DNA of 64,000 bases from Closterium sp. NIES-65. Its lineage: Eukaryota > Streptophyta > Zygnematophyceae > Desmidiales > Closteriaceae. The DNA is taken from positions 524,501 through 588,500 of the forward strand of contig CANXME010000387.1 of NCBI GenBank assembly GCA_948144175.1, read 5' to 3'. Below, piece by piece: positions 1 through 64,000 of this stretch. A program made the position numbers and the translations under genes. Position 1 is the first letter of the stretch. Every line of letters begins with the position of its first letter. The notes beneath the pieces were generated by a model. That model had not been told where the DNA came from and did no database searches. It was given only the letters and a program-made list of their open reading frames with translations.

Positions 1-950
1 GGCGGCTGGGCGGCTGGGCGGCTCGGCGCTCGGCTGCTGGGCGGCTCGGCTGCACAGCGGCTCGGCTGCTGGGCGGCTCGGCTGAACGGCGGCTCGGCTG
101 GTGGGCGGCCGGGGGGCTCTGCAGCTGGGCGGCCCGGCTCCTCCGGTACTCGGCGGCGCGGCGGTCGGCTGCTCGGGTGCACGCCGCAGGGTGGTGCTGC
201 GGTCGGCGGCTCGGGTGGCGGGCAGGAGAGGAGAGTGGCAGGGCCGCAGCAGACGGGCGGCGGGGCCCCAGGTGCAGGGCGGCGGGGCCGCAGCAGAAGG
301 GCGGCGGGGCCGGTAGAGTCGGGCGGCGGGGCCGCGAAGTGGGGCGGCGGGGCCGCGAGGTGTAGGGTGGCGGGGCCGCTAAAGCAGGGCGGCGGGGCCG
401 CGAAATGAAGGGCGGTGGGGCCGCGAGGTGTAGGGCGGCGGGGCCGCTAAAGCAGGGCGGCGAGGCCACGAAGTGTAGGGCGGCGGGGCCACTGAAGCAG
501 GGCGGCGGGGCCGCTAAAGCAGGGCGACGGGGCCGCTAAGGAAGGGCGGCGGTGCCGCTAAAGCAGGGCGGCGGGGCCGCGAAATGAAGGGCGGCGGGGC
601 CGAGAAAGCAGGGCGGCGGGGCCGCGAGGTGTAGGGCGGCGGGGCCGCTAAAGCAGGGCGGCGGGGCCACGAGGTGTAGGGCGGCGGGGCCGATAAAGCA
701 GGGCGGCGGGGCCACGAAGTGTAGGGCGGCGGGGCCGCTAGGTGTAGGGCGGCGGGGCCGCTAAAGTAGGGCGGCGGGGCCGGGAAAGCAGGGCGGCGAG
801 GCCGCGAATCAGGGGCGGCAGGGCCGCGACAGTAGGGCGGCAGGGCCGCTAGGGGAGGGAAGGCCGCTAGGGCGGCTCGTCGAGTTAACAGCCCGAGGCG
901 CGACTCGGAATGAGCGCGCTTCGGGCAGTAAAAAAAAGTCGAAGTGGTGG
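1..950 (-). repeat. GC-rich repetitive leader of Cop-A
   Basis: This is an imperfect short-period array built on GGGCGGCGGGGCCGC followed by variable words such as TAAAGCA, GAAATGAA or GAGGTGTA. It lies between the primer-binding site at 978-991 and the left window edge, so on the minus strand it is the untranslated leader of a copia element whose gag lies outside the window. Cop-B, C, D, E and F have a similar GC-rich leader in the same place. Open frames here, such as the long minus-strand Pro/Ala-rich one at 514-1020, are by-products of the repeat and not genes. Confidence 0.75.
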
Positions 951-977
951 GCCCTAGGCGCAGTTCCCACAGGGGAA

Positions 978-991
978 CCTGCTTGATACCA
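978..991 (-). other. Primer-binding site of Cop-A
   Basis: On the minus strand it reads TGGTATCAAGCAGG directly after the LTR. TGGTATCAGAGC is the usual complement of the 3' end of initiator tRNA-Met in plant LTR elements. Here one G is missing within it. A hairpin follows immediately (stem GTTCCC/GGGAAC). Confidence 0.8.
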
Positions 992-1122
992 TGAGAGAAG
1001 TTGAACGAGAATGAATGCACTATGAAAGAGTTGGGTACAAGTACTAACCCGAATTGGGTTGTACCCCATATGGGCTACCCCACTACAGCCTACACAAAAG
1101 CATAAGCTATAATGTTCTGACA
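992..1122 (-). mobile_element. 5' LTR of Cop-A (131 bp)
   Basis: On the minus strand it begins TGTCAGAACATTATAG and ends in CA just before the primer-binding site. It shares the block GTAGTGGGGTAGCCCATATG with the LTRs of Cop-B, Cop-D and others. The 5 bp on its inner side is ACATC (1123-1127); the partner target duplication lies outside the window. The element is inserted in the RNase H to integrase part of Gyp-1. Confidence 0.85.
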
Positions 1123-1127
1123 ACATC

Positions 1128-2275
1128 GTCTCCAAGCCCGGGCTACACAACAAGGCAGACGCGTTGAGACGCCCCGGTCATGTAGCAGGCATCCAGCTCG
1201 ACGGGATGAACCCTCTGCTCAAGGGTATATTCAAACCAAGAAGAGATGGGTACTCCGTGGATGCAGAGATTGCTACACCATATACCAAGAAGCTGTTACA
1301 GTGGGAGAAAGACTTAGCTGTAAGAAAGGGTTCAGAAAAGATTTGGGTACCGAATTACGCCCTACTACAGCACATTCTATTGGAGGAGTTTCACGACGTA
1401 CCTTACGCGGGACATTTCGGGAGCAACAAGACGTTAGCAGGGATAGCAAAGTATTACTACTGGCCCGGGATGGCAGCAGACGTGCAGCAGTTCGTCACCT
1501 CATGCGACACGTGCCAGCGGATGAAGAGTAGCAAGCAGAAAAAAGCAGGGTTACTTCAGCCTCTACCCGTAACGGAGCAGCCATGGCAAGTCGTTGGTCT
1601 CGACTTCATCACAAGACTTCCTGTCGACCTCACGGGGGCATGATTCCATCCTCATGGTGATTTACAAGTTCTCCAAAATGGGTCACTTCATCCCGACCAA
1701 CGTCACAGCTACAGTTGAAACAACTGCTCGCCTCTTCTTTGACCGCATCATCACCATCCACGGCATCTCCGCTACACTCATCTCAGACAGAGACCCCGAA
1801 TTCACGAGTAAGTTCTGGAAGGAGCTCATGGGATTATTGGGGACCAAACTTGCGATGTCCTCAGCATACCACCCACAGACTGACGGACAGACAGATCGAC
1901 TCAATCAAGTGGTTGAACAGTTACTGCGCACAGCTTGCAAAGACGATGTCAGCCACTGGGACACACAGTTACCAACCCTAGAGTTCGCTTACAACAACGC
2001 ATCACATGCGGCTACAAGGAAAACTCCTTCCTGTGTTACGGACGGGAACCACTCACACCACAGCAGCCAACCACACCGGTACATGTCCAAGCCGCACACG
2101 ACTTCGTCACCACCATGCAACAGCTATGGGAGAAGACTCACCGACGACTCACCACGATGCAGACCTCTCAGAAGCAGTATGCCCATTGACAACGACGAGA
2201 TCACTCAGTAGCAGTCGAAGATCAAGTGCTTCTTGACACGCGCAACTTGAACCCTACAAGGACCCGAACCACCAG
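1128..2275 (+). pseudogene. Gyp-1 (Ty3/gypsy) RNase H end and integrase, frameshifted
   Basis: This is the 3' half of a gypsy pol gene. It opens in the RNase H tail (H-N-K-A-D-A-L at about 1149), then the H2C2 zinc finger of integrase, with its CDTC at about 1503. The core follows, with the first Asp in GLDFIT, the second in SDRDPEF, and GQTDRLN where the family usually has GQTER-x-N, so the catalytic Glu is Asp here. A one-base shift near 1637 (run of G), another near 2025 and a third near 2255 break the frame, and a TGA lies at 2187-2189. Integrase would insert element DNA into the host genome. The 5' part of the element is cut off by Cop-A at 1122. The family call is firm; the element is dead. 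Confidence 0.9.
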
Positions 2276-2518
2276 TTCCAGGGACGGCAGCTACCGCCAC
2301 CACCACCTGTTCTCATACAAGATGAACCAGAGTATGAAGTGGAACGCATTCTCACTCATCGACACCGCGGCGGCAAGACCCTCGAGTTCGTGATCCGCTG
2401 GAAGGGATACGACCCCACTGAGGACAGTTGGGTTGCAGAAGCTGATATGGGCAACGCACGCCGTGCTCCCAAGGACTATCTTATCAAGCAGGGCGTATCT
2501 CATGCCACCCAGCTTTGA
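2276..2518 (+). pseudogene. Chromodomain at the C-terminus of Gyp-1 integrase
   Basis: This frame of about 80 codons ends at TGA 2516-2518 and carries a clear chromodomain: YEVERIL, then FVIRWKGYD, then EDSWV, with the aromatic residues that form the methyl-lysine cage. A chromodomain fused after integrase defines the chromovirus branch of Ty3/gypsy and is thought to steer insertion to heterochromatin marked on histone H3. It is one frameshift away from the integrase reading frame. A purine-rich tract, GAGGGGGAGGCG, follows the stop and serves as the polypurine tract before the LTR. Confidence 0.88.
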
Positions 2519-2528
2519 GGGGGAGGCG

Positions 2529-2788
2529 TGTGAGAGTACGACGGCTTATGCTGGCTTTGCTAGCTTGCCTAGACTTTATTATGCTATATCTAGCTTGGGA
2601 TTTATTTATCATGCATAGATATGCTTGATTTCCTAGGCTTGATTTCGGGACGCTTCGTGACCCTCAGAGCATTCGCGTAACACCTGGGCTACATGCCTTG
2701 TGTCGAGCCTATATATAGCCTCGCCTTGTACCCAGGTGAATCATTCAATTCAAACTCTCTTTCTTGAGCTTGATTATAGATCCTCACA
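2529..2788 (+). mobile_element. LTR of Gyp-1 (260 bp)
   Basis: It starts TGTGAGAGTACGACGG right after the polypurine tract and ends ATCCTCACA. It contains a TATA-like CCTATATATAGCC at about 2708, a plausible promoter core. As the 3' LTR of Gyp-1 it should be followed by host target sequence, but a primer-binding site follows instead (see next entry). Confidence 0.85.
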
Positions 2789-2806
2789 CTTGGTATCAGA
2801 GCCTGG
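2789..2806 (+). other. Primer-binding site directly after the Gyp-1 LTR
   Basis: CTTGGTATCAGAGCCTGG matches the complement of initiator tRNA-Met. Its place right after the LTR makes that LTR also the 5' LTR of a second element in tandem. Gyp-2 has the diverged counterpart CTTGGTAATCACAGC at 12951-12965 on the minus strand. Only about 50 bp of plausible internal sequence follow before similarity is lost. Confidence 0.75.
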
Positions 2807-2829
2807 TTGCACGCGATATTTCTCGACTG

Positions 2830-3429
2830 TTTAAACCAACTGGTAAAGCCAGCAGCAAAAATAGTGACCCAAGGACCAGCTTGAAAGAGTGCTAAAATTT
2901 TGGGGGCAGACTGACAAGTATGCACTGTTTCAAAGAGAGTGGTTATACAAATCGAGCACATCTGATTGGTTCCCGCCAACCAAAAAATTAACCAACCCAG
3001 TAGGTCAGGTGTCGCATCTCATTTTTTTAAGCCGCCCAACCATAGCACTGCGATCGTTTTGTCACGTCCAAACGATCTAGGGCCAGCTTTCCTTTCAACT
3101 TGGGATTGGGTGAACTACTAAATCTTCCACTCCTTTGCACCTGCTCCTTAGTTGTGCGTAGCTTCTGTAGCCATATAACTCTGCAATTAGGTTGCTGTTA
3201 CCGCAATTTAGACGCGTAGTAACTAGAGGGCATGGTTGCGTACTACTTCTGCCGTTTCGATCGTCCTCTCCCCCCTCTCCCATCCCATCTCGCTCATCCT
3301 CCCGTTGTGATATCAGTCGTGCCGTCTGTCCCGTCGCATCGCGATCATGTCGTCCATTCCGTAGCCCTCCCATTTATCTCCCCTTGCTACCCATCGCCCC
3401 GGTTATCTCCTCTCGTTGTCCGCTGCCTC
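2830..3429. other. No gene seen
   Basis: Apart from the first few bases after the primer-binding site this stretch has only short, biased open frames. I see no domain, LTR edge or RNA motif in it. Confidence 0.5.
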
Positions 3430-3715
3430 GTTTATCGTGGCGCCGTTCCCTCGCCTTCGATGTCCCCGTTTCTTCCCGTCGCCTCACGATCTCCCCTCTC
3501 TCCCCTCGCCTTCGATGTCCCCGTTCCTTCCCGTCGCCTCACGATCTCCCCCCTCTCTCCTCACGTTCGATGTCCCCGTTCCTTCCCGTCGCCTCACGAT
3601 CTCCCCTCTCTCCCCTCGCCTTCGATGTCCCCGTTCCTTCCCGTCGCCTCACGATCTCCCCTCTCTCCCCTTGCCTTCGATGCCCCCCCTTCCTTCCCGT
3701 CGCCCCTCCATGCCC
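3430..3715. repeat. Minisatellite, 55-bp unit, five copies
   Basis: The word TTCGATGTCC recurs at 3456, 3511, 3566 and 3621, and TTCGATGCCC at 3676, an exact spacing of 55 bp. The unit is pyrimidine-rich on the plus strand. The Arg/Ser/Pro-rich frames that cross it on both strands are repeat artefacts. Confidence 0.95.
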
Positions 3716-3766
3716 GTCGTCTAAGTGTTCGTGATCCCTTTCCCTTCGCCTCTGCGCTCTCCCTCC

Positions 3767-3990
3767 CGTTGCCCTTGCAATCTCCCTTCCCATCCCGTCG
3801 CCCTTGCAATCTCCCTTCCCATCCCATCGCCCTTGCAATATCCCTTCCCATCCCGTCGCCCTTGCAATCTCCCTTCCTGTCCCATTGCCCTTGCAATCTC
3901 CCTTCCCATCCCGTCGCCCTTGCGACCCCCCTTCCAATCCCGTCGCCCTTGCAATCTCCCGTCCCATCCCGTCGCCCTTGCAATCTCCCT
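3767..3990. repeat. Minisatellite, 29-bp unit, eight copies
   Basis: TTGCAATCTCCCTTCCCATC and close variants recur with TTGC at 3775, 3804, 3833, 3862, 3891, 3920, 3949 and 3978, an exact 29-bp period. It has the same C/T strand bias as the 55-bp array just upstream, but a different unit and period. Confidence 0.95.
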
Positions 3991-4597
3991 TCTTTCTATT
4001 CATTCGCATCACCTCGTGGTTTTTTCTCCACTACTCCCCGTTATCGCACCTCTCCAAGGCCTCAAGTCCAAGGCAGCACATTGCTTAGAGATCTACTAGC
4101 CCTCATCACGTTCACAAACTTCCACTCTCATCACGTACATGTGTGTTTGCTTGGGATTTAGCGTGAGTTGTTGCTACATGCGAGTTTGGCCAAGTATTGG
4201 CTCAAGTGAATTCTGGAGTGCACGTCGCACAGCTTTGCGCCAAATTCGCACATGTACATGTGGGAGAATCAGGCTGCCAATCACAATTGAGAAAGAACTT
4301 TCATTCATGCTCCACTACGAAACCAGTCTGATGGTCGAAAAAACAAAGTCACGGCACTTCCAACTTCCCAAAACGATACACCCATTTATTCGTTTGATGC
4401 ACCCGCGATTGTGCCACCAGCTCGGTACGTTCACATAGAAGGTTGAGAGCGATGCGTTTATGTAACATAGAATCGATTCACACGCGTGATCAGTTCAGCA
4501 TTGAATTGCTAAACGTTGAAAAAAATTGGTGGCAGAGCACTACAGTTGCACGCATTCGCTCTAAAGACTAACAGAATGTTATCTTTGTTCTCTAGGG
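3991..4597. other. No gene seen
   Basis: The frames here (for example 4139-4438 on the plus strand, 99 codons) match no family I recognise, and I see no element boundary. Confidence 0.5.
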
Positions 4598-4840
4598 GCC
4601 TGGAAAGGGCGGCAAAAAGCGCGCCTCGGGCAGGAGCGATTGGCGCTCCGGTCAGAAGGGAAGTTTTCAGTGGTGGGCCCAAGGTAGCGTTCCCACTAGG
4701 GAACCTGCTCTATACCATGTGAAGAATGAGGGATGAATGAACTAGCAAGCAGGTGGGTAAGTAGGAAAACCTAGAAGTGTTGTACCCCATATTGTCTACC
4801 CCACTATAGCCTACACAGACAATAGTAAAAGAGTTTGACA
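4598..4840 (-). mobile_element. Cop-r: copia LTR plus start of leader (remnant)
   Basis: The LTR is 4718-4840 (123 bp). On the minus strand it starts TGTCAAACTCTTTTACTATT and ends in CA, followed by the primer-binding site TGGTATAGAGCAGG. A hairpin with stem GTTCCC/GGGAAC comes next, then about 100 bp of leader with the AGGGCCCACCAC-like block (read as TGGGCCCACCAC). The rest of the element is absent. It lies at the end of the Gyp-2 gag piece, so it inserted there and later lost its body. Confidence 0.8.
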
Positions 4841-5145
4841 GTTGCCGCACCATATACGAACTATTTATTGGCTCAAATCGTTAAAATAAGGCTACTCGAA
4901 ACCGCGCCCATGACCCTTCGCCTCAGATTTCACTACTGTAGATCCATTCCAGTGCCAGGCCGCCTAACAGTGTCTTTGCGAGCCGAATAAGCATCGCGTC
5001 ATATCTCGGGGTCGTGCATCCAACGTCATCGAGGTAAATTTCATATGTAGCGATAAATCTACGGATGTTGGTGCCCTTCGTGCTAGGATCGAATGCCTCC
5101 GGCAGCCTTAGTCGCGCTTCGAGATTCACTGTAGCTAATGCCACT
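4841..5145 (-). pseudogene. Gyp-2 gag, C-terminal piece
   Basis: On the minus strand the frame reads through LRLPEAFD, then IRRFIATYEIYL, then GGLALEWIY. These are features of the gypsy capsid domain, where a conserved Trp-rich core folds the capsid subunit. It is the direct continuation of the frame at 12620-12807: removing Cop-B and one copy of the 5-bp CCACT joins QPVTV to ALATVN in frame. A stop follows SSEI at 4923-4925, after which the minus strand still resembles capsid (SWARFRVAL) as far as the Cop-r insertion. Confidence 0.8.
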
Positions 5146-5276
5146 TGTGAAGCAAGGAAAACAGGAATGAAATGACTAAGTCAGAGTTGGGTACAAATAC
5201 AACCCTAGAAAGCTGTACCCCATATGTGCTACCCCACTATAGCCTACAAACATGCATCAGCTATGATAATCTGACA
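5146..5276 (-). mobile_element. 3' LTR of Cop-B (131 bp)
   Basis: Ends are TGTCAG and TTCACA on the minus strand. It is identical to 12484-12614. The adjoining polypurine tract TATGGGGGTG (5277-5286) lies in one arm of a hairpin with the upstream CCCCCA. Confidence 0.93.
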
Positions 5277-5300
5277 CACCCCCATAGGCAAAGTGGGGGA
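5277..5300 (-). other. Polypurine tract of Cop-B in a hairpin
   Basis: On the minus strand CCCCCA, nine bases, then TGGGGG precede the LTR by two bases. The G run is the expected plus-strand primer. The same arrangement precedes the 3' LTRs of Cop-D and Cop-E. Confidence 0.7.
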
Positions 5301-5487
5301 GAACAAGGGGTCACAAGACCAATCAAGCAAAGCAAAGCAAATCAAGCTCAGGGTGGATCACAACGTCACCACACAGTCCGAGCACAAGAGCAGGGCCAGA
5401 GGCCAGTTCACATGCAGGAGTACAGACATATATATAAAACTAGACAAGCAAGAGCAGGTATATATATATGTCACAGTACAAGTGAAG

Positions 5488-8400
5488 TCAAGAGGAGAGC
5501 AAGTGAGGCAAGACAGGCACAAGACCCAGCTGGGTGCAAAAGCGCTGATGGTCACAAGGCGCGAGTGCCTTGGTGAACACATCAGCAGTGTTGGCCTCAG
5601 AGGCCACGTACGCAAGTCGCAACTGACCACGCTGCTGCAGCTCACGAGCAAGGAAGTAGCGGAGAGCAATGTGCTTCGTTCTGTGCTCCAAGCGCTGCTC
5701 TCGACACAAGGCCAGCATGGCCTTGTTGTCTACGTACAGCACTGGAGGAGAACGAGGCGGCTCTCCAAGGTCAGTCAGCAGGTAGGTGAGCCAGCGAAGC
5801 TCCTGTGCAGCCATGGCCCCGGCGTAGATCTCAGCCTCACAACTGGAGCCGAGAACCGAAGACGAGCGAGTAGACCGCCACGAGACAGAGCCGGAACCAA
5901 GGCTGAAGGTGTAACCCTGTGACGACCGCTGCGTAGCCTGGTCGTCAGCCCAAGAAGCGTCCGCGTGGCCGGTAAGGACCACTGGACTCCGCCCTCCAAG
6001 CACTAGCCCCATGCCCGACGTGCTGCACAGGTAGCGCAATACCCTCTTCGCTGCAGCCATGTGCTCCGGTCTGTGTCTCCCAGGAGCAACATAGCGAGCA
6101 AGAATGCTCAGAGGGTATGCAAGGTCAGGTCGTGCGCAGGTCATCAGGTACATGAGGCAGCCAACAAGCTCTGCATACGGACCACTCGACTCTACGGACT
6201 CATCCGAAGGCAGAGCTGAGAGTGAGTGGCGAGTAGGCAGAGGAGTGGCCTGAGGCGAGGAGTACGTGAAGCCGAAGCGCTGAAGGACCTGCTGCACCAT
6301 GTGTGACTGAGTCAAGGTAATGGTGCGGCGTGCTCTGTCCCGAGTGATCTGCAAGCCAAGGTAGCTGCGCAGTTCACCCAGGTCTGTGCACGTGTGTCTC
6401 TTCAGCAGCTCGGACTTCACGTAGGCGAGTCCAGCAGTGTCTGCTGTGGCAAAGACCAAGTCGTCGACGTACACGAGGATGTAGAACGGCGGCAGGGAAG
6501 TGTCGGTGCGAAGAAACAGCGACGGGTCAGCAGTAGAAGGAGCAAACCCAAGAGCCGCAAGCGTAGTCCTCAGTGTGTCGTGCCACTCACGCGGTGCCTG
6601 GCGGAGACCGTAGACTGGCCGTCGGAGGCTCCACTGGGTGCCAGGAGGGAAAGTCCCAGTGAAGCCAGGTGGACGGCGCAGCCAGATCTCCTCGTGCAGG
6701 CTACCCTGCAAGAACGCAGTGCTGAAGTCGAGAGAGTGAAGCTCGTAGTCGCGCTGAGCGGCTATGTGCAGCAGCACCCGAAGAGTAGTCATCTTCGGGG
6801 TGGGAGAGAAGGTCTGAAAGTAGTCAACTCCCTGCCGCTGACTGAAGCCACGAGCAACGTACCGTGCCTTGAAGACAGGTGGAGAGCCCGGCGGCCGCTT
6901 CACCCTGAAGATCCACATGCCACTGACGATGTTCGCCCCAGGAGGGGGAACCGCGTCAACGTAGGTGCCTATGGACTTCCAGAAAGCCATCTCTGCATCC
7001 ATAGCTGCCTGCCACTGAGAGGAGTAGGGACCCTCTACGGCCTCCGCGTAAGAACGCGGAGTCGGGATGTCTAGTGCATCCGGGTCTCCCTCAGGGGCAA
7101 GCAGTATAGACGTGAGATGAGGTGAAGCAGCCGCTAGACACTGTAACTCCTCCTGCCTGTCCTCTAGGACGTCCGTGCCAAGAGCACACTCACCCCCGAC
7201 GGACGGAGGACAGACAGACGCAGACTCAGCAACAAGACGAGCAGCGTAGTCGAGACGACAGCGAGCAGCAAAGTCGACGAGCTCAGCGACTAGAGCAGAC
7301 GCAGCAGTGGACTCAAAAGAGGGGTCAGTGACGACAGTAGCAAGCAGACGCGTGACAGTAGGACTGGCAGCACGAAGAGAGTCCGACCCAAGGTCGGCAA
7401 GCGCAGGAAGAGAGGACTCAGGAGGAGAAGGCAAAGGGGCACGCAGAGGAGCAGTGGACGGACGCAAAGACATCCGGTGCGTGCCAGGGACAGGAGGAGG
7501 ACGCTGACGCGAACTGCGACCACTAGCGCGAGCAGTGCGAACAGGCGACGCGGGACGAGACGCAGGCTCACGACGCTCAGCAAGACCTCCAGTAGGACCA
7601 GTGTAAGGAGAGGGAGCAGGCAGTGGAGAGGAAGGCTCCAGCAGGGACTGCGACTGGACAGGCGGTGGACCCTCTACTGGAGGAGAAAGACCAAGAACGT
7701 GCTGCAGGAGCGGAACGAAGTACGGCCGAGGCCGCGCGGCAGCTCCAGACGCAGCAGGGACAGCACCAGCACCCTCAGCGACAACACCAGCGCCACCCAC
7801 ACCTCCAGCGGCAGGACCAACAGCAGTAGGCTCAGCACCAGCGCCCTCAGCAGCTCCAGCTCCAGGAGGACCCGCAGGTCCAGCAGCTCCGGGACCGGCA
7901 GCACCCGCACCCTCGACGGTCGAAGAAGCTCCCGCTCTAGCTCCAGCAGCACCTCCAGACTCAGCAGCACGCCTCCAGCGGCGAGCGAACCACTCGCGCA
8001 GCTCCTGTGGAGAGAGGGGCTCCCGGCGAGACGCAGCAGCAGGAGAAACCCCAGGCTCAGCAGCTCCAGACGCAGCACCCCCAGGCTCAGCAGCTCCCAG
8101 CTCAGCACCCCCAGGCTCAGCAGCTCCCGACCCAGCACCCCCAGACCCAGCACCTCCAGGCACAGCACCCCTCGGCTCAGCACCCCCAGGCTCCGCACCC
8201 TCCGCAGTAGCACCCTCAGTCCCAGCACCCCCAGTAGTAGCACCCCCAGGCTCAGCACCCCCGCGCACAGCACCCCCAGAGTCAGCACCCCCAGGCTCAG
8301 CACCCGCAGCAGCACCAGAGTCACCAGTAACCTCGACCGGGTCAACGGTGTCTACCTGGGAGACACCTGAGGGGGCAGGAACTTGAGGGGGGAGGGGGTC

Positions 8401-9171
8401 TACCGGGGGGGGAACCGGCACAAGGAAGTCCGGGGGAGGGGGGAGGGAAGGAGTGCGGTAGGGGAAGAGACGGTAGAAGGGGACTGACTCGTCGAACGTG
8501 ACGTCCTGGGAGGACAGAACACGACGAGAGGAGGGGTGGTAAAACTGCCACCCTGGGGCGTCAGTGGGGAAGCCAAGGAAGACACAGGGAGCAGCACGAG
8601 GGGACAGCTTGTCCGCAGACAAGTCGCGGACAAACGCCCGAGATCCCCAGACACGGAACACAGACGCATCGCCAACCTTCCCCGTCCACAGCAAGGCTGG
8701 GGACATCGCAGGCCGAGAGACCCGGGGGTGAAGGTTGAGCTGATGCGCCGCGTACCTCACCGCAAACGGCCACAGAAAATGGGGGGCAGCCGCATGCATC
8801 ATGGACGTACGAGCGACATCCATGACCATACCAATGCGGCGCTCAGCAATCCCATTTTGCTGTGGTGAGTCCGGAAGCGTGAAGGTCTGGCGGATCCCCC
8901 GTGCACGACAGTAGTCCCGCAGAAGGCGAGAAGAGAACTCTCCGCCTCTATCAGAGTGCAGACGCAGAACAGGAAAGTCCGAGCCGAAGCTCTTCCTGAG
9001 CTGGAGACGAGCCTCGCGGATCCAGTCGATCAGCACCTCAGTGACCGCACCCTTGCTGCGCAAGGGGAGGACTGTGGTGTAACGCGAGTAGTCGTCAACC
9101 ACCAACAGGAAGTAGCGCTCGTAACCCTGCCCACGGACGGGGGCTGGGCCCCACACATCCATGTGAAGCGT
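5488..9171 (-). CDS. Cop-B pol: integrase core, RT, RNase H
   Basis: This is an open frame of 1224 codons counted from the first Met. The true frame enters from upstream through the TAG at 9172-9174. Domains in order: integrase core in the first 100 or so residues (Asp in MDVWGP, Asp in LHSDRGGEF, Glu in NGIAERR); then integrase C-terminal sequence to about 250; then a long Gly/Ala/Pro linker with GAEPG-type repeats (about 250-620); RT (FSPTPKMTTLRV, then the catalytic YVDD near residue 870); and RNase H (TGHADASWAD, SCEAEIYA, YVDNKAM, then TKHI, ending ADVFTKAL). The enzymes integrate the DNA copy, reverse-transcribe the RNA and digest the RNA strand inside virus-like particles. RT to RNase H is the longest unbroken copia pol in the window. 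Confidence 0.93.
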   Translation of the reverse strand, partial: TLHMDVWGPAPVRGQGYERYFLLVVDDYSRYTTVLPLRSKGAVTEVLIDWIREARLQLRKSFGSDFPVLRLHSDRGGEFSSRLLRDYCRARGIRQTFTLPDSPQQNGIAERRIGMVMDVARTSMMHAAAPHFLWPFAVRYAAHQLNLHPRVSRPAMSPALLWTGKVGDASVFRVWGSRAFVRDLSADKLSPRAAPCVFLGFPTDAPGWQFYHPSSRRVLSSQDVTFDESVPFYRLFPYRTPSLPPPPDFLVPVPPPVDPLPPQVPAPSGVSQVDTVDPVEVTGDSGAAAGAEPGGADSGGAVRGGAEPGGATTGGAGTEGATAEGAEPGGAEPRGAVPGGAGSGGAGSGAAEPGGAELGAAEPGGAASGAAEPGVSPAAASRREPLSPQELREWFARRWRRAAESGGAAGARAGASSTVEGAGAAGPGAAGPAGPPGAGAAEGAGAEPTAVGPAAGGVGGAGVVAEGAGAVPAASGAAARPRPYFVPLLQHVLGLSPPVEGPPPVQSQSLLEPSSPLPAPSPYTGPTGGLAERREPASRPASPVRTARASGRSSRQRPPPVPGTHRMSLRPSTAPLRAPLPSPPESSLPALADLGSDSLRAASPTVTRLLATVVTDPSFESTAASALVAELVDFAARCRLDYAARLVAESASVCPPSVGGECALGTDVLEDRQEELQCLAAASPHLTSILLAPEGDPDALDIPTPRSYAEAVEGPYSSQWQAAMDAEMAFWKSIGTYVDAVPPPGANIVSGMWIFRVKRPPGSPPVFKARYVARGFSQRQGVDYFQTFSPTPKMTTLRVLLHIAAQRDYELHSLDFSTAFLQGSLHEEIWLRRPPGFTGTFPPGTQWSLRRPVYGLRQAPREWHDTLRTTLAALGFAPSTADPSLFLRTDTSLPPFYILVYVDDLVFATADTAGLAYVKSELLKRHTCTDLGELRSYLGLQITRDRARRTITLTQSHMVQQVLQRFGFTYSSPQATPLPTRHSLSALPSDESVESSGPYAELVGCLMYLMTCARPDLAYPLSILARYVAPGRHRPEHMAAAKRVLRYLCSTSGMGLVLGGRSPVVLTGHADASWADDQATQRSSQGYTFSLGSGSVSWRSTRSSSVLGSSCEAEIYAGAMAAQELRWLTYLLTDLGEPPRSPPVLYVDNKAMLALCREQRLEHRTKHIALRYFLARELQQRGQLRLAYVASEANTADVFTKALAPCDHQRFCTQLGLVPVLPHLLSS

Positions 9172-11391
9172 CTACAGGGGAGCCTCTGTCGGGGGGAAGT
9201 GGGAGGAGTGAGGAGTAGCCCGGAGGCGACCCTCGACACAGGGGACACAGGAAGGTCCTGGCCCGGAGGGGAGAGGAGGGAGAGACCGGGGAAGACCAGA
9301 GACAAGGACACGGGAAGCCATGCTCCGAAGACGGGGCAAGGAGGGGTGGCCAAGACGGTGGTGCCACAGGAGAGTCTCGTGAGACAGGAGGCGACAAGAA
9401 CAGGGGGCAGACTCAGGACCTGACCGGGACGCAGCAGCAAGCACCTGACCCGACGCAGCCACCTGACCAGACGCAGGGACAGGAGGAGACTCAACAGTCA
9501 GGGTGTAGAGACTCGACCCCGGCCGACGCGAGAACGTGGCCAGGTGTCGGCCTGTGCGTGCCTCCGTGCAGTGGGTCACCCGCTGACTCGCAGGAGTGAA
9601 CTGGTGAACCCCCACATCCTGCAGGTCCGCTCCACTCACCAAGTTCGTAGAGAACGAGGGAAGGTACAGACCCGACAGGGTGCCCGAAGGGGCAGCCGGA
9701 CACGGGAGGACAGTGGAGAAGTGAGACAGGACAGGACCCCCAGAGGGGTCAGCAAGGGAGACCGCAACCGGCCGGCCGAGCGGCGTAAGGGTAGTGCGGT
9801 CTCGAAAGAAGGAGCGAGAAGCTCCGGAGTCAAGTGTGAAAGTGAGGGAGGACGAGGACGACGCAGTACCTGAGAGCGCAGTCTCACCAGTACCTGAGAG
9901 CACAGACGCACTGGCACCTAGAGCAGCAGCCTCACAAGCACCTAGCGCAGCAGTACCAATGCCCGGGTCGGGCTGGAAACAACGGTAACCCTCATTCTCC
10001 TCACTATAATCCACAACATACATAGCAGCAAGGATAGCATCAAAATCAAGATCAAAGATCGCTACACCAGCCCTGAGAAGCTCATCCCAGCGAGGGATCT
10101 CACTAGCCCCAGGGAACTGCTGACGCCAAGCGTCCGTCAGGCGGCCAAAGCAGCGCTGGGTGGCGTGGGCACCCCCACACTGCTCACCCGCGCGGTCGCC
10201 GGAACGAAGAACGTAGGTGCAGGGACCAGTACCCCCACCCCTCTGACGCCCAGCGTACCACTCACGAAGCTGCTGAGGCGGAGGGATGTCCCGCGAGCGC
10301 TGCTGCTGCTGCCGCTGCGAGCGCTGGCCACCACCACCGCCGCTACGCTGCTGGGTACCACCTCGACCAGCTCCACCTCCTCCACCACCACCGCCTCCTC
10401 CGCTGCCGCCTCCACCGCCTCCACCTCCTCCGCCTCCACCACCGCCGCTGCCTCCACCACCACCGCTGGCACCACTACCACCGTCTCCGCCACTGCTGCC
10501 ACCACCACCACCACTCCCGCCACTAGTCCCGCCGCCACCCCCACTCCCTCCGCCGCCACCGCCGCCACCGCCACCGCTCCCTCCAGCTCCACCCGCGCCC
10601 TTGCCCCCCTTGCCCTTGCTGGAGCGACGTCTCCCACTAGGGGCAAACGCCGCGCCGACCGACTCAAGACCGAGCAGGTCGGCAGCAGCAGCAGAGGCAA
10701 CAGAGGGCAGCAAGGGGGAAGGAGAGCACCCCTCAAAGATGGGGGTGCGAGGGTCACCACGAGAAGCACCTACAGCGACTATGCTCTTCTCCGCTGCGAG
10801 GAGGGCCTTCTCGAGGAGGTCGACGGTGAGGGTGGTGGGACAGACTGCGAGAAAGTGGTCCCTGACGACGCGAAGGGAGTCAGGGAGGCGCGCGACTACG
10901 TAGTAGAGAGCGATGTACATGGGGGGGGGGTTCTTAGCGCAGAACTCAGCAGGAAGGGCGGCGCGGTAGCGAGTGTCACTAGTGCGGAGGTGCGTAATGA
11001 GGTCAGCGACAGTGGGAAAGGCAGAGAAGTCAGGAAAGAGGTAGGGAAGCATGAGACGGCTCAGTGCAGCAGTGGCAGGGGAGGAGTAGCGCGCAACTAC
11101 AGCGTCGTACAAGGTCTGAGCACTCTTGTACTGACTAAAGTGCGCACGCTCAGAGGTAGGGAGGTGGCGACGCACAGCAAGACGTGCAGCAGCATCGCGG
11201 GTGGCCCACTTAGAGCGGACAGCGGGATCAGCATCAGCAGCAGGAGCAGGAGAGGCGCCAGAGGTGAGGTCAAAGAGAGAAAGGTCGTCAGCCCTGTCGC
11301 ACTGTAAGATCAGGTGCAGGTCCTCTAACCAGACCTCAAAATCAATGGCGCGACCCTCAGCGTCAAAAGCTAGGACACTAGGGGTAGCCAT
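9172..11391 (-). CDS. Cop-B gag, protease and integrase zinc finger
   Basis: I start it at the Met at 11391 (MATPSVLAFDAEGRA), because Cop-C, D and E begin at the equivalent Met (MASP-x-VL-x-FDA); the open frame itself extends eight codons further. The capsid-like region fills about residues 1-230. A long Gly/Ser tract follows, and then a cysteine-rich knuckle spaced C-x13-C-x3-H-x4-C (CTYV...GEQCGGAHATQRC) in place of the usual C-x2-C-x4-H-x4-C. The protease motif is FTLDSGASRSFF (Asp-Ser-Gly). The integrase HHCC finger is WHHRLGH followed by CVPC. The frame stops at TAG 9172-9174 after APL; sister copies have CAG there and run on to TLHMDVWGP. Gag packages the RNA and protease matures the polyprotein. 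Confidence 0.92.
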   Translation of the reverse strand: MATPSVLAFDAEGRAIDFEVWLEDLHLILQCDRADDLSLFDLTSGASPAPAADADPAVRSKWATRDAAARLAVRRHLPTSERAHFSQYKSAQTLYDAVVARYSSPATAALSRLMLPYLFPDFSAFPTVADLITHLRTSDTRYRAALPAEFCAKNPPPMYIALYYVVARLPDSLRVVRDHFLAVCPTTLTVDLLEKALLAAEKSIVAVGASRGDPRTPIFEGCSPSPLLPSVASAAAADLLGLESVGAAFAPSGRRRSSKGKGGKGAGGAGGSGGGGGGGGGGSGGGGGTSGGSGGGGGSSGGDGGSGASGGGGGSGGGGGGGGGGGGGGSGGGGGGGGGGAGRGGTQQRSGGGGGQRSQRQQQQRSRDIPPPQQLREWYAGRQRGGGTGPCTYVLRSGDRAGEQCGGAHATQRCFGRLTDAWRQQFPGASEIPRWDELLRAGVAIFDLDFDAILAAMYVVDYSEENEGYRCFQPDPGIGTAALGACEAAALGASASVLSGTGETALSGTASSSSSLTFTLDSGASRSFFRDRTTLTPLGRPVAVSLADPSGGPVLSHFSTVLPCPAAPSGTLSGLYLPSFSTNLVSGADLQDVGVHQFTPASQRVTHCTEARTGRHLATFSRRPGSSLYTLTVESPPVPASGQVAASGQVLAAASRSGPESAPCSCRLLSHETLLWHHRLGHPSLPRLRSMASRVLVSGLPRSLPPLPSGPGPSCVPCVEGRLRATPHSSHFPPTEAPL

Positions 11392-11415
11392 GGCGACGAC
11401 AGCGACGCAGTGCAA

Positions 11416-12378
11416 GCAGTAGGGAAAGAGCTCGCAGTGTCAGTGGGACTGTGCTCACCAGGCAGGGCAGGTCGTGCAGCTATGCAGAAAGGCGGCTCAG
11501 CGACCGGGCGGCTCGGGTGCACAGCGGCTCGGCTCCCGGGCGGCTCGGCGGCTGGGCGGCTCGGGCGCAGGGCGGCTCGGCTCCCGGGCGGCTCGGCGGC
11601 TGGGCGGCTCGGGTGCAGGGCGGCTCGGCTCCCGGGCGGCTCGGCGGCAGGGCGGCTCGGGTCCCGGGCGGCTCGGCGTTGGGCGGCTCGGCTCCCGGGC
11701 GGTTCGGCTGATGGGGCGGCTCGGCTGGGAGATGCAGGGGCGGGGCCGTCAGGTGCAGCGGCGAGTCGACCTGTGCAGTGGCGGGCCGGCAGGTGCAGCG
11801 GCGGGCCGGCAAGTGCAGCGGCTGGCCGGCAGGTGCAGCGGCGGGCCGGCAGGTGCAGGCGGCGGGCCGTAGGGTGCAGCGGCGGGCCGTAGGGTGCCGC
11901 GGCGGGCCGGCAGGTGCAGCGGCGGGGCCGTCAGGTGAAGCGGCGGGCCGCTGGGTGCAGCGGCGGGCCGGCAGGTGCAGCGGCGGGCCGGCAGGAGCAG
12001 CGGCGGGCCGGCAGGAGCAGCGGCGGGGCCGTCAGGTGAGGCGGCGGGCCGGCAGGAGCAGCGGCGGGCCGACAGGAGCAGCGGCGGGGCCGTCAGAGGC
12101 GGCGGGCCGTAAGGTGCAGCGGCGGGCCGTAGGGTGCAGCGGCGGGGCCGTCAGAGGCGGCGGCGGGGCCGCGGCAGTAGAGGCGGGGCCGCGTCAGGGG
12201 AGGCGGCGGGGCCGCGTCAGGGGAGGCGGCGGGGCCGCGTCAGGGGAGGCGGCGGGGCCGCGTCAGGGGAGGCGGCGGGGCCGCGTCAAGCAGGCGGCGG
12301 GGCCGCGATCAGGAGAGGTGGCGGGGCCGCGTCTGAGGGACAGCGGGGCCGCGAGGGAAAAGGCAACCCGAGGGGTCG

Positions 12379-12380
<2 letters not shown>
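11416..12380 (-). repeat. GC-rich leader repeats of Cop-B
   Basis: There are three blocks: GGGCGGCTCGGCTCCC-type repeats (11490-11720), GGCAGGTGCAGCGGCGGGCC-type repeats about 20 bp long (11750-12150), and GGGGCCGCGTCAGGGGAGGC-type repeats (12170-12330). On the minus strand they form the untranslated leader between primer-binding site and gag. The family shares the position and GC content but not the exact unit. Confidence 0.85.

Positions 12381-12411
<31 letters not shown>
12381..12411. repeat. Homopolymer A of about 31 bases in the Cop-B leader
   Basis: The run reads as T on the element's own strand and lies about 70 bp after the primer-binding site. Cop-D and Cop-E have shorter T runs (8 T) close to the same place. 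Confidence 0.85.
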
Positions 12412-12416
<5 letters not shown>

Positions 12417-12449
12417 GCGCCTCGGGGCGCGCTTCGGCGGGCCCTAAAA

Positions 12450-12483
12450 AAAACGGTCCTAAGGCAGGACCCGCTCTATACCA
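12450..12483 (-). other. Primer-binding site and hairpin of Cop-B
   Basis: On the minus strand TGGTATAGAGC follows the LTR, then a hairpin GGTCCT-GCCTT-AGGACC. The stem sequence differs from that of Cop-A but pairing is kept. Confidence 0.8.
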
Positions 12484-12614
12484 TGTGAAGCAAGGAAAAC
12501 AGGAATGAAATGACTAAGTCAGAGTTGGGTACAAATACAACCCTAGAAAGCTGTACCCCATATGTGCTACCCCACTATAGCCTACAAACATGCATCAGCT
12601 ATGATAATCTGACA
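12484..12614 (-). mobile_element. 5' LTR of Cop-B (131 bp)
   Basis: It is identical to the 3' LTR. The target duplication CCACT follows at 12615-12619. Confidence 0.93.
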
Positions 12615-12619
12615 CCACT

Positions 12620-12807
12620 GTCACAGGTTGAAATATTGGTGTCGCTGCTGCCATCGCTGTTGCATTCGCTGCTGTTGTGGCGGCTGCTGACTGGTTCACA
12701 ACTAACGTCTCTAGTCGTTGAAGCGTCGCGCGAGTCTGCTCCTGTTCGGCGCGTAGTGCGGCGAGTTCCTGTACGGAGTTGTCGCCTTGCCCCTCCATGC
12801 CTGTCAT
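12620..12807 (-). pseudogene. Gyp-2 gag, N-terminal piece
   Basis: On the minus strand it starts MTGMEGQGDN and has a short heptad-like stretch (ELAALRAEQEQTRATLQRLE) likely to form a coiled coil, then an Ala/Thr-rich segment ending at the Cop-B target site. It is the N-terminal part of a gypsy Gag and continues at 4841-5145. The Met at 12807 is chosen because it is the first in the frame and lies about 145 bp after the primer-binding site. Confidence 0.75.
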
Positions 12808-12950
12808 GCTAGTTCAGAAACTGGTTCAAGGGGGACTTAAAGATTTACGCGGAACTCATTTCACGTACCCGAATTGGCGCTTTTGTCGTTGTTCAGGCGT
12901 TTTTTCAAAGGCTGGGGCTTTAGCGGTTGAAGAACTTTGCGTGTAAACGA

Positions 12951-13078
12951 GCTGTGATTACCAAGTGTGAGGAGCGAAGGATCGAGCTCAGATTTTACTA
13001 ATGAATCCTGATTACAACTTAGTGGCTATTTATAGGCACGAAAGAAGGCAGGTAATACAGGGGTTACTATAAGGTACC
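12951..13078 (-). mobile_element. Gyp-2 primer-binding site and partial 5' LTR
   Basis: On the minus strand the LTR ends CCTCACA (edge at 12966), followed by CTTGGTAATCACAGC, a diverged copy of the Gyp-1 layout. A TATA-like CCTATAAATAGCC lies at about 13026-13038 on the minus strand. The LTR is cut at about 13079 by a GTCGAC-type LTR. Confidence 0.7.
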
Positions 13079-13389
13079 GGTGTTAACAGGAATGGAGTGT
13101 TAGCCCCGCCCTCGCTTGGGCAACGCCGACAACTTGGTCGGATGTACGGGAGTAGCAGCCGACCGTTCACAATGGGAGAGCTGCTCGACAGGCATCGTCG
13201 AGCTGCAGGGGACTGCTGTGGTGCTGTTGTCGACCAGGGAGCTTGACAGCTACAACTGACTAGTCTAGGCGACGGGTAGGCCGTCAACCAGGAGGGGCAG
13301 TTCGACCGGGAGGTCTCTGTCGACCTGCAGCTCGACCGGGAGGTCTCCGTCGACCTGCATCTCGATCAGGGGGTCTCCGTCGACCTGCA
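13079..13389 (-). mobile_element. GTCGAC-type LTR, 3' end only
   Basis: On the minus strand the last 80 bp (GGTCGGCTGCTACTCCCGTA ... TCCTGTTAACA) closely match the end of the solo LTR at 50765-51820. Farther in, GTCGAC words recur every 15-25 bp. The insertion of Cop-C at 13390 removes the rest, which I cannot find on the other side of Cop-C. Confidence 0.75.
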
Positions 13390-13514
13390 TGTCAAACACT
13401 ATATGTGTTATTATTGTGTAGGCTATAGTGGGTTAGCCTTTAGGGGGTACACAAAGTTAGGGTTTCCTACTTGTACTCCAACTTTCATAGTGCAATCACT
13501 TCTTGTTCGTAACA
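13390..13514 (+). mobile_element. 5' LTR of Cop-C (125 bp)
   Basis: It starts TGTCAAACACTATATGTG and ends TTCGTAACA, followed by TGGAATCAGAGCAGG. Then comes the hairpin GGTCCT-CCGCT-AGGACC (13528-13544). Confidence 0.88.
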
Positions 13515-13559
13515 TGGAATCAGAGCAGGTCCTCCGCTAGGACCGATTCCTAGGGCCCA

Positions 13560-14532
<973 letters not shown>

Positions 14533-14560
14533 GCTACTCTACTACTACTCTGCTGCTGCT

Positions 14561-16680
14561 ATGGCTAGCCCTCCTGTGCTAGCTTTCGATGCTGAGGGCC
14601 GCCCAGTGAAGTTCAATACCTGGCTAGATGACCTACACCTCTTCCTATAGCTCACTGCCAAGGAAGACATCTCACTATACGATCACGCCCTAGGCCATGC
14701 TACTGCTCCTGCTGTTACTGCTGACAGCACTGCCCGATTACATTGGCAGACTCGTGATGCCCACGCTCGCTTCGCTATTCGCAACTCCCTGCCGATAGAC
14801 GAGCGCGAGCACTTTGGCCAGCACAAGACTGCACTGGCACTGTACACCGCTGTCGTTGCCTGCTACTCCTCACCTGCCTCTGCCGCGCTAGGCCGTCTCT
14901 CCCTCCCCTACCTGTTTCCCGACCTGGCCTCGTTCCACACTGTCGCTGACCTCATCACGCACCTCCGTACTAGTGAGGCTCGCTTCCGTGCCGCCATGCC
15001 CGATGAGTTTCTAGCCACGAACCCCCCCCTTGCTTTGGCTCACTCTCTACCACCTAGTCACCCGCCTCACTGACACTCTGCGTGCTGTTAGGGACCACTT
15101 CCTAGCTCGCTTCCCCACTAAGCTCACCATTGCCCTCCTCGAGAAGGAACTGCTTGCAGCTGAGGCTAGCATAGTTGCTGTAGGTGCCTCTCGTGGCGAC
15201 CCCCGCACCCCTTTCTTTGAGGGGTGTTCCCCTTCCCCGCTTCACCCTCTGTAGCCTCTGCTTCTGCTGTTGACCTCCTTGGTGCTGAGAAGGTTGGGAC
15301 TGCGTCTGCTTCAAGCTGGAGCCGCACCGGCAAGGGCAAAGGGGGCAAGGGAGGAGGAGGTGACGGCAGGGGAGGCGGTGGTGGGGGTGGTGGCGGCGGT
15401 GGGGGTGGTGGTGGGATTGGTGGGACTAGTGGCAGCGGTGGGGGTGGTGGCGGCAACGGCTGGGGCGGTGGCAGGGGCGGGGGCGGTGGTGGGGACGGCG
15501 GTGGACGCGGCGGTGGCAGGGGAGGAGGTGGTCGAGGAGATGGTGGCGGCACTGGTGGTCGTGGAGGCACTGGCGGTGGCCGCAGCCTACAGCACTCTCT
15601 GTCGCCCCAGGACCTCCGTGAGTGGTACACTCGGCACGGGGGGGGGGGGGGGTGGCCTTAGCTACACGTACCTCATCCGCACTGGTGACCGCACTGGTCA
15701 GACGTGTGGGAGGGCGCACCCCACACAGCACTGCTTCTCACGCCTTGATGACGTTTGGCGTACTCAGTTCCCTGACGCCATTGAGCTGCCCCGCTGGGCT
15801 GATCTGATGAAGCAAAACATTGATATCTTTGCTCTAGACTTTGATGCTATTCTCTCTGCCATGTATGTGATGTCTATTAGTGGAGAGGGTGCCCAGTACC
15901 TGAGTGTTCTGTCCGACCCGGGCATTCGGCCCGGTGAGGCTACCGCTCTAGGTGCTAGAGTGTCTGCTACCCCAGGTGCTGGTGAGGCTGCTGCTCTAGG
16001 TGCTGGTGCGTCTGCGTCCCCTTTTACGGAGTCGACTGAGGCACTGCACACCTTTACACTAGACTCAGGTGGCTCCCACTGTTTCTTTCGTGACCGCACG
16101 GCTCTTGAGCAGCTTGCTCGGCCCGTTGCAGTCTCTCTCGCTGACCCGTCTAGGGGTCCAGTCCTTGCGACCTCCTCCACTCTCCTCCCCTATCCGGCCA
16201 TCCCGTCGAGCACACTGTCCGGTCTCTACCTCCCCTTGTTCTCTACGAACTTGGTGGCGAGTAGTGCGCTCTAGGACAGGGGTGTCCACCAGTTCACCCC
16301 TGCCTACAAGCGCGTGACACACTGCACGTGTGCTCGGACGGGCCGCCACCTGGCGACCTTCACACGGCAGCCGGGGTCGGACCTGTACACACTGACTACT
16401 GAGTCCCCTCAGGTAGCTACATCTGCGTTTGCGTCAGGTCAGCTGTCGGCCCCCTGCTCATGCCGCTCTCTGGCGCACGAGACAGTCCTCTGGCACCACC
16501 GCCTTGGTCACCCATCCGTGCAGCGCCTTTGGGCAATGCACAAACAGTACCTTGTCTCTGGTCTTCCCAGGGCTCTCAATCCCCTCCCAGCCTCGCCTGC
16601 TCCTCCCTGCCTTCCCTGTGTCGAGGGGCGGTAGCGCGCTGCTCCTCACTCCTCCTCGTTTCCCCCGACGTCTGCTCCCT
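14561..16680 (+). pseudogene. Cop-C gag, protease and integrase zinc finger
   Basis: It begins MASPPVLAFDAEGRP like its sisters. TAG at 14648-14650 replaces a Gln. A frameshift in a C run near 15020 and another near 15242 follow. The Gly-rich tract is encoded at 15350-15600, and a run of 15 G at 15638-15652 separates it, out of frame, from the C-x13-C-x3-H-x4-C knuckle (SYTYLIRTGDRTGQTC). The protease motif reads FTLDSGGSHCFF. TAG at 16272-16274 and 16632-16634 again replace Gln, the second just after the integrase finger (WHHRLGH, CLPC). Confidence 0.9.
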
Positions 16681-18790
16681 TGCAGACGCTCCACATGGAC
16701 GTGTGGGGCCCAGCCCACGTCCGTGGTCAGGGTCAGGAGAGGTACTTCCTGATAGTTGTTGACGACTACTCGCGCTACACCACGGTCTTCCCCTTGCGCA
16801 CCAAGGGTGAGGTCCCTGATGTTTTGATCCCTTGGATCCGCGCTTCTCGTCTCCAGCTCAGCGAGCGTTTCCACTCGGACTTTCGTGTCCTGCGCTTGCA
16901 CTCTGACAGAGGTGTTGAGTTCTCCTCCGACCTCTTGGCAGCCTACTGTGCGGAGCACGGCATCCGCCAGTCGTTCACGCTTCCGGCCTCGCTACAACAG
17001 AACGGGGTTGCTGAGCGCCGCATTGGCTTGGTCATGGAGGTCGCTCGTACCTCCTTGATCCATGCGGCTGCCCCCACTTTCTGTGGCCGTTTGCAGTCCG
17101 ATACGTTGCGCATCAGCTCAACCTCTGGCCCCGTGTCTCCTTGCCGGAGACCTCCCCGACACTGCGTTGGACGGGAGAGGTTGGCGATGCGTCGCGTTTT
17201 CGGGTCTGGGGATCCCGAGCTTTTGTTCGCGATACGTCCGCGGACAAGCTCTCCTCCCGCGCTGTTCCGTGTGTCTTCCTAGGCTTTGTTCCGGACGCGG
17301 CTGGTTGGCAGTTTTACCACCCTACCTTGTGCCGTGTCCTCGCCTCTCAGGACGTCACCTTTGACGAGTCGATACCCTTCTACCGCCTCTTCCCCTACCG
17401 CACTGCCCCGCTCCCACCCCCGCCTCCTGTCCTCGCGCCAGGTGCTGCTGTGGTAGACCCCCTCCCCCCTCAGGGTGCCGCTCCCTCAGGTGTGTCCCAG
17501 GTAGACCCGGTTGAGCCTGTCGAGGTAGCGGTCGACTCTCGTCCTGCTTGGGGTGCTGAGTCTGAGTGTGGGGAGCCTGGGGTTGCGGAGACTGGGGGTG
17601 CTGAGCCTGGGGGTGAGGAGTCTGGGGGTGCTGAGCCTGGGAGTACGGAGCCTGCTGGTGCTGAGTCTAGGGGTGCTGAGCCTGGGCGTGCTGAGCCTAG
17701 GAGTGCTACGCCTGGAGGAGCTCTCTCCTCACAGCAGCTGCGTGAGTGGTACTTACAGTACTGCAGCCTCAGGAGAGGTGCTGCTGGAGCTAGTGCTCGT
17801 GCTTCCTTGCCCAGGCGGGAGCTGCCCTCTCCCCAGCGTCTTCGTGAGTGGTACGCACGGCGCTGCAGTCTCAGGAGTGGCGCTCCTAGTGTCGCAGACC
17901 CTGCTACTGGTGCTGCGGACCCTGAAGTTGGAGCTGCTGCTGGTGTTGCGGACCCGGGCGTTGGAGTTACTACTTGTGCTGCAGACCCGAGCGTTGGAGC
18001 TGCTGCTGGTGCTGCATACCCGGGCGTTGGAGCTGCTGCTGGTGCTGTAAACCCGGGCGTTGGAGCTGCTGCTGGTGCTGCGGACCCGGGCGTTGGAGCT
18101 GCTGCTGGTGCTGCGGACCCGGGCGTTGGAGGTGCTGGGGGTGCTGCTGGAGCTGCTGGAGGTTCTGGTGCTGTCTCTGCTGCTGCAGGGGGCACCTCAC
18201 AGCCGCGGGCGTACTTTGTTCCACTCCTTCAGCAGGTTCTTGGTCAGCCACCTCCGCCTTGTCCCCCTCCCTTTGTAGAGTGTCCACCGCCGGTCCAGTC
18301 GCAGTCACAGCTACCGCCTGCCTCGCCACTTCCTCGTCCTTCTCCCTACACTGGTCCTACAGGCGGTCTCACAGAGCGTCGTCACCCTGCGTCTCGCCCT
18401 GTGTCACCTGTGTCCCGTCCTGAGTCCCGTGTTCGTACTACTTATACCAGTCGCCGTACTCCGCGTGAGCATCCGCCACCAGTCCCTGGCACACACCGGA
18501 TGTCACTGCGTCCCTCCACTGCTCCACAGCGTGTCCCTCTGCCGTCTCCTCCTGAGTCCTCTCTTCTTGCTCTTGGTGACCCTGAGTCTGACTCTCTTCG
18601 TGCTGCCAGTCCTACTGTCACGCGTCTCCTGGCCACTGCTTTCACTAACCCTTCCTTTGAGACTGCTGCTGCGTGTGCCCTAGTTGCTGAGCTTGTTGAC
18701 TTTGCTGCTCGCTGTCGTCTAGACTACGGTGCCTGTCTTGTCGCTGAGTCTGAGTTTGTCTGTCCTCCGTCTGTCGGGGGTGAGTGTGCC
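16681..18790 (+). pseudogene. Cop-C integrase core and linker
   Basis: The core has Asp in MDVWGP, Asp in LHSDRGVEF (usually RGGEF) and Glu in NGVAERR. A frameshift near 17090 (run of C in the PHFLWP region) moves the frame from 16680-17282 to 17141-18922. The linker carries GAEPG-type repeats (17560-17720) and GAADPGVGAA repeats (17900-18140). The frame ends in unrelated antisense sequence after 18790, so the RT is lost. Confidence 0.88.
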
Positions 18791-21452
18791 ATATCATCAT
18801 GTCGTCAAGGCAGAAAAGCACCAGCCCTCCCCCATCCTGCTCAGACACCATGCCAACATGGGGCTGCATCCTCAGCGAAGACATGCACACACCATGCTTC
18901 TCAAAGGGAAGGGGTCTGGTGAGTATGTATACTGCCTGTCGATTGGTCAGACACCACCTGAGGATCACCTCGCCACTAGCCACCATCTCCCTGATAAAAT
19001 TCCACCGAACCTGCATGTGCTTGGTGCAGCCATGCAAGCATGCATTCTGTGCAAGGGCAATGGCAGACTGGTTGTCCACAAACACAGACATACCACCAGC
19101 AAACTCATGCCCAAACTCCCCAAACAAACGCTTTACCCACGCACCCTCTTGAATGCACTGACACAGACAAATTTATTCACTCTTTGTGGCGGACAATGCA
19201 ACCACCGGCTGCCTCTTACTTTGCCAAGAGATGGCTGCACCATTAAGGCAATAGACATAGCCAGTATGACTCTTGCGATTATCTGAATCTCCAGCATAAT
19301 CAGCATCACTAAAGCCCTCCAACTCGACCTGAGGCTCACTGCGTGTGGAGAAGAAGATTCCCGACTTCCACAATCTTTCAGGTACTTCAATACTCTCTTC
19401 GAAACCTGCAGGTGGAATGCCTTGGGACAGGACACCACCTTGGACAGCTGTGACACTGCATAAAATTTCTCGGGCTATGTGGTCGTACATGCATACATGA
19501 GGGACCCCACAATGCTTCGATAGAGCTGAACCAACTCATCTTTCAGCAAGGGCTCCTCAGTAAGTGCATGCACGTCGAACCCTGTAGGGAGAGGGGTACG
19601 CACGCGGTTAGCCTCAGAAAGGCCAAAGGACTCAAGCATGTTGAATGTACCTCTCCTGATGAATGAAGATGCCACTCTCATCACGCTCAATCTGCACCCC
19701 CAAATAGTACTTAGCCTCCCTCAATTCCTTCATATGGAATCGAGAGGACAAGAGACCCTTGACTTCTTCCAGCAAGACTATGCTCGAAGACGAGCAAAAT
19801 GTCTTCCACATAGAGGTAGAGGGACATCCTGCTCTCACGCCTTACCAAGTGGTACAAGGCGGAATCACACTCCGACATCTCAAAGCCAAAATCCATCAGG
19901 GCCTTGTCAAGCTTGAGGTACCACTGGCCTGGAGCTTGCTTCAGCCCATAGATTGATTTTCTGAGCCGGCAAACTCTGCCGGATCCATCATCAAAACTAG
20001 GGGGCTTTCTCATGTCAAGCTCCTCCTTCAAGACCCCATGAAGATACGCAATTATCACATCCATATGATGGACATGAAACTCCAAAGATGCTGCCATTCC
20101 AAGGGAGCCTCTTGGGATAGTAGGCTTATTGACCGGGGCAAACACCTGGTCATAGTCAACACCCCGTATTTGAGTGTTCCCCATGGCCACCAACCTGGAC
20201 TTAGGCCTCTCAATACTGCCGCCAGCCTTGTGCTTGTACTTCCACACCCACTGACACCTCAAGACCTCCATTCCAGGTGGCACACAAGCTGTATCAACTA
20301 GCCCAAAGTACTTATTCAACCTATGGGACTCAAGCTCCTCACGCATGGACTCGACCCACTTAGGACGGGACAAGGCCTCCTTGACCGACTTAGGCTTATG
20401 CACCTGACCCATAAGGGCAAAAAATGAAATCCATGCTCACCCCCATCAGCATCCACAAGCATGCACTCTTCCCAATCATGCACCTCATGATCATTCATGC
20501 AAGAAAACTGTGCATTTGGAGTGAATCTTTCAGGTGGCCGGGAGATGCGTGTGCTGCGTCGCAGAGGTGATGCCTCCCCCTGCTCCAAACTTTGCAGCTT
20601 CTCCTCCCAAGTCACCTCTTCATGGGGGACCATGGTGACTTGGACAGTTGCTGCTGCAGTAGTTGCTGCCGCCTACCCACATGAGCAGTCAATGTATGCT
20701 GCTGCGGCTTCTCTTGTTGTTGCTGCTGCTGCCCATGTAGCTGCTTCGGGGCATGGGCTGGTGCGTTAGAGTCAGGGGGTGGAACCAGCAGTTGGGGACT
20801 CCTCATGGTGAGGTGCAGCTGCCTTCTGTTTCTCTTGCTGCTCCTCTACCTCCTCTCCAGGATCCTCCCATGCTTCCTCAAAGATGGAAGAGGTGTAGGG
20901 ATCCTGGAGGGAACTCCCAACCGTACTAGTCCCATGCTCCTTCCACCCCTTGTAGCTCAGCCCTTCGTGGAAAACCACGTCTCTACTTTCCACCACCCAC
21001 TGATTCGCCACACTCCATAACACCCAAGCCTTGCTCCTCTCCGACACCCCAAGGAAAATGCTCCATTGTGCCTTGAGATCCAGCTTCCTCCTTTGCTGGT
21101 CGAGCGCTTTGTACTGCGCCATGCACCATCACACTCGTGTCATCGACACACGAAGCACCCTCCTAGTCCACATGAAGTATGGGCATGGGCTTTTGCCCCT
21201 AGCCCCTTGCTGCCTGACTGGTTCTTAAACCAATTTGCATATTGCATGGCTGGCCCCCACCAAGTATGGTCAAGCTGTGCATGAGCAAGCATGGCTCGGG
21301 CAAGGTCAATGAGAGTCCGATTTAGCCATTCCGCTGCCCCATTTTGCTGTGGTGTGTAGGCAACTGAAAGCTGGTGGGTGATGTCCTTGTCTTCAAGGAA
21401 GGTCTCTAGATCCTTCCCCATGTACTCCCCACCCTGATCATTCCTTAGTATC
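18791..21452 (-). pseudogene. Cop-N 3' half: integrase C-terminal part, RT, RNase H
   Basis: Read on the minus strand from 21452, it opens in the integrase at LRNDQGGEY, with the catalytic Glu region altered (NGAAEWLNR). The integrase C-terminal part follows (20772-21122), then RT at 19711-20412 with QVFAPVNK and YGLKQAPGQWY; the catalytic box reads YVED in place of YVDD. RNase H shows SDADYAGD and SWQSKRQPVVALSATKSE, then FVDNQSAIALAQN and GCTKHMQVRW. Several frameshifts separate these blocks. The 3' LTR is missing where it meets Cop-C. The lineage differs from Cop-B to F and from Cop-M. Confidence 0.88.
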
Positions 21453-21569
21453 TTAAAGCAGCAGTATACATTTGGCAGCACTGTTGTTTCTGTACAGTGT
21501 GCCAGGAGATTTCGCCTCAACAAAAATAAAAATAGAATTGCGAGAGTGTTGGCGAAAAACTGAAGCACT

Positions 21570-22260
21570 TCTGTTGTGAGGGAAAAAGGGTTGGGTTGGG
21601 TAGGTTGTCAATCAAAAAAAGGGAAAGGCCTCCCGCCACCTAACTTACGTTCTAGCTCACACACCACGGAGAATTCGCATCTAATAGCTAATAGATTAGG
21701 TACAAACAACCTAGGCGCGGGCCGGAGGGTGCTAGACCAGCAGCGCGACCACATACATAGACGCGCGTGACTAATTAGCCATGTGCTGTACAGGCGACGC
21801 CTGCGAGCGTCACTAGCGCCGGCTATGCTGGCATCCGTGTACGTCGTGTGTGTCAGCTACGCTGACATTCCGCGCGCGTCACTGGCGCCAGCTGTGCTTC
21901 CAGTCCGCTAGCGCCACTTGCACCAGCTATTCTGGCATTCCGCGAGCGGAACTTGCGCCCGCTACGCACCATTCCATGCGCTCTAGCAGGGCGCACTCAG
22001 CAGAGCTGCGCGCGCCAGTAAAACGCGCGCAGCAAAGTGGCACGCGCCAGCATAACGCGCGCGCCAGCACAGCTAGCGCATTTGACGCGCGCACTTGCCG
22101 GCAAACATCACGCGATTGCTGGCACACGCGCGCCAGCGAAATGCCATCCAGAAGCGCGCGCGTGCCAGCCATCCTACTGCAGCCACTAGTAACGCGCTGC
22201 TCGCCCCACGCGCTGCTCGCCCCACGGATTTCTCCACACGTTTGAATTCATTCCGGCCCC
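21570..22260. repeat. CpG-rich stretch with GCGCGCGCCAGC words
   Basis: From about 21770 to 22220 the words GCGCGCGCCAGC, GCTATGCTGGCAT and CACTAGCGCCGGC recur irregularly, with many CGCG tetramers. I see no gene in it. The short frames at 21850-22245 reflect composition. Confidence 0.6.
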
Positions 22261-22299
22261 CCGCTTGAACTCATCTCCCCTGTTTTCTCTGCGCATGCA

Positions 22300-23230
22300 C
22301 CCATTTCGCACCCTACTTTGCTTTCCCTCCTACTCCCTTCCCCTTGTATCCCCTCTTTTCCCCCCCTTGCTTCCCTTGCGTCCCCTCCTTACCCCCCCTT
22401 GCATCCCCTATTTCCCTCCCTGCTTCACCTCCTTTCCCCTCCTTGCTTCCCATCCTTTTCCGCCCTGCCTCCCCTCCTTTCCCCCCCTTGCTTCCCCTCC
22501 TTTCCCCCTCTGCATACTCTCCTTTCCCCCTCTGCTTCCTTTCATTTTCCCCCCTGCATCCCCTCCTTTTCCTGTCTGCTTCCCTTCCTTTCCCCCCCTG
22601 CTTCCCCTCCTTTCCCCCCCTGCATCCCCTCCTTTTCCAGTCTGCTTCCCTTCCTTTCCCCCCCTTTCTTCCCCTCCTTTCCCCTCCTTGCTTCCCATCC
22701 TTTCCCCCCTGCTTCCCCTCCTCCCCCCTCCCTTGCTTCCCCTCCATTCTCCCCCTGCATCCCCTATGCTTCCCCTCCCTGCTTCCCCTCCTTTCCGCCC
22801 CTGCTTCCCCTCCTTTTTCCCCGTTGCTTCCCCTCCTTTCCCCCCCTGCATCCCCTCCTTTCCCCCTCTGCTTTCCTTCCTTTTCCCCCCTGCATCCCCT
22901 ACTTTACCTCCCTGCTTCCCCTCCTTTCCGCCCCTGCTTCCCCTCCCTTTTCCCCCTTGCTTCACCTCCTTTCCCCTCCTTGCTTCCCCTCCTTTCCCCT
23001 CCTTGCTTCACCTCCTTTCCCCTCCTTGCTTCCCCTCCTTTCCCCTCCTTTCCCCTCCTTGCTTCCCCTCCTTTCCCCTCCTTTCCCCTCCTTGCTTCCC
23101 CTCCTTTCCCCTCCTTGCTTCCCCTCCTTTCCTCTCCTTGCTTCCCCTCCTTTTCCTCCTTGCTTCTCTGCCTTACCCCATCTCCACCTCACACCATCTC
23201 TGCCTCACCCCATCTCTGCTCTGCCTCTCT
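22300..23230. repeat. Pyrimidine-tract array (CTTGCTTCCCCTCCTTTCCC)
   Basis: About 0.9 kb of almost pure C/T on the plus strand is built from units of about 20 bp, CCTTGCTTCCCCTCCTTTCC, and longer combinations. It opens all three plus frames and the minus frames, so the long Pro/Phe/Ser and Gly/Lys/Glu frames here are artefacts. A mirror-symmetric tract of this kind can form triplex DNA. Confidence 0.95.
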
Positions 23231-23541
23231 TCCCCTTCTCCCCCCATCCATCCTCTACACATCCCTGCTCTCCCAATCCCTCCTGCAGGTTTGGGGCGCT
23301 GTAAACGGACGACAACGGGCAGATTTGCTATGTAGAAGTGAATGTGGTGCTACTGGAATAGGCCTCCAATGACTGGTCCGCCTGGCAGCCCCAAAAGATG
23401 GTGGTGTCCTGGAAAGGCGGCCTGCTGTGTGCACCCTTTCCTCGCTCGGCTATCCTCCCCATCGCCTGCCAGCACCGTCACATTTCCCGCATCGCCTATA
23501 AGTAGAAGTTGGCTGCACACTTGACCAATCGTACATTGCTA
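23231..23541. other. No gene seen
   Basis: A pyrimidine tract ending CTCCTGCAG at 23289 resembles a splice acceptor and a short frame follows it, but nothing identifies an exon. Confidence 0.4.
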
Positions 23542-23773
23542 CCGTCATCACCCGGATATAAGACAGTGTTGAATAGTAGACAGGGGTTGTCTATTATACG
23601 GGTGTCTCTTATAAACGGGGTAGCCTCATTATAAGACACCTATTTGTGTGTAGGGGCAAATGGCAAATGTATAACGAGGAAGTATCTTCTAAACGGATTT
23701 TTGTCCATTTATAAGACTGATTTTTTTAATGTATGAGATAAGACATACATGTCTTATATCCGGGCGATGATGG
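23542..23773. mobile_element. 232-bp MITE with TA target duplication
   Basis: Terminal inverted repeats of 24 bp begin CCGTCATCACCCGGATATAA on the left and CCATCATCGCCCGGATATAA on the right (reverse-complemented), with two mismatches. TA flanks both ends (23540-23541 and 23774-23775), which fits a Tc1/mariner-type non-autonomous element. The inside has further palindromes around ATAAGACA and no coding capacity. Confidence 0.85.
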
Positions 23774-23775
23774 TA

Positions 23776-24300
23776 AATTAGTGTGCATGGATTGCCTCTG
23801 CTTTGACTTGAAACCAAACTGCTCTGATTACATACTGTGTTACAATAGAGTACATGCTACACTGGTGATGTTAGCAACCTCCAACGATGCCACAAAACAC
23901 CACGGTCAATAACTAATTGATAAAAAACACTGAAACATGTGTTTGATGGCACGATGTGTTGGGTCAGTAAGAAACGCCTAAAAGGGGAAGGGAGGGGATG
24001 TATGTATGTGCTACGTTCAAGGCGGCAAATTAGATGCTTGGACTATACAACCACGGGCCAAGTGACCAAGAGGCTTGAAGCTGCTTTGCTCGTGGCCGTT
24101 GCCACATTCCCTTGCCATTCCCATTGCCATCGCTGCCTTTCCATGCCCAGGTTGCTGGCTCTTATGTGCCCCGTGAGGCGCAAATAGTAGGATGTGCTGT
24201 CGGGAAGGTTCCCCACCTGCAACGCAAACACAGAAACCGAGCAAGGGAATGCTTGGGGACCAAACATGGGATAATAGGAGTGTGGGTTTCCTGGAGGGGC
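23776..24300. other. No gene seen
   Basis: Only short unrecognised frames occur here. Confidence 0.5.
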
Positions 24301-24660
24301 AGGGTGTGAGCAGAACGCCCTTGGTAGGGGAGGGGGAAAGCAGGGGAAATGGAGAGGAGATGAGAAGAGTGCCCCTGGTAGGGGGAGGGGAGGTGAGCAA
24401 GGAGTGCCGGATATGGGCGGGAGAGGTGGTAGGGGGAGGGGAGATGAGAAGGGAGTAGGTAGTTGGGGAAGGGGAGGTCAGATGGGAGTATGTTGTATGT
24501 GGTAGGGGGAGGGGAGCAATGATGAGAGTAGGTGGTATGGGGAGGCGTGGTGGGCTGAAATCCCGTGGTAGTGGGGGGGAGGGGAGGTGAGATGGGAGCA
24601 GGTGGTAGGGGGAGGGGAGTTGAGATGGGAGTAGGTGGGGGTAGGTGGGAGATGCATGTG
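24300..24660. repeat. Purine-rich repeat (GGTAGGGGGAGGGGAGATGA)
   Basis: Irregular units of 30-40 bp are built from GTAGGGGGAGGGGAGGTGAG followed by ATGGGAGTAG. The strand bias is opposite to that of the 22300-23230 array. Confidence 0.85.
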
Positions 24661-24793
24661 GAAATTTCCCATGGCAATGCCGCTGTTGCCTGGTAGGTGA
24701 TGATAAGAGAATCGAGGGGGGCTTGGTTACAGGAAGCAAGAAGGGAGGGATGGCAGTGAGGATTGCATGAGTGAGAATGGCACGAGGAGTGCG
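24661..24793. other. Short spacer, no gene seen
   Basis: It links the purine-rich repeat and the solo LTR target site. No feature is visible. Confidence 0.5.
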
Positions 24794-24798
24794 TAAGG

Positions 24799-25863
24799 TG
24801 CGGAGATAACTACTACAATGGGAGCTAGACTACGAGCTAGGCACGGATGCTCGTGTGATCTCTGCGTTCTCTGTTCCTAAGTCATTTTCCTAGTGCACAC
24901 ACTGCTTGCTAGGTCACGGGGCAATTTGGCAAGACTTTCACTAGAGAAAGTTGACAACAATGGTACAATGAAGTTGGTTGGACAATACTACATCAGAGCT
25001 AGCATTCAGGTCGGTCGACTGCCAGCGCAGCATGGTCCACCACGTTCCAGCACGACTTGGTCGACTTCGCTCCAGCGGTGCAAAGTCGACGGTGTGCCAA
25101 CGCTGCAGGTTGTCGGCGTGACAGCGTTGCTCCCGCAGAACAGCAGCGCACCTACTTCGTACGTGCTCGCAGATGATTGGCAGGCTAAGCATCGTCACAT
25201 GCACAACGCACACATCGTGTCATCCTCGTGCTGACGATTCCACCTGATCCGCCACGTTGACCTTGGGATACCACCCCCGAGGTTAGCCTCGCCAACATCG
25301 CCTGGGAGACCGTCGCACTCTTCCGCAGAGCCTCGTCACCTAGGTAACCTGGTCGACCGGGCAACCATGTCAACCAGCTGCTCCTGTATGTGCCCGTCGA
25401 CCTCCCAAGTCGACGACCACTCCAGGTCGGTCTCACCAGGTCGACCACACCCTTGGTCGACCAGCTCCAAGACGACGTCACTCTTGGTCGACCAGCTCCA
25501 TGTCGACCAGCGCAGTTGCCAGCCGACCACCCAAGACGGCTACCCAAAGTCGGTGTCACCAAGTCGGCGTCGACTTCCAGGCCGACCTCTCAAAGTCGGC
25601 GACCTCCCAAGTTGGCGACTTCGCAAGTTGGCGACCTTGCAAGTCGGCGCCGACTTCCAGGTCGACGCGCCACATCACCGACCACCAGTTAAAGTTGGCC
25701 GCCGGCTTCCCAAGTCGGCGGCATTGCAGTGGCCCCGTGCAAGTCGACCAACCCCGTCAACCAGCTCGCCCACTGCTGCAAGTCGGCGGTACCTCCCGTA
25801 CACCCAACCACGAAGTCGGCTCCGCCCAAGCGAGGACGGGGCCAACAACAACTCCCGTTGACA
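24799..25863 (+). mobile_element. Solo GTCGAC-type LTR (1065 bp), target duplication TAAGG
   Basis: It starts TGCGGAGATAACTACTACAA and ends CAACTCCCGTTGACA. TAAGG flanks it at 24794-24798 and 25864-25868. From about 25010 to 25830 the words GTCGACC and AAGTCGGC recur at short spacing. There is no internal coding region or second LTR, so it is a solo LTR left by recombination between two LTRs. The family assignment (gypsy or copia) is unknown because no full copy is present. Confidence 0.88.
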
Positions 25864-25868
25864 TAAGG

Positions 25869-26340
25869 AAGCAAGGATAGGGAGACAGGAAGGGGAGATG
25901 GGGAGGGACAGAGAAGGATGGGGTGATTTGGAGGAAAGAGGGGGAGAGGAGGCGAGAAGGAGAGGGAAGAAGGGGGGAAAGAAGGGGAAAAATGATGAAG
26001 GGAGGTGTAATGGGAGGGAAATGGTCTGGCAAGTGGGAGTTGGGCTATCGTGAGGGAGATGGGCTAGCTGGAGGGTGGCGGCATGGCGAAATTGGGAGGC
26101 AAGAAAGGGGAATGGAAGGAGGGGTGGAATAGAGGGGAGAAGAGGTCAAAAGGGGACGGAGGGGTGGATAATGACGATATATAGGGGGGATAATGAGGGC
26201 ATGCGGGAATTGGGGGTGTGTAGGGCTGTGGGGATAATGCCTTAATGGCATAGGGGCAGGAGCAGGTGTAGGGGCAGGGGCAGGGGCAGGAGCGGCAGCA
26301 GGGGATGAGCTGAGTCCCCCCAGCAAAGCGGTGGATGCTC
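25869..26340. repeat. Purine-rich low-complexity stretch
   Basis: G/A-rich sequence (GGGGAGGAGGCGAGAAGG and similar) ends in a GGGGCAGGAGCAG microrepeat at 26250-26300. I see no gene. Confidence 0.8.
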
Positions 26341-26436
26341 TCATTAGGAGCTTCGTGGAGTCTTTCCTCTTTGATGTACGTCTGCCTTGCTGCCCTGCCG
26401 TGCTGTGCAATGCGCCTGGGTTTTGCGTACCCCATT

Positions 26437-26490
26437 GCATGGCATGGCATGGCATGGCATGAGATGGCATGGCATGGCATAGAATGGCAA
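26437..26490. repeat. (GGCAT)n pentanucleotide repeat
   Basis: About ten GGCAT units, broken by ATGAGAT and ATAGAAT. Confidence 0.9.
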
Positions 26491-27077
26491 TGCAATCATG
26501 ATGCCACATAAGCCATGTGTACCGTGTTGTTTTGCAACACACCATGTGCCTTATAATGCCCTGAAACACTATGAATGTTGTGGATTGCTGTGAGGGGTCA
26601 TTCCACTCTCCCTCACCATTTCCCACTTTTGTTTCCTACCCACCCTCCCACCCACCCAACCACCCAACCATACATCCTTCTCAACAGGACATGGACATCT
26701 TCTTTAGAGCACCACTCAGCTTTGTCACCTCCCCTATTGCCACCTCCCCTACTGTCACCTCCGCTCCTGTCTCCTCCGCACCTGATATCCTCACCATCGA
26801 CCAGCCCTCCTCCCCTTCCTCCTCTCTCTCCTCCCCCACGCTCCCCTCCCCCCCCTCTGCTGCAACCAGCCCTGGATCGACCAATTGGGGTGAATTGGGG
26901 GGAAACCGGCAATGGGAAGGGCATCAGGCGGCGGGAAAGGGGAATCGGGCGTCGGCGAAGGGGAATCGGACGGGGGGGGAAAGGGGAATCGCTAAGTCGC
27001 CGCCTCAATGCATTCTCACTTTGGATGCAAAATGCTCAGTGTATTAGGCGCCGTAAAATAAACAATGTTTCTGTACA
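26491..27077. other. No gene seen
   Basis: Pyrimidine-rich, Pro/Ser-coding frames of low complexity occur here, but no recognisable domain. Confidence 0.5.
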
Positions 27078-27082
27078 CGTAT

Positions 27083-27902
27083 TGTTATAGTCACAGTAGG
27101 CTCCAATGTGCCTAAAACGAAAGATAGAGCGCACAGTTGGATTTCTGCACAGCGGCTTCAAACGTTCATAGCGTTCTGGTCACAGCTTCAAATGACCTTT
27201 TTTAACTTGGATCTGGAGCGTCTTACTGTCGCCTACAATAGGCAATTTAGATCGCACGATTTCACCAAGTATTGACGACACAGCAACGGTTTGAACGAAC
27301 AGCACTATTGCAGCCATTATAGTCTTAAAACACAAGATAGGAAGAGTTAGGAAGAGTTACGAGTTGGGAATGACTCCCAGCTCCTACAAACCCCAAGACC
27401 CAAGGTACACTGATGTGGAACAGTGCCACACTGTCCCCAACCAAGAAGGGTCTCGAAACTACCCTCCACAAGGGTCTACACCCACATAAATGTTACACTA
27501 CACAAGGTAATGTAACTATCTTCAACATCTTGAAGTGTACCCTCTTTGGCGAGCTTCGAAATCACTTGAGGCTTAACACCAAGGCTCTGGTTCTTCACCA
27601 CAAACTCATCCTTGAGTTCTTCATGGGTCTGCTGCACACACCTGCGACACGCCGAACGTTCGACACAGGACAAAATAGGAACTGCGCGAGACACACAAGC
27701 GACAAAATAGAAACCGCACGGGACACAAATAGCGATAACTCACTATTGACTTGACACACACATTCGACATCATGACTCAACATTCGCACACTATTATAAG
27801 CATGAAATATATATGATCTCATGCCCTCATACCATTCCATGCACACACGCATGCACGCACACAGACAACAAGCCGAGTGCAAACCGTAGGGTTGCACCAA
27901 CA
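27083..27902 (-). mobile_element. 3' LTR of Cop-M (820 bp)
   Basis: TG...CA ends. The polypurine tract CCCGAGGGGGAGTT (27903-27916 on the minus strand) lies immediately upstream in element orientation. Plus-strand frames inside it have a copy in the other LTR and are not genes. Confidence 0.9.
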
Positions 27903-27941
27903 AACTCCCCCTCGGGTTGTTGACCGTAGGATCTGTTGCTC

Positions 27942-30062
27942 TCAGTTTAGAGCCATCCCAGTCAGCTTGCAACACTTCCAATGGTGCTGCTCCACCAGCC
28001 TCTTGGTCATCATATCAGCTCGCTGCCCCGTCGCCTTCACATAGTGCAACTCAACCTCACCCGCAGCCACCATGCTCCTCGTCCAATGCCACTTCACCCT
28101 CATGTGCTTGGTGAGGCCGTGCAACACAGGATTCTTAGCCGGAGCAATGGCACCCTGGCTGTCACAGTAGAGTGGGGTAGGTCCTTGCTGCTCCTCCCCC
28201 AATTCAGCCAACAAACACCGCTGCCACACAATCTCCCGTACGGCACGGAAGAGTGCTATGTACTCAGACTCCACCGAGCTTAATGCTTGGTCCACCTGCT
28301 TCTTGCTTTCCCAAGCAGTTGGGCCTCCACTAACACAGCAAATGAACCCTCCAACACTTGTCATGTTCTCTGGTTCCAATGCATATGAAGCATCCGAGTA
28401 GGCGGTGAGGAACAAACGCCCGGGTTCAACACCATCCGCGCCCTTTTGGCGCCTTTGCACCGCCGTCGAGTATTGCAGCCCAACGGTTGGTGTTTGGCCA
28501 AGATACTTGGCCACCCTCATTCCAGCTACTACCTGCTCCTCATTAGGGCATTGCACAACCCTAGCAAGCTGCCCGGTAGCAAAGACAACGTCCGGCCGAG
28601 TGTTCACCGCCACATACATGAGGCTGCCCACCAACGAGTGAAAACGGCGCCTCTCCTCTTCACCAACGCTCTCCTCCTCTGGTCCCTTCACACACTTGAA
28701 CCCAAAAGGAAAGGGAGTAGCCACATGACCTTCACTCTGGCCAAAGTTGGCAGCCAACGCCTCCAGGTACTTCAGTTGGTGCACTCGCATGCTCCGCTTC
28801 TCCACGTCTCGTTCGATGTGGAGCCCAAGGTAGAAGTTCACGTCACCAAGGGACTTGCACTTGAACTTGTCTTGCAGCGTCAGCATCACCTCCTTCACAA
28901 GGTCAGAGGAGGGTGAGAAGATGAGAATGTCATCCACATAAACTACCATGAAGCTCCTCTGCTCCCCCTCGCCAAGCATGAACAAGGAGTGATCGGCCGT
29001 TGAGGGAGTGAAGCCGATCTCCTCCAACACTTCGTGCAGCTTCATGTACCATTGCCTAGGGGCCTGCTTCAGCCCATAGAGGGCCTTCTTCAGCTTCCAC
29101 ACTCTGCCACTACCATCGTCAAACCCCTAAGGCTGCGCCATAAAAATCTCCTCCTCAAGGATGCCGTTAAGGAATGCCGTTACGATGTCCATTTGTTTTA
29201 CTACCCATCCTTTGATGGCGGCTCGCGCGAATAGGGTTCGTAGCGTCGCTGGCTTCACTACAGGGGCAAACAGCTCCTTGAAGTCCACCTTCTCCTTCTG
29301 CTGGTACCCCTTGGCTACAAGCCTAGACTTGTAGCGCTCGATCTTGCCGTTGGCATCCGACTTGATTTTGAAGAGCCACTTGGACGTTATCGCCGTACGC
29401 CCCTCCGGTAGCTCCACCAATTCAAATGTGTCATTCTCCTTAATGCTTTTGAGCTCACTCTCCATTGCCTTCTTCCACTGCTTAGCATCACTACTCTCCA
29501 AGGCCTCCTTGAGAGTTGCTGGTTCTCCGGGCATCTCCACCGGAGAGAAGAACACGAACGCACTTTCCTCGTAGTCACTCTCCTCGTCGTCTCCGACCAT
29601 CATTGCCGCTCCGGCCAGGGCTGACTTCCCCTGCTTTCCCGGTGCATCATAGGTCAACCTATTAGGGGGTTGAACTCTCCTCTTCCCCCTTCCTTCCTCC
29701 TCAGCTGCAGGGACTTGAAGGCCTTGGCGTTGCTGCGGTGTGGCTCGGTTCCGTGGAGCGCTCATAGTGCGGGAAGGAAGTGTCGGTGCACGCTCGCTCA
29801 CTTCGTGCACCTCCTCCTCTTCTTCCTCTGCATCCTTGGCTTCCTCTCCCCCATTCACAAGGGAGGATTGCCTTGTGGTGGTGCCGCCGCCGCTGAGCTC
29901 CAAAGGCAGCTCCACATGCTCCAAACCGGAACTCTTCACCTCCCCAAACCGCACGCCTAACTTCACCTTCGTCTCCGCCTTCCAATCCTTGTACATGAAG
30001 TTCTCCATGAACTTGCAGTCCCTGCTCACCATGAACTTCTTGGTGAATGGGTCCCAAAGAAG
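27942..30062 (-). pseudogene. Cop-M RT and RNase H (with end of integrase)
   Basis: From the left the minus frame ends GMALN. RNase H motifs are YSDASYA, SSVESEYIAL, CDSQGAIA and LTKHMRVKWH. RT motifs are YGLKQAPRQWY and an intact catalytic YVDD (VVYVDDILIFS), with ELFAPVVKPATLR and KQMDIVTAFLNG upstream. TAG at 29127-29129 interrupts QP-x-GFDDG, where related elements have Gln. A second TAG at 30063-30065 most likely replaces a Trp (G-x-LLWDP). Acidic, Ser-rich linker sequence (29560-29950) precedes RT. Apart from the two TAGs the frame is well kept. Confidence 0.92.
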
Positions 30063-31202
30063 CTACCCCTTCCTGTTTTGGGCCATGCCCAAATGCACAG
30101 CCCATATCGCCTTGGCAACAAGCTTGTTGTGCCGAAGTTGCTTAGGTACGAGCGCCATGCACATGCACCCGAACACCCGAAGCATATCCACCTTTGGCTT
30201 CCTTTCAATCCACTCCACATAGGGCACCCATTTATCTGCTCCAACATGAGTCAAGGCTCTGTTCTTGGCCACGCACGCACTCCGCACCGTATCAAGCCAG
30301 AAATAATCGGGTAGCCCGGCTTCAATGAGCAACCCGCGTGCCGTCTCCGTGATCGTGCCTTTCGCTCGCTCAACAATGCCGTTCATTGCAGGGGAGTATG
30401 GCATGGTAAAGGAGTGCCTTATCTCATTCTTCTTCAGACACAACCCGAACTCCTTGCTCAGGAACTCTCCCCCACGATCGGTGCAGATCGACTTCACAAG
30501 CCGGTCTTGTTGCCGCTCCACCATCGGCAACCAATCGGTCTTCATCGTTTCAGCTACGTCGCTCTTCTTGGACAGCACGTACACCCAGGTTATGCGGGTG
30601 TAGACATCCACAATTGTGAGGAAATACTCTGCTCCAGCAGCTCCAAGCTTCAGGGGGCCCACCACGTCCATCACCACCTCATCAAGTGGTGCCTTTGCCG
30701 TTGCCTCCGAACTAGGGAACGGAAACCGTGTGAACTTGGCTTGAATGCACGTCGGGCAGCCAAGCACCTCATCGGGCTTCCCCTTCACACTTATGCCAGC
30801 AACCATCTGGTTCTTCACTAGCTGCTGCAAACTAGGCAGGGCCACATGCCCCATTCGTCGATGCAAGGTAAGCCAATCACACTCCCCCGTAGCGGAAGTC
30901 GGATTGGAGAATGCCGCGCTCGCAATAGCGCCCCACATGCTCTCTCCGTACTCCTCTTCCGCTGCTACCTCGGGGCTCTCCTCACCCTTGTGCTGCTCCT
31001 TGGCTGCTGCAGCACAATTGTTATAATCATCGAGCTTGCTGGTCCCTCCAAGATTTGCTCTTCTTGGACTCGTTCTCCTTAGCACGACCGTTCGCGCCAT
31101 CACCACTACCAACCGCTTCACCCTTGGTGCTGACGCTTGCTGCCACTTGCCTCTCCTTAGGCATGGGGACCATAGGGATCTGCCACATCTCGATGTAGAC
31201 AT
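30063..31202 (-). pseudogene. Cop-M integrase
   Basis: The HHCC finger is LHRRMGH followed by CPTC. The core has Asp in VVMDVVGPL, Asp in CTDRGGEF and Glu in NGIVERAKG, all three catalytic residues present. The frame runs on to AQNRKG and stops at TAG 30063-30065. The first part of this frame overlaps, in another frame, the region after protease (31027-31476). Integrase joins the cDNA ends to the target with a 5-bp stagger, in agreement with the CGTAT duplication. Confidence 0.9.
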
Positions 31203-32135
31203 CCCTATCCTCCTGAAGGTCCCATAGAATCCGCTCGCAAAGCCTCGCGGTATAAGTCTTGGCTCCCTTCGAGTTCGTGTCCATGCCGGCCTTTGCCAAT
31301 CGCCGCACGGAAATCAGGTTGGCAGCAAGGCTGAGCACCCAAAGCACGTTCTTAAGGCCCACCATCTTCCCATCAGCACCCTTGAACATGGCCTTGCCCA
31401 TGCTTTTCACCTCTGCTCGCTGCCCCAAAGCCGATGTGACATGCTTCACCGGTGACGGTTCAAGTTCGGTGAGCACGCGCGAGGTGTCATGGTATAGGTA
31501 GAGCCACTATCGATCACCCAATAGTCCAGGGGGTGTAGGGTGACATTTCCCACAGCTGCAGGCTCTTCAAAGTCTTCATCCTTCTCTGGTGCTACCGGTG
31601 CTTGCATTGACACAAAGTAGAATTGACCCGGGTACCGATCGCCGCTCGAGTCCTCGTCATTATCTCCACTATTCATGTTTGCAGCACCACCTCCGCGACC
31701 GCCACGGCCTCCACGGCCTCTTCCTCTCCCTCCTCCTACTCCTCTACCCTCTTGGCCTTGAGCAGGGGGCCATCCATCTGGGAGTTTGTAGCAATCGCGC
31801 CACATATGTCTGCTCTTGTGGGAATAGTGACACTCGCCGTCAAATCGGCTGCGACCGCGTCTGTAGCTCTTGTCGTCGCTGCCGTAACCGCCACTTCCGC
31901 GGCCTCCGCTGAAGTTGCTGCCACCAAACCTTCCTCCCCCTCGTCCTCTGCCTCTTCCTTGGCCATATCCATGGCCGACGCTCACTGTCCCAGCGCCATC
32001 CGCACTCGCCAACTCACGGCGGCGGAAGTCCTCTTGAAGGATCGCGCGCTTCACGTTTTCAAGTGAGAGACGGGGCAGATCACTGTGTAAGTTGATGATG
32101 AGCAAGGACCATGATTCCGAGATTAGGGCCAGCAA
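31027..32135 (-). pseudogene. Cop-M nucleocapsid and protease
   Basis: The minus frame 31446-32135 carries an RGG/Gly-rich stretch, then a zinc knuckle reading CHYSHKSRHMWRDC, in which the second Cys of C-x2-C-x4-H-x4-C is Ser. The protease motif follows as YWVIDSGSTYTM (Asp-Ser-Gly). A frameshift near 31470 leads to the next frame (31027-31476), which contains the sequence usually found between protease and integrase (VLWVLSLAANLISVRRLAKAG). Confidence 0.88.
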
Positions 32136-32139
32136 CTTG

Positions 32140-32729
32140 GTCTTCTTCTAGAGCTCACTGTAGTTCAAATCTGCTCCTTCAAGTCGCGTCAACAAGTCGA
32201 AGAATTTCTGCACCCCTTCTTCAACCGCTTTATCCTCTTCAATTCGTAGTGTCGCCATTTGCCATTCCAACACCACAGCTACCGCCGCTGTTGCAGGAGC
32301 ATGTACACTCTCGAGAGTAGCCCATGCCTTTGGTCCCTTCTCTGGTTCACGCTGGAATGGCTTGATGTGACGGATTTGGCTGCTCCCCAACGCTTGCCCT
32401 AGTAGGAGATAGCCTTGTGCGCTCTTCCGCACCCACGGGCTCTTCTCCGGGTCGTTCTCGGGACGCTTCTCCATTTCTTCCATCACCTCGAGCAGGTCAT
32501 AGTGGTCAAATACGTTCTCCACTTCTGAAGGACCACTCAGCAAAGTTGTCACCATTGAACTTGTCAAGCCCGAACACTCTCGGTTCGTCCCTAGAAGGTC
32601 TAAGAGTAGGTTGCATGGGCGCCACGGCTGAATCACGGGCTTGGCCTTATGCTTGGGCTTCTCCATTGCCTCCAGCACCTCTGCCACCCCTTTCTTCAGG
32701 TCCAGCCATTGTCGTAGCTGCTCCAAGGC
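32140..32729 (-). pseudogene. Cop-M gag (capsid)
   Basis: On the minus strand the frame after the primer-binding site reads WYQSALEQLRQWLD, then AVEEGVQKFFDLLTRL, ending at TAG 32148-32150, with the frame continuing KTKLLALISESW. The open frame extends back into the LTR, so its first Met (32822) lies within the LTR and is unlikely to be the start; no clear Met lies closer. Gag would form the particle shell. Confidence 0.75.
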
Positions 32730-32741
32730 GCTCTGATACCA
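32730..32741 (-). other. Primer-binding site of Cop-M
   Basis: TGGTATCAGAGC on the minus strand, two bases from the LTR. It is an exact match to the usual initiator tRNA-Met complement. Confidence 0.9.
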
Positions 32742-32743
32742 CT

Positions 32744-33563
32744 TGTTATAGTCATAGTCGGCTCCAATGTGCCTAAAACGAAAGATAGAGTGCACAGTCG
32801 GATTTCTGCACATCGGCTTCAAACGTTCTTAGCATTCTGGTCACAGCTTCAAATGACCTGACTTAACTTGGATCTAGAGCGTCTTACTGTCACCTACAAT
32901 AGGCAATTTAGATCGCACGATTTTACCAAGTATTGACGACACATCGACGGTTTGAACGAACGGCACTATTGCAGCCACTATAGTCTTCGAACACAAGATA
33001 GGAAGAGTTAGGAAGAGTTACGAATTGGGAATGACTCCTAGCTCCTACAAACCCCAAGAGCCGAGGTACAGTGATGTGGAACAGTGCCACACTGTCCCCA
33101 ACCAAGAAGGGTCTCGAAACTACCCTCCACAAGGGTCTACACCCACATAAATGTTACACTACACATGGTAATGTAACTATCTTCAACATCTTGAAGTGTA
33201 GCCTCTTTGGCGAGCTTCGAAATCACTTGAGGCTTAACACCAAGGCTCTGGTTCTTCACCACAAACTCATCCTTGAGTTCTTCATGGGTCTGCTACACAC
33301 ACCTGCGATACGCCGAACGTTCGACACAGGACAAAATAGGAACCGCGCGAGACACACAAGCGACAAAATAGAAACCGCGCGGGACACGAATTGCGATAAC
33401 TCGCTATTGACTTGACACACACATTCGGCATCATGACTCAACATTCACACACTATTATAAGCATGAAATATATATGATCTCATGCCCTCATACCATTACA
33501 TGCATACACGGATGCACGCGCACGGACAACAAGCCGAGTGCAAACCATAGGGTTGCACCAACA
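32744..33563 (-). mobile_element. 5' LTR of Cop-M (820 bp)
   Basis: Same length as the 3' LTR, with about 40 substitutions between them. Differences are denser in the half next to the primer-binding site. Confidence 0.9.
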
Positions 33564-33852
33564 CGTATAACCTATGCGTGAGAAGCGCTATAATCCCTTA
33601 GACTAGCAGTGCGTTTGGAAGTTGCCTTAGTAGTGGTGACTAAGAACGTTGTGGGAGTGGGGATAGTGGCGAGGAGGCATGTCCTTCACTATATTTTTGG
33701 CTAGCCATAAACATTTGACATGTGAGTCAGGTGAGAGGGGCTGGGTTTGAACTTGTCGCTCTGTCAGAAGTCAAGAGACTTTGTAATTTGGTTACCACCA
33801 TGTACCTTTTATAAACTTTTGGCCTTTCCCCTGCCAAATGTATACCGCTGCT
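33564..33852. other. Right end of the TTAA-bounded segment, no gene seen
   Basis: It holds the second CGTAT copy, about 260 bp of unrecognised sequence and the right inverted repeat (33831-33856). Confidence 0.6.
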
Positions 33853-33856
33853 TTAA

Positions 33857-34650
33857 CCTTGGCCCCGACTGCCCTCTCTGCATAGCGTATCCAACGATCC
33901 AACGCTTGAAGACCATGGCCATCTCATCCTCTGTCCGGAGTTTGCTGTGGCCATACACATCCGTGTGCACCAAGTCAAGAGGTGCGGAGGCCCGAGATCC
34001 GGAGGTAGGGAAGGAGGTCCTTGGCAACTTCCCGGTGGTGCAATCAGGGCACTTGCTTGGCAGCCCACCACCCTCCTTGATCTCCACACCCTTCACGCAC
34101 TCCACAAGTTGCTGCCTCCCCGCATGTCCCATGCGTAGGTGTAGCAAATCTGCTGTCACTTGTTCCACGTCCCTCCAACAGGTGCTGCAAGCAACTTCCT
34201 TAGCTTCACCCCCATTTGCCCTCTCCACCTGAGGCACACAAACTGAAATACAATGTAGACCTTTGTCTGACTTGGCCTCCATCACCACAGCTCCACCCTT
34301 GCGAATCGTGCCCCCTCCCATGGTGAAGGTGCATGTGTATCCTTGCCTAGCAAGCTGAGAGCATGAGAGATGGCTGGCTGCCAATCCAGGAACATAAAGC
34401 ACACCTTTCACATCCAACACCTCAACCTCCTTCCCCTTAATTTCGGTTGCTTGCAACGTTCTCCGCTCCCCACGATCACATTCCTTGAATTAAGTTGCCA
34501 GCTGATCTCTAGCTGCGGCTCAATGGACCCTGTCCACGTAATGAGGTCGTGGTGACCTTCGAGCAGCTGGGGCACGGCAGTCTTGTCCGCCGAGAACTTA
34601 AAGTAGCCGTACACTGGCACAATGCCTCCATCTCGGCCGCCCGACACATG
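33857..34650 (-). pseudogene. Cop-N 5' half: gag start, protease tail, integrase N-terminal part
   Basis: On the minus strand a Gag N-terminus (VPQLLEGHHDLITW, PQLEIS) is followed within a few codons by the post-protease sequence (NVIVGSGERCK, then GVLYVPGLAASHL). Most of gag and the protease are therefore deleted. The integrase finger is LRMGH with CPDC, then the first catalytic Asp region (LVHTDVYG). The frame stops at PRLK, exactly where the 3' half at 21452 resumes. I see no LTR or primer-binding site to its right. Confidence 0.83.
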
Positions 34651-35151
34651 GGTCGCTATAGCCGACTTGACTCCACTTTGTTGTGGAGAATGACGTCAAC
34701 CTCTGACATCGCCTTGCAAGCTGCCTGTAGTCGTCGTCAACGGTAGCTCTCGTGATTGCATCTTGCAGACGCCAACATTGGCAGCCTGAATCACTCAACG
34801 TGTCACTCCCATGCCTCCATCGCAAACTAGGTCGTCGCCACCTTTGTTGTGCATGGGTCGAGGAGAAGTGGGCACATCGTCCGCTTCAGGTCGGGGAGAA
34901 GCGGGCGCATCGTCCGCTTCAGGTTGGGGAGGGTGGTCGGGGGCCCACTGCCGCACGAGTGCCTAGGAGCATCACCTCCAAGAGAGCCTCACCAAACTCA
35001 CCAGCATCGTGGCATCACCGAACATCAGCCTCCCGCGCCTACAGGGCATCCTCTACACCTACAGTTTCTTCCGGGGTGACCACTATAGTCTATACGGCTG
35101 CCGGCCTACAACAACTTAGGTAATGCGCAACTAAGTCGGCTACTCTTAAGG
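34651..35151. other. No gene seen; short direct repeat
   Basis: CATCGTCCGCTTCAGGT occurs at 34866 and again at 34908, a small tandem duplication of about 40 bp. The rest is unrecognised. Confidence 0.5.
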
Positions 35152-35361
35152 TACCTTGCGGTGCCGTCCACGCTCACTCTAGACCTGGAGCTGGACTACA
35201 GAAGAAGGCACAGCATCTATGAGTGGTCGTAACGTTTGCTCGTGTTCTCTCTACTTGCACATTCACAGGGCTAACTGACAAGAGTTTCACAAGCAAAAGC
35301 TGGGTACAGTGATGCAAACGGCAATGGCACTAATGACTACATCGGAGGTCCAGCAACCTAG

Positions 35362-35493
35362 TGTCAAACATTATATATGTTGTGCTTGTTTAGGCTACAG
35401 TGGGTTAGCCTATAGGGGGTACACAATTCTAGGGTTAGGTACTTGTACTGATTCCACTGTTAGTTCAATCATTCCTGTTCGTTCATTTCAACA
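35362..35493 (+). mobile_element. 5' LTR of Cop-D (132 bp)
   Basis: It starts TGTCAAACATTATATATG and ends TTCATTTCAACA. It contains TAGGCTA-CAGTGGGT-TAGCCTA, a possible stem-loop also largely present in the Cop-E LTR. Confidence 0.93.
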
Positions 35494-35525
35494 TGGTTTC
35501 AGAGCAGGTCCTTCCTAGGATCGTT
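35494..35525 (+). other. Primer-binding site and hairpin of Cop-D
   Basis: TGGTTTCAGAGCAGG directly follows the LTR. The hairpin GGTCCT-TCCT-AGGATC overlaps its 3' end, with one G-U pair. Confidence 0.82.
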
Positions 35526-35559
35526 TTTTTTTAGGGCCCACCACTACTTACCTACCTAC

Positions 35560-36090
35560 CTGCGCCCTAGGGCGCCTCGTTTTTCACGGCCCCCTAAGGC
35601 CCCGCGACCCGCGACCCGTCCCTTAGTGACCTGCGAGCCGCCCCTTAAGGCCCCGTCGGCCCACGCGCTCGCCCCTTACGGCCCCACGCTCGCCCACTAG
35701 CCACCCCGTCGGCCCCGCGATCGCCCCTAACGACCCCGTCGGCCCCGCGCTCACCTCCCTAGAGGCCCCCGTCGGCCCTGCACTCGCCCCTTGAGGCCCC
35801 TTACGGCCCCGCGCTCGCCCCTAGAGGCCCCGAACGGCCCCGCGCTTGCCCCTAGAGGCCCTCTACGGCCCCGCGCTCGCCCCTAGAGGCCCCGAACGGC
35901 CCCGCGCTCGCCCCTAGAGGCCCCGAACGGCCCGTGACCGCCACAGCCCCTCCAGGACCGAGCCGAGCAGCGCGACCCAAACCGAGCCGCCCAGTCCGAG
36001 CCGAGCCGCGCGACCCGAGCCGAGCCGCGCGACCCGAACCAAACCGCGCCGCCCCACCCGAGCCGCGCCGCCCTACCTGAACCGAGCCGC
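35560..36090 (+). repeat. GC-rich leader repeats of Cop-D
   Basis: Units such as GGCCCCGCGCTCGCCCCTAG and GAGCCGCGCGACCCGAACC fill the leader up to 48 bp before the gag ATG. Confidence 0.8.
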
Positions 36091-36137
36091 CCTACCTACC
36101 TCATCCTCCTACTCCTACTGCTGCTCCTACTGCTCCT

Positions 36138-38280
36138 ATGGCTAGCCCACAGGTGCTAGTTTTCGATGCTAAGGGCCGCCCAATGAAGTTTGACACCTGG
36201 CTAGATGACCTGCACCTCTATCTACAGCTCACTGCCAAGGACAACATCTCACTGAACGATCACGCCCTAGGCCATGTCACTGCCCCTGCTGCTACTCCTG
36301 ACAGCACTGCCCGCTCACAGTGGCAGACTCGTGATGCCCACGCTCGCTTCGCTATTCGCAACTCCCTGCCGATAGACGAGCGCGAGCACTTTGGCCAGCA
36401 CAAGACTGCACAGGCACTGTACACAGCTGTCGTTGCTCGCTACTCCTCACCTGCCTCTGCCGCGCTAGGCCGTCTCTCCCTCCCCTACCTGTTTCCCGAC
36501 CTGGCCTCGTTCCACATTGTCGCTGACCTCATCACGCATCTCCGTACTAGTGAGGCCCGCTTCCGTGCCGCCATGCCCGATGAGTTCCTTGCCACGCACC
36601 CCCCCCCACTCTGGCTCACTCTCTACCACCTAGTCACCCACCTCCCTGATACTCTACGTGCTGTCAGGGATCACTTCCTAGCTCGCTGCCCCACTGAGCT
36701 CACCATTGCCCTCCTCAAGAAGGAGCTGCTTGCAGCTGAGGCTGGCACAGTAGCTGTAGGTGCCTCTCGTGGCGACCCCCGTACCTCGTTCTTTGAGGGG
36801 TTTTCTCCTTCCCCCCTTCTTCCCTCTGTCGCCTCTGCTGCTGCTGTCGACCTCCTTGGTGCTGAGAAGGTCGGTACTGCGTCTCCTTCGAGCGGGCGCC
36901 GCAGCGGCAGGGGCAAAGGGGGCAAGAGCGGTGGCGGTGACGGCAGGGGAGGGGGTGGTGGGGGTGGTGGCGGCGGTGGAGGTGGTGGCACGACTGGAGG
37001 GGCTAGTGGCAGCGGTGGGGGTGGTGGCGGCAGCGGCACGGGAGGTGGCAGGGGCGGAGGCGGTGGTGGGGGTGGCGGTGGACGCGGCGGCGGCAGGGGT
37101 TGGGGTGGTCGAGGAGGTGGCAGCGGCGGTGGTGGTCGTGGAGGCGCTGGCATTGGCCAGGGCCAGCAGCACATTTCGTCGCCCCAGGAGGTCCGTGAGT
37201 GGAACTCTCAGCACGCGGGGGGGGGGGGGGGGGGGGGGGGGGGCGGGGTGGCTTTAGCTGCACGTACATCATTCGCACTGGTGACTGCACTGGTCAGCCG
37301 TGTGGGGGACCGCACGCCACACAGCGCTGCTTCGCTCGTCTCAACGACGCTTGGCGTGTTCAGTTCCCTCAGGCCACTGAGTTGCCCCGCTGGATTGATC
37401 TCGTGAAGAAGGGAATTGATATCTATGCTCTAGACTTTTATGCTATTCTCACTGCTATGTATCTGATGTCTACTAGTGGAGAGGGTGCTGAGTACCTGTG
37501 TGTGCCGCCCGACCCGGGCATTAGGACTAGTGCGTCTGCCGCTCCAGGTACTCGCGTGTCTGCTACCCCAGGTGTTGGTGAGGCAGCTCCTCTAGGTGCT
37601 TGTGCGTCTGCCCCCCCTGGTACTAAGTGGACTGCAGCACTTCACACCTTCACACTGGACTCAGGTGCTTCTCGCTGCTTCTTTCATGACCGCACTGCCC
37701 TTGAGCCGCTTGCTCGGCCAGTTGCTGTCTCCCTCGCTGACCCCTCTGGGGGTCCGGTCATTGCGTCCTCCTCCACTGTCCTTCCCTGTCCTGCGGTCCC
37801 GTCGGGCACACTGTCAGGTCTCCACCTCCCCTCGTTCTCTACGAACCTGGTGGCAGGATGTGCGCTCCAGGACGGGGGGGTTCACCAGTTCACCCCTGCC
37901 TACGAGCGCGTGACACACTGCACGTGTGCTCGTACGGGCCGTCACTTGGCTACCTTCACTCGGCAGCCGGGGTCGGACGTGTACACACTGACCACTGAGT
38001 CCCCTCAGGTCGCTGCGTCTGCGTCTGCGTCCGCGTCAGGTCAGCTGTCAGCCCCCTGCTCGTGTCGCTCTCTGGCACACGAGACTGTCCTCTGGCACCA
38101 CCGCCTTGGCCACCCGTCTGTGCAGCGGCTTCGTGCCATGCACTCCCGGTACCTTGTCTCTGGCCTTCCCAGGGTCCTTCCTCCCCTCCCTCCCTCACCT
38201 GCTTCTCCCTGTCTTCCCTGTGTCGAGGGGCGGCAGCGCGCCGCTCCTCACTCCTCCTCGTTTCCCCTTACGTCTGCTCC
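36138..38280 (+). pseudogene. Cop-D gag, protease and integrase zinc finger
   Basis: It starts at the ATG at 36138 (MASPQVLVFDAKGRP). The capsid region is open to the Gly-rich tract (36900-37160). A run of 27 G at 37217-37243 then switches the frame, after which the C-x13-C-x3-H-x4-C knuckle (SCTYIIRTGDCTGQPC) and the protease motif FTLDSGASRCFF follow. The integrase finger is WHHRLGH with CLPC. Except for the G-run frame break this part is intact. Confidence 0.92.
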
Positions 38281-40640
38281 CTTGCAGACGCTCCACATGG
38301 ACGTGTGGGGCCCAGCCCGCGTCCGTGGTCAGGGTCAGGAGAGGTACTTCCTGATAGTTGTTGACGACTACTCGCGCTACACCACGGTCTTCCCCTTGTG
38401 CACCAAGGGTGAGGTCCTTGATGTCTTGATCCCTTGGATTCGCAGAGCCCGTCTCCAGCTCAGCGAGCATTTCCACTCGGACTTTCCTGTCCTGCGCTTG
38501 CACTCTGACAGAGGTGGTGAGTTCTCCTCCGACCTCTTGGCAGCCTACTGTGCTGAGCACGGCATTGAGCAGTCGTTCACTCTTCCGGCCTCTCCATAGC
38601 AGAATGGGATTGCAGAGCGCCGCATTGGCCTGGTCATGGAGGTCGCCCGTACCTCCTTGATCCATGCGGCTGCCCCCCACTTTTTGTGGCCGTTTGCGGT
38701 CCGGTATGCTGCGCATCAGCTCAACCTCTGGCCCTGTGTCTCCTTGCCGGAGACCTCGCCCACACTGCTGTGGACGGGGGAGGTTGGCGATGCGTCGCGT
38801 TTCTGGGTCTGGGGATCTCGAGCTTTTGTCCGCGATACGTCTGCGGACAAGCTCTCCTCCCGTGTTGTTCCCTCCGTCTTCCTCGGCTTTGTCCCGGACG
38901 CGCCTGGTTGGCAGTTTTACCACGCCACCTCGCGCCGAGTCTTGCCCTCTCAGGATGTCACTTTTGACGAGTCCGTCCCCTACTACCGCCTCTTCCCCTA
39001 CCGCACTGCCCCGCTCCCCCCCCCGCCTCTCTTCCTCGCGCCAGGTGCTGCTGTTGTAGACCCCCTCCCCCCTCAGGGTGCCGCTCCCTCACGTGTGTCT
39101 CAGGTAGACCCGGTTAAGCCTGTTGAGGTAGCTGTCGACTCTCGTCCTGCTGCGGGTGCGGAGCCTGGGGGTGCTGAGCCTGGGGGTGCAGAGCCTAGGG
39201 GTGCGGAGCCTGGGGGTGCGGAGCCTGGGGGTGCTGAGCCTGGGGGTCCTGAGCCTGGGGATGCTGAGCCTGCGGGTGCTGAGCCGCAGAGTCCGGAGTC
39301 AGGGGGTTCTAAGTCTGGAGGTGCTGAGCCTGGGAGTCCTACACCTTGAGGAGCCCTCTCCTCGGAGCAGCTGCGTGAGTGGTACTTACAGTACTGCAGC
39401 CTCAGGAGGGGTACCTCTGGAGCCAGGCGTACTATTGGGACTGGTGCTGGTGCTTCTCCTCCTAGTCGGGAGCTCCCCTCCCGTGTGCGGATCCGTGAGT
39501 GGTACGAGCGGCGCTGTACTCTTCGGAGTGGCGTGCCTGGTGTCGTGGACCCCGCTGCTACTGGTGGTGCTACTGGTCTTGGAGACTCTATAGGTGCTGC
39601 TGGTGCTGCGGCCCCAGTGGTTGGAGCTGCTTCTGGTGCTGAGGACCCGGGCGCTGGTACTGCTGCTGGTGCTGAGGACCCGGGCGTTGGAGCTGCTACT
39701 GGGGTGCGGACCCGGGAGTTGGAGCTGCTGCTGGGGCTGAGGACCCTGACGCTGGTGCTGCTGCTGGTGTTGTGGACCCGGGAGTTGGAGCTGCTGCTGG
39801 TGCTGAGGACCCAGGAGTTGGAGCTGGTGCTGGTGCTGCGGACCCTGGCGCTGGTGTCTCTGCTGGTTCTGGAGTCGCTGCACGGTCGCGGCCGTACTTC
39901 GTTCCGCTCCTTCAGCAGGTTCTTGGTCAGCTCCCTCCTCCTTGTCCTCCTCCCTCCTTAGGGTGTCCTCCGTATGTCCAGCTGCAGTCGCAGCTACCGT
40001 CTGCCTCCTCTCTCCCTGGTCCTGCTCCTTACACTGGTCCGATTGGAGGTCTTACTTAGCGTTGTGAGCCTGAGTCTCGTCCTGCGTTGCCTGAGTCTTG
40101 TCGTGCGTCACCTGTCCGTGCTTCTCTCACTAGTAGACGTGTCCAGCGTCAGTGTCTTCCTGCTGTCCCAGGCACTCACCGGATGGCGCTTCTTCCCTCC
40201 TCTGCTCAACAGCGTGTCCCACTGCCGTCTCCTCCTGTGTCCTCTCTTCCTGCTCTTGCTGACCCGGAGTCTGACTCCCTTCGTGCTGCCAGTCCTACTG
40301 TCACGCGTCTCTTGGCTACTGTTGTCACTGACCCTTCCTTTGAGTCCGCTGCTGCGTCTGCCTTAGTTGCTGAGCTTGTCGACTTTGCTGCCACCTGTCG
40401 TCTAGACTACGCCGCTAGCCTAGTTGCTGAGTCTGAGTCTGTCTGTCCTCCGTCCGTCGGGGGTGAGTGTGCTCTTGGCAGTGACGTCCTTGAGGACAGG
40501 CAGGAGGAGTTTGAGTGCTTTGCTACCGCTTTGCCCCATCTCGTGTCCATGCTTGTTGCCCCTGAGGGAGACCCGGATGCACCAGACATCCCGACCCCAC
40601 GCTCTTACGCAGAGGCGATGGCCGGTCCCTACTCCTCTTA
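38281..40640 (+). pseudogene. Cop-D integrase core and linker
   Basis: The core has Asp in MDVWGP, Asp in LHSDRGGEF and Glu in NGIAERR. TAG at 38597-38599 replaces the first Gln of SPQQNG. The linker holds GAEPG-type repeats (39160-39340) and GAEDPGVGAA repeats (39600-39850). TGA at 39347-39349 replaces a Gly codon seen in Cop-C, a frameshift lies near 39705, and TAG at 40057-40059 replaces a Lys or Glu. The frame reaches TAG 40639-40641 (YSS-x-WQ), a Gln in sisters. Confidence 0.9.
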
Positions 40641-40641
40641 G

Positions 40642-42169
40642 TGGCAGACAGCCATGGATACAGAGATGGCTTCCTGGAAGTCCACAGGCACCTACGCTAA
40701 CGAGATTCCCCCCGCCTGGGGCGAACATCGTCAGTGGCATGTGGATTTTCAGGGTGAAGCGGCCGCCGGGCTCTCCGCCTGTCTTCAAGGCGCGTTACGT
40801 TGCACGAGGCTTCAGTCAGCGAGAGGGAGTTGACTTTTTCCAGACCTTCTCTCTGACCCCGAAGATGACCACTCTTCGGGTCCTCCCGCACGTCGCCGCT
40901 CAGCGTGACTACGAGCTCCACTCTCTTGACTTCAGCACTGCTTTCCTACAGGGCAGCCTGCACGAGGAGATCTGGCTGCGCCGCCCACCTGGCTTCACTG
41001 GGTCGTTCCCTCCTGGTACCCAGTGGAGCCTCCGACGGCCAGTCTACGGTCTCCGTCAGGCGCCACGTGAGTGGCATGACACACTGAGGACTACACTTGC
41101 AGCACTTGGGTTTGCGCCTTCTACTGCTGACCCGTCCCTGTTTCTACGCACCGACACCTCACTGCCGCCATTCTACATCCTCGTGTACGTCGACGACTTG
41201 GTCTTTACCACTACTGACACTGCGGCACTCGCCCACGTGAAGTCGGAACTACAGAAGAGACACACGTGCACAGACCTCGGTGAACTGACAAGCTATCTTG
41301 GCTTGCGGATCACCCGGGACAGAGCACGCCGCACCATCACCTTGACTCAGTCACACATGGTGCAGCATGTCCTTCGGCGCTTCCGCTTCACGTACTCCTC
41401 GCCTCAGCCCACTCCTCTGCCTACCGGTCACTCGCTCTCAGCTCTGCCTTCGGATGAGTCTGTAGAGCCGAGTGGCCCGTATCCACAGCTTGTGGGTTGC
41501 CTCAGGTACCTGATGACCTGCACTCGACCTAACCTAGCATACCCTCTTATCATTCTTGCACGCTATGTCGCTCCTGGCCGTCACCGGAAGGAGCACATGG
41601 ATGCAGCTAAGAGGGTGTTGCGCTACTTGTGCAGTACGTCGGGCATGGGGCTAGTGCTTGGAGGGCGAGTCCCAGTTGTTCTCACTGGGCACTCAGGCGC
41701 TTCTTGGGTATACAACCAGGCTACTCAGCGGTCGTCTCAGGGTTACACCTCCAGTCTTGGCTCTGGTTCAGTTTCTTGGCGCTCTACTCGCTCTTCTTCT
41801 GTTCTCAGCTCCAGTTGTGAGGCTGAGATCTACGCCACAGCCATGACGGCCCAGGAGCTACGCTGGCTCACCTACTTGCTGACCGACCTTGGAGAGCGGC
41901 CTCGTTCTCCTCCAGTGCTGTACGTCGACAACAAGGCAGCCATTGCCTTGTGTCAGGAGCACAGACTGGAGCACAGAATGAAGCACATTGCTCTGCGCTT
42001 CTTCCTTGCTCGAGAGCTGCAGCAGCGTGGTCAGCTTCGTCTGCGTTACGTGGCCTCTGAGGCCAACACTGCTGATGTGTTCACTAAGGCGCTTCAGCCT
42101 TGTGACCATCAGCGCTTTTGCACTCTTATAGGCCTTGTGCCTACTGGACCTCACTTGCTTACTTCTTGA
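40642..42169 (+). pseudogene. Cop-D RT and RNase H
   Basis: A frameshift near 40715 (CCCCGCCTGGGG) leads into a long open frame from about 40718 to 42169. RT motifs are FSLTPKMTTLRV, YGLRQAPREW and an intact YVDD (VYVDDLVFT). RNase H motifs are TGHSGASW (Asp lost from HADASW), SCEAEIYA, YVDNKAAIAL and MKHIALR, ending ADVFTKAL. It lies about 235 bp before the 3' LTR. Confidence 0.92.
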
Positions 42170-42381
42170 GTCTGCTTGTACTGTGATCTCTATGTATATA
42201 TACCTGCATGTTTACTCTTGCTAGGTTGTGATCATTGTACCTCTTGTTCTATTATAAACCTGCATGTGAACTGGTCTTGTGACCACTTGCTTGTGCTTGG
42301 AATTTGTGAGGTATCCTTGAGATCCACCCTGAGCTTGTTTTGCCTTCCTTTGCCTTGACTAGTCTTGTGATCCCTAGTTCT

Positions 42382-42404
42382 CCCCCACTTCGCCTATGGG
42401 GGTG
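42382..42404 (+). other. Polypurine tract of Cop-D in a hairpin
   Basis: CCCCCA (42382-42387), nine bases, TGGGGG (42397-42402), then TG and the LTR. The G run is the likely plus-strand primer. Confidence 0.72.
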
Positions 42405-42536
42405 TGTCAAACATTATATATGTTGTGCTTGTTTAGGCTACAGTGGGTTAGCCTATAGGGGGTACACAATTCTAGGGTTAGGTACTTGTACTGATTCCAC
42501 TGTTAGTTCAATAATTCCTGTTCGTTCATTTCAACA
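42405..42536 (+). mobile_element. 3' LTR of Cop-D (132 bp)
   Basis: One substitution relative to the 5' LTR. Target duplication CCTAG follows. Confidence 0.93.
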
Positions 42537-43178
42537 CCTAGCACACAGGTAGGTCAACCTCCAGCCCAGTACGGGGGCGGCCTACCAGCACTACAAGTCG
42601 ACACCGCACCAACGCAGCTGGGTGGCGGCTTGCTAACGGTGCAAGTCGGCAGCCTGCCAGCGCTGCACCAAGACGGCTTGCCAATGCGGCAGGAGGGCGG
42701 CCTGCAAGCGTCATGGCCGCGGATAATTATATGCGCAAGCGCGCATATACAGGTCGAGTGTCAAGCACGTCATGTCTTGTCCCGCACACCATACGGGTGC
42801 CAAGTCGGCCACGTTCCGTCAGTTGTGGCCAATGCAACACGTCGACCTTGGGATACGGGCTCATAGGTCGACTTCGCCAAAGCCTCCTAGATGTCGGCGC
42901 ACCCCCACATAACTTCCCTGCCCTGGTCACTCGGTAGACCAGATAATGCCCTCTGCGCCCTCAGGTCGACGAACCCCTTCGTCAACCACATAGGTCGAAA
43001 TAGGCTGCTGGCTTCCCACCATCGGCAACTTCACAATGGTTCGCAGAAGTCGACCAAGACCGTCGACCTCCTCACTCAAGTCGACGTCAGCTACATGCAG
43101 CAGCCGGCCGCACCTCCTGTGTACCCAACTGCGAATTCGACTTCTCCTAAGCGAGGGCGGGACCATTTCCCGTCAACA

Positions 43179-43549
43179 TACAAAATCTTCCACTTGCAAA
43201 ATCGGGGTAGTTGTAAACAAATGGCTGCCAGAAAGGGTAGTCAGGGCATATTACCGCTGAAAAAATGGGTCTGGTTGCACTGTTGTCGAGGAGCAGTAAC
43301 TACGTGGCTAACTGCTCGTATGCGACACGAACAAGGAATTGTTGATAGCCTCTGTACGATATTCCTAAATCTGCGAGGAGCTCACAGGCCGACATTCCCT
43401 CATGTGCAATTGAAAACTTCCCTTGAGTAGTTAGTGTGTAATGTTGGGATGGGACAGCTGGATAAGAGAGGATGATGGTATTGGATATCGAGCCAAGTTT
43501 GCTACCCGAACGATTTTTTTGACAGTCGCCAAATCTTGTAATAACGCTA
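43179..43549. other. No gene seen
   Basis: AT-richer sequence with short frames only. Confidence 0.5.
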
Positions 43550-43554
43550 CACGA

Positions 43555-43929
43555 TGTCAGAATCCCAACCACTAGACCATTGGGATAAAAGGGCTTGTTT
43601 CAGTAGCGGGTGAGTGCGCCCATAACCCCCCAAGCGAACGCGCCTGTAACCCTCTCCAAGATCAATTGGGCATCCACAGTGCAGATCTACTGACACCCCC
43701 CCACACTGGGAGGCCCAGGACTAAGCATAACGGCAACGGCCTACATGTGCATGCACCGGGAATCGAACCCAAGACCGCTCTGATACCATGTCAGAATCCC
43801 AACCGCTAGACCATTGGGATAAAAGGGCTTGTTTCAGTAGCGGGTGAGTGCACCCATAACCCCCCATGCGAACGCGCCTGTAACCCTCTCCAGGATCAAT
43901 TGGGCATCCACAGTGCAGATCTACTAACA
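43555..43929 (-). mobile_element. Miniature terminal-repeat element with tRNA-type promoter, copy 1
   Basis: Terminal repeats are 43555-43695 and 43789-43929 (141 bp each, a few differences), with TG...CA ends on the minus strand. The inside is only 93 bp: primer-binding site TGGTATCAGAGCG, then a B box GGTTCGATTCC (43759-43769), and a C run on the plus strand as polypurine tract. An A box TGGTCTAGCGG lies at 43803-43813 within the upstream terminal repeat. Flanks CACGA (43550-43554) and CAGGA (43930-43934) match at four of five bases. There is no coding capacity. Confidence 0.85.
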
Positions 43930-43934
43930 CAGGA

Positions 43935-44427
43935 TTGTATCGCTCGAATGCTGAAAAGAAAATATACGATACGCTTTAAACTGTCGAATTACGTTTGATT
44001 AGAACCAACGGTTGCACATTCGATATTGTAAGGATTTTTTTGGCATTCCTTACCGCATGCTTCAACATCGCCTACAGCAGCAGCCGTTCATCCATTACTG
44101 CCAATGGGGCTTCGCCAAAGTTCGCGCGCACTATCCACCAAACTATGCACCGCTGGCCTGGCCGTGTCGGCCTATGCTTCGGGGCTAGCCCGAACCTCGA
44201 TGCCAGCCTAGCACTAGCTAGCTCACACGCACCGCGTTACCTTTTGCATGTTCGCACATAAGTATTTGCTCACAACGCATTTCCGCAACCAGAGAACCGA
44301 ACATTTGTTTTTTCACTCGAAGGGACTCACGCCCCTTAGCACCTAGAAGTCGTTGCCCTCGCGTTCTCGTGTAAACGCATGCAACTACAACTGCGCCTAA
44401 AGCTAAGACGGGCCGCCGTCCTTCAAC
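43935..44427. other. No gene seen; perhaps Gyp-3 upstream region
   Basis: It lies directly before the Gyp-3 gag, so it may hold its leader or LTR, but I find no primer-binding site or LTR edge. Confidence 0.4.
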
Positions 44428-45038
44428 ATGGCTGGGCATATCGACCTCACGACCCTTACGCAGGAGCACCTGAATAAATTGCTGCAGCAGCTGCACGAAA
44501 GCACCGAAGAAAATGCGGCACTGACGAACATCACTGCAAAATGTCGTCGCACGGGCACAAGTACAGTCACAAACACAAGGCACACAAGCACCACGAGCAC
44601 GTCAGGCATCACAAGATGGAAGTGTGGGACAACCTTCAAGCGCGGATAGTGATGGTGTTGCCCACAACGCCGTAGACGTCGACCATGGCATGACACACCC
44701 CGGAGCGACGAATGCGGCCAGGAGTCAGCCACGCGTCACGATTTTGGCACCAAACGACGATTCGGCACTGCCGTCATCGATGCCACACAAGCCGCAGCGT
44801 CCGCCTTGCTTCGATCCGAGGGGTGGTCCAATGGTTCAGGCGTGGCTGTTCATGATGAATCTTTTTTTCGATGCCAACTACGTCTCGTCGGACATGGCGA
44901 AGATTCGATACGCCGTGTCGCTGCAGCAAGGGCCCACCATGGACTGGTGGCGCGTCATTGTCACCAAACCGATGGATTACGAGACTCTACCGTCACAGGG
45001 AAGGACAAACCCGACCCTGGGCGCCATCGTATTTCGTG
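44428..45038 (+). pseudogene. Gyp-3 gag, first part
   Basis: It starts MAGHIDLTTLTQEHLNKLLQ, with a short helical stretch, then a frameshift near 44640. The capsid region has PCFDPRGGPMVQAWLFMMN and IRYAVSL...DWWR, a gypsy capsid signature. A frameshift near 45005 brings the frame to SYFVDI at the target site of the solo LTR. The frame resumes as AQYRAWDAW after it. Confidence 0.75.
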
Positions 45039-45043
45039 GACAT

Positions 45044-45171
45044 TGTGAAGAAATTGAGGAATGAAGAAGAGGGGTTTCACTAGCAGTAATGAGGATACAT
45101 ATACCAAACCCTAGATGGGTTGTACTCCCTATAGAGCACCCCACTACAGGCTAGAGAATAACATTCTGACA
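45044..45171 (-). mobile_element. Solo copia LTR (128 bp), target duplication GACAT
   Basis: On the minus strand it starts TGTCAGAATGTTATTC and ends AATTTCTTCACA. GACAT flanks it at 45039-45043 and 45172-45176. It is the same subfamily as the Cop-F LTR (shared CTAGCCTGTAGTGGGGTGCT). It interrupts the Gyp-3 gag. Confidence 0.88.
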
Positions 45172-45176
45172 GACAT

Positions 45177-45910
45177 AGCCCAGTATCGCGCGTGGGATGC
45201 GTGGTGCGCAGGTCTGCGCGCGAGATTCGAGCCAATCGCGGCTTCGATCGCGTTGCAAGAGGCGCCGCACTTGGCACCAGCTCGGCTCCATTCAATACTA
45301 CACCAACGGGTTTCTGGCGCTGTGCGAGCAGGTGGCATACATGCATGAGGCGGAGCGTATCGATTGTTATGTCGGCGGTCTGAAACACAAAATCGCTCAG
45401 GAAATCCCGCTTTGCAACGTCACCAAATTCAATGAGATACTTGCCATGGAGGAAAATTTGGATTTTCTTCGCCGACCGAGACCGGGGTCGTACGGCAACA
45501 ACATCAGCTGGGGACATCGGACTTGTGGGACGAGCAAGCACGTCACGATATGTCGCTGCCGCACCGTTCAAAGGGCGCTGCTTGGCGTGCAATAGGCCAA
45601 GGAACCGTAAGAGCGAATGCCTGGAAAATGCTAAGGGAAAGGGGGAAGCTGAGCAGTAGAAACAGACCAAGCAGCATGGAACCGCTTGAAGTTTGAAGCG
45701 GACACGCCCTCTACTGACAGGTCACGCCACTCGCCCGACCCAACCGCCCCTCGCAATCGACCACACCCGGCTGGATAAGGAGGGTACAATGGTAGACAGC
45801 CCCATACTGCTCAGTGGAAAAATACACGCGGATTTAGTTATAATTTTCATAGACGGTGAAGCCAGCCATAGCCTGATCAACACTGCCACAGCACGGAGAC
45901 TGAAACTGAT
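45177..45910 (+). pseudogene. Gyp-3 gag, second part, and protease
   Basis: Capsid sequence continues (QYRAWDAWCAGLRARFEP, then EAERIDCYVGGL, NEILAMEE), with frameshifts near 45280 and 45470. A knuckle reads CLACNRPRNRKSEC, in which the His of C-x2-C-x4-H-x4-C is Asn. The protease region shows IIFIDGEASHSLIN, where the usual Asp-Ser/Thr-Gly has become Asp-Gly-Glu. Confidence 0.75.
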
Positions 45911-47083
45911 ATTGGACTGATGCTCACTGAAATCAACGCACGACTGGTTGACAGCACGCCACTGGCGATACGGGAACACGTGGAGCGACATCGGATCTAA
46001 TGCAAGGGGTAATTTCACATTTACCTAGGAAATTATGGCGATGACCCTCGACAAGACCAACATTTTGCTTGGCCGTGATTGGTTGCAACGATACAACCCG
46101 CGGATTGACTGGACGACGGGTGACTGCACATGTGCGAGTGAACAGTAACAACATCACCCTACCTTGCTGGAGCTCGCCTGAGTCTTCGTCGGTGCGTGTC
46201 AACGCGATCCCGATGAAACGCGCCGTAGCGGCAGGAGCTGACGTATATGCGCTTAAAATTCAGGAAGCCGAGGCAGCAGACAGGCCAAGAGATTTGCAAA
46301 AATTGCTCGCCGACGTACTGGATGACTTGGCAAGATGACCTAATGGAGGGACTGCCACCTCAGCGACCGCATGACCACAGGATAGAATTAGAACCGGGGG
46401 CACAACCAACAGTACAGTGACAATTCAGAATGACCGAACCCGAACTGCACGAACTGCAAAAGCAGCTGCATTACTTGCTCGAAAAACAGTTCATTCACCC
46501 GAGTTCGTCGTCATTCGCCGCACCGATACTATTCACACCAAAAAAAAGGGGAATTTCGCATGTGTATAGATTACCGCGCACTGAACCGAGTTACCATCAA
46601 GTCCCATTACCCCATTCCGCGAACCGACAAACTGATCGACCAACTTCATACAACTCGAGTCTTCTCGAAGATCAACCTTTGAGGAGGTTATCACGAGATC
46701 CTAGTCAATCCGCCCAACTGCCTGAAAACCGCCTTCCGCACCCACTACAAATCATTCGAATATACAGTAATGCCCTTCAGACTGACCAGCGCCCCCGCGA
46801 CCACAAAGCCTTCCGCTCACTGTTAGATAAGTGCATAAACGTCAACTTAGACGACATACTAGTTTACATCACTGACAGAGCACAACACCTAAAGGACATC
46901 GAAACAATTTTTAAAATACAGGGTGAGAACCGCCTACTGAACAAAGCCTCTAAGTGTGAGTTTTTTACTGGAGTTTCTAGGGCACATTATTTCAGCCGAC
47001 AAAGTGAAATAGACCCGAAAAACATTGCGACGATTCAAGCATGGCGCGCGCTGACAAATTTGACCGAGTTGCAGAGTTTTTTG
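45911..47083 (+). pseudogene. Gyp-3 protease tail and RT, first copy
   Basis: ILLGRDWL closes the protease region. RT follows with [21 protein letters not shown] and a broken catalytic region: TGA after SKINL (46679-46681) where DLRGGYHQI is usual, then NLDDILVYI for YLDDILIY. Another TGA near 46420 replaces Arg of the second copy. The sequence stops at LQSF where Cop-E is inserted. 46032-47083 is repeated at 55808-56857. Confidence 0.85.
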
Positions 47084-47209
47084 TGTCAAACATTATATAT
47101 GTTGTTGTAGTTGTTTAGGCCACAGTGGGTTAGCCTATAGGGGGTACACATTCCTAGGTTTTCATACTTGTACTCATTTCACTGTTAGTTCATTCATCCT
47201 TGTTCAACA
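47084..47209 (+). mobile_element. 5' LTR of Cop-E (126 bp)
   Basis: It starts TGTCAAACATTATATATG and ends TCCTTGTTCAACA. Next come TGGTATAGAGCAGG and the hairpin GGTCCT-TCCT-AGAACC (one mismatch). Confidence 0.92.
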
Positions 47210-47289
47210 TGGTATAGAGCAGGTCCTTCCTAGAACCGATTTTTTTTAGGGCCCACCACTACCTACCTACCTACCTACCTGCGCCCTAG

Positions 47290-47870
47290 GGCGCCTCGGC
47301 TTTCACGCCCCTAGAGGCCCCGTCGGCCCCGCGCTCTCGCACCTAGAGACCTAGGTCGGCCCCGCGCTCGCTTTTAGAGGCCCCGAATCGGCCCCGCGCT
47401 TACCCCTAGAGGCCCGCGTCGGCCCCGCGCTCGTCCTTAACGGCCCCGAATCGGCCCCGCGCTTACCCCTAGAGGCCCGCGTTGGCCCCGCGCTCGTCCC
47501 TTCCGGCCCCGATCGGCCCCGCGCTCGTCCCTCACGGCCCCGATAGGCCCCGCGCTCGCCCTTAGAGGCCCACGTCGGCCCCGCGCTCGTCCCTTACGGC
47601 CCCGATCGGCCCCGCGCTCGTCCCTCACGGCCCCGATAGGCCCCGCGCTCGCCCTTAGCACCCACGTCGGCCCCGCGCTCGTCCATCACAGCCCCACCTG
47701 CTCCCCGCGCCCTTAGCGGCCCCGAACGGCCCCACCCAGACCGAGCAGCCCGAACCGAGCCGACCCGAGCCGCCCAGCCCTAACGCAAACGAGCCACCCG
47801 ACCCGAGCCGCCAGCCCTAACCGCCCGGGCCGCGCCGCCCTACCTGTACCGAGCCGCGCCGCCCTACCTA
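47290..47870 (+). repeat. GC-rich leader repeats of Cop-E
   Basis: Units such as CGGCCCCGCGCTCGTCCCTT and GGCCCCGATCGGCCCCG recur about every 45-55 bp. Confidence 0.82.
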
Positions 47871-47907
47871 CCCTACTGCTCCTACTGCTTTTCCTACTGC
47901 TGCTACC

Positions 47908-50030
47908 ATGGCTAGCCCTCCTGTGCTAGCCTTCGATGCTGAGGGCCGCCCAGTGAAGTTCGACACCTGGCTTGATGACCTACACCTCTTTCTACAGCTC
48001 ACTGCCAAGGAAGACATCTCGCTGTACCATCATGCCTTAGGCCACGCTACTCCTCCTACTGCTACTGCTGACAGCACTGCCCGCTCACAGTGGCAGACTC
48101 GTGACGCCCATGCTCGCTTCCCTATTCGCAAATCTCTGCCGATAGATGAGCGCGAGCACTTTGGGCAGCACAAGACTGCACAGGCACTGTACACTGCTGT
48201 CGTTGCCCGCTACTCCTCACCGGCCTCTGCCAGCTCTAGGCCGTCTCTCTCTTCCTTACCTGTTCCCCGACTTAGCTTCCTTCCACACTGTCGCTGATCT
48301 CATTACCCACCTCCGCACTAGTGAGGCTCGCTTCCGCGCCGCTATGCCTGATGAGTTCCTTGCCAAGAACCCACCCCCGCTCTGGCTCACTCTCTACCAC
48401 CTAGTCACGCGCCTCCCTGACACTCTGCGCTCAGTCAGGGACCACTTCCTAGCTCGCTGCCCCACCGAGCTCACCATTGCCCTCCTCGAGAAGGAACTCC
48501 TTGCAGCTGAGGCTAGCATAGTCGCTGTAGGTGCCTCTCGCGGCGACCCCCGTACCCCGTTCTTTGAGGGGTGTTCTCCCTCCCCCCTTCTTCCCTCTGT
48601 CGCCTCTGCTGCTGTTGTCGACCTCCTTGGTGCTAAGAAGGTCGGGACTGCGTCTGCTTCGAGTGGGCGCCGCAGCGGCAAGGGCAAGGGGGGCAAGGGC
48701 GGTGGTGGTGACAGCGGGGGTGGCGGTGGTGGGGGAGGTGGTGGTGGCGGGGGGGGTGGCGCGGGTGGGGGAGGTGGCAGCAGTGGGGGGGGGTGGCGGC
48801 AGCGGCGGGGGAGGTGGCCGGGGCGGAGGAGGTGGTGGGGGTGGCGCTGGACGAGGCAGCGGCCGAGGTTGGGGTGGTCGAGGAGGTGGTAGCGGCGGTG
48901 GTGGTCGTGGAGGCGCTGGCGGTGGCCAGGGCCAGCAGCACACTCCGTCGCCCCAGGAGGTCCGTGAGTGGTACTCTCAGCACGAGGGGGGGGGGTGGCC
49001 TTAGCTGCACGTACGTCATTCGCACTGGTGACCGCACTGGCCAACCGTGTGGGGGACCGCACGCCACACAGCGTTGCTTCGCTCGTCTGAACGACGCTTG
49101 GCGTGTTCAGTTCCCTCAGGCCACTGAGCTGCCCCGCTGGGTTGATCTCCTGAAGAAGGGGATTGATATTTATGCTTTAGACTTTGATGCTATTCTCACT
49201 GCCATGTATGTGATGTCTACTAGTGGAGAGGGTACTGAGTACCTGAGTGTCCCGCCCGACCCGGGCATTAGGACTAGTGCGTCTGCCGCCCCAGGTACTC
49301 GCGTGTCCGCTACCCCAGGTGCTGGTGAGGCTGCTGCTCTAGGTGCGTGTACGTCAGCCCCCCCTAGTACTGTGTCGACTGCAGCACTGCACACCTTCAC
49401 ACTGGATTCAGGTGCCTCTCGCTGTTTCTTTCGTGACCGCACTGCCCTTGAGCCCCTTGCTCGACCAGTTGCTGTCTCCCTCGCTGACCCCTCTGGGGGT
49501 CCGGTCCTTGCGACCTCCTCCACTGTCCTTCCCTGTCCTGCGGTCCCGTCGGGCACCCTGTCAGGTCTCCACCTCCCCTCGTTCTCTACGAACTTGGTGG
49601 CAGGTTGTGCACTACAGGACGCGAGTGTTCACCAGTTCACCCCTGCCTACGAGCGTGTCACACACTACACGTGTGCCCGTACAGGCCGCCACTTGGCTAC
49701 CTTCACCCGGCAGCCGGGGTCGGACCTGTACACACTGACTACTGCCCCCCCTCAGGTCACTGCGTCTGCGTCTGCGTTAGCGTCAGGTGAGCTGTCCGCC
49801 CCCTGCTCGTGTCGCTCTCTGGCACACGAGACTGTCCTCTGGCACCACCGCCTTGGCCACCCGTCTGTGCAGCGGCTTCGTGCCATGCACTCCCGGTACC
49901 TTGTCTCTGGCCTTCCCAGGGTCCTTCCTCCCCTCCCTCCCTCACCTGCTCCTCCCTGTCTTCCCTGTGTCGAGGGGCGGCAGCGCGCCGCTCCTCACTC
50001 CTCCTCGTTTCCCCTTACGACTGCTCCCTT
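47908..50030 (+). pseudogene. Cop-E gag, protease and integrase zinc finger
   Basis: It starts at the ATG at 47908 (MASPPVLAFDAEGRP). A frameshift near 48230 and another in a G run near 48786 precede the Gly-rich end of gag; a run of 10 G at 48986-48995 shifts the frame again. Then come the C-x13-C-x3-H-x4-C knuckle (SCTYVIRTGDRTGQPC), protease FTLDSGASRCFF, and the integrase finger WHHRLGH with CLPC. Confidence 0.9.
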
Positions 50031-53000
50031 GCAGACGCTCCACATGGACGTGTGGGGCCCAGCCCGCGTCCGTGGTCAGGGTCAGGAGAGGTACTTCCTG
50101 ATAGATGTTGACGACTACTCGCGCTACACCACGGTCTTCCCCTTGCGCGCCAAGGGTGAGGTCCCTGATGTTTTGATCCCTTGGATCCGCAGGGCTCGTC
50201 TCCAGCTCAGCGAGCGTTTCCGCTCGGACTTTCCTGTCCTGCGCTTGCACTCTGACAGAGGTGGTGAGTTCTCCTCCGACCTCTTGGCAGCCTACTGTGC
50301 TGAGCACGGCATTGAGCAGTCGTTCACGCTTCCGGCCTCTCCACAGTAGAATGGGGTTGCGGAGCGCCGCATTGGCCTGGTCATGGAGGTCGCTCATACC
50401 TCCTTGATCCATGCGGCTGCCCCCCACTTTTTGTGGCCGTTTGCGGTCCGGTACGCTGCGCATCACCTAAACCTCTGGCCCCGTGTCTCCTTGCCGGAGA
50501 CCTCGCCCACACTGCTGTGGACGGGGGAGGTTGGCGATGCGTCGCGTTTCCGGTTCTGGGGATCTGGAGCTTTTGTCCGCGATTCGTCTGCGGACAAGCT
50601 CTCCTCTCGTGCTGTTCCCTGCGTCTTCCTCGGCTTTGTTCCGGACGCGCCTGGTTGGCAGTTTTACCACGCCACCTCGTGTCGGGTCTTGCCCTCTCAG
50701 GACGTCACTTTTGACGAGTCTGTCCCCTACTACCGCCTCTTCCCCTACCGCACTGCCCCGCTCCTGTGGAGATTAACTCTACAACGGTAGTGAGCTAGAC
50801 TACAGGGGTTGGCACGAACTACTAGAGGTGATCTTAGCTTTGCTTAGTTCCTTAGTGTTTGCACATTCACGGAAGAATTTGGCAAGAGTTTTCACTAGCA
50901 AAGTTGGAATTCCAGAATAATCAAGAAGCAATGACAACAATGACTACATCAGGCACCTAGCAACCCTGCAGCCAGCCTGGTCGACCGCCAGCGCAGCTCG
51001 GTCGACCGCCTGCCAGCATTGCGTAGAGGAGTTGCGCCAGCACTGCAGAAGGGCGACCTGCCAACAAAGCAGGTCGACGGCGTGCCCCGTAGAACACAGC
51101 AGTGCGCGCGCTCACAGGTGTGCGCAGACGATTGGCCCGACTTGCCTCGTTGGGCATTCGTCGGCTGTTTGTCTGCGCCTGACGAGCCACATCGACTTCG
51201 GGATACCAGCCCGAAGTCGCCTGCGCCATCGCGATCTCGACGACGTTCGCGTGCCTCCGCAGAACTCGTCGAGCAGGTTACCCGGTCGACCTGGTCGACC
51301 CCTGGTGCTCTGGTCGACTCCCAGGTGCCTCCCGTCGACCACTGGGTCCCTCTGGTCGACCACCGGGCGCTCGTGGTCGACCACACCTCCCGTCAAGCTA
51401 CCCCTTGGTCGACGGACCCCTTCCGTCGACCAGAACTGCTCTGTCGACCTCCCGGTCGAACTGCAGTTCGACGGGATGCTCCGTTGTCCTCCCGGTCGAG
51501 CTGCAATTCGACGAGACGCTCCGTTGATCCTCCCGGTCGAGCTGCAGTTCGACGGGATGCTCCATAGACCTCCCCGTCGAACTGTAGGTCGACGGACTGC
51601 TTCGTCGACCTCCCAGACGGCTCACCCGTCGCCCAGGCCAGTCAGGTGCAGCTGTCGAGCATCCTGGTCGACAGCAACACCACAGTGGTTCGCTGCAGCT
51701 CGACGTAACCTGTCGAGCAGCTATCCCACTGTGAGAAGTTGGCTGCTACTTCCGTACATCCGACCAAGTTGTCGGCGTTGCCCAAGCAAGGGCGGGGCCA
51801 ACACTTCATTCCCGTTAACAGCTCCCACCCCCGCCTCTCTTCCTCGCGCCAGGTGCTGCTGTCATAGACCCCCTCCCCCCTCAGGGTGCCGCTCCCTCAG
51901 GTGTGTCTCAGGTAGACCCGGTCGAGCCTGTTGAGGTTGCTGTCGACTCTCGTCCTGCTGGGGGTGCTGAGCGTGAGGGTGCGGAGACTAGGGGTGCTCA
52001 GCTTGGGGGTGTTGACTCTGGGGTTGCTGAGCCTGGGGGTGCAGAGACTGGGGGTGCTGAGCTTGGGGGTGCTGACTCTGGGGGTGCTGAGCCTGGGGGT
52101 GCGGAGACTGGGGGTGCTGAGCCTGGGGGTGCGGACACTGGGGGTACTGAGCCTGGGGGTGCTGAGCCTGGGGGTGTGGTGACTGGGAGTGCTGAGCCTG
52201 GCGGTGCTGGGCCTGAGGGTGCTACACCTGGACGAGACCTCTCCTCGGAGCAGTTGCGTGAGTGGTACTTACAGTACTGCAGCCTCCGGAGTGTTACCTC
52301 TGGGACCAGGCGCACTACAGGGACTAGGGCTGGTACTTCTCCTCCTAGTCGGGAGCTCCCCTCTCGTGAGCGGATCCGTGAGTGGTACGCGCGCCGTTGC
52401 ACACTTCGGAGTGGTGCGCCTCGTCTCACGGACCCAGCTGCCCCTGGTGCTACGGACCCGGGAGTTGGAGCTGCTGCTGGTGCTGCGGACCCTGGCGTTG
52501 GAGCTGCTGGTGGTGCTGCGGCCCCTGGCGTTGGAGCTGCTGCTGGTGCTGCGGACCCGAGGGTTGGAGGTGCTGCTGGTGCTGAGGACCCGGGCGTTGG
52601 GGCTGCGACTGGTGCTGCGGACCCTGGCGTTGGAGCTGCGGCTGGTGCTGTGGACCCTGGTGTCGGAGTCCCTGCTGGTGCTGAGGACCCGGGCGTTGGA
52701 GCTGCGGCAGGTGCTGTGGACCCTGGTGTTGGAGCCACTGCTGGTGCTGAGGACTCGGGCGTTGGTGCTGAGGCTCGTACTGAGGACCTGGGCGTTGGAG
52801 CTGCTGCTGGTTCTGGTACTGCCGCTGGGGGTACAGGTGCTGTCCCTGTTGTGTCTCGAGTCGCCGCGCGCCCTCAGCCGTACTTCGTTCCGCTCCTTCA
52901 GCAGGTTCTTGGTCTCTCGCCTCCTCCTGGTCCTCCTCCCTTAGCGTGTTCACAGCCTGTCCCGTCACAGTTACAGTTGCAGCCGGCCTCCCCACTACCT

Positions 53001-53850
53001 GCTCCTTCTCCTTACACTGGTCCTATAGGCGGTCTTACTAAGCGTCGTGAGTCTGCGTCTCGTCCTGCGTCGCCTGTCCGTCCTTCTAGCGCTAGTGCTC
53101 GTAGTTCGCGCCAGCGTCCTCCTCCTGCCCCTGGCACGCACCGGATGTCTCTACGTCCGTCTACTGCTCCTCTGCGTGCCCCTTTGCCTTCTCCTCCTGC
53201 GTCCTCTCTTCCTGCTCTTGCCGACCCTGCGTCGGACTCTCTTCGTGCTGCCAGTCCTACTATCACGCGTCTCCTTGCTACTGCCGTCACTGACCCTACC
53301 TTTGAGTCTTCTGCTGCGTCTGCCCTAGTTGCTGAGCTCGTCGACTTTGCTGCGCGCTGTCGCCTAGACTACGCTGCTAGGTCTTGTTGCTGAGTCTGAG
53401 TCTGTCTGTCCTCCGTCCGTCGGGGGTGCGTGTGCCCTTGGCACGGACGTCCTTGAGGACAGGCAGGAGGAGTTCCAGTGCTTGGCCGCTGCTTCACCTC
53501 ATCTCGTGTCCGTACTGCTTACCCTTGAGGGAGACCCAGATGCACTTGACATCCCGACTCCGCGCTCTTACGCGGAGGCGATAGAGGGTCCCTACTCCTC
53601 TCAGTGGCAGGCAGCTATGGATGCAGAGATGGCCTCCTGGAAGTCCACAGGCACCTACGTTGACGCTGTCCCCCCTCCTGGGGCGAACATCGTCAGTGGC
53701 ATGTGGATCTTCAGGGTGAAGCGGCCGCCGGGTTCTCCGCCTGTCTTCAAGGCGCGTTACGTGGCTCGTGACTTCAGTCAGCGACAGGGGGTTGACTACT
53801 TTCAGACCTTCTCCCCCACCCCGAAGATGACCACTCTTCGGGTACTGCTG
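50031..53850 (+). pseudogene. Cop-E integrase, linker and first part of RT
   Basis: The core has Asp in MDVWGP, Asp in LHSDRGGEF and Glu in NGVAERR. TAG at 50347-50349 replaces the second Gln of SPQQNG. The frame is cut at YRTAPL by the solo LTR at 50765-51820 and resumes after it. The linker has GAEPG-type repeats (51960-52220) and GAADPGVGAA repeats (52440-52780). A frameshift near 53380 is followed by RT sequence (SGMWIFRVKRPPGSPPVFKA, FSPTPKMTTLRVLL), which is cut by the miniature element at 53851. Confidence 0.9.
50765..51820 (+). mobile_element. Solo GTCGAC-type LTR (1056 bp), target duplication GCTCC
   Basis: It starts TGTGGAGATTAACTCTACAA and ends CATTCCCGTTAACA. GCTCC flanks it at 50760-50764 and 51821-51825. 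GTCGACC words are dense at 50980-51700. Removing it restores the Cop-E linker as in Cop-D. Confidence 0.92.
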
Positions 53851-54197
53851 TCTCAGAATCCCAACCACTAGACCATTGGGATAAAAGGGCTTGTTTCAGT
53901 AGCGGGTCAGTGCGCCCATAACCCCCCAGGCAAATGTGCCTGTAACCCTTCCCTAGGATCGATCGGGGATCACCAGTGGACCTCTGACACCCCCCCGCAC
54001 TGGGATGCCCGAAGTGCATACACCGGGATTCGAACCCGAGACCTTCGCTCTGATACCATCTCAGAATCCCAACCACTAGACCATTGGGATAAAAGGGCTT
54101 GTTTCAGTAGCGGGTCAGTGCGCCCATAACCCCCCAGGCAAATGTGCCTGTAACCCTTCCCTAGGATCGATCGGGGATCACCAGTGGACCTCTGACA
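53851..54197 (-). mobile_element. Miniature terminal-repeat element with tRNA-type promoter, copy 2
   Basis: Two identical 139-bp terminal repeats (53851-53989 and 54059-54197) enclose 69 bp. TGCTG flanks it at 53846-53850 and 54198-54202. On the minus strand the inside reads primer-binding site TGGTATCAGAGCG, B box GGTTCGAATCC (54026-54036), then a run of seven G before the downstream repeat. The A box TGGTCTAGTGG lies in the upstream repeat (54073-54083), with TTTT just before it (54091-54094). Removing the element restores the RT sequence VLLH of Cop-E. Confidence 0.93.
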
Positions 54198-54202
54198 TGC
54201 TG

Positions 54203-55484
54203 CACGTTGCTGCTCACCGGGACTACGAGCTGCACTCTCTCGTTTTCAACACAGCTTTCTTGCAGGGCAGCCTGCACGAGGAGATCTGGCTGCACCGCCC
54301 ACCTGGCTTCACTGGGGCTTTCCCTCCTGGTACCTAGTGGAGTCTCCGGCGTCCAGTCTACGGTCTCCGCCAGGCGCCACGTGAGTGGCACGACACACTG
54401 AGGACTACGCTTGCGGCTCTTGGGTTCGCTCCTTCTACTGCTGACCCGTCGCTGTTTCTGCGCACCGACACCTCTCTGCCGCCGTTCTACATCCTCGTGT
54501 ACGTCGACGACTTGGTCTTTGCCACAGCTGACTCTACTGGACTCGGCTACGTGAAGTCCGAGCTGCAGAAGAGACACACGTGCACTGACCTGGATGAAGT
54601 GCGCAGCTACCTTGGCTTGCAGATCACCCGGGACAGAGCACGCCGCACCATTACCCTGACTCAGTCACACATGGTGCAGCAGGTCATTCAGCGCTTCGGC
54701 TTCACGTACTCCTCGCCTCAGGCCACTCCTCTGTCTACTCGCCACTCGCTCTCAGCTCTGCCTTCGGATGAGTCCGTAGAGTCGAGTGGCCCGTACCCAG
54801 AGCTTGTTGGCTGTCTCATGTACCTGATGACCTGCACACAACCTGACCTTGCATACCCTCTTAGCATTCTTGCACGCTATGTTGCTCCTGGGAGACACCG
54901 ACCAGAGCACATGGCTGCAGCGAAGAGGGTGTTGCGCTACTTGTGCAGTACGTCGGGCATGGGACTAGTGCTTGGAGGGCGCAGTCCAGTGGTCCTCACT
55001 GGACACGCAGACGCTTCTTGGGCTGACGACCAGGCTACGCAGCGGTCGTCACAGGGTTACACCTTCAGCCTTGGTTCCGGCTCTGTTTCGTGGCGGGCTA
55101 CTCGCCCGTCTTCTGTTCTCGGCTCCAGTTGTGAGGCTGAGATCTACGCAGGGGCCATGGCTGCTTAGGAGCTTCGCTGGCTCACCTACCTGCTGACTGA
55201 CCTTGGAGAGCCGCCTCGTTCTCCTCCAGTCCTGTACGTCGACAACAAGGCCATGCTGGCCTTGTGTCGGGAGCAAAGACTGGAGCACAGAACAAAGCAC
55301 ATTGCTCTCCGCTACTTCCTTGCTCGTGAGCTACAGCAGCGTGGTCTGTTGCGACTTGCGTACGTGGCCTCTGAGGCCAACACTGCTGATGTCTTCACCA
55401 AGGCACTTCCGCCTTGTGATCATCAGCGCTGCTGTACCTAGCTGGGTCTTGTGTCTGTCTTGCCTCACTTGCTCTCCTCTTGAC
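54203..55484 (+). pseudogene. Cop-E RT (rest) and RNase H
   Basis: RT resumes with YELHSLVFNTAF (usually DFSTAF) and reaches an intact YVDD (VYVDDLVFA). TAG at 54335-54337 replaces Gln of GTQWSLR. RNase H has TGHADASWAD, SCEAEIYA, then TAG at 55166-55168 (AA-x-ELRW, Gln in sisters), YVDNKAM, and TAG at 55439-55441 near the C-terminus (again a Gln). Confidence 0.92.
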
Positions 55485-55681
55485 CCTCTTTGTACTGTTA
55501 CATATATATATCACTGCTCTTGCTTGTTTAGTCATATATATATATATATATATGTACTCCTGCATGTGAACTAGCCTTGTGGCCTTGCACTTGTGCTCGG
55601 ATTGTGTGGTGACGTTGTGATCCACCCTGAGCTTGCTTTGCTTTGCTTTGCTTTACTTGACTGGTCTTGTGACCCCTAGTT

Positions 55682-55706
55682 CTCCCCCACTTCGCCTATG
55701 GGGGTG
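55682..55706 (+). other. Polypurine tract of Cop-E in a hairpin
   Basis: CCCCCA, nine bases, TGGGGG, TG, then the LTR, identical to Cop-D. Confidence 0.7.
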
Positions 55707-55807
55707 TGTCAAACATTATATATGTTGTTGTAGTTGGTTAGGCCACAGTGGGTTAGCCTATAGGGGGTACACATTCCTAGGTTTTCATACTTATACTTAT
55801 TTCACTA
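55707..55807 (+). mobile_element. Truncated 3' LTR of Cop-E
   Basis: It follows the 5' LTR for about 100 bp (to TTATTTCACTATTA) and then passes into the Gyp-3 sequence ATGGCGATGACC without its last 22 bp. Confidence 0.85.
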
Positions 55808-56892
55808 TTATGGCGATGACCCTCGACAAGACCAACATTTTGCTTGGCCGTGATTGGTTGCAACGATACAACCCGCGGATTGACTGGACGACGGGTGACT
55901 GCACTGTGTGAGTGAACAGTAACAACATCACCCTACCTTGCTGGAGCTCGCCTGAGTCTTCGTCGGTCCGTGTCAACGCGATCCCGATGAAACGCACCGT
56001 AGCGGCAGGAGCTGACGTATATGCGGTTAAATTTCAGGAAGCCGAGGCAGCAGACAGGCCAAGAGATTTGCAAAAATTGCTCGCCGACGTACTGGATGAC
56101 TTGGCAAGATGACATAATGGAGGGAGTGCCACCTCAGCGACCGCATGACCACATGATAGAATTAGAACCGGGGGCACAACCAACAGTACAGCGACAATTC
56201 AGAATGACCGAACCCGAACTGCACGAACTGCAAAAGCAGCTGCATTACTTGCTCGAAAAACAGTTCATTCGCCCGAGTTCGTCGTCATTCGCCGCACCGA
56301 TACTATTCACACACAAAAAAGGGGAATTTCGCATGTGTATAGATTACCGCGCACTGAACCGAGTTACCATCAAGTCCCATTACCCCATTCCGCGAACCGA
56401 CAAACTGATCGACCAACTTCATACAACTCGAGTCTTCTCGAAGATCAACCTTTGAGGAGGTTATCACGAGATCCTAGTCAATCCGCCCAACTGCCTGAAA
56501 ACCGCCTTCCGCACCCACTACAAATCATTCGAATATACAGTAACGCCCTTCAGACTGACCAGCGCCCCCACCACCACAAAGCCTTCCGCTCACTGTTAGA
56601 TAAGTGCATAAACGTCAACTTAGACGACATACTAGTTTACATCACTGATAGAGCACAACAACTAAAGGACATCGAAACAATTTTTAAAATACAGGGTGAG
56701 AACCGCCTACTGAACAAAGCCTCTAAGTGTGAGTTTTTTACTGGAGTTTCTAGGGCACATTATTTCAGCCGACAAAGTGAAATAGACCCGAAAAACATTG
56801 CGACGATTCAAGCATGGCGCGCGCTGACAAATTTGACCGAGTTGCAGAGTTTTTTGGGCTTCATCAACTACGTGCGACGGTTCGTCCCTTAA
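55808..56892 (+). pseudogene. Gyp-3 protease tail and RT, second copy
   Basis: 55808-56857 is nearly identical to 46032-47083, including the TGA after SKINL, so both descend from one already broken element. It continues past the Cop-E target site (LQSFLGFINYVRRFVP). RT motifs are [11 protein letters not shown] and NLDDILVYI. About ten differences separate the copies by eye. Confidence 0.88.
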
Positions 56893-58305
56893 ATGGTGCA
56901 TGATTGCCCCGTTGACCGACCTACTGAGGAAGGGGGTTAATTATACGTGGGTGGAGAAAGAGCAAGCAGCCTTCTCGGCCCTCGAGACAATTTTGTGCTC
57001 GCCACTCATACAGCATATCGCTGACCCACACCGCCCGCTCGAACTAGTCACCGATGCAAGCGACATCGCCATGGGAGCAGCACTGTTGCAGGACTTTCTT
57101 AAACGGCCTTCAAACAATCATGTACGATTCCTGCAAGCTTCACCCGCCCGAACGCAACTACCCGATACACGAGCGCAAAATGTTGGTGATCGAGCATGCG
57201 TTCAAAGTGTCGCGACGCTACCTCACGGGATCAGACGTGATAGAACGGACAGATCACTGCTCACTATAGTACCTTCGCGCCCAACCGAATCTTAACCCGC
57301 GATAAACTTGCTGGTTGGACTATTTGGGGTCCAACTTCTACTACATCGTCACGTACAAAAAGAGAGCACCAAATATCGCTGACACACTCACCCGCCCCAC
57401 TGCCCAAGTTCACGCCATCATACTCACCCAAGCCAACCCGCTTTTAACAGGCCTATTTACCCACGGATATAGTATTGACCCATTTTTTACGCCAAGAAAT
57501 TCGTTGCAACTAGCAGAAGCAAAGGGTATTACGCAAAGACCGGTACCGATCGCATCTGGGTACCACCATATTCACTCCTGAGATAACTGCTACTACATAA
57601 TCCCACACAACGAGGTCATCTCAGGTGATGTCGGGGTAGAAAAAGCGTGACAGCAATTGTAGCGGTACTACTACCGGCGGTGATGTACAGCACCACGTGG
57701 GATCGTGCCCCACGTGTAAGGTGATGAAGATCTCGCGCAAGAGAAAGGAGGGTCAATTGCAGCAGATCCCACCGCCCGTGCGAGCCTGGCAGCAGGTTAC
57801 CGTGGATTTCGTCACGGGATTACCTTCGAGCCCCGGGAGTAACGACACGGTTATGGTTGTCGTTCATAGACTGCTGAAAATGGCTCATTTTGCTGCGTAC
57901 AGGAATTTGATCTCAGCCGAAGAAACCGCTCGCCTGTTCATCGCGACCGTCGTTCGACTCCATGGGATACCAGCCGCAATAATCAGCGACTACGACACGA
58001 AGTTTACCAGCAACTTTTGGAAGAACCTTTGGGAGCAGTTTAGGACCAGCTACAGTCCAGTTTGACATACTACCCCGAGACCGACGGTCAGACGGAGCGA
58101 ACAAACCAAACCATGGAGCAGCTGATTCGTGCCATTGCAACGACCCGACGGCATGGGAGCAGCAGCTGCCGCTGATCGAGTTTGCCTACAACAATGCCAC
58201 GTCAGCATTGACGCAGCAGTCCTCGTTTTACCTGGACTACGGGCCAAATCTAACAGTGCCCATGACGCCGAGCCCAGACAACCCTAACAGTGCCCATGAC
58301 GTGTA
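56893..58305 (+). pseudogene. Gyp-3 RNase H and integrase
   Basis: RNase H has LVTDASDIAMGAAL and NPRLDY-like remnants with a frameshift near 57100. KRAPNIADTLTRP marks its end. The integrase finger is degraded (CPTCK remains); the core has VDFVTGLP (Asp), ISDYDTKF (Asp) and DGQTERTNQ (Glu), then EFAYNNATSALT. Frameshifts lie near 58040 and 58130. No chromodomain or 3' LTR is recognised before similarity fades near 58305. Confidence 0.82.
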
Positions 58306-59370
58306 GGATAACGAGGCAATACTGTAGGCAGCACAACCAAAAAGGGTCATATTGCGCGGGTAAATCAAGATGAGACAAGTGAAAGGGTACCGTTGGCTCA
58401 AACGGTAACCCGAGTAGAATACTTAAAGCAAGCAATGGATATTGATGCATTTGCTTGCGTATTTGTTTCTATACTATGGTTAAAGTCAACTCACTTTACA
58501 TCTCGAGCCAACCATCGCAAGCAAGATAGGGAGGCCGACCTTTGGACTCGAGTCAGCCAAGCTCAGAGCAGATCTCATCCAAATCACAGCTGTCTTTGAG
58601 CCGGGCAATATTAACAAACATGCAAGGAGCTAGCGCTGATGAATAGTAGAGATCAACTGCGAGCGCGCTTGTAGGACGAGACAATAGGAACAAAGCCAGC
58701 GGCAAGCTGGCGTGCACATACGGTTAACACTGAAGGAAGAACGGCCCCGACGCAGCGGACCTCGACCTCAACCTCTCCATCGTACCGGACCCCACAGCAA
58801 CGAGCGCGAGAGGCGGAGCAAAATATGGAACGAGAATGCAACACATCGTCGGACCCAGGTGATATGCCGCGAGATTAGAAATGGGCGGAAGAAACGAGGA
58901 CGCGGTGGCGAAACCAAGAAGGTTGGACTACCGCCGATGGGGATGGCGGGAATGCATGGGCGAGAGAGAGGGACCGGAGAACCATGGGTGGCATGCTATC
59001 AGTAAAGGCATAAAAAATTAGATAGAATAAGGAACCTTGATATAATTGTGTGACAGGGTAGTGTAGAAATAACTTGTAGCGAGCACATGAGAGCGGCGGG
59101 AAAACCGCAAGTAGACACGGTCAAGAAGCAACGGCAGTATCAAGAATGATACTTAGGTGCGCAGAGGGCCGTGTGGCCTCTACTTGCTTGTATGTTTTCT
59201 CAATTAGCTAAGCATCTTCCCAAACCCTAGCTAGAAAAGCCAGTTCAAGCAAGAGCCAACCGAGCCAGTCAGTGTGTGACGAGAGCGTCTCACCGCAAAC
59301 TTGTTACATACAAGCAAGGAATGAATGACGATGTGTTGCTACGCTGCGGCTTTAGTTATCAGAGGCGATC
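58306..59370. other. No gene seen; probably end of Gyp-3 and leader or LTR of Gyp-MT
   Basis: TGTGTGACAGGGTAG (59049) and TGTGTGACGAGAG (59273) are similar and may mark LTR-related ends, but I cannot place an LTR or primer-binding site. Confidence 0.4.
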
Positions 59371-60607
59371 GATGGAAATGACACAAGCCACGCCGGGCTG
59401 GAGGGCGCATGCAAATAGCATTCGGTCGGCAGATCGAAGTACCCCGGCATCACATCGAAGCGACTCGCCCCGCTACCGGACGCCTCACCAGCGGGAACGT
59501 GAAGGCGTGAGGAGAGAAGAAGAGAGCAAGCGACCGCCGGCCTTTGACCTCGGAACGATACCGCCGGAGGCTACCTGGGTACGGGCGGCTCAGGCGTGTT
59601 GGAATGCAAGGACCGACCGGGAGTCGCCGGCGCGCATGCCGGACATGCGGGCGAACGACCCGAACCAGCCGCAAACGGAGAGCTCTCGGGAGCGCCGAGC
59701 CGAGCCGAGTACGGTTGCGCCACGAGAATTAATCGCGAGCCAGCCGGCTCTTGAAGCACTACGGGACGAAAGGGAGAGCCCCGTGACCAGCGTGCGGTGG
59801 AGGGCGTCCGCGCTACCGAAGATAGAAGTCGCAGACCGCTACACAGAGATCTCCGAAACGGGGCCGCCATTGAAGAATCACCTTATGCAGCTAGAAACTG
59901 CGCGATATTGCTGGGAGCGCGACGGATTTGACCTGAACGAGTTCTTTCGTAAGCTGGTGGCTACGTTGGCCGGCAAAGCAGAGACCTTCTACCGCATGGT
60001 GAGGAGCGAAGTGTTGGACGAACTCACACAGGGGTTAATCCGGGATCCGGCCGAGCAGTTCATGCAATTGTTGAAGCAAGAGTTTGTGGGGCAGACGAAG
60101 GCACGACTGGAGGAGTTCCGCAACTTCCGCCGAAGGAAGGAGGAATCCTTGCTGGCTTATTACAATCGGTTAGTGGAATTAGCGGAGGACCTGGAGAAAC
60201 ACGACGAATGAGTGCTGGTGTCGAAGTTCGCCCGCGGCCTAGACGATGAGCTGCGGCCAGTCGTCCGGACGGCAGTGTACGAAATCGGCGCGGATGTTAC
60301 ACTGAAGAAAGTCTACGGCATGGCTAAGCGGACCGAGCACACACAGCGGCTGCTGGAACTGGACGATGGGCCGGTGAAGACTAAGGACTGGTCGAGCTGG
60401 GCGGCGGCGGCTTTACCCGAGCCGGGGGGAAGTATCCCAGACCGGAGCGACCTGCGGAGGTGTCACGCATACGGCGAAGCTGGACATCTGAAGAGGGACT
60501 GCCCAAGCCTACCCTCATGTGAACGCTGCGGGAAGAAGGGGCATCGGCAAGGAGAATGCTATCAGCGGAAACCGGGGGCAGAGTCCCAATCCAGAGAAGA
60601 GCTATAG
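59371..60607 (+). pseudogene. Gyp-MT gag
   Basis: I start at the Met at 59371 (MEMTQATPGW); the open frame begins earlier at 59276. After a basic, Pro/Arg-rich N-terminal part the capsid domain has YTEISETGPPL, then ELTQGLIRDPAEQFM, LLKQEF, FRNFRRRKEESLLAYYNRL. TGA at 60209-60211 interrupts it (HDE-x-VLVSKFARGL). Two zinc knuckles follow: CHAYGEAGHLKRDC, where the second Cys is Tyr, and CERCGKKGHRQGEC, intact. TAG at 60605-60607 ends the frame. The protease frame overlaps in the -1 frame, the usual position of a gag-pol frameshift. Confidence 0.85.
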
Positions 60608-61362
60608 GAAGAGATTCGGAAGCTACAGTCGCGGCTCGAACGAATGCCGAAGGCAGGAGCCAGGCCATGCTAGCCATCGAAGAAGTTGTCGATGATGAGC
60701 TGCCCGAAGACGAGCTGGTGCGGGAGTACGGCTTCATGGCCCACCCGCGGGAGCGTAGTGACTTGGAATTCCGACGTCGCTCGAACACGGTGGGGGAGTC
60801 CAGTACCACGACTCGGCGGGAACGGGCGCCCGAGAGGAGGGAAGGGTCAGCAAGCAACGACATGCGGAGGCACCCGAACGAGCGGATGGTGTGCCAGGCA
60901 TCAGTGCTAATAGCCGAGAAAGGGAGCTTGACGGTAGTGGGCGTGCCGGTCCGGCAAGGGATCATAGACACTGGAGCCTATCACGTCATATTGGGAAGGG
61001 GGCTGGCCAAGCAACTCAAGCTGGACCTTCACGAGATGCAGGTAGAGAGGGGGATCCTGCTGATGACCGTCGAAGGGGGGGACCCGAAGTGGATGCCCAG
61101 CACTAAGAGGCCCGTAGAAGTCATGCTGCTGCCGGGCACGGATAAGGAATGCTGCATTTGGCTGAAGTGCGGGATTTCGCAGTCAGAGGACTATGATGTC
61201 CTGGTGGGCATGGAACTCCTGTACAAGGTGGGGGCAACCATTTGCACATGGCAAGAGAAGATGCTTTACCGGGTGCAATACTGGGACCCTAAGAGCTCAG
61301 TGGGGACCTTGCCTGTCCGTTTTGTCAAGCAAGAGCCGAAGGCAGCTTACCGAGCGGAATAA
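60608..61362 (+). pseudogene. Gyp-MT protease region
   Basis: The frame is open from 60556 but becomes Gyp-MT-like near 60665 (AMLAIEEVVDDEL). It carries the aspartic protease motif GIIDTGAYHVILGRGL (Asp-Thr-Gly) and ends the domain with YDVLVGMELLYKVGA, the usual flap-side ILG-M/W-DFL-type block. TAA at 61360-61362 stops it, but the same frame continues into the methyltransferase. Confidence 0.85.
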
Positions 61363-62400
61363 GCTGACCTGTCCAAGGAGCTGGACGATTGGACCTGGCA
61401 GGAATACGCGGAAGAAGGGACGAAGCGGATTGAACTAGAGGAGACGGGCCAAAGAACGCCTGACCTGCGGGACCGGGTCAGCAGGACCTGGTGCCTCGAA
61501 GGCGCGATCGGCATCTTGGAGCTCTTCGGAGGCATAGGGATGGGGCTGGCCGCGGCGCTGAAGGCCGGCTGTTGTGTATGGAAGTGGATCCACGTGGAGA
61601 AGGACCCGGTAGTGCGGAAGATGGCGTACCATCACGCCATGAAGCTGCTCGAGGAATACCCGCAACAGATCTCAATCTCGGCGATCCACATGGAGGGAGA
61701 GGACGGGATTCATGATGTGCATGACATCACCCGCCCCTGGCTAGAGGAATGTGGGCCGATAGACCTGGTGGTTGCGGGTTGGGAGTTCCAGTACTCGAGG
61801 GCAGAAGAAGAGAGGGGAATGGAGGACCCACGGGGAGCCTCCTTCCGAGACTTGGAAGGCGTGTTGAGAATGCTCCAGCAGACGGGCCGCGAGTTCGTTT
61901 ACGTGCTGGAGAACGTGGACATGGCTGACGACCGAAGAGAACCGGTACGGCTCGCCTTCGACAAGATTCAGTCGGTGCTGGGGAGAGGCGTGGCGGTGGA
62001 TGAGGTGCAGTTAGGATCGTGGGCTCACCGTCCCCGGCGCTACTGGCAGAACGGCGTGTCAGGTGCGGTCTTGCGGCATTCCCTGGCTCAGATGCAGTGG
62101 CCACACCCCCGGCTGGTCAAGGACATCCTGGGGCCGAACCGAATTCCTGCGCCTGTAACCACCAAGGATCACCCATCGCAGTACCAGTGCAACGTGCCAG
62201 GGGAGCTCAGGAGAGCCTGGCCAACGCTGGTCTCGTTTGCCGATGCCAGGGGCTTCAAGATGGAAGGGAACCTGCCAGGACCAGGGATGGTGTAGGACTC
62301 CCGGACGCGTAAGCGGGAGGCGCCGATAGCAGAAGAGAGGGAGCTGGCCATGGGACACAAGTGGGGAGCCACGGCACACCCAGACGTGACGGAGGCCTAG
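61363..62400 (+). pseudogene. Cytosine-5 DNA methyltransferase domain within Gyp-MT pol
   Basis: Same frame as the protease. Motif I is ILELFGGIGMGLAAALKAG (S-adenosylmethionine binding), motif II VEKDP, motif III HDIT, motif IV IDLVVAGWEFQYSRA, motif VI LENVDM (ENV), motif VIII AHRPRRYWQN. A likely motif X, ELAMGHKWGATAHP, lies after the TAG at 62293-62295, so the domain originally ran through that stop to about 62395. The order and the HRPRRYW block look most like the Dnmt3/DRM2 group. In motif IV the catalytic Pro-Cys of PCQ is Glu-Phe, so this copy should be unable to methylate; one base change (TGC to TTC) would explain the Phe. A second TAG at 62398-62400 precedes RT. Methylation of the element's own DNA is the obvious proposed role. 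Confidence 0.88.
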
Positions 62401-62412
62401 AGGTGCGCCGCA

Positions 62413-63285
62413 TTGGGGAGAGCTATGGATCTGAACGCCATGACGTGGATTTTGGAGACGATCAGGATGCACCTGAAGACGAAGGCGGTTCAGAGGGAGC
62501 TAGACGGGAGCTTGCGGTCCCAAGACGAACGGGAGGCCGCGTGGAGGAGGGAGCAGCTGGACAGCATCGAGGCGCAACGGAACGCCCGGATTAGGGAAGG
62601 ATGGACCTTTATGGCAGTAGAGGCCCCGGCGAGCCAAGGGGCAGCGGCAGACGCTATACCGCCAGCCAAGGGACCAGGGGACGGACCGGCCGAGGCTGAC
62701 TGGGAGATAGGGGACGGATTGGGGGCAGAGACAGCGGCCGCGCTACGGGAAGTGCTGAAAGAGCACCGCCCGACCTTTGCCTTCACCCTCCAAGAGCTAG
62801 GGAGGTGCAATGTACAGGAGATGCGGATTACGCTCAGTAACGACACGCCGATCTATTACCGCAAACGACGTATGAGCCCGGGTGACGTGGAGGTTTGCAC
62901 CGCCAAGCGCACGGAGTTGCTAGAGGCTGGGCTGATCAGGAGGTCGAAGAGCGAGTTTGCGGCAGCAACGGTGGTAGCCTTACGGACCGATATTACAGGG
63001 GAAGTGTCGGCCAAGCGGATGTGCGGCGACTATCGGGGGCTGAATAAGGTGACCGTGCCGGATCGTTATCCGATGCAGTCGGCAGAGGAGATATTCGACA
63101 AGCTACACGGCGCGATAGTGTTCTCGACTCTCGACCTGAGGCAAGGATTCAATCAGAACTTGATTCGGGAAGAAGATTGCAAGAAGACAGCGTTTCACGG
63201 GCCCGACGGCTTGTATGAGTGGATAGTGATGCCGTTCGGAACAAGGAATGCACACGCGGTGTTTCAGCGGACGATGGATACCGTG
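62413..63285 (+). pseudogene. Gyp-MT RT, truncated
   Basis: Same frame as the methyltransferase. After a linker of about 130 residues, RT begins TPIYYRKRRMSPGDVEV. Motifs are SEFAAATVV, RMCGDYRGLNKVTVPDRYP, FSTLDLRQGFNQ, KTAFHGPDGLYEW, MPFGTRNAHAVFQRTMDTV. It is cut just before the catalytic Y-x-DD box by Cop-F at 63286, so the rest of RT, RNase H and integrase lie beyond the window if they exist. Confidence 0.92.
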
Positions 63286-63416
63286 TGTCAGAATATTATC
63301 TTATTGTTCTAGCCTGTAGTGGGGTGCTCTATAGCGAGTACAACCCTTCTAGGGTTTGCTATTTGTATCCTCATTCTTGCTAGTTCAATCCTCTTTCTTT
63401 CTTCTAACTTTTGACA
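63286..63416 (+). mobile_element. 5' LTR of Cop-F (131 bp)
   Basis: It starts TGTCAGAATATTATCTTATT and ends CTAACTTTTGACA. The left target copy would be CCGTG (63281-63285). It is the same subfamily as the solo LTR at 45044-45171. Confidence 0.88.
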
Positions 63417-63460
63417 TGCTATCAGAGCAGGTCGATCCCCTTGGATCGATCCTGTGGGTG
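63417..63460 (+). other. Primer-binding site and hairpin of Cop-F
   Basis: TGCTATCAGAGCAGG follows the LTR (one mismatch to TGGTATCAGAGC). The hairpin GGTCGATCC-CCTT-GGATCGATC is the longest of the family (nine pairs). Confidence 0.82.
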
Positions 63461-64000
63461 GGTTACCACCTCGCTTCCGCTGCTACTTTTTCCTCCCGCC
63501 GTGCGCCCCGAGGCGCGCGGCGGTTTTCTGCCCGCCGTGCGCCCCGAGGCGCGCGGCGGTTCATTGCCCGCTGTGCGCCCCGAGGCGCGCGGCGGGCTTC
63601 TCCACTACGTCGCGGCCCCGCCCCGATCGTCGCGGCCCCGCCCCTTGACGCGGCCCCGCTCTACGTCGCGGCCCCGCCCCTTGACGCGGCCCCGCTCTAC
63701 GTCGCGGCCCCGCCCCGGCCCGTCGCCGCCCGTGCGCCTGCCCGGCTCGGCCCCGCCCTACCTTCGCGGCCCCGCCCAACGTTGCGGCCCCGCCCTATGT
63801 CGAGGCCCCGCCCTACGTCGCGGCCCCGCCCTATGTCGCGGCCCCGCCCCGACCGTCGCGGCCCCGCCCCTCGTCGCGGCCCCGGCCCCGTCCCCCCCCC
63901 CCCCTTTTTCTCCCCTCCCCCCCAATTCCCGTCGCCCGTCGCGGCTCCTTCGGGGGCCGCGGCGCGCTGTGGGGTGGCAGGTATGGGGGTGGCCAGTGTA
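63461..64000 (+). repeat. GC-rich leader repeats of Cop-F
   Basis: GTGCGCCCCGAGGCGCGCGG occurs three times at a 46-bp spacing (63502-63595). Then GCGGCCCCGCCC-based units with variable CTACGT, TTGACG or TATGTC continue to the window edge. Gag lies outside. Confidence 0.85.

What the first reader, a model, noticed from the sequence alone, without database searches (positions are those of the whole stretch)
61363..62400. A gypsy retrotransposon carrying a cytosine-5 DNA methyltransferase between protease and RT
Seen: one reading frame passes from an aspartic protease (DTGA) through methyltransferase motifs I (LFGGIG), IV, VI (ENV) and VIII (HRPRRYW) into RT (CGDYRGLN). Known: as I recall, capture of such enzymes by retrotransposons was reported from charophytes and dinoflagellates (de Mendoza and colleagues, 2018), with the idea that elements methylate their own DNA. 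Inferred: this is a charophyte member of that type. Its position inside pol, not at an end, means it would be made and packaged with RT and could act on new cDNA in the particle.
Basis: partly seen in the sequence, partly recalled or inferred. Interest (0 to 1): 0.88.

Follow-up and report, generated by a model that had tools for sequence, protein, structure and literature searches.

The report
Algal retrotransposon with altered DNA methyltransferase
A green alga carries a large family of jumping elements that have a cytosine DNA methyltransferase built into the middle of their replication protein; the copy in this window is dead, but other copies are young and intact, and their enzyme keeps an unusual active site.

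Summary
Window 61504-62520 is a complete but decayed C5-cytosine methyltransferase (MT) domain of the DNMT3 class, in register between the protease and reverse transcriptase of a Ty3/Gypsy element. This copy is dead: three in-frame stops in pol, the catalytic Cys of motif IV lost (WEFQ), gag broken, and RT cut by a later insertion.

One complete copy has A-ORF-B-A-B split repeats and a 4-bp target duplication. MT is under strong purifying selection (dN/dS 0.03-0.05 in the best-resolved comparisons), like RT. This is the type reported from Klebsormidium (KnitGypsy-Dnmt3).

Two things go beyond what I found in print. In Closterium the Pro of the PCQ motif is Glu: 681 GWECQG against 2 GWPCQG coding sites genome-wide. 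Related MTs in other, partly chlorophyte, elements sit elsewhere, between RNase H and integrase.

De novo methylation of new cDNA in the particle is the likeliest role but is untested; CpG is not depleted in intact copies.

The parts
58991..59265 (+). 5' repeat A of the element (approximate; its true start may differ by tens of bases)
   Evidence: 67% identical to the repeat-A region of the sister copy L075
59321..60655 (+). gag with CCHC knuckles (about 60461-60559), decayed: TGA at 60209, TAG at 60605, and a frame change near 60650 before pol; start ATG read by eye
   Evidence: ORFs; zf-CCHC; tblastn of P0091 and P0093 over 59855-60652; stops
60868..61335 (+). aspartic protease domain (IIDTGA), frame +1
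   Evidence: Pfam gag-asp_proteas/Asp_protease_2, below their cut-offs; 44-79% identical to relatives
61360..61362 (+). in-frame stop TAA between protease and methyltransferase
61504..62520 (+). C5-cytosine methyltransferase domain, DNMT3 class (motif I 61519, IV 61777-61791 with Cys lost, VI 61909-61917, VIII 62023-62046, X 62413-62436)
62293..62295 (+). in-frame stop TAG inside the methyltransferase
62398..62400 (+). in-frame stop TAG just before motif X
62761..63288 (+). N-terminal part of the Ty3/Gypsy reverse transcriptase (the Pfam match itself starts at about 63013), cut by a later insertion
   Evidence: Pfam RVT_1 1.8e-11; P0092 and P0095 align through to 63297
63286..64000 (+). nested later insertion beginning with an LTR-like repeat, probably of a Copia element (inferred); not part of the element, but it ends it in this window
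   Evidence: repeats of 63286-63448 at 4840-4703, 1122-971, 35386-35523 and 45164-45079 in the window

Best explanation
SHOWN: a decayed copy of a large Ty3/Gypsy-type retrotransposon family of Closterium. In intact copies one ORF of about 2,100 codons encodes gag, CCHC, protease, a DNMT3-class C5-methyltransferase, RT, RNase H and a DDE integrase. A complete copy is framed by split direct repeats (A-ORF-B-A-B), ends in TGTC...GACA and made a 4-bp target duplication. The methyltransferase is kept by selection about as tightly as the RT, with a Glu-Cys-Gln motif IV. INFERRED: the MT is made as part of the polyprotein, cut free by the protease, packaged with RT, and modifies cytosines of the element's own nucleic acid, most likely the newly made cDNA before integration. 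This would let the new copy enter the genome already marked, so that it looks like self, is shielded from defences against unmethylated DNA, or has its own expression timed.
Against: No activity data for this family. KnitGypsy-Dnmt3, the closest known element, showed no activity in yeast (called inconclusive by its authors). The Pro-to-Glu change next to the catalytic Cys may alter or abolish methyl transfer. CpG is not depleted in intact copies (o/e 0.80-0.93; flank of L074 0.77) or in the window copy (0.97; whole window 0.77); some decayed copies are lower (L049 and L050 0.66, L057 0.72, L052 0.74), others are not (0.84-0.95). So there is no clear sign of a CpG methylation and decay cycle in the element; another context or good repair could hide one.
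Confidence: 0.55

Rival explanations
1. The domain is no longer a methyltransferase: with Glu before the Cys it works as a DNA- or RNA-binding, base-flipping or scaffold part of pol (compare DNMT3L, a catalytically dead DNMT3 relative; recalled).
For: Glu replaces Pro in 26 of 26 non-window Closterium protein rows, and 681 GWECQG sites stand against 2 GWPCQG sites in the genome. Three non-Closterium rows go further (GWDCC, GWDCT, GWDCS). One sister copy with an open 310-codon MT stretch, L045, has Arg in place of Cys.
Against: Cys, the Glu of motif VI and the HRxR of motif VIII are kept together with Glu in most Closterium rows that cover them, which a binding-only domain would not need. The class profile is otherwise DNMT3-like.
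Confidence: 0.25
2. The enzyme methylates RNA (genomic RNA in the particle or the primer), not DNA.
For: It lies next to RT in a particle that holds RNA (inference); C5-MTase folds can act on RNA (DNMT2, recalled); CpG of intact copies is not depleted. de Mendoza et al. raise this for the LINE-borne enzymes.
Against: Profile and fold are closest to DNMT3, not DNMT2.
Confidence: 0.12
3. The enzyme acts on host chromatin at or near the insertion site, or mis-sets host methylation, not on the cDNA.
For: Discussed by de Mendoza et al. for DNMT retrotransposons.
Against: Pfam shows no chromatin-targeting domain in the ORFs scanned; an enzyme inside pol is expected in the particle first (inference).
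Confidence: 0.08
4. Accident: a chance insertion of an MT gene in one dead copy, or an assembly chimera.
For: The window copy is dead.
Against: The arrangement occurs in proteins from five Closterium strains and in many genome copies (128 scored MT matches; 65 of 76 RT rows with MT), with dN/dS 0.03-0.05 in the best-resolved comparisons.
Confidence: 0.01
5. Capture independent of Klebsormidium: the Closterium MT was taken from a host DNMT3 separately, and the likeness to KnitGypsy-Dnmt3 is convergence.
For: No protein named as Klebsormidium came back in three searches. MTs in other algal elements sit at another place in pol (RH-MT or MT-IN: P0029, P0034, P0057, P0080), and P0029, P0034 and P0057 fall in a clade apart from Closterium (97/92 against 97/89; P0080 was too short for the tree).
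Against: One clade of all 81 rows other than DNMT3A and the bacterial ones is not rejected (AU p 0.33). RNase H of the two groups is 42-50% identical against 34% to one other Gypsy of the same window. The repeat layout is the same as reported for KnitGypsy.
Confidence: 0.35

Closest known systems
KnitGypsy-Dnmt3 of Klebsormidium nitens (de Mendoza et al. 2018, PMC5890265)
   Same: Gypsy domain composition, DNMT3-related non-rearranged MT inside the Pol ORF, DIRS-like repeat layout, purifying selection, charophyte host (paper text; here).
   Different: Closterium, with a far larger family than the 'fewer copies' the paper gives K. nitens beside Symbiodinium; motif IV is ECQ, while the paper says key residues are conserved in KnitGypsy (figure not seen); the exact place of the MT within KnitGypsy Pol was not readable; sequence relationship untested.
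SymbioDIRS-Dnmt3 of Symbiodinium (same paper)
   Same: DNMT3 in Pol with RT, split repeats; two copies shown active on CG in yeast.
   Different: Tyrosine recombinase and DIRS backbone; here a DDE integrase with 4-bp target duplications.
SymbioLINE-Dnmt (same paper)
   Same: A C5-MTase in a retrotransposon.
   Different: LINE, orphan MT lineage, separate upstream ORF.
DIRS elements with Dam-like adenine methyltransferase (cited in the same paper)
   Same: A DNA methylase inside a split-repeat retroelement.
   Different: Unrelated enzyme and base.
DNMT3A/3B and plant DRM2
   Same: Closest named solved relatives by sequence; DNMT3 also by fold.
   Different: No companion chromatin domains seen here; motif order is not rearranged as in DRM; Pro-Cys in place of Glu-Cys.

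Membership tests
Charophyte Gypsy-DNMT3 retrotransposons (KnitGypsy-Dnmt3 type) | Gypsy domain composition: gag, PR, RT, RNase H, DDE integrase | tested here: met
   Pfam on L073 and L074 ORFs: RVT_1, RNaseH, H2C2 and rve above cut-off; zf-CCHC and aspartic protease below it. The window holds gag to part of RT only.
Charophyte Gypsy-DNMT3 retrotransposons (KnitGypsy-Dnmt3 type) | DNMT3-related MT inside the Pol ORF | tested here: met
Charophyte Gypsy-DNMT3 retrotransposons (KnitGypsy-Dnmt3 type) | DIRS-like A-coding-B-A-B repeats | tested here: met
   L074: A1 742-1111, B1 7420-7597, A2 7597-7966 (1 difference in 370), B2 7964-8141 (1 in 178); L075 the same order, degenerate. L073 is A-ORF-B only, so 2 of 3 copies examined. 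Not testable in the window copy beyond the 5' repeat.
Charophyte Gypsy-DNMT3 retrotransposons (KnitGypsy-Dnmt3 type) | Conserved key catalytic residues | tested here: inconclusive
   Cys of IV kept in 26 of 26 non-window Closterium rows, Glu of VI and HRxR of VIII in most rows that cover them, but Pro of PCQ is Glu in 26 of 26. The KnitGypsy residues were not seen.
Charophyte Gypsy-DNMT3 retrotransposons (KnitGypsy-Dnmt3 type) | MT under purifying selection | tested here: met
   dN/dS 0.03-0.05 between L053, L063, L064, L065, L059, L060 and L069, L071.
Charophyte Gypsy-DNMT3 retrotransposons (KnitGypsy-Dnmt3 type) | Common descent with KnitGypsy-Dnmt3 | not testable with these tools
   Its sequence was not obtained; no supplement access.
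C5-cytosine methyltransferases (PF00145) | Family profile and motifs I, IV, VI, VIII, X in order | tested here: met
   Met in most relatives and in the two intact copies scanned. The window copy alone fails PF00145 and lacks the Cys.
DNMT3 family | Closer to DNMT3 than to other C5-MTases | tested here: met
   Profile: DNMT3A 2e-26, DRM2 7e-11, HhaI 1e-7, DNMT2 5e-7. Fold: ranks 1-32 all DNMT3, but HhaI only 1.6 Z lower. The tree place of DNMT3A is unsure (long branch).
DRM (rearranged DNMT3) | Circularly permuted motif order | tested here: not met
   Motif order I-IV-VI-VIII-X.
DIRS retrotransposons | Tyrosine recombinase | tested here: not met
   rve DDE integrase in the same ORF and 4-bp target duplications.

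The most novel reading that the evidence does not exclude
Retrotransposon-borne DNMT3-class enzymes have repeatedly swapped the Pro of the PCQ motif (near-invariant elsewhere; recalled) for an acidic residue and kept it under strong selection, in Closterium to the near exclusion of PCQ. This would be a distinct, element-specific active site: a methyltransferase tuned to single-stranded or RNA-DNA hybrid cDNA, or to another chemistry, that has become an essential subunit of pol. The domain sits at either of two places in pol in algal elements.
Probability: 0.25. Interest if true: 0.82.

Novelty: new variant of a known kind. Interest (0 to 1): 0.66.

Why it matters
Why a retrotransposon should carry a silencing enzyme of host type is an open question. 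Klebsormidium gave fewer copies and an inconclusive assay. Closterium offers a large family, intact and recent copies, and a methyltransferase held about as tightly as RT, so the question becomes directly testable in a cultured alga of the group closest to land plants. The conserved Glu in place of Pro beside the catalytic Cys is an unexplained active-site change that the chemistry of C5-methyltransferases should account for. The second position (RNase H-MT-integrase), in elements that include chlorophyte ones, suggests either two captures or one mobile module.

Tried and rejected
Chance or chimera: rejected. TIP120 Pfam hit of the MT segment (E 0.022, below cut-off): taken as chance. Bacterial or phage origin: phage C5-MTases match at 24-36% (21 records), but profile and fold favour DNMT3. 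Scans of viral contigs with P0044 and P0018 gave no relative. With A7 they gave 41 loci and genome contigs with A6 gave 1; a tblastn with our RT, RNase H and integrase pieces found none of these in the 42 loci at E 1e-4. A tRNA-like primer site guessed at 59357 (TATCAGAG) is absent from L074: dropped. CpG depletion as a mark of self-methylation: not found in intact copies, mixed in decayed ones. One clade of all acid-Cys MTs: rejected (AU p 1e-46); at least 8 changes between P, E and D on the tree. One clade of all MTs placed before RT: not rejected (AU p 0.08). Rfam: no match in the window at gathering scores. A second structure model (A5, a Closterium pol with ECQ) was never accepted. A host DNMT3 gene as donor in this genome was not searched for. 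In one search the profile score of the six sampled stretches came out blank; (tblastn, 48-57% identity) stands in for it, and two of the six (L077, L078) were cut by the end of the fetched stretch.

Literature: in the ten paper searches no listed title or abstract start describes this in Closterium; most listed papers were not opened. Read: PMC5890265, text parts 1-4 of 7 plus passages; PMC12344493, section 5 plus passages; PMC6338049 and PMC9998398, passages only. PMC6338049 mentions methylase-coding Ty3/Gypsy and DIRS elements in green algae in general terms.

Full report
WHAT IS IN THE WINDOW. Frame +1 from 60556 to 63309 reads protease, C5-methyltransferase (MT) and RT in one register, with only three stops in 918 codons (TAA 61360, TAG 62293, TAG 62398; 33 expected; 0 of 2000 simulated sequences had 3 or fewer). 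Third-position G+C is alike in PR (0.70), MT (0.75) and RT (0.71). The gag frame upstream has two more stops and a frame change. RT breaks off near 63286 at an LTR-like repeat, probably of a Copia element, that occurs elsewhere in the window. Motif IV reads WEFQ: the catalytic Cys is lost in this copy. The copy is dead.

WHOSE GENOME. Relatives come from Closterium: 13 of 14 proteins and 35 of 36, from strains NIES-53, NIES-54, NIES-65, NIES-68 and Naga37s-1. The window lies in an assembly of 874 Mb and 2400 contigs. One of its contigs, C1639, is 769,901 bases long, the length listed for the contig of a NIES-65 protein, P0092, so NIES-65 is the likely source (inference).

THE FAMILY. Search of that genome with the window MT scored 128 matches, the window's own included, out of 1303 first-look candidates. 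Of the 128 rows 13 lie in an open frame of 2,000 codons or more, 12 of them with no stop inside the match. Pfam on two such ORFs (L073, L074) gives, in order, zinc knuckle and aspartic protease (both below cut-off), DNA_methylase, RVT_1, RNase H, integrase H2C2 and rve. In L074 the element has repeat A (742-1111), the ORF (first ATG after A at 1157), repeat B (7420-7597), A again (7597-7966, 1 difference in 370) and B again (7964-8141, 1 difference in 178). It begins TGTC and ends GACA, with the 4-bp duplication GGGC on both sides. L073 consists of A-ORF-B alone, also with TGTC...GACA and a 4-bp duplication CACG. L075, whose MT is 81% identical to the window's, has degenerate A-ORF-B-A-B. The 5' A repeat is recognisable in the window at about 58991-59265. 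The nearly identical repeats mean that L074 is a young insertion (inference).

IS THE MT A FIXED PART? Of the 76 best-scoring RT rows (89-100% identity to L074), 65 have a scored MT row at the expected spacing. The other 11 have none among the 128 scored rows, which does not show absence. The remaining 74 of the 150 RT rows, one of them a partial row of 90% identity, were not put through this count. At 6 of 6 places sampled upstream of more distant RT copies (73-76%) an open MT is present, 5 with ECQ and 1 with ECE. Some hits are probably allelic or duplicate contigs: L071 and L072 are identical over 3.9 kb, so copy numbers are biased upward in that respect and downward by the scoring cap.

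SELECTION. Nei-Gojobori counts were made on 10 copies, and pairs with at least 10 MT differences were listed. L053 against L069 gives MT 55 synonymous and 6 nonsynonymous differences (ratio 0.03), RT 0.04 and PR 0.06. All 12 pairs between the L053-like copies and L069 or L071 give MT 0.03-0.05. Pairs with L067 or L068 are saturated or nearly so (L067 against L069: MT 0.03, RT 0.03, PR 0.04; most others have MT dS beyond reckoning). Very close pairs are noisy: MT 0.14-0.27, RT 0.05-1.5 on a handful of changes. The window copy against L044 and L045 gives MT 0.12 and 0.07, mostly from before its death (inference); its RT figures (0.37 and 0.19) are spoilt by the insertion. Among diverged Closterium proteins the MT is 50% identical (median), like PR (51%), below RT (66%) and far above the flanking linkers (26-29%).

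THE ODD ACTIVE SITE. Motif IV is Glu-Cys in 26 of 26 non-window Closterium protein rows (23 GWECQ, 2 RWECQ, 1 GWECK; one cut-off row set aside). Among 72 other rows, bacterial ones included, it is GWPCQ in 54, GWECQ in 11, GWDC[CTS] in 3, GFPCQ in 3 and GWPWQ in 1. In the 30 best genome loci, 26 read ECQ; the window reads EFQ, L045 ERQ, and L049 and L050 GCQ. Of the 18 loci without a stop in the 310-codon stretch, 17 read ECQ and one (L045) has lost the Cys. Genome-wide the coding pattern for GWECQG occurs 681 times (control 1), with both Glu codons and both Cys codons among the listed sites, against 2 for GWPCQG (control 0). So Glu is held at the protein level. On the tree the acid-Cys rows do not form one clade (AU p 1e-46), and at least 8 changes among P, E and D are needed.

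THE WIDER GROUP. A profile search found 86 proteins, many from unnamed metagenomes, two from Scenedesmus sp. NREL 46B-D3 and two from EukProt. In P0029, P0057 and P0080 an RNase H domain precedes the MT, and in P0034 an integrase zinc domain follows it: there the MT appears to sit between RNase H and integrase, though no single protein shows both sides. Closterium, and by co-linearity P0044 (tblastn, 29% identity, to 61567-62877), have it before RT. P0029, P0034 and P0057 fall in a 39-row clade (97/92); Closterium (100/100), P0044 and others fall in a 43-row clade (97/89) that also holds DNMT3A, whose long branch makes its place unsure. One clade of the 81 rows other than DNMT3A and the bacterial ones is not rejected (p 0.33). 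RNase H of the two kinds is 42-50% identical, against 34% to the one other Gypsy compared, in this window. One capture with a move, or two captures into related elements, both remain open.

HOW IT MAY WORK. Shown: the MT is encoded within the single ORF of intact copies and is kept by selection. Inferred: it is released by PR, packaged, and acts on the cDNA. DIRS-borne DNMT3 domains methylate CG in yeast (two copies; PMC5890265), which makes this plausible. Against: KnitGypsy-Dnmt3 gave no activity (inconclusive), the Pro-to-Glu change, and no CpG depletion in intact copies (0.80-0.93) or in the window copy (0.97) against 0.77 for the window as a whole; decayed copies are mixed (0.66-0.95). 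A binding role or RNA methylation remain real rivals.

COMPARED WITH WHAT IS KNOWN. de Mendoza et al. 2018 report a DNMT3 in Pol of a K. nitens Gypsy with DIRS-like repeats and purifying selection. The Closterium family meets all of these. It differs by ECQ (as far as the paper's text lets one judge), by size, and by host. I could not compare the sequences. PMC12344493 mentions retrotransposon DNMT3 in streptophytes in passing. No title or abstract start listed in my ten searches describes it in Closterium.

Noticed in passing
L073 (G000:C1072:284150-293649), reverse strand: A copy made of A-ORF-B only, with TGTC...GACA ends and its own 4-bp target duplication (CACG), lacking the second A-B. 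Either a single-unit cDNA can integrate, or the second unit was lost exactly.
   Followed up: partly
proteins P0029, P0034, P0057, P0080 (unnamed metagenome sources and EukProt), P0071-P0072 (Scenedesmus sp. NREL 46B-D3): A separate group of element MTs seems to sit between RNase H and integrase, not before RT; related fragments come from a chlorophyte.
   Followed up: partly
P0020 (listed as a Candidatus Obscuribacterales MAG): A methyltransferase like those of the algal elements is filed under a bacterial MAG; perhaps contamination of the MAG by algal DNA.
   Followed up: no
window 56021-58065: Another Gypsy fragment (RT, RNase H, integrase-like ORFs) about 1 kb upstream of the element; its RNase H is only about 34% identical.
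   Followed up: partly
window 63605-63896 and 281-849, 12022-12354: Short GC-rich tandem repeats recur at several places in the window, one of them just after the LTR-like leader at 63286.
   Followed up: no
L043-L072: CAG/CTG is well above expectation in the young copies (o/e 1.46-1.55) and lower in the decayed ones (1.02-1.32) and in L067-L068 (1.25-1.27); subfamily make-up may explain it, and CHG-context decay was not tested.
   Followed up: no
G000:C387:928800-929342 and 933874-934416: Two RT copies with identical scores 5,074 bases apart on one contig, perhaps a tandem arrangement.
   Followed up: no
G000:C1385:196501-196517 and C1557:583603-583619: The only two exact GWPCQG coding patterns in the genome; they might mark a host methyltransferase, PCQ-type elements or nothing.
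   Followed up: no
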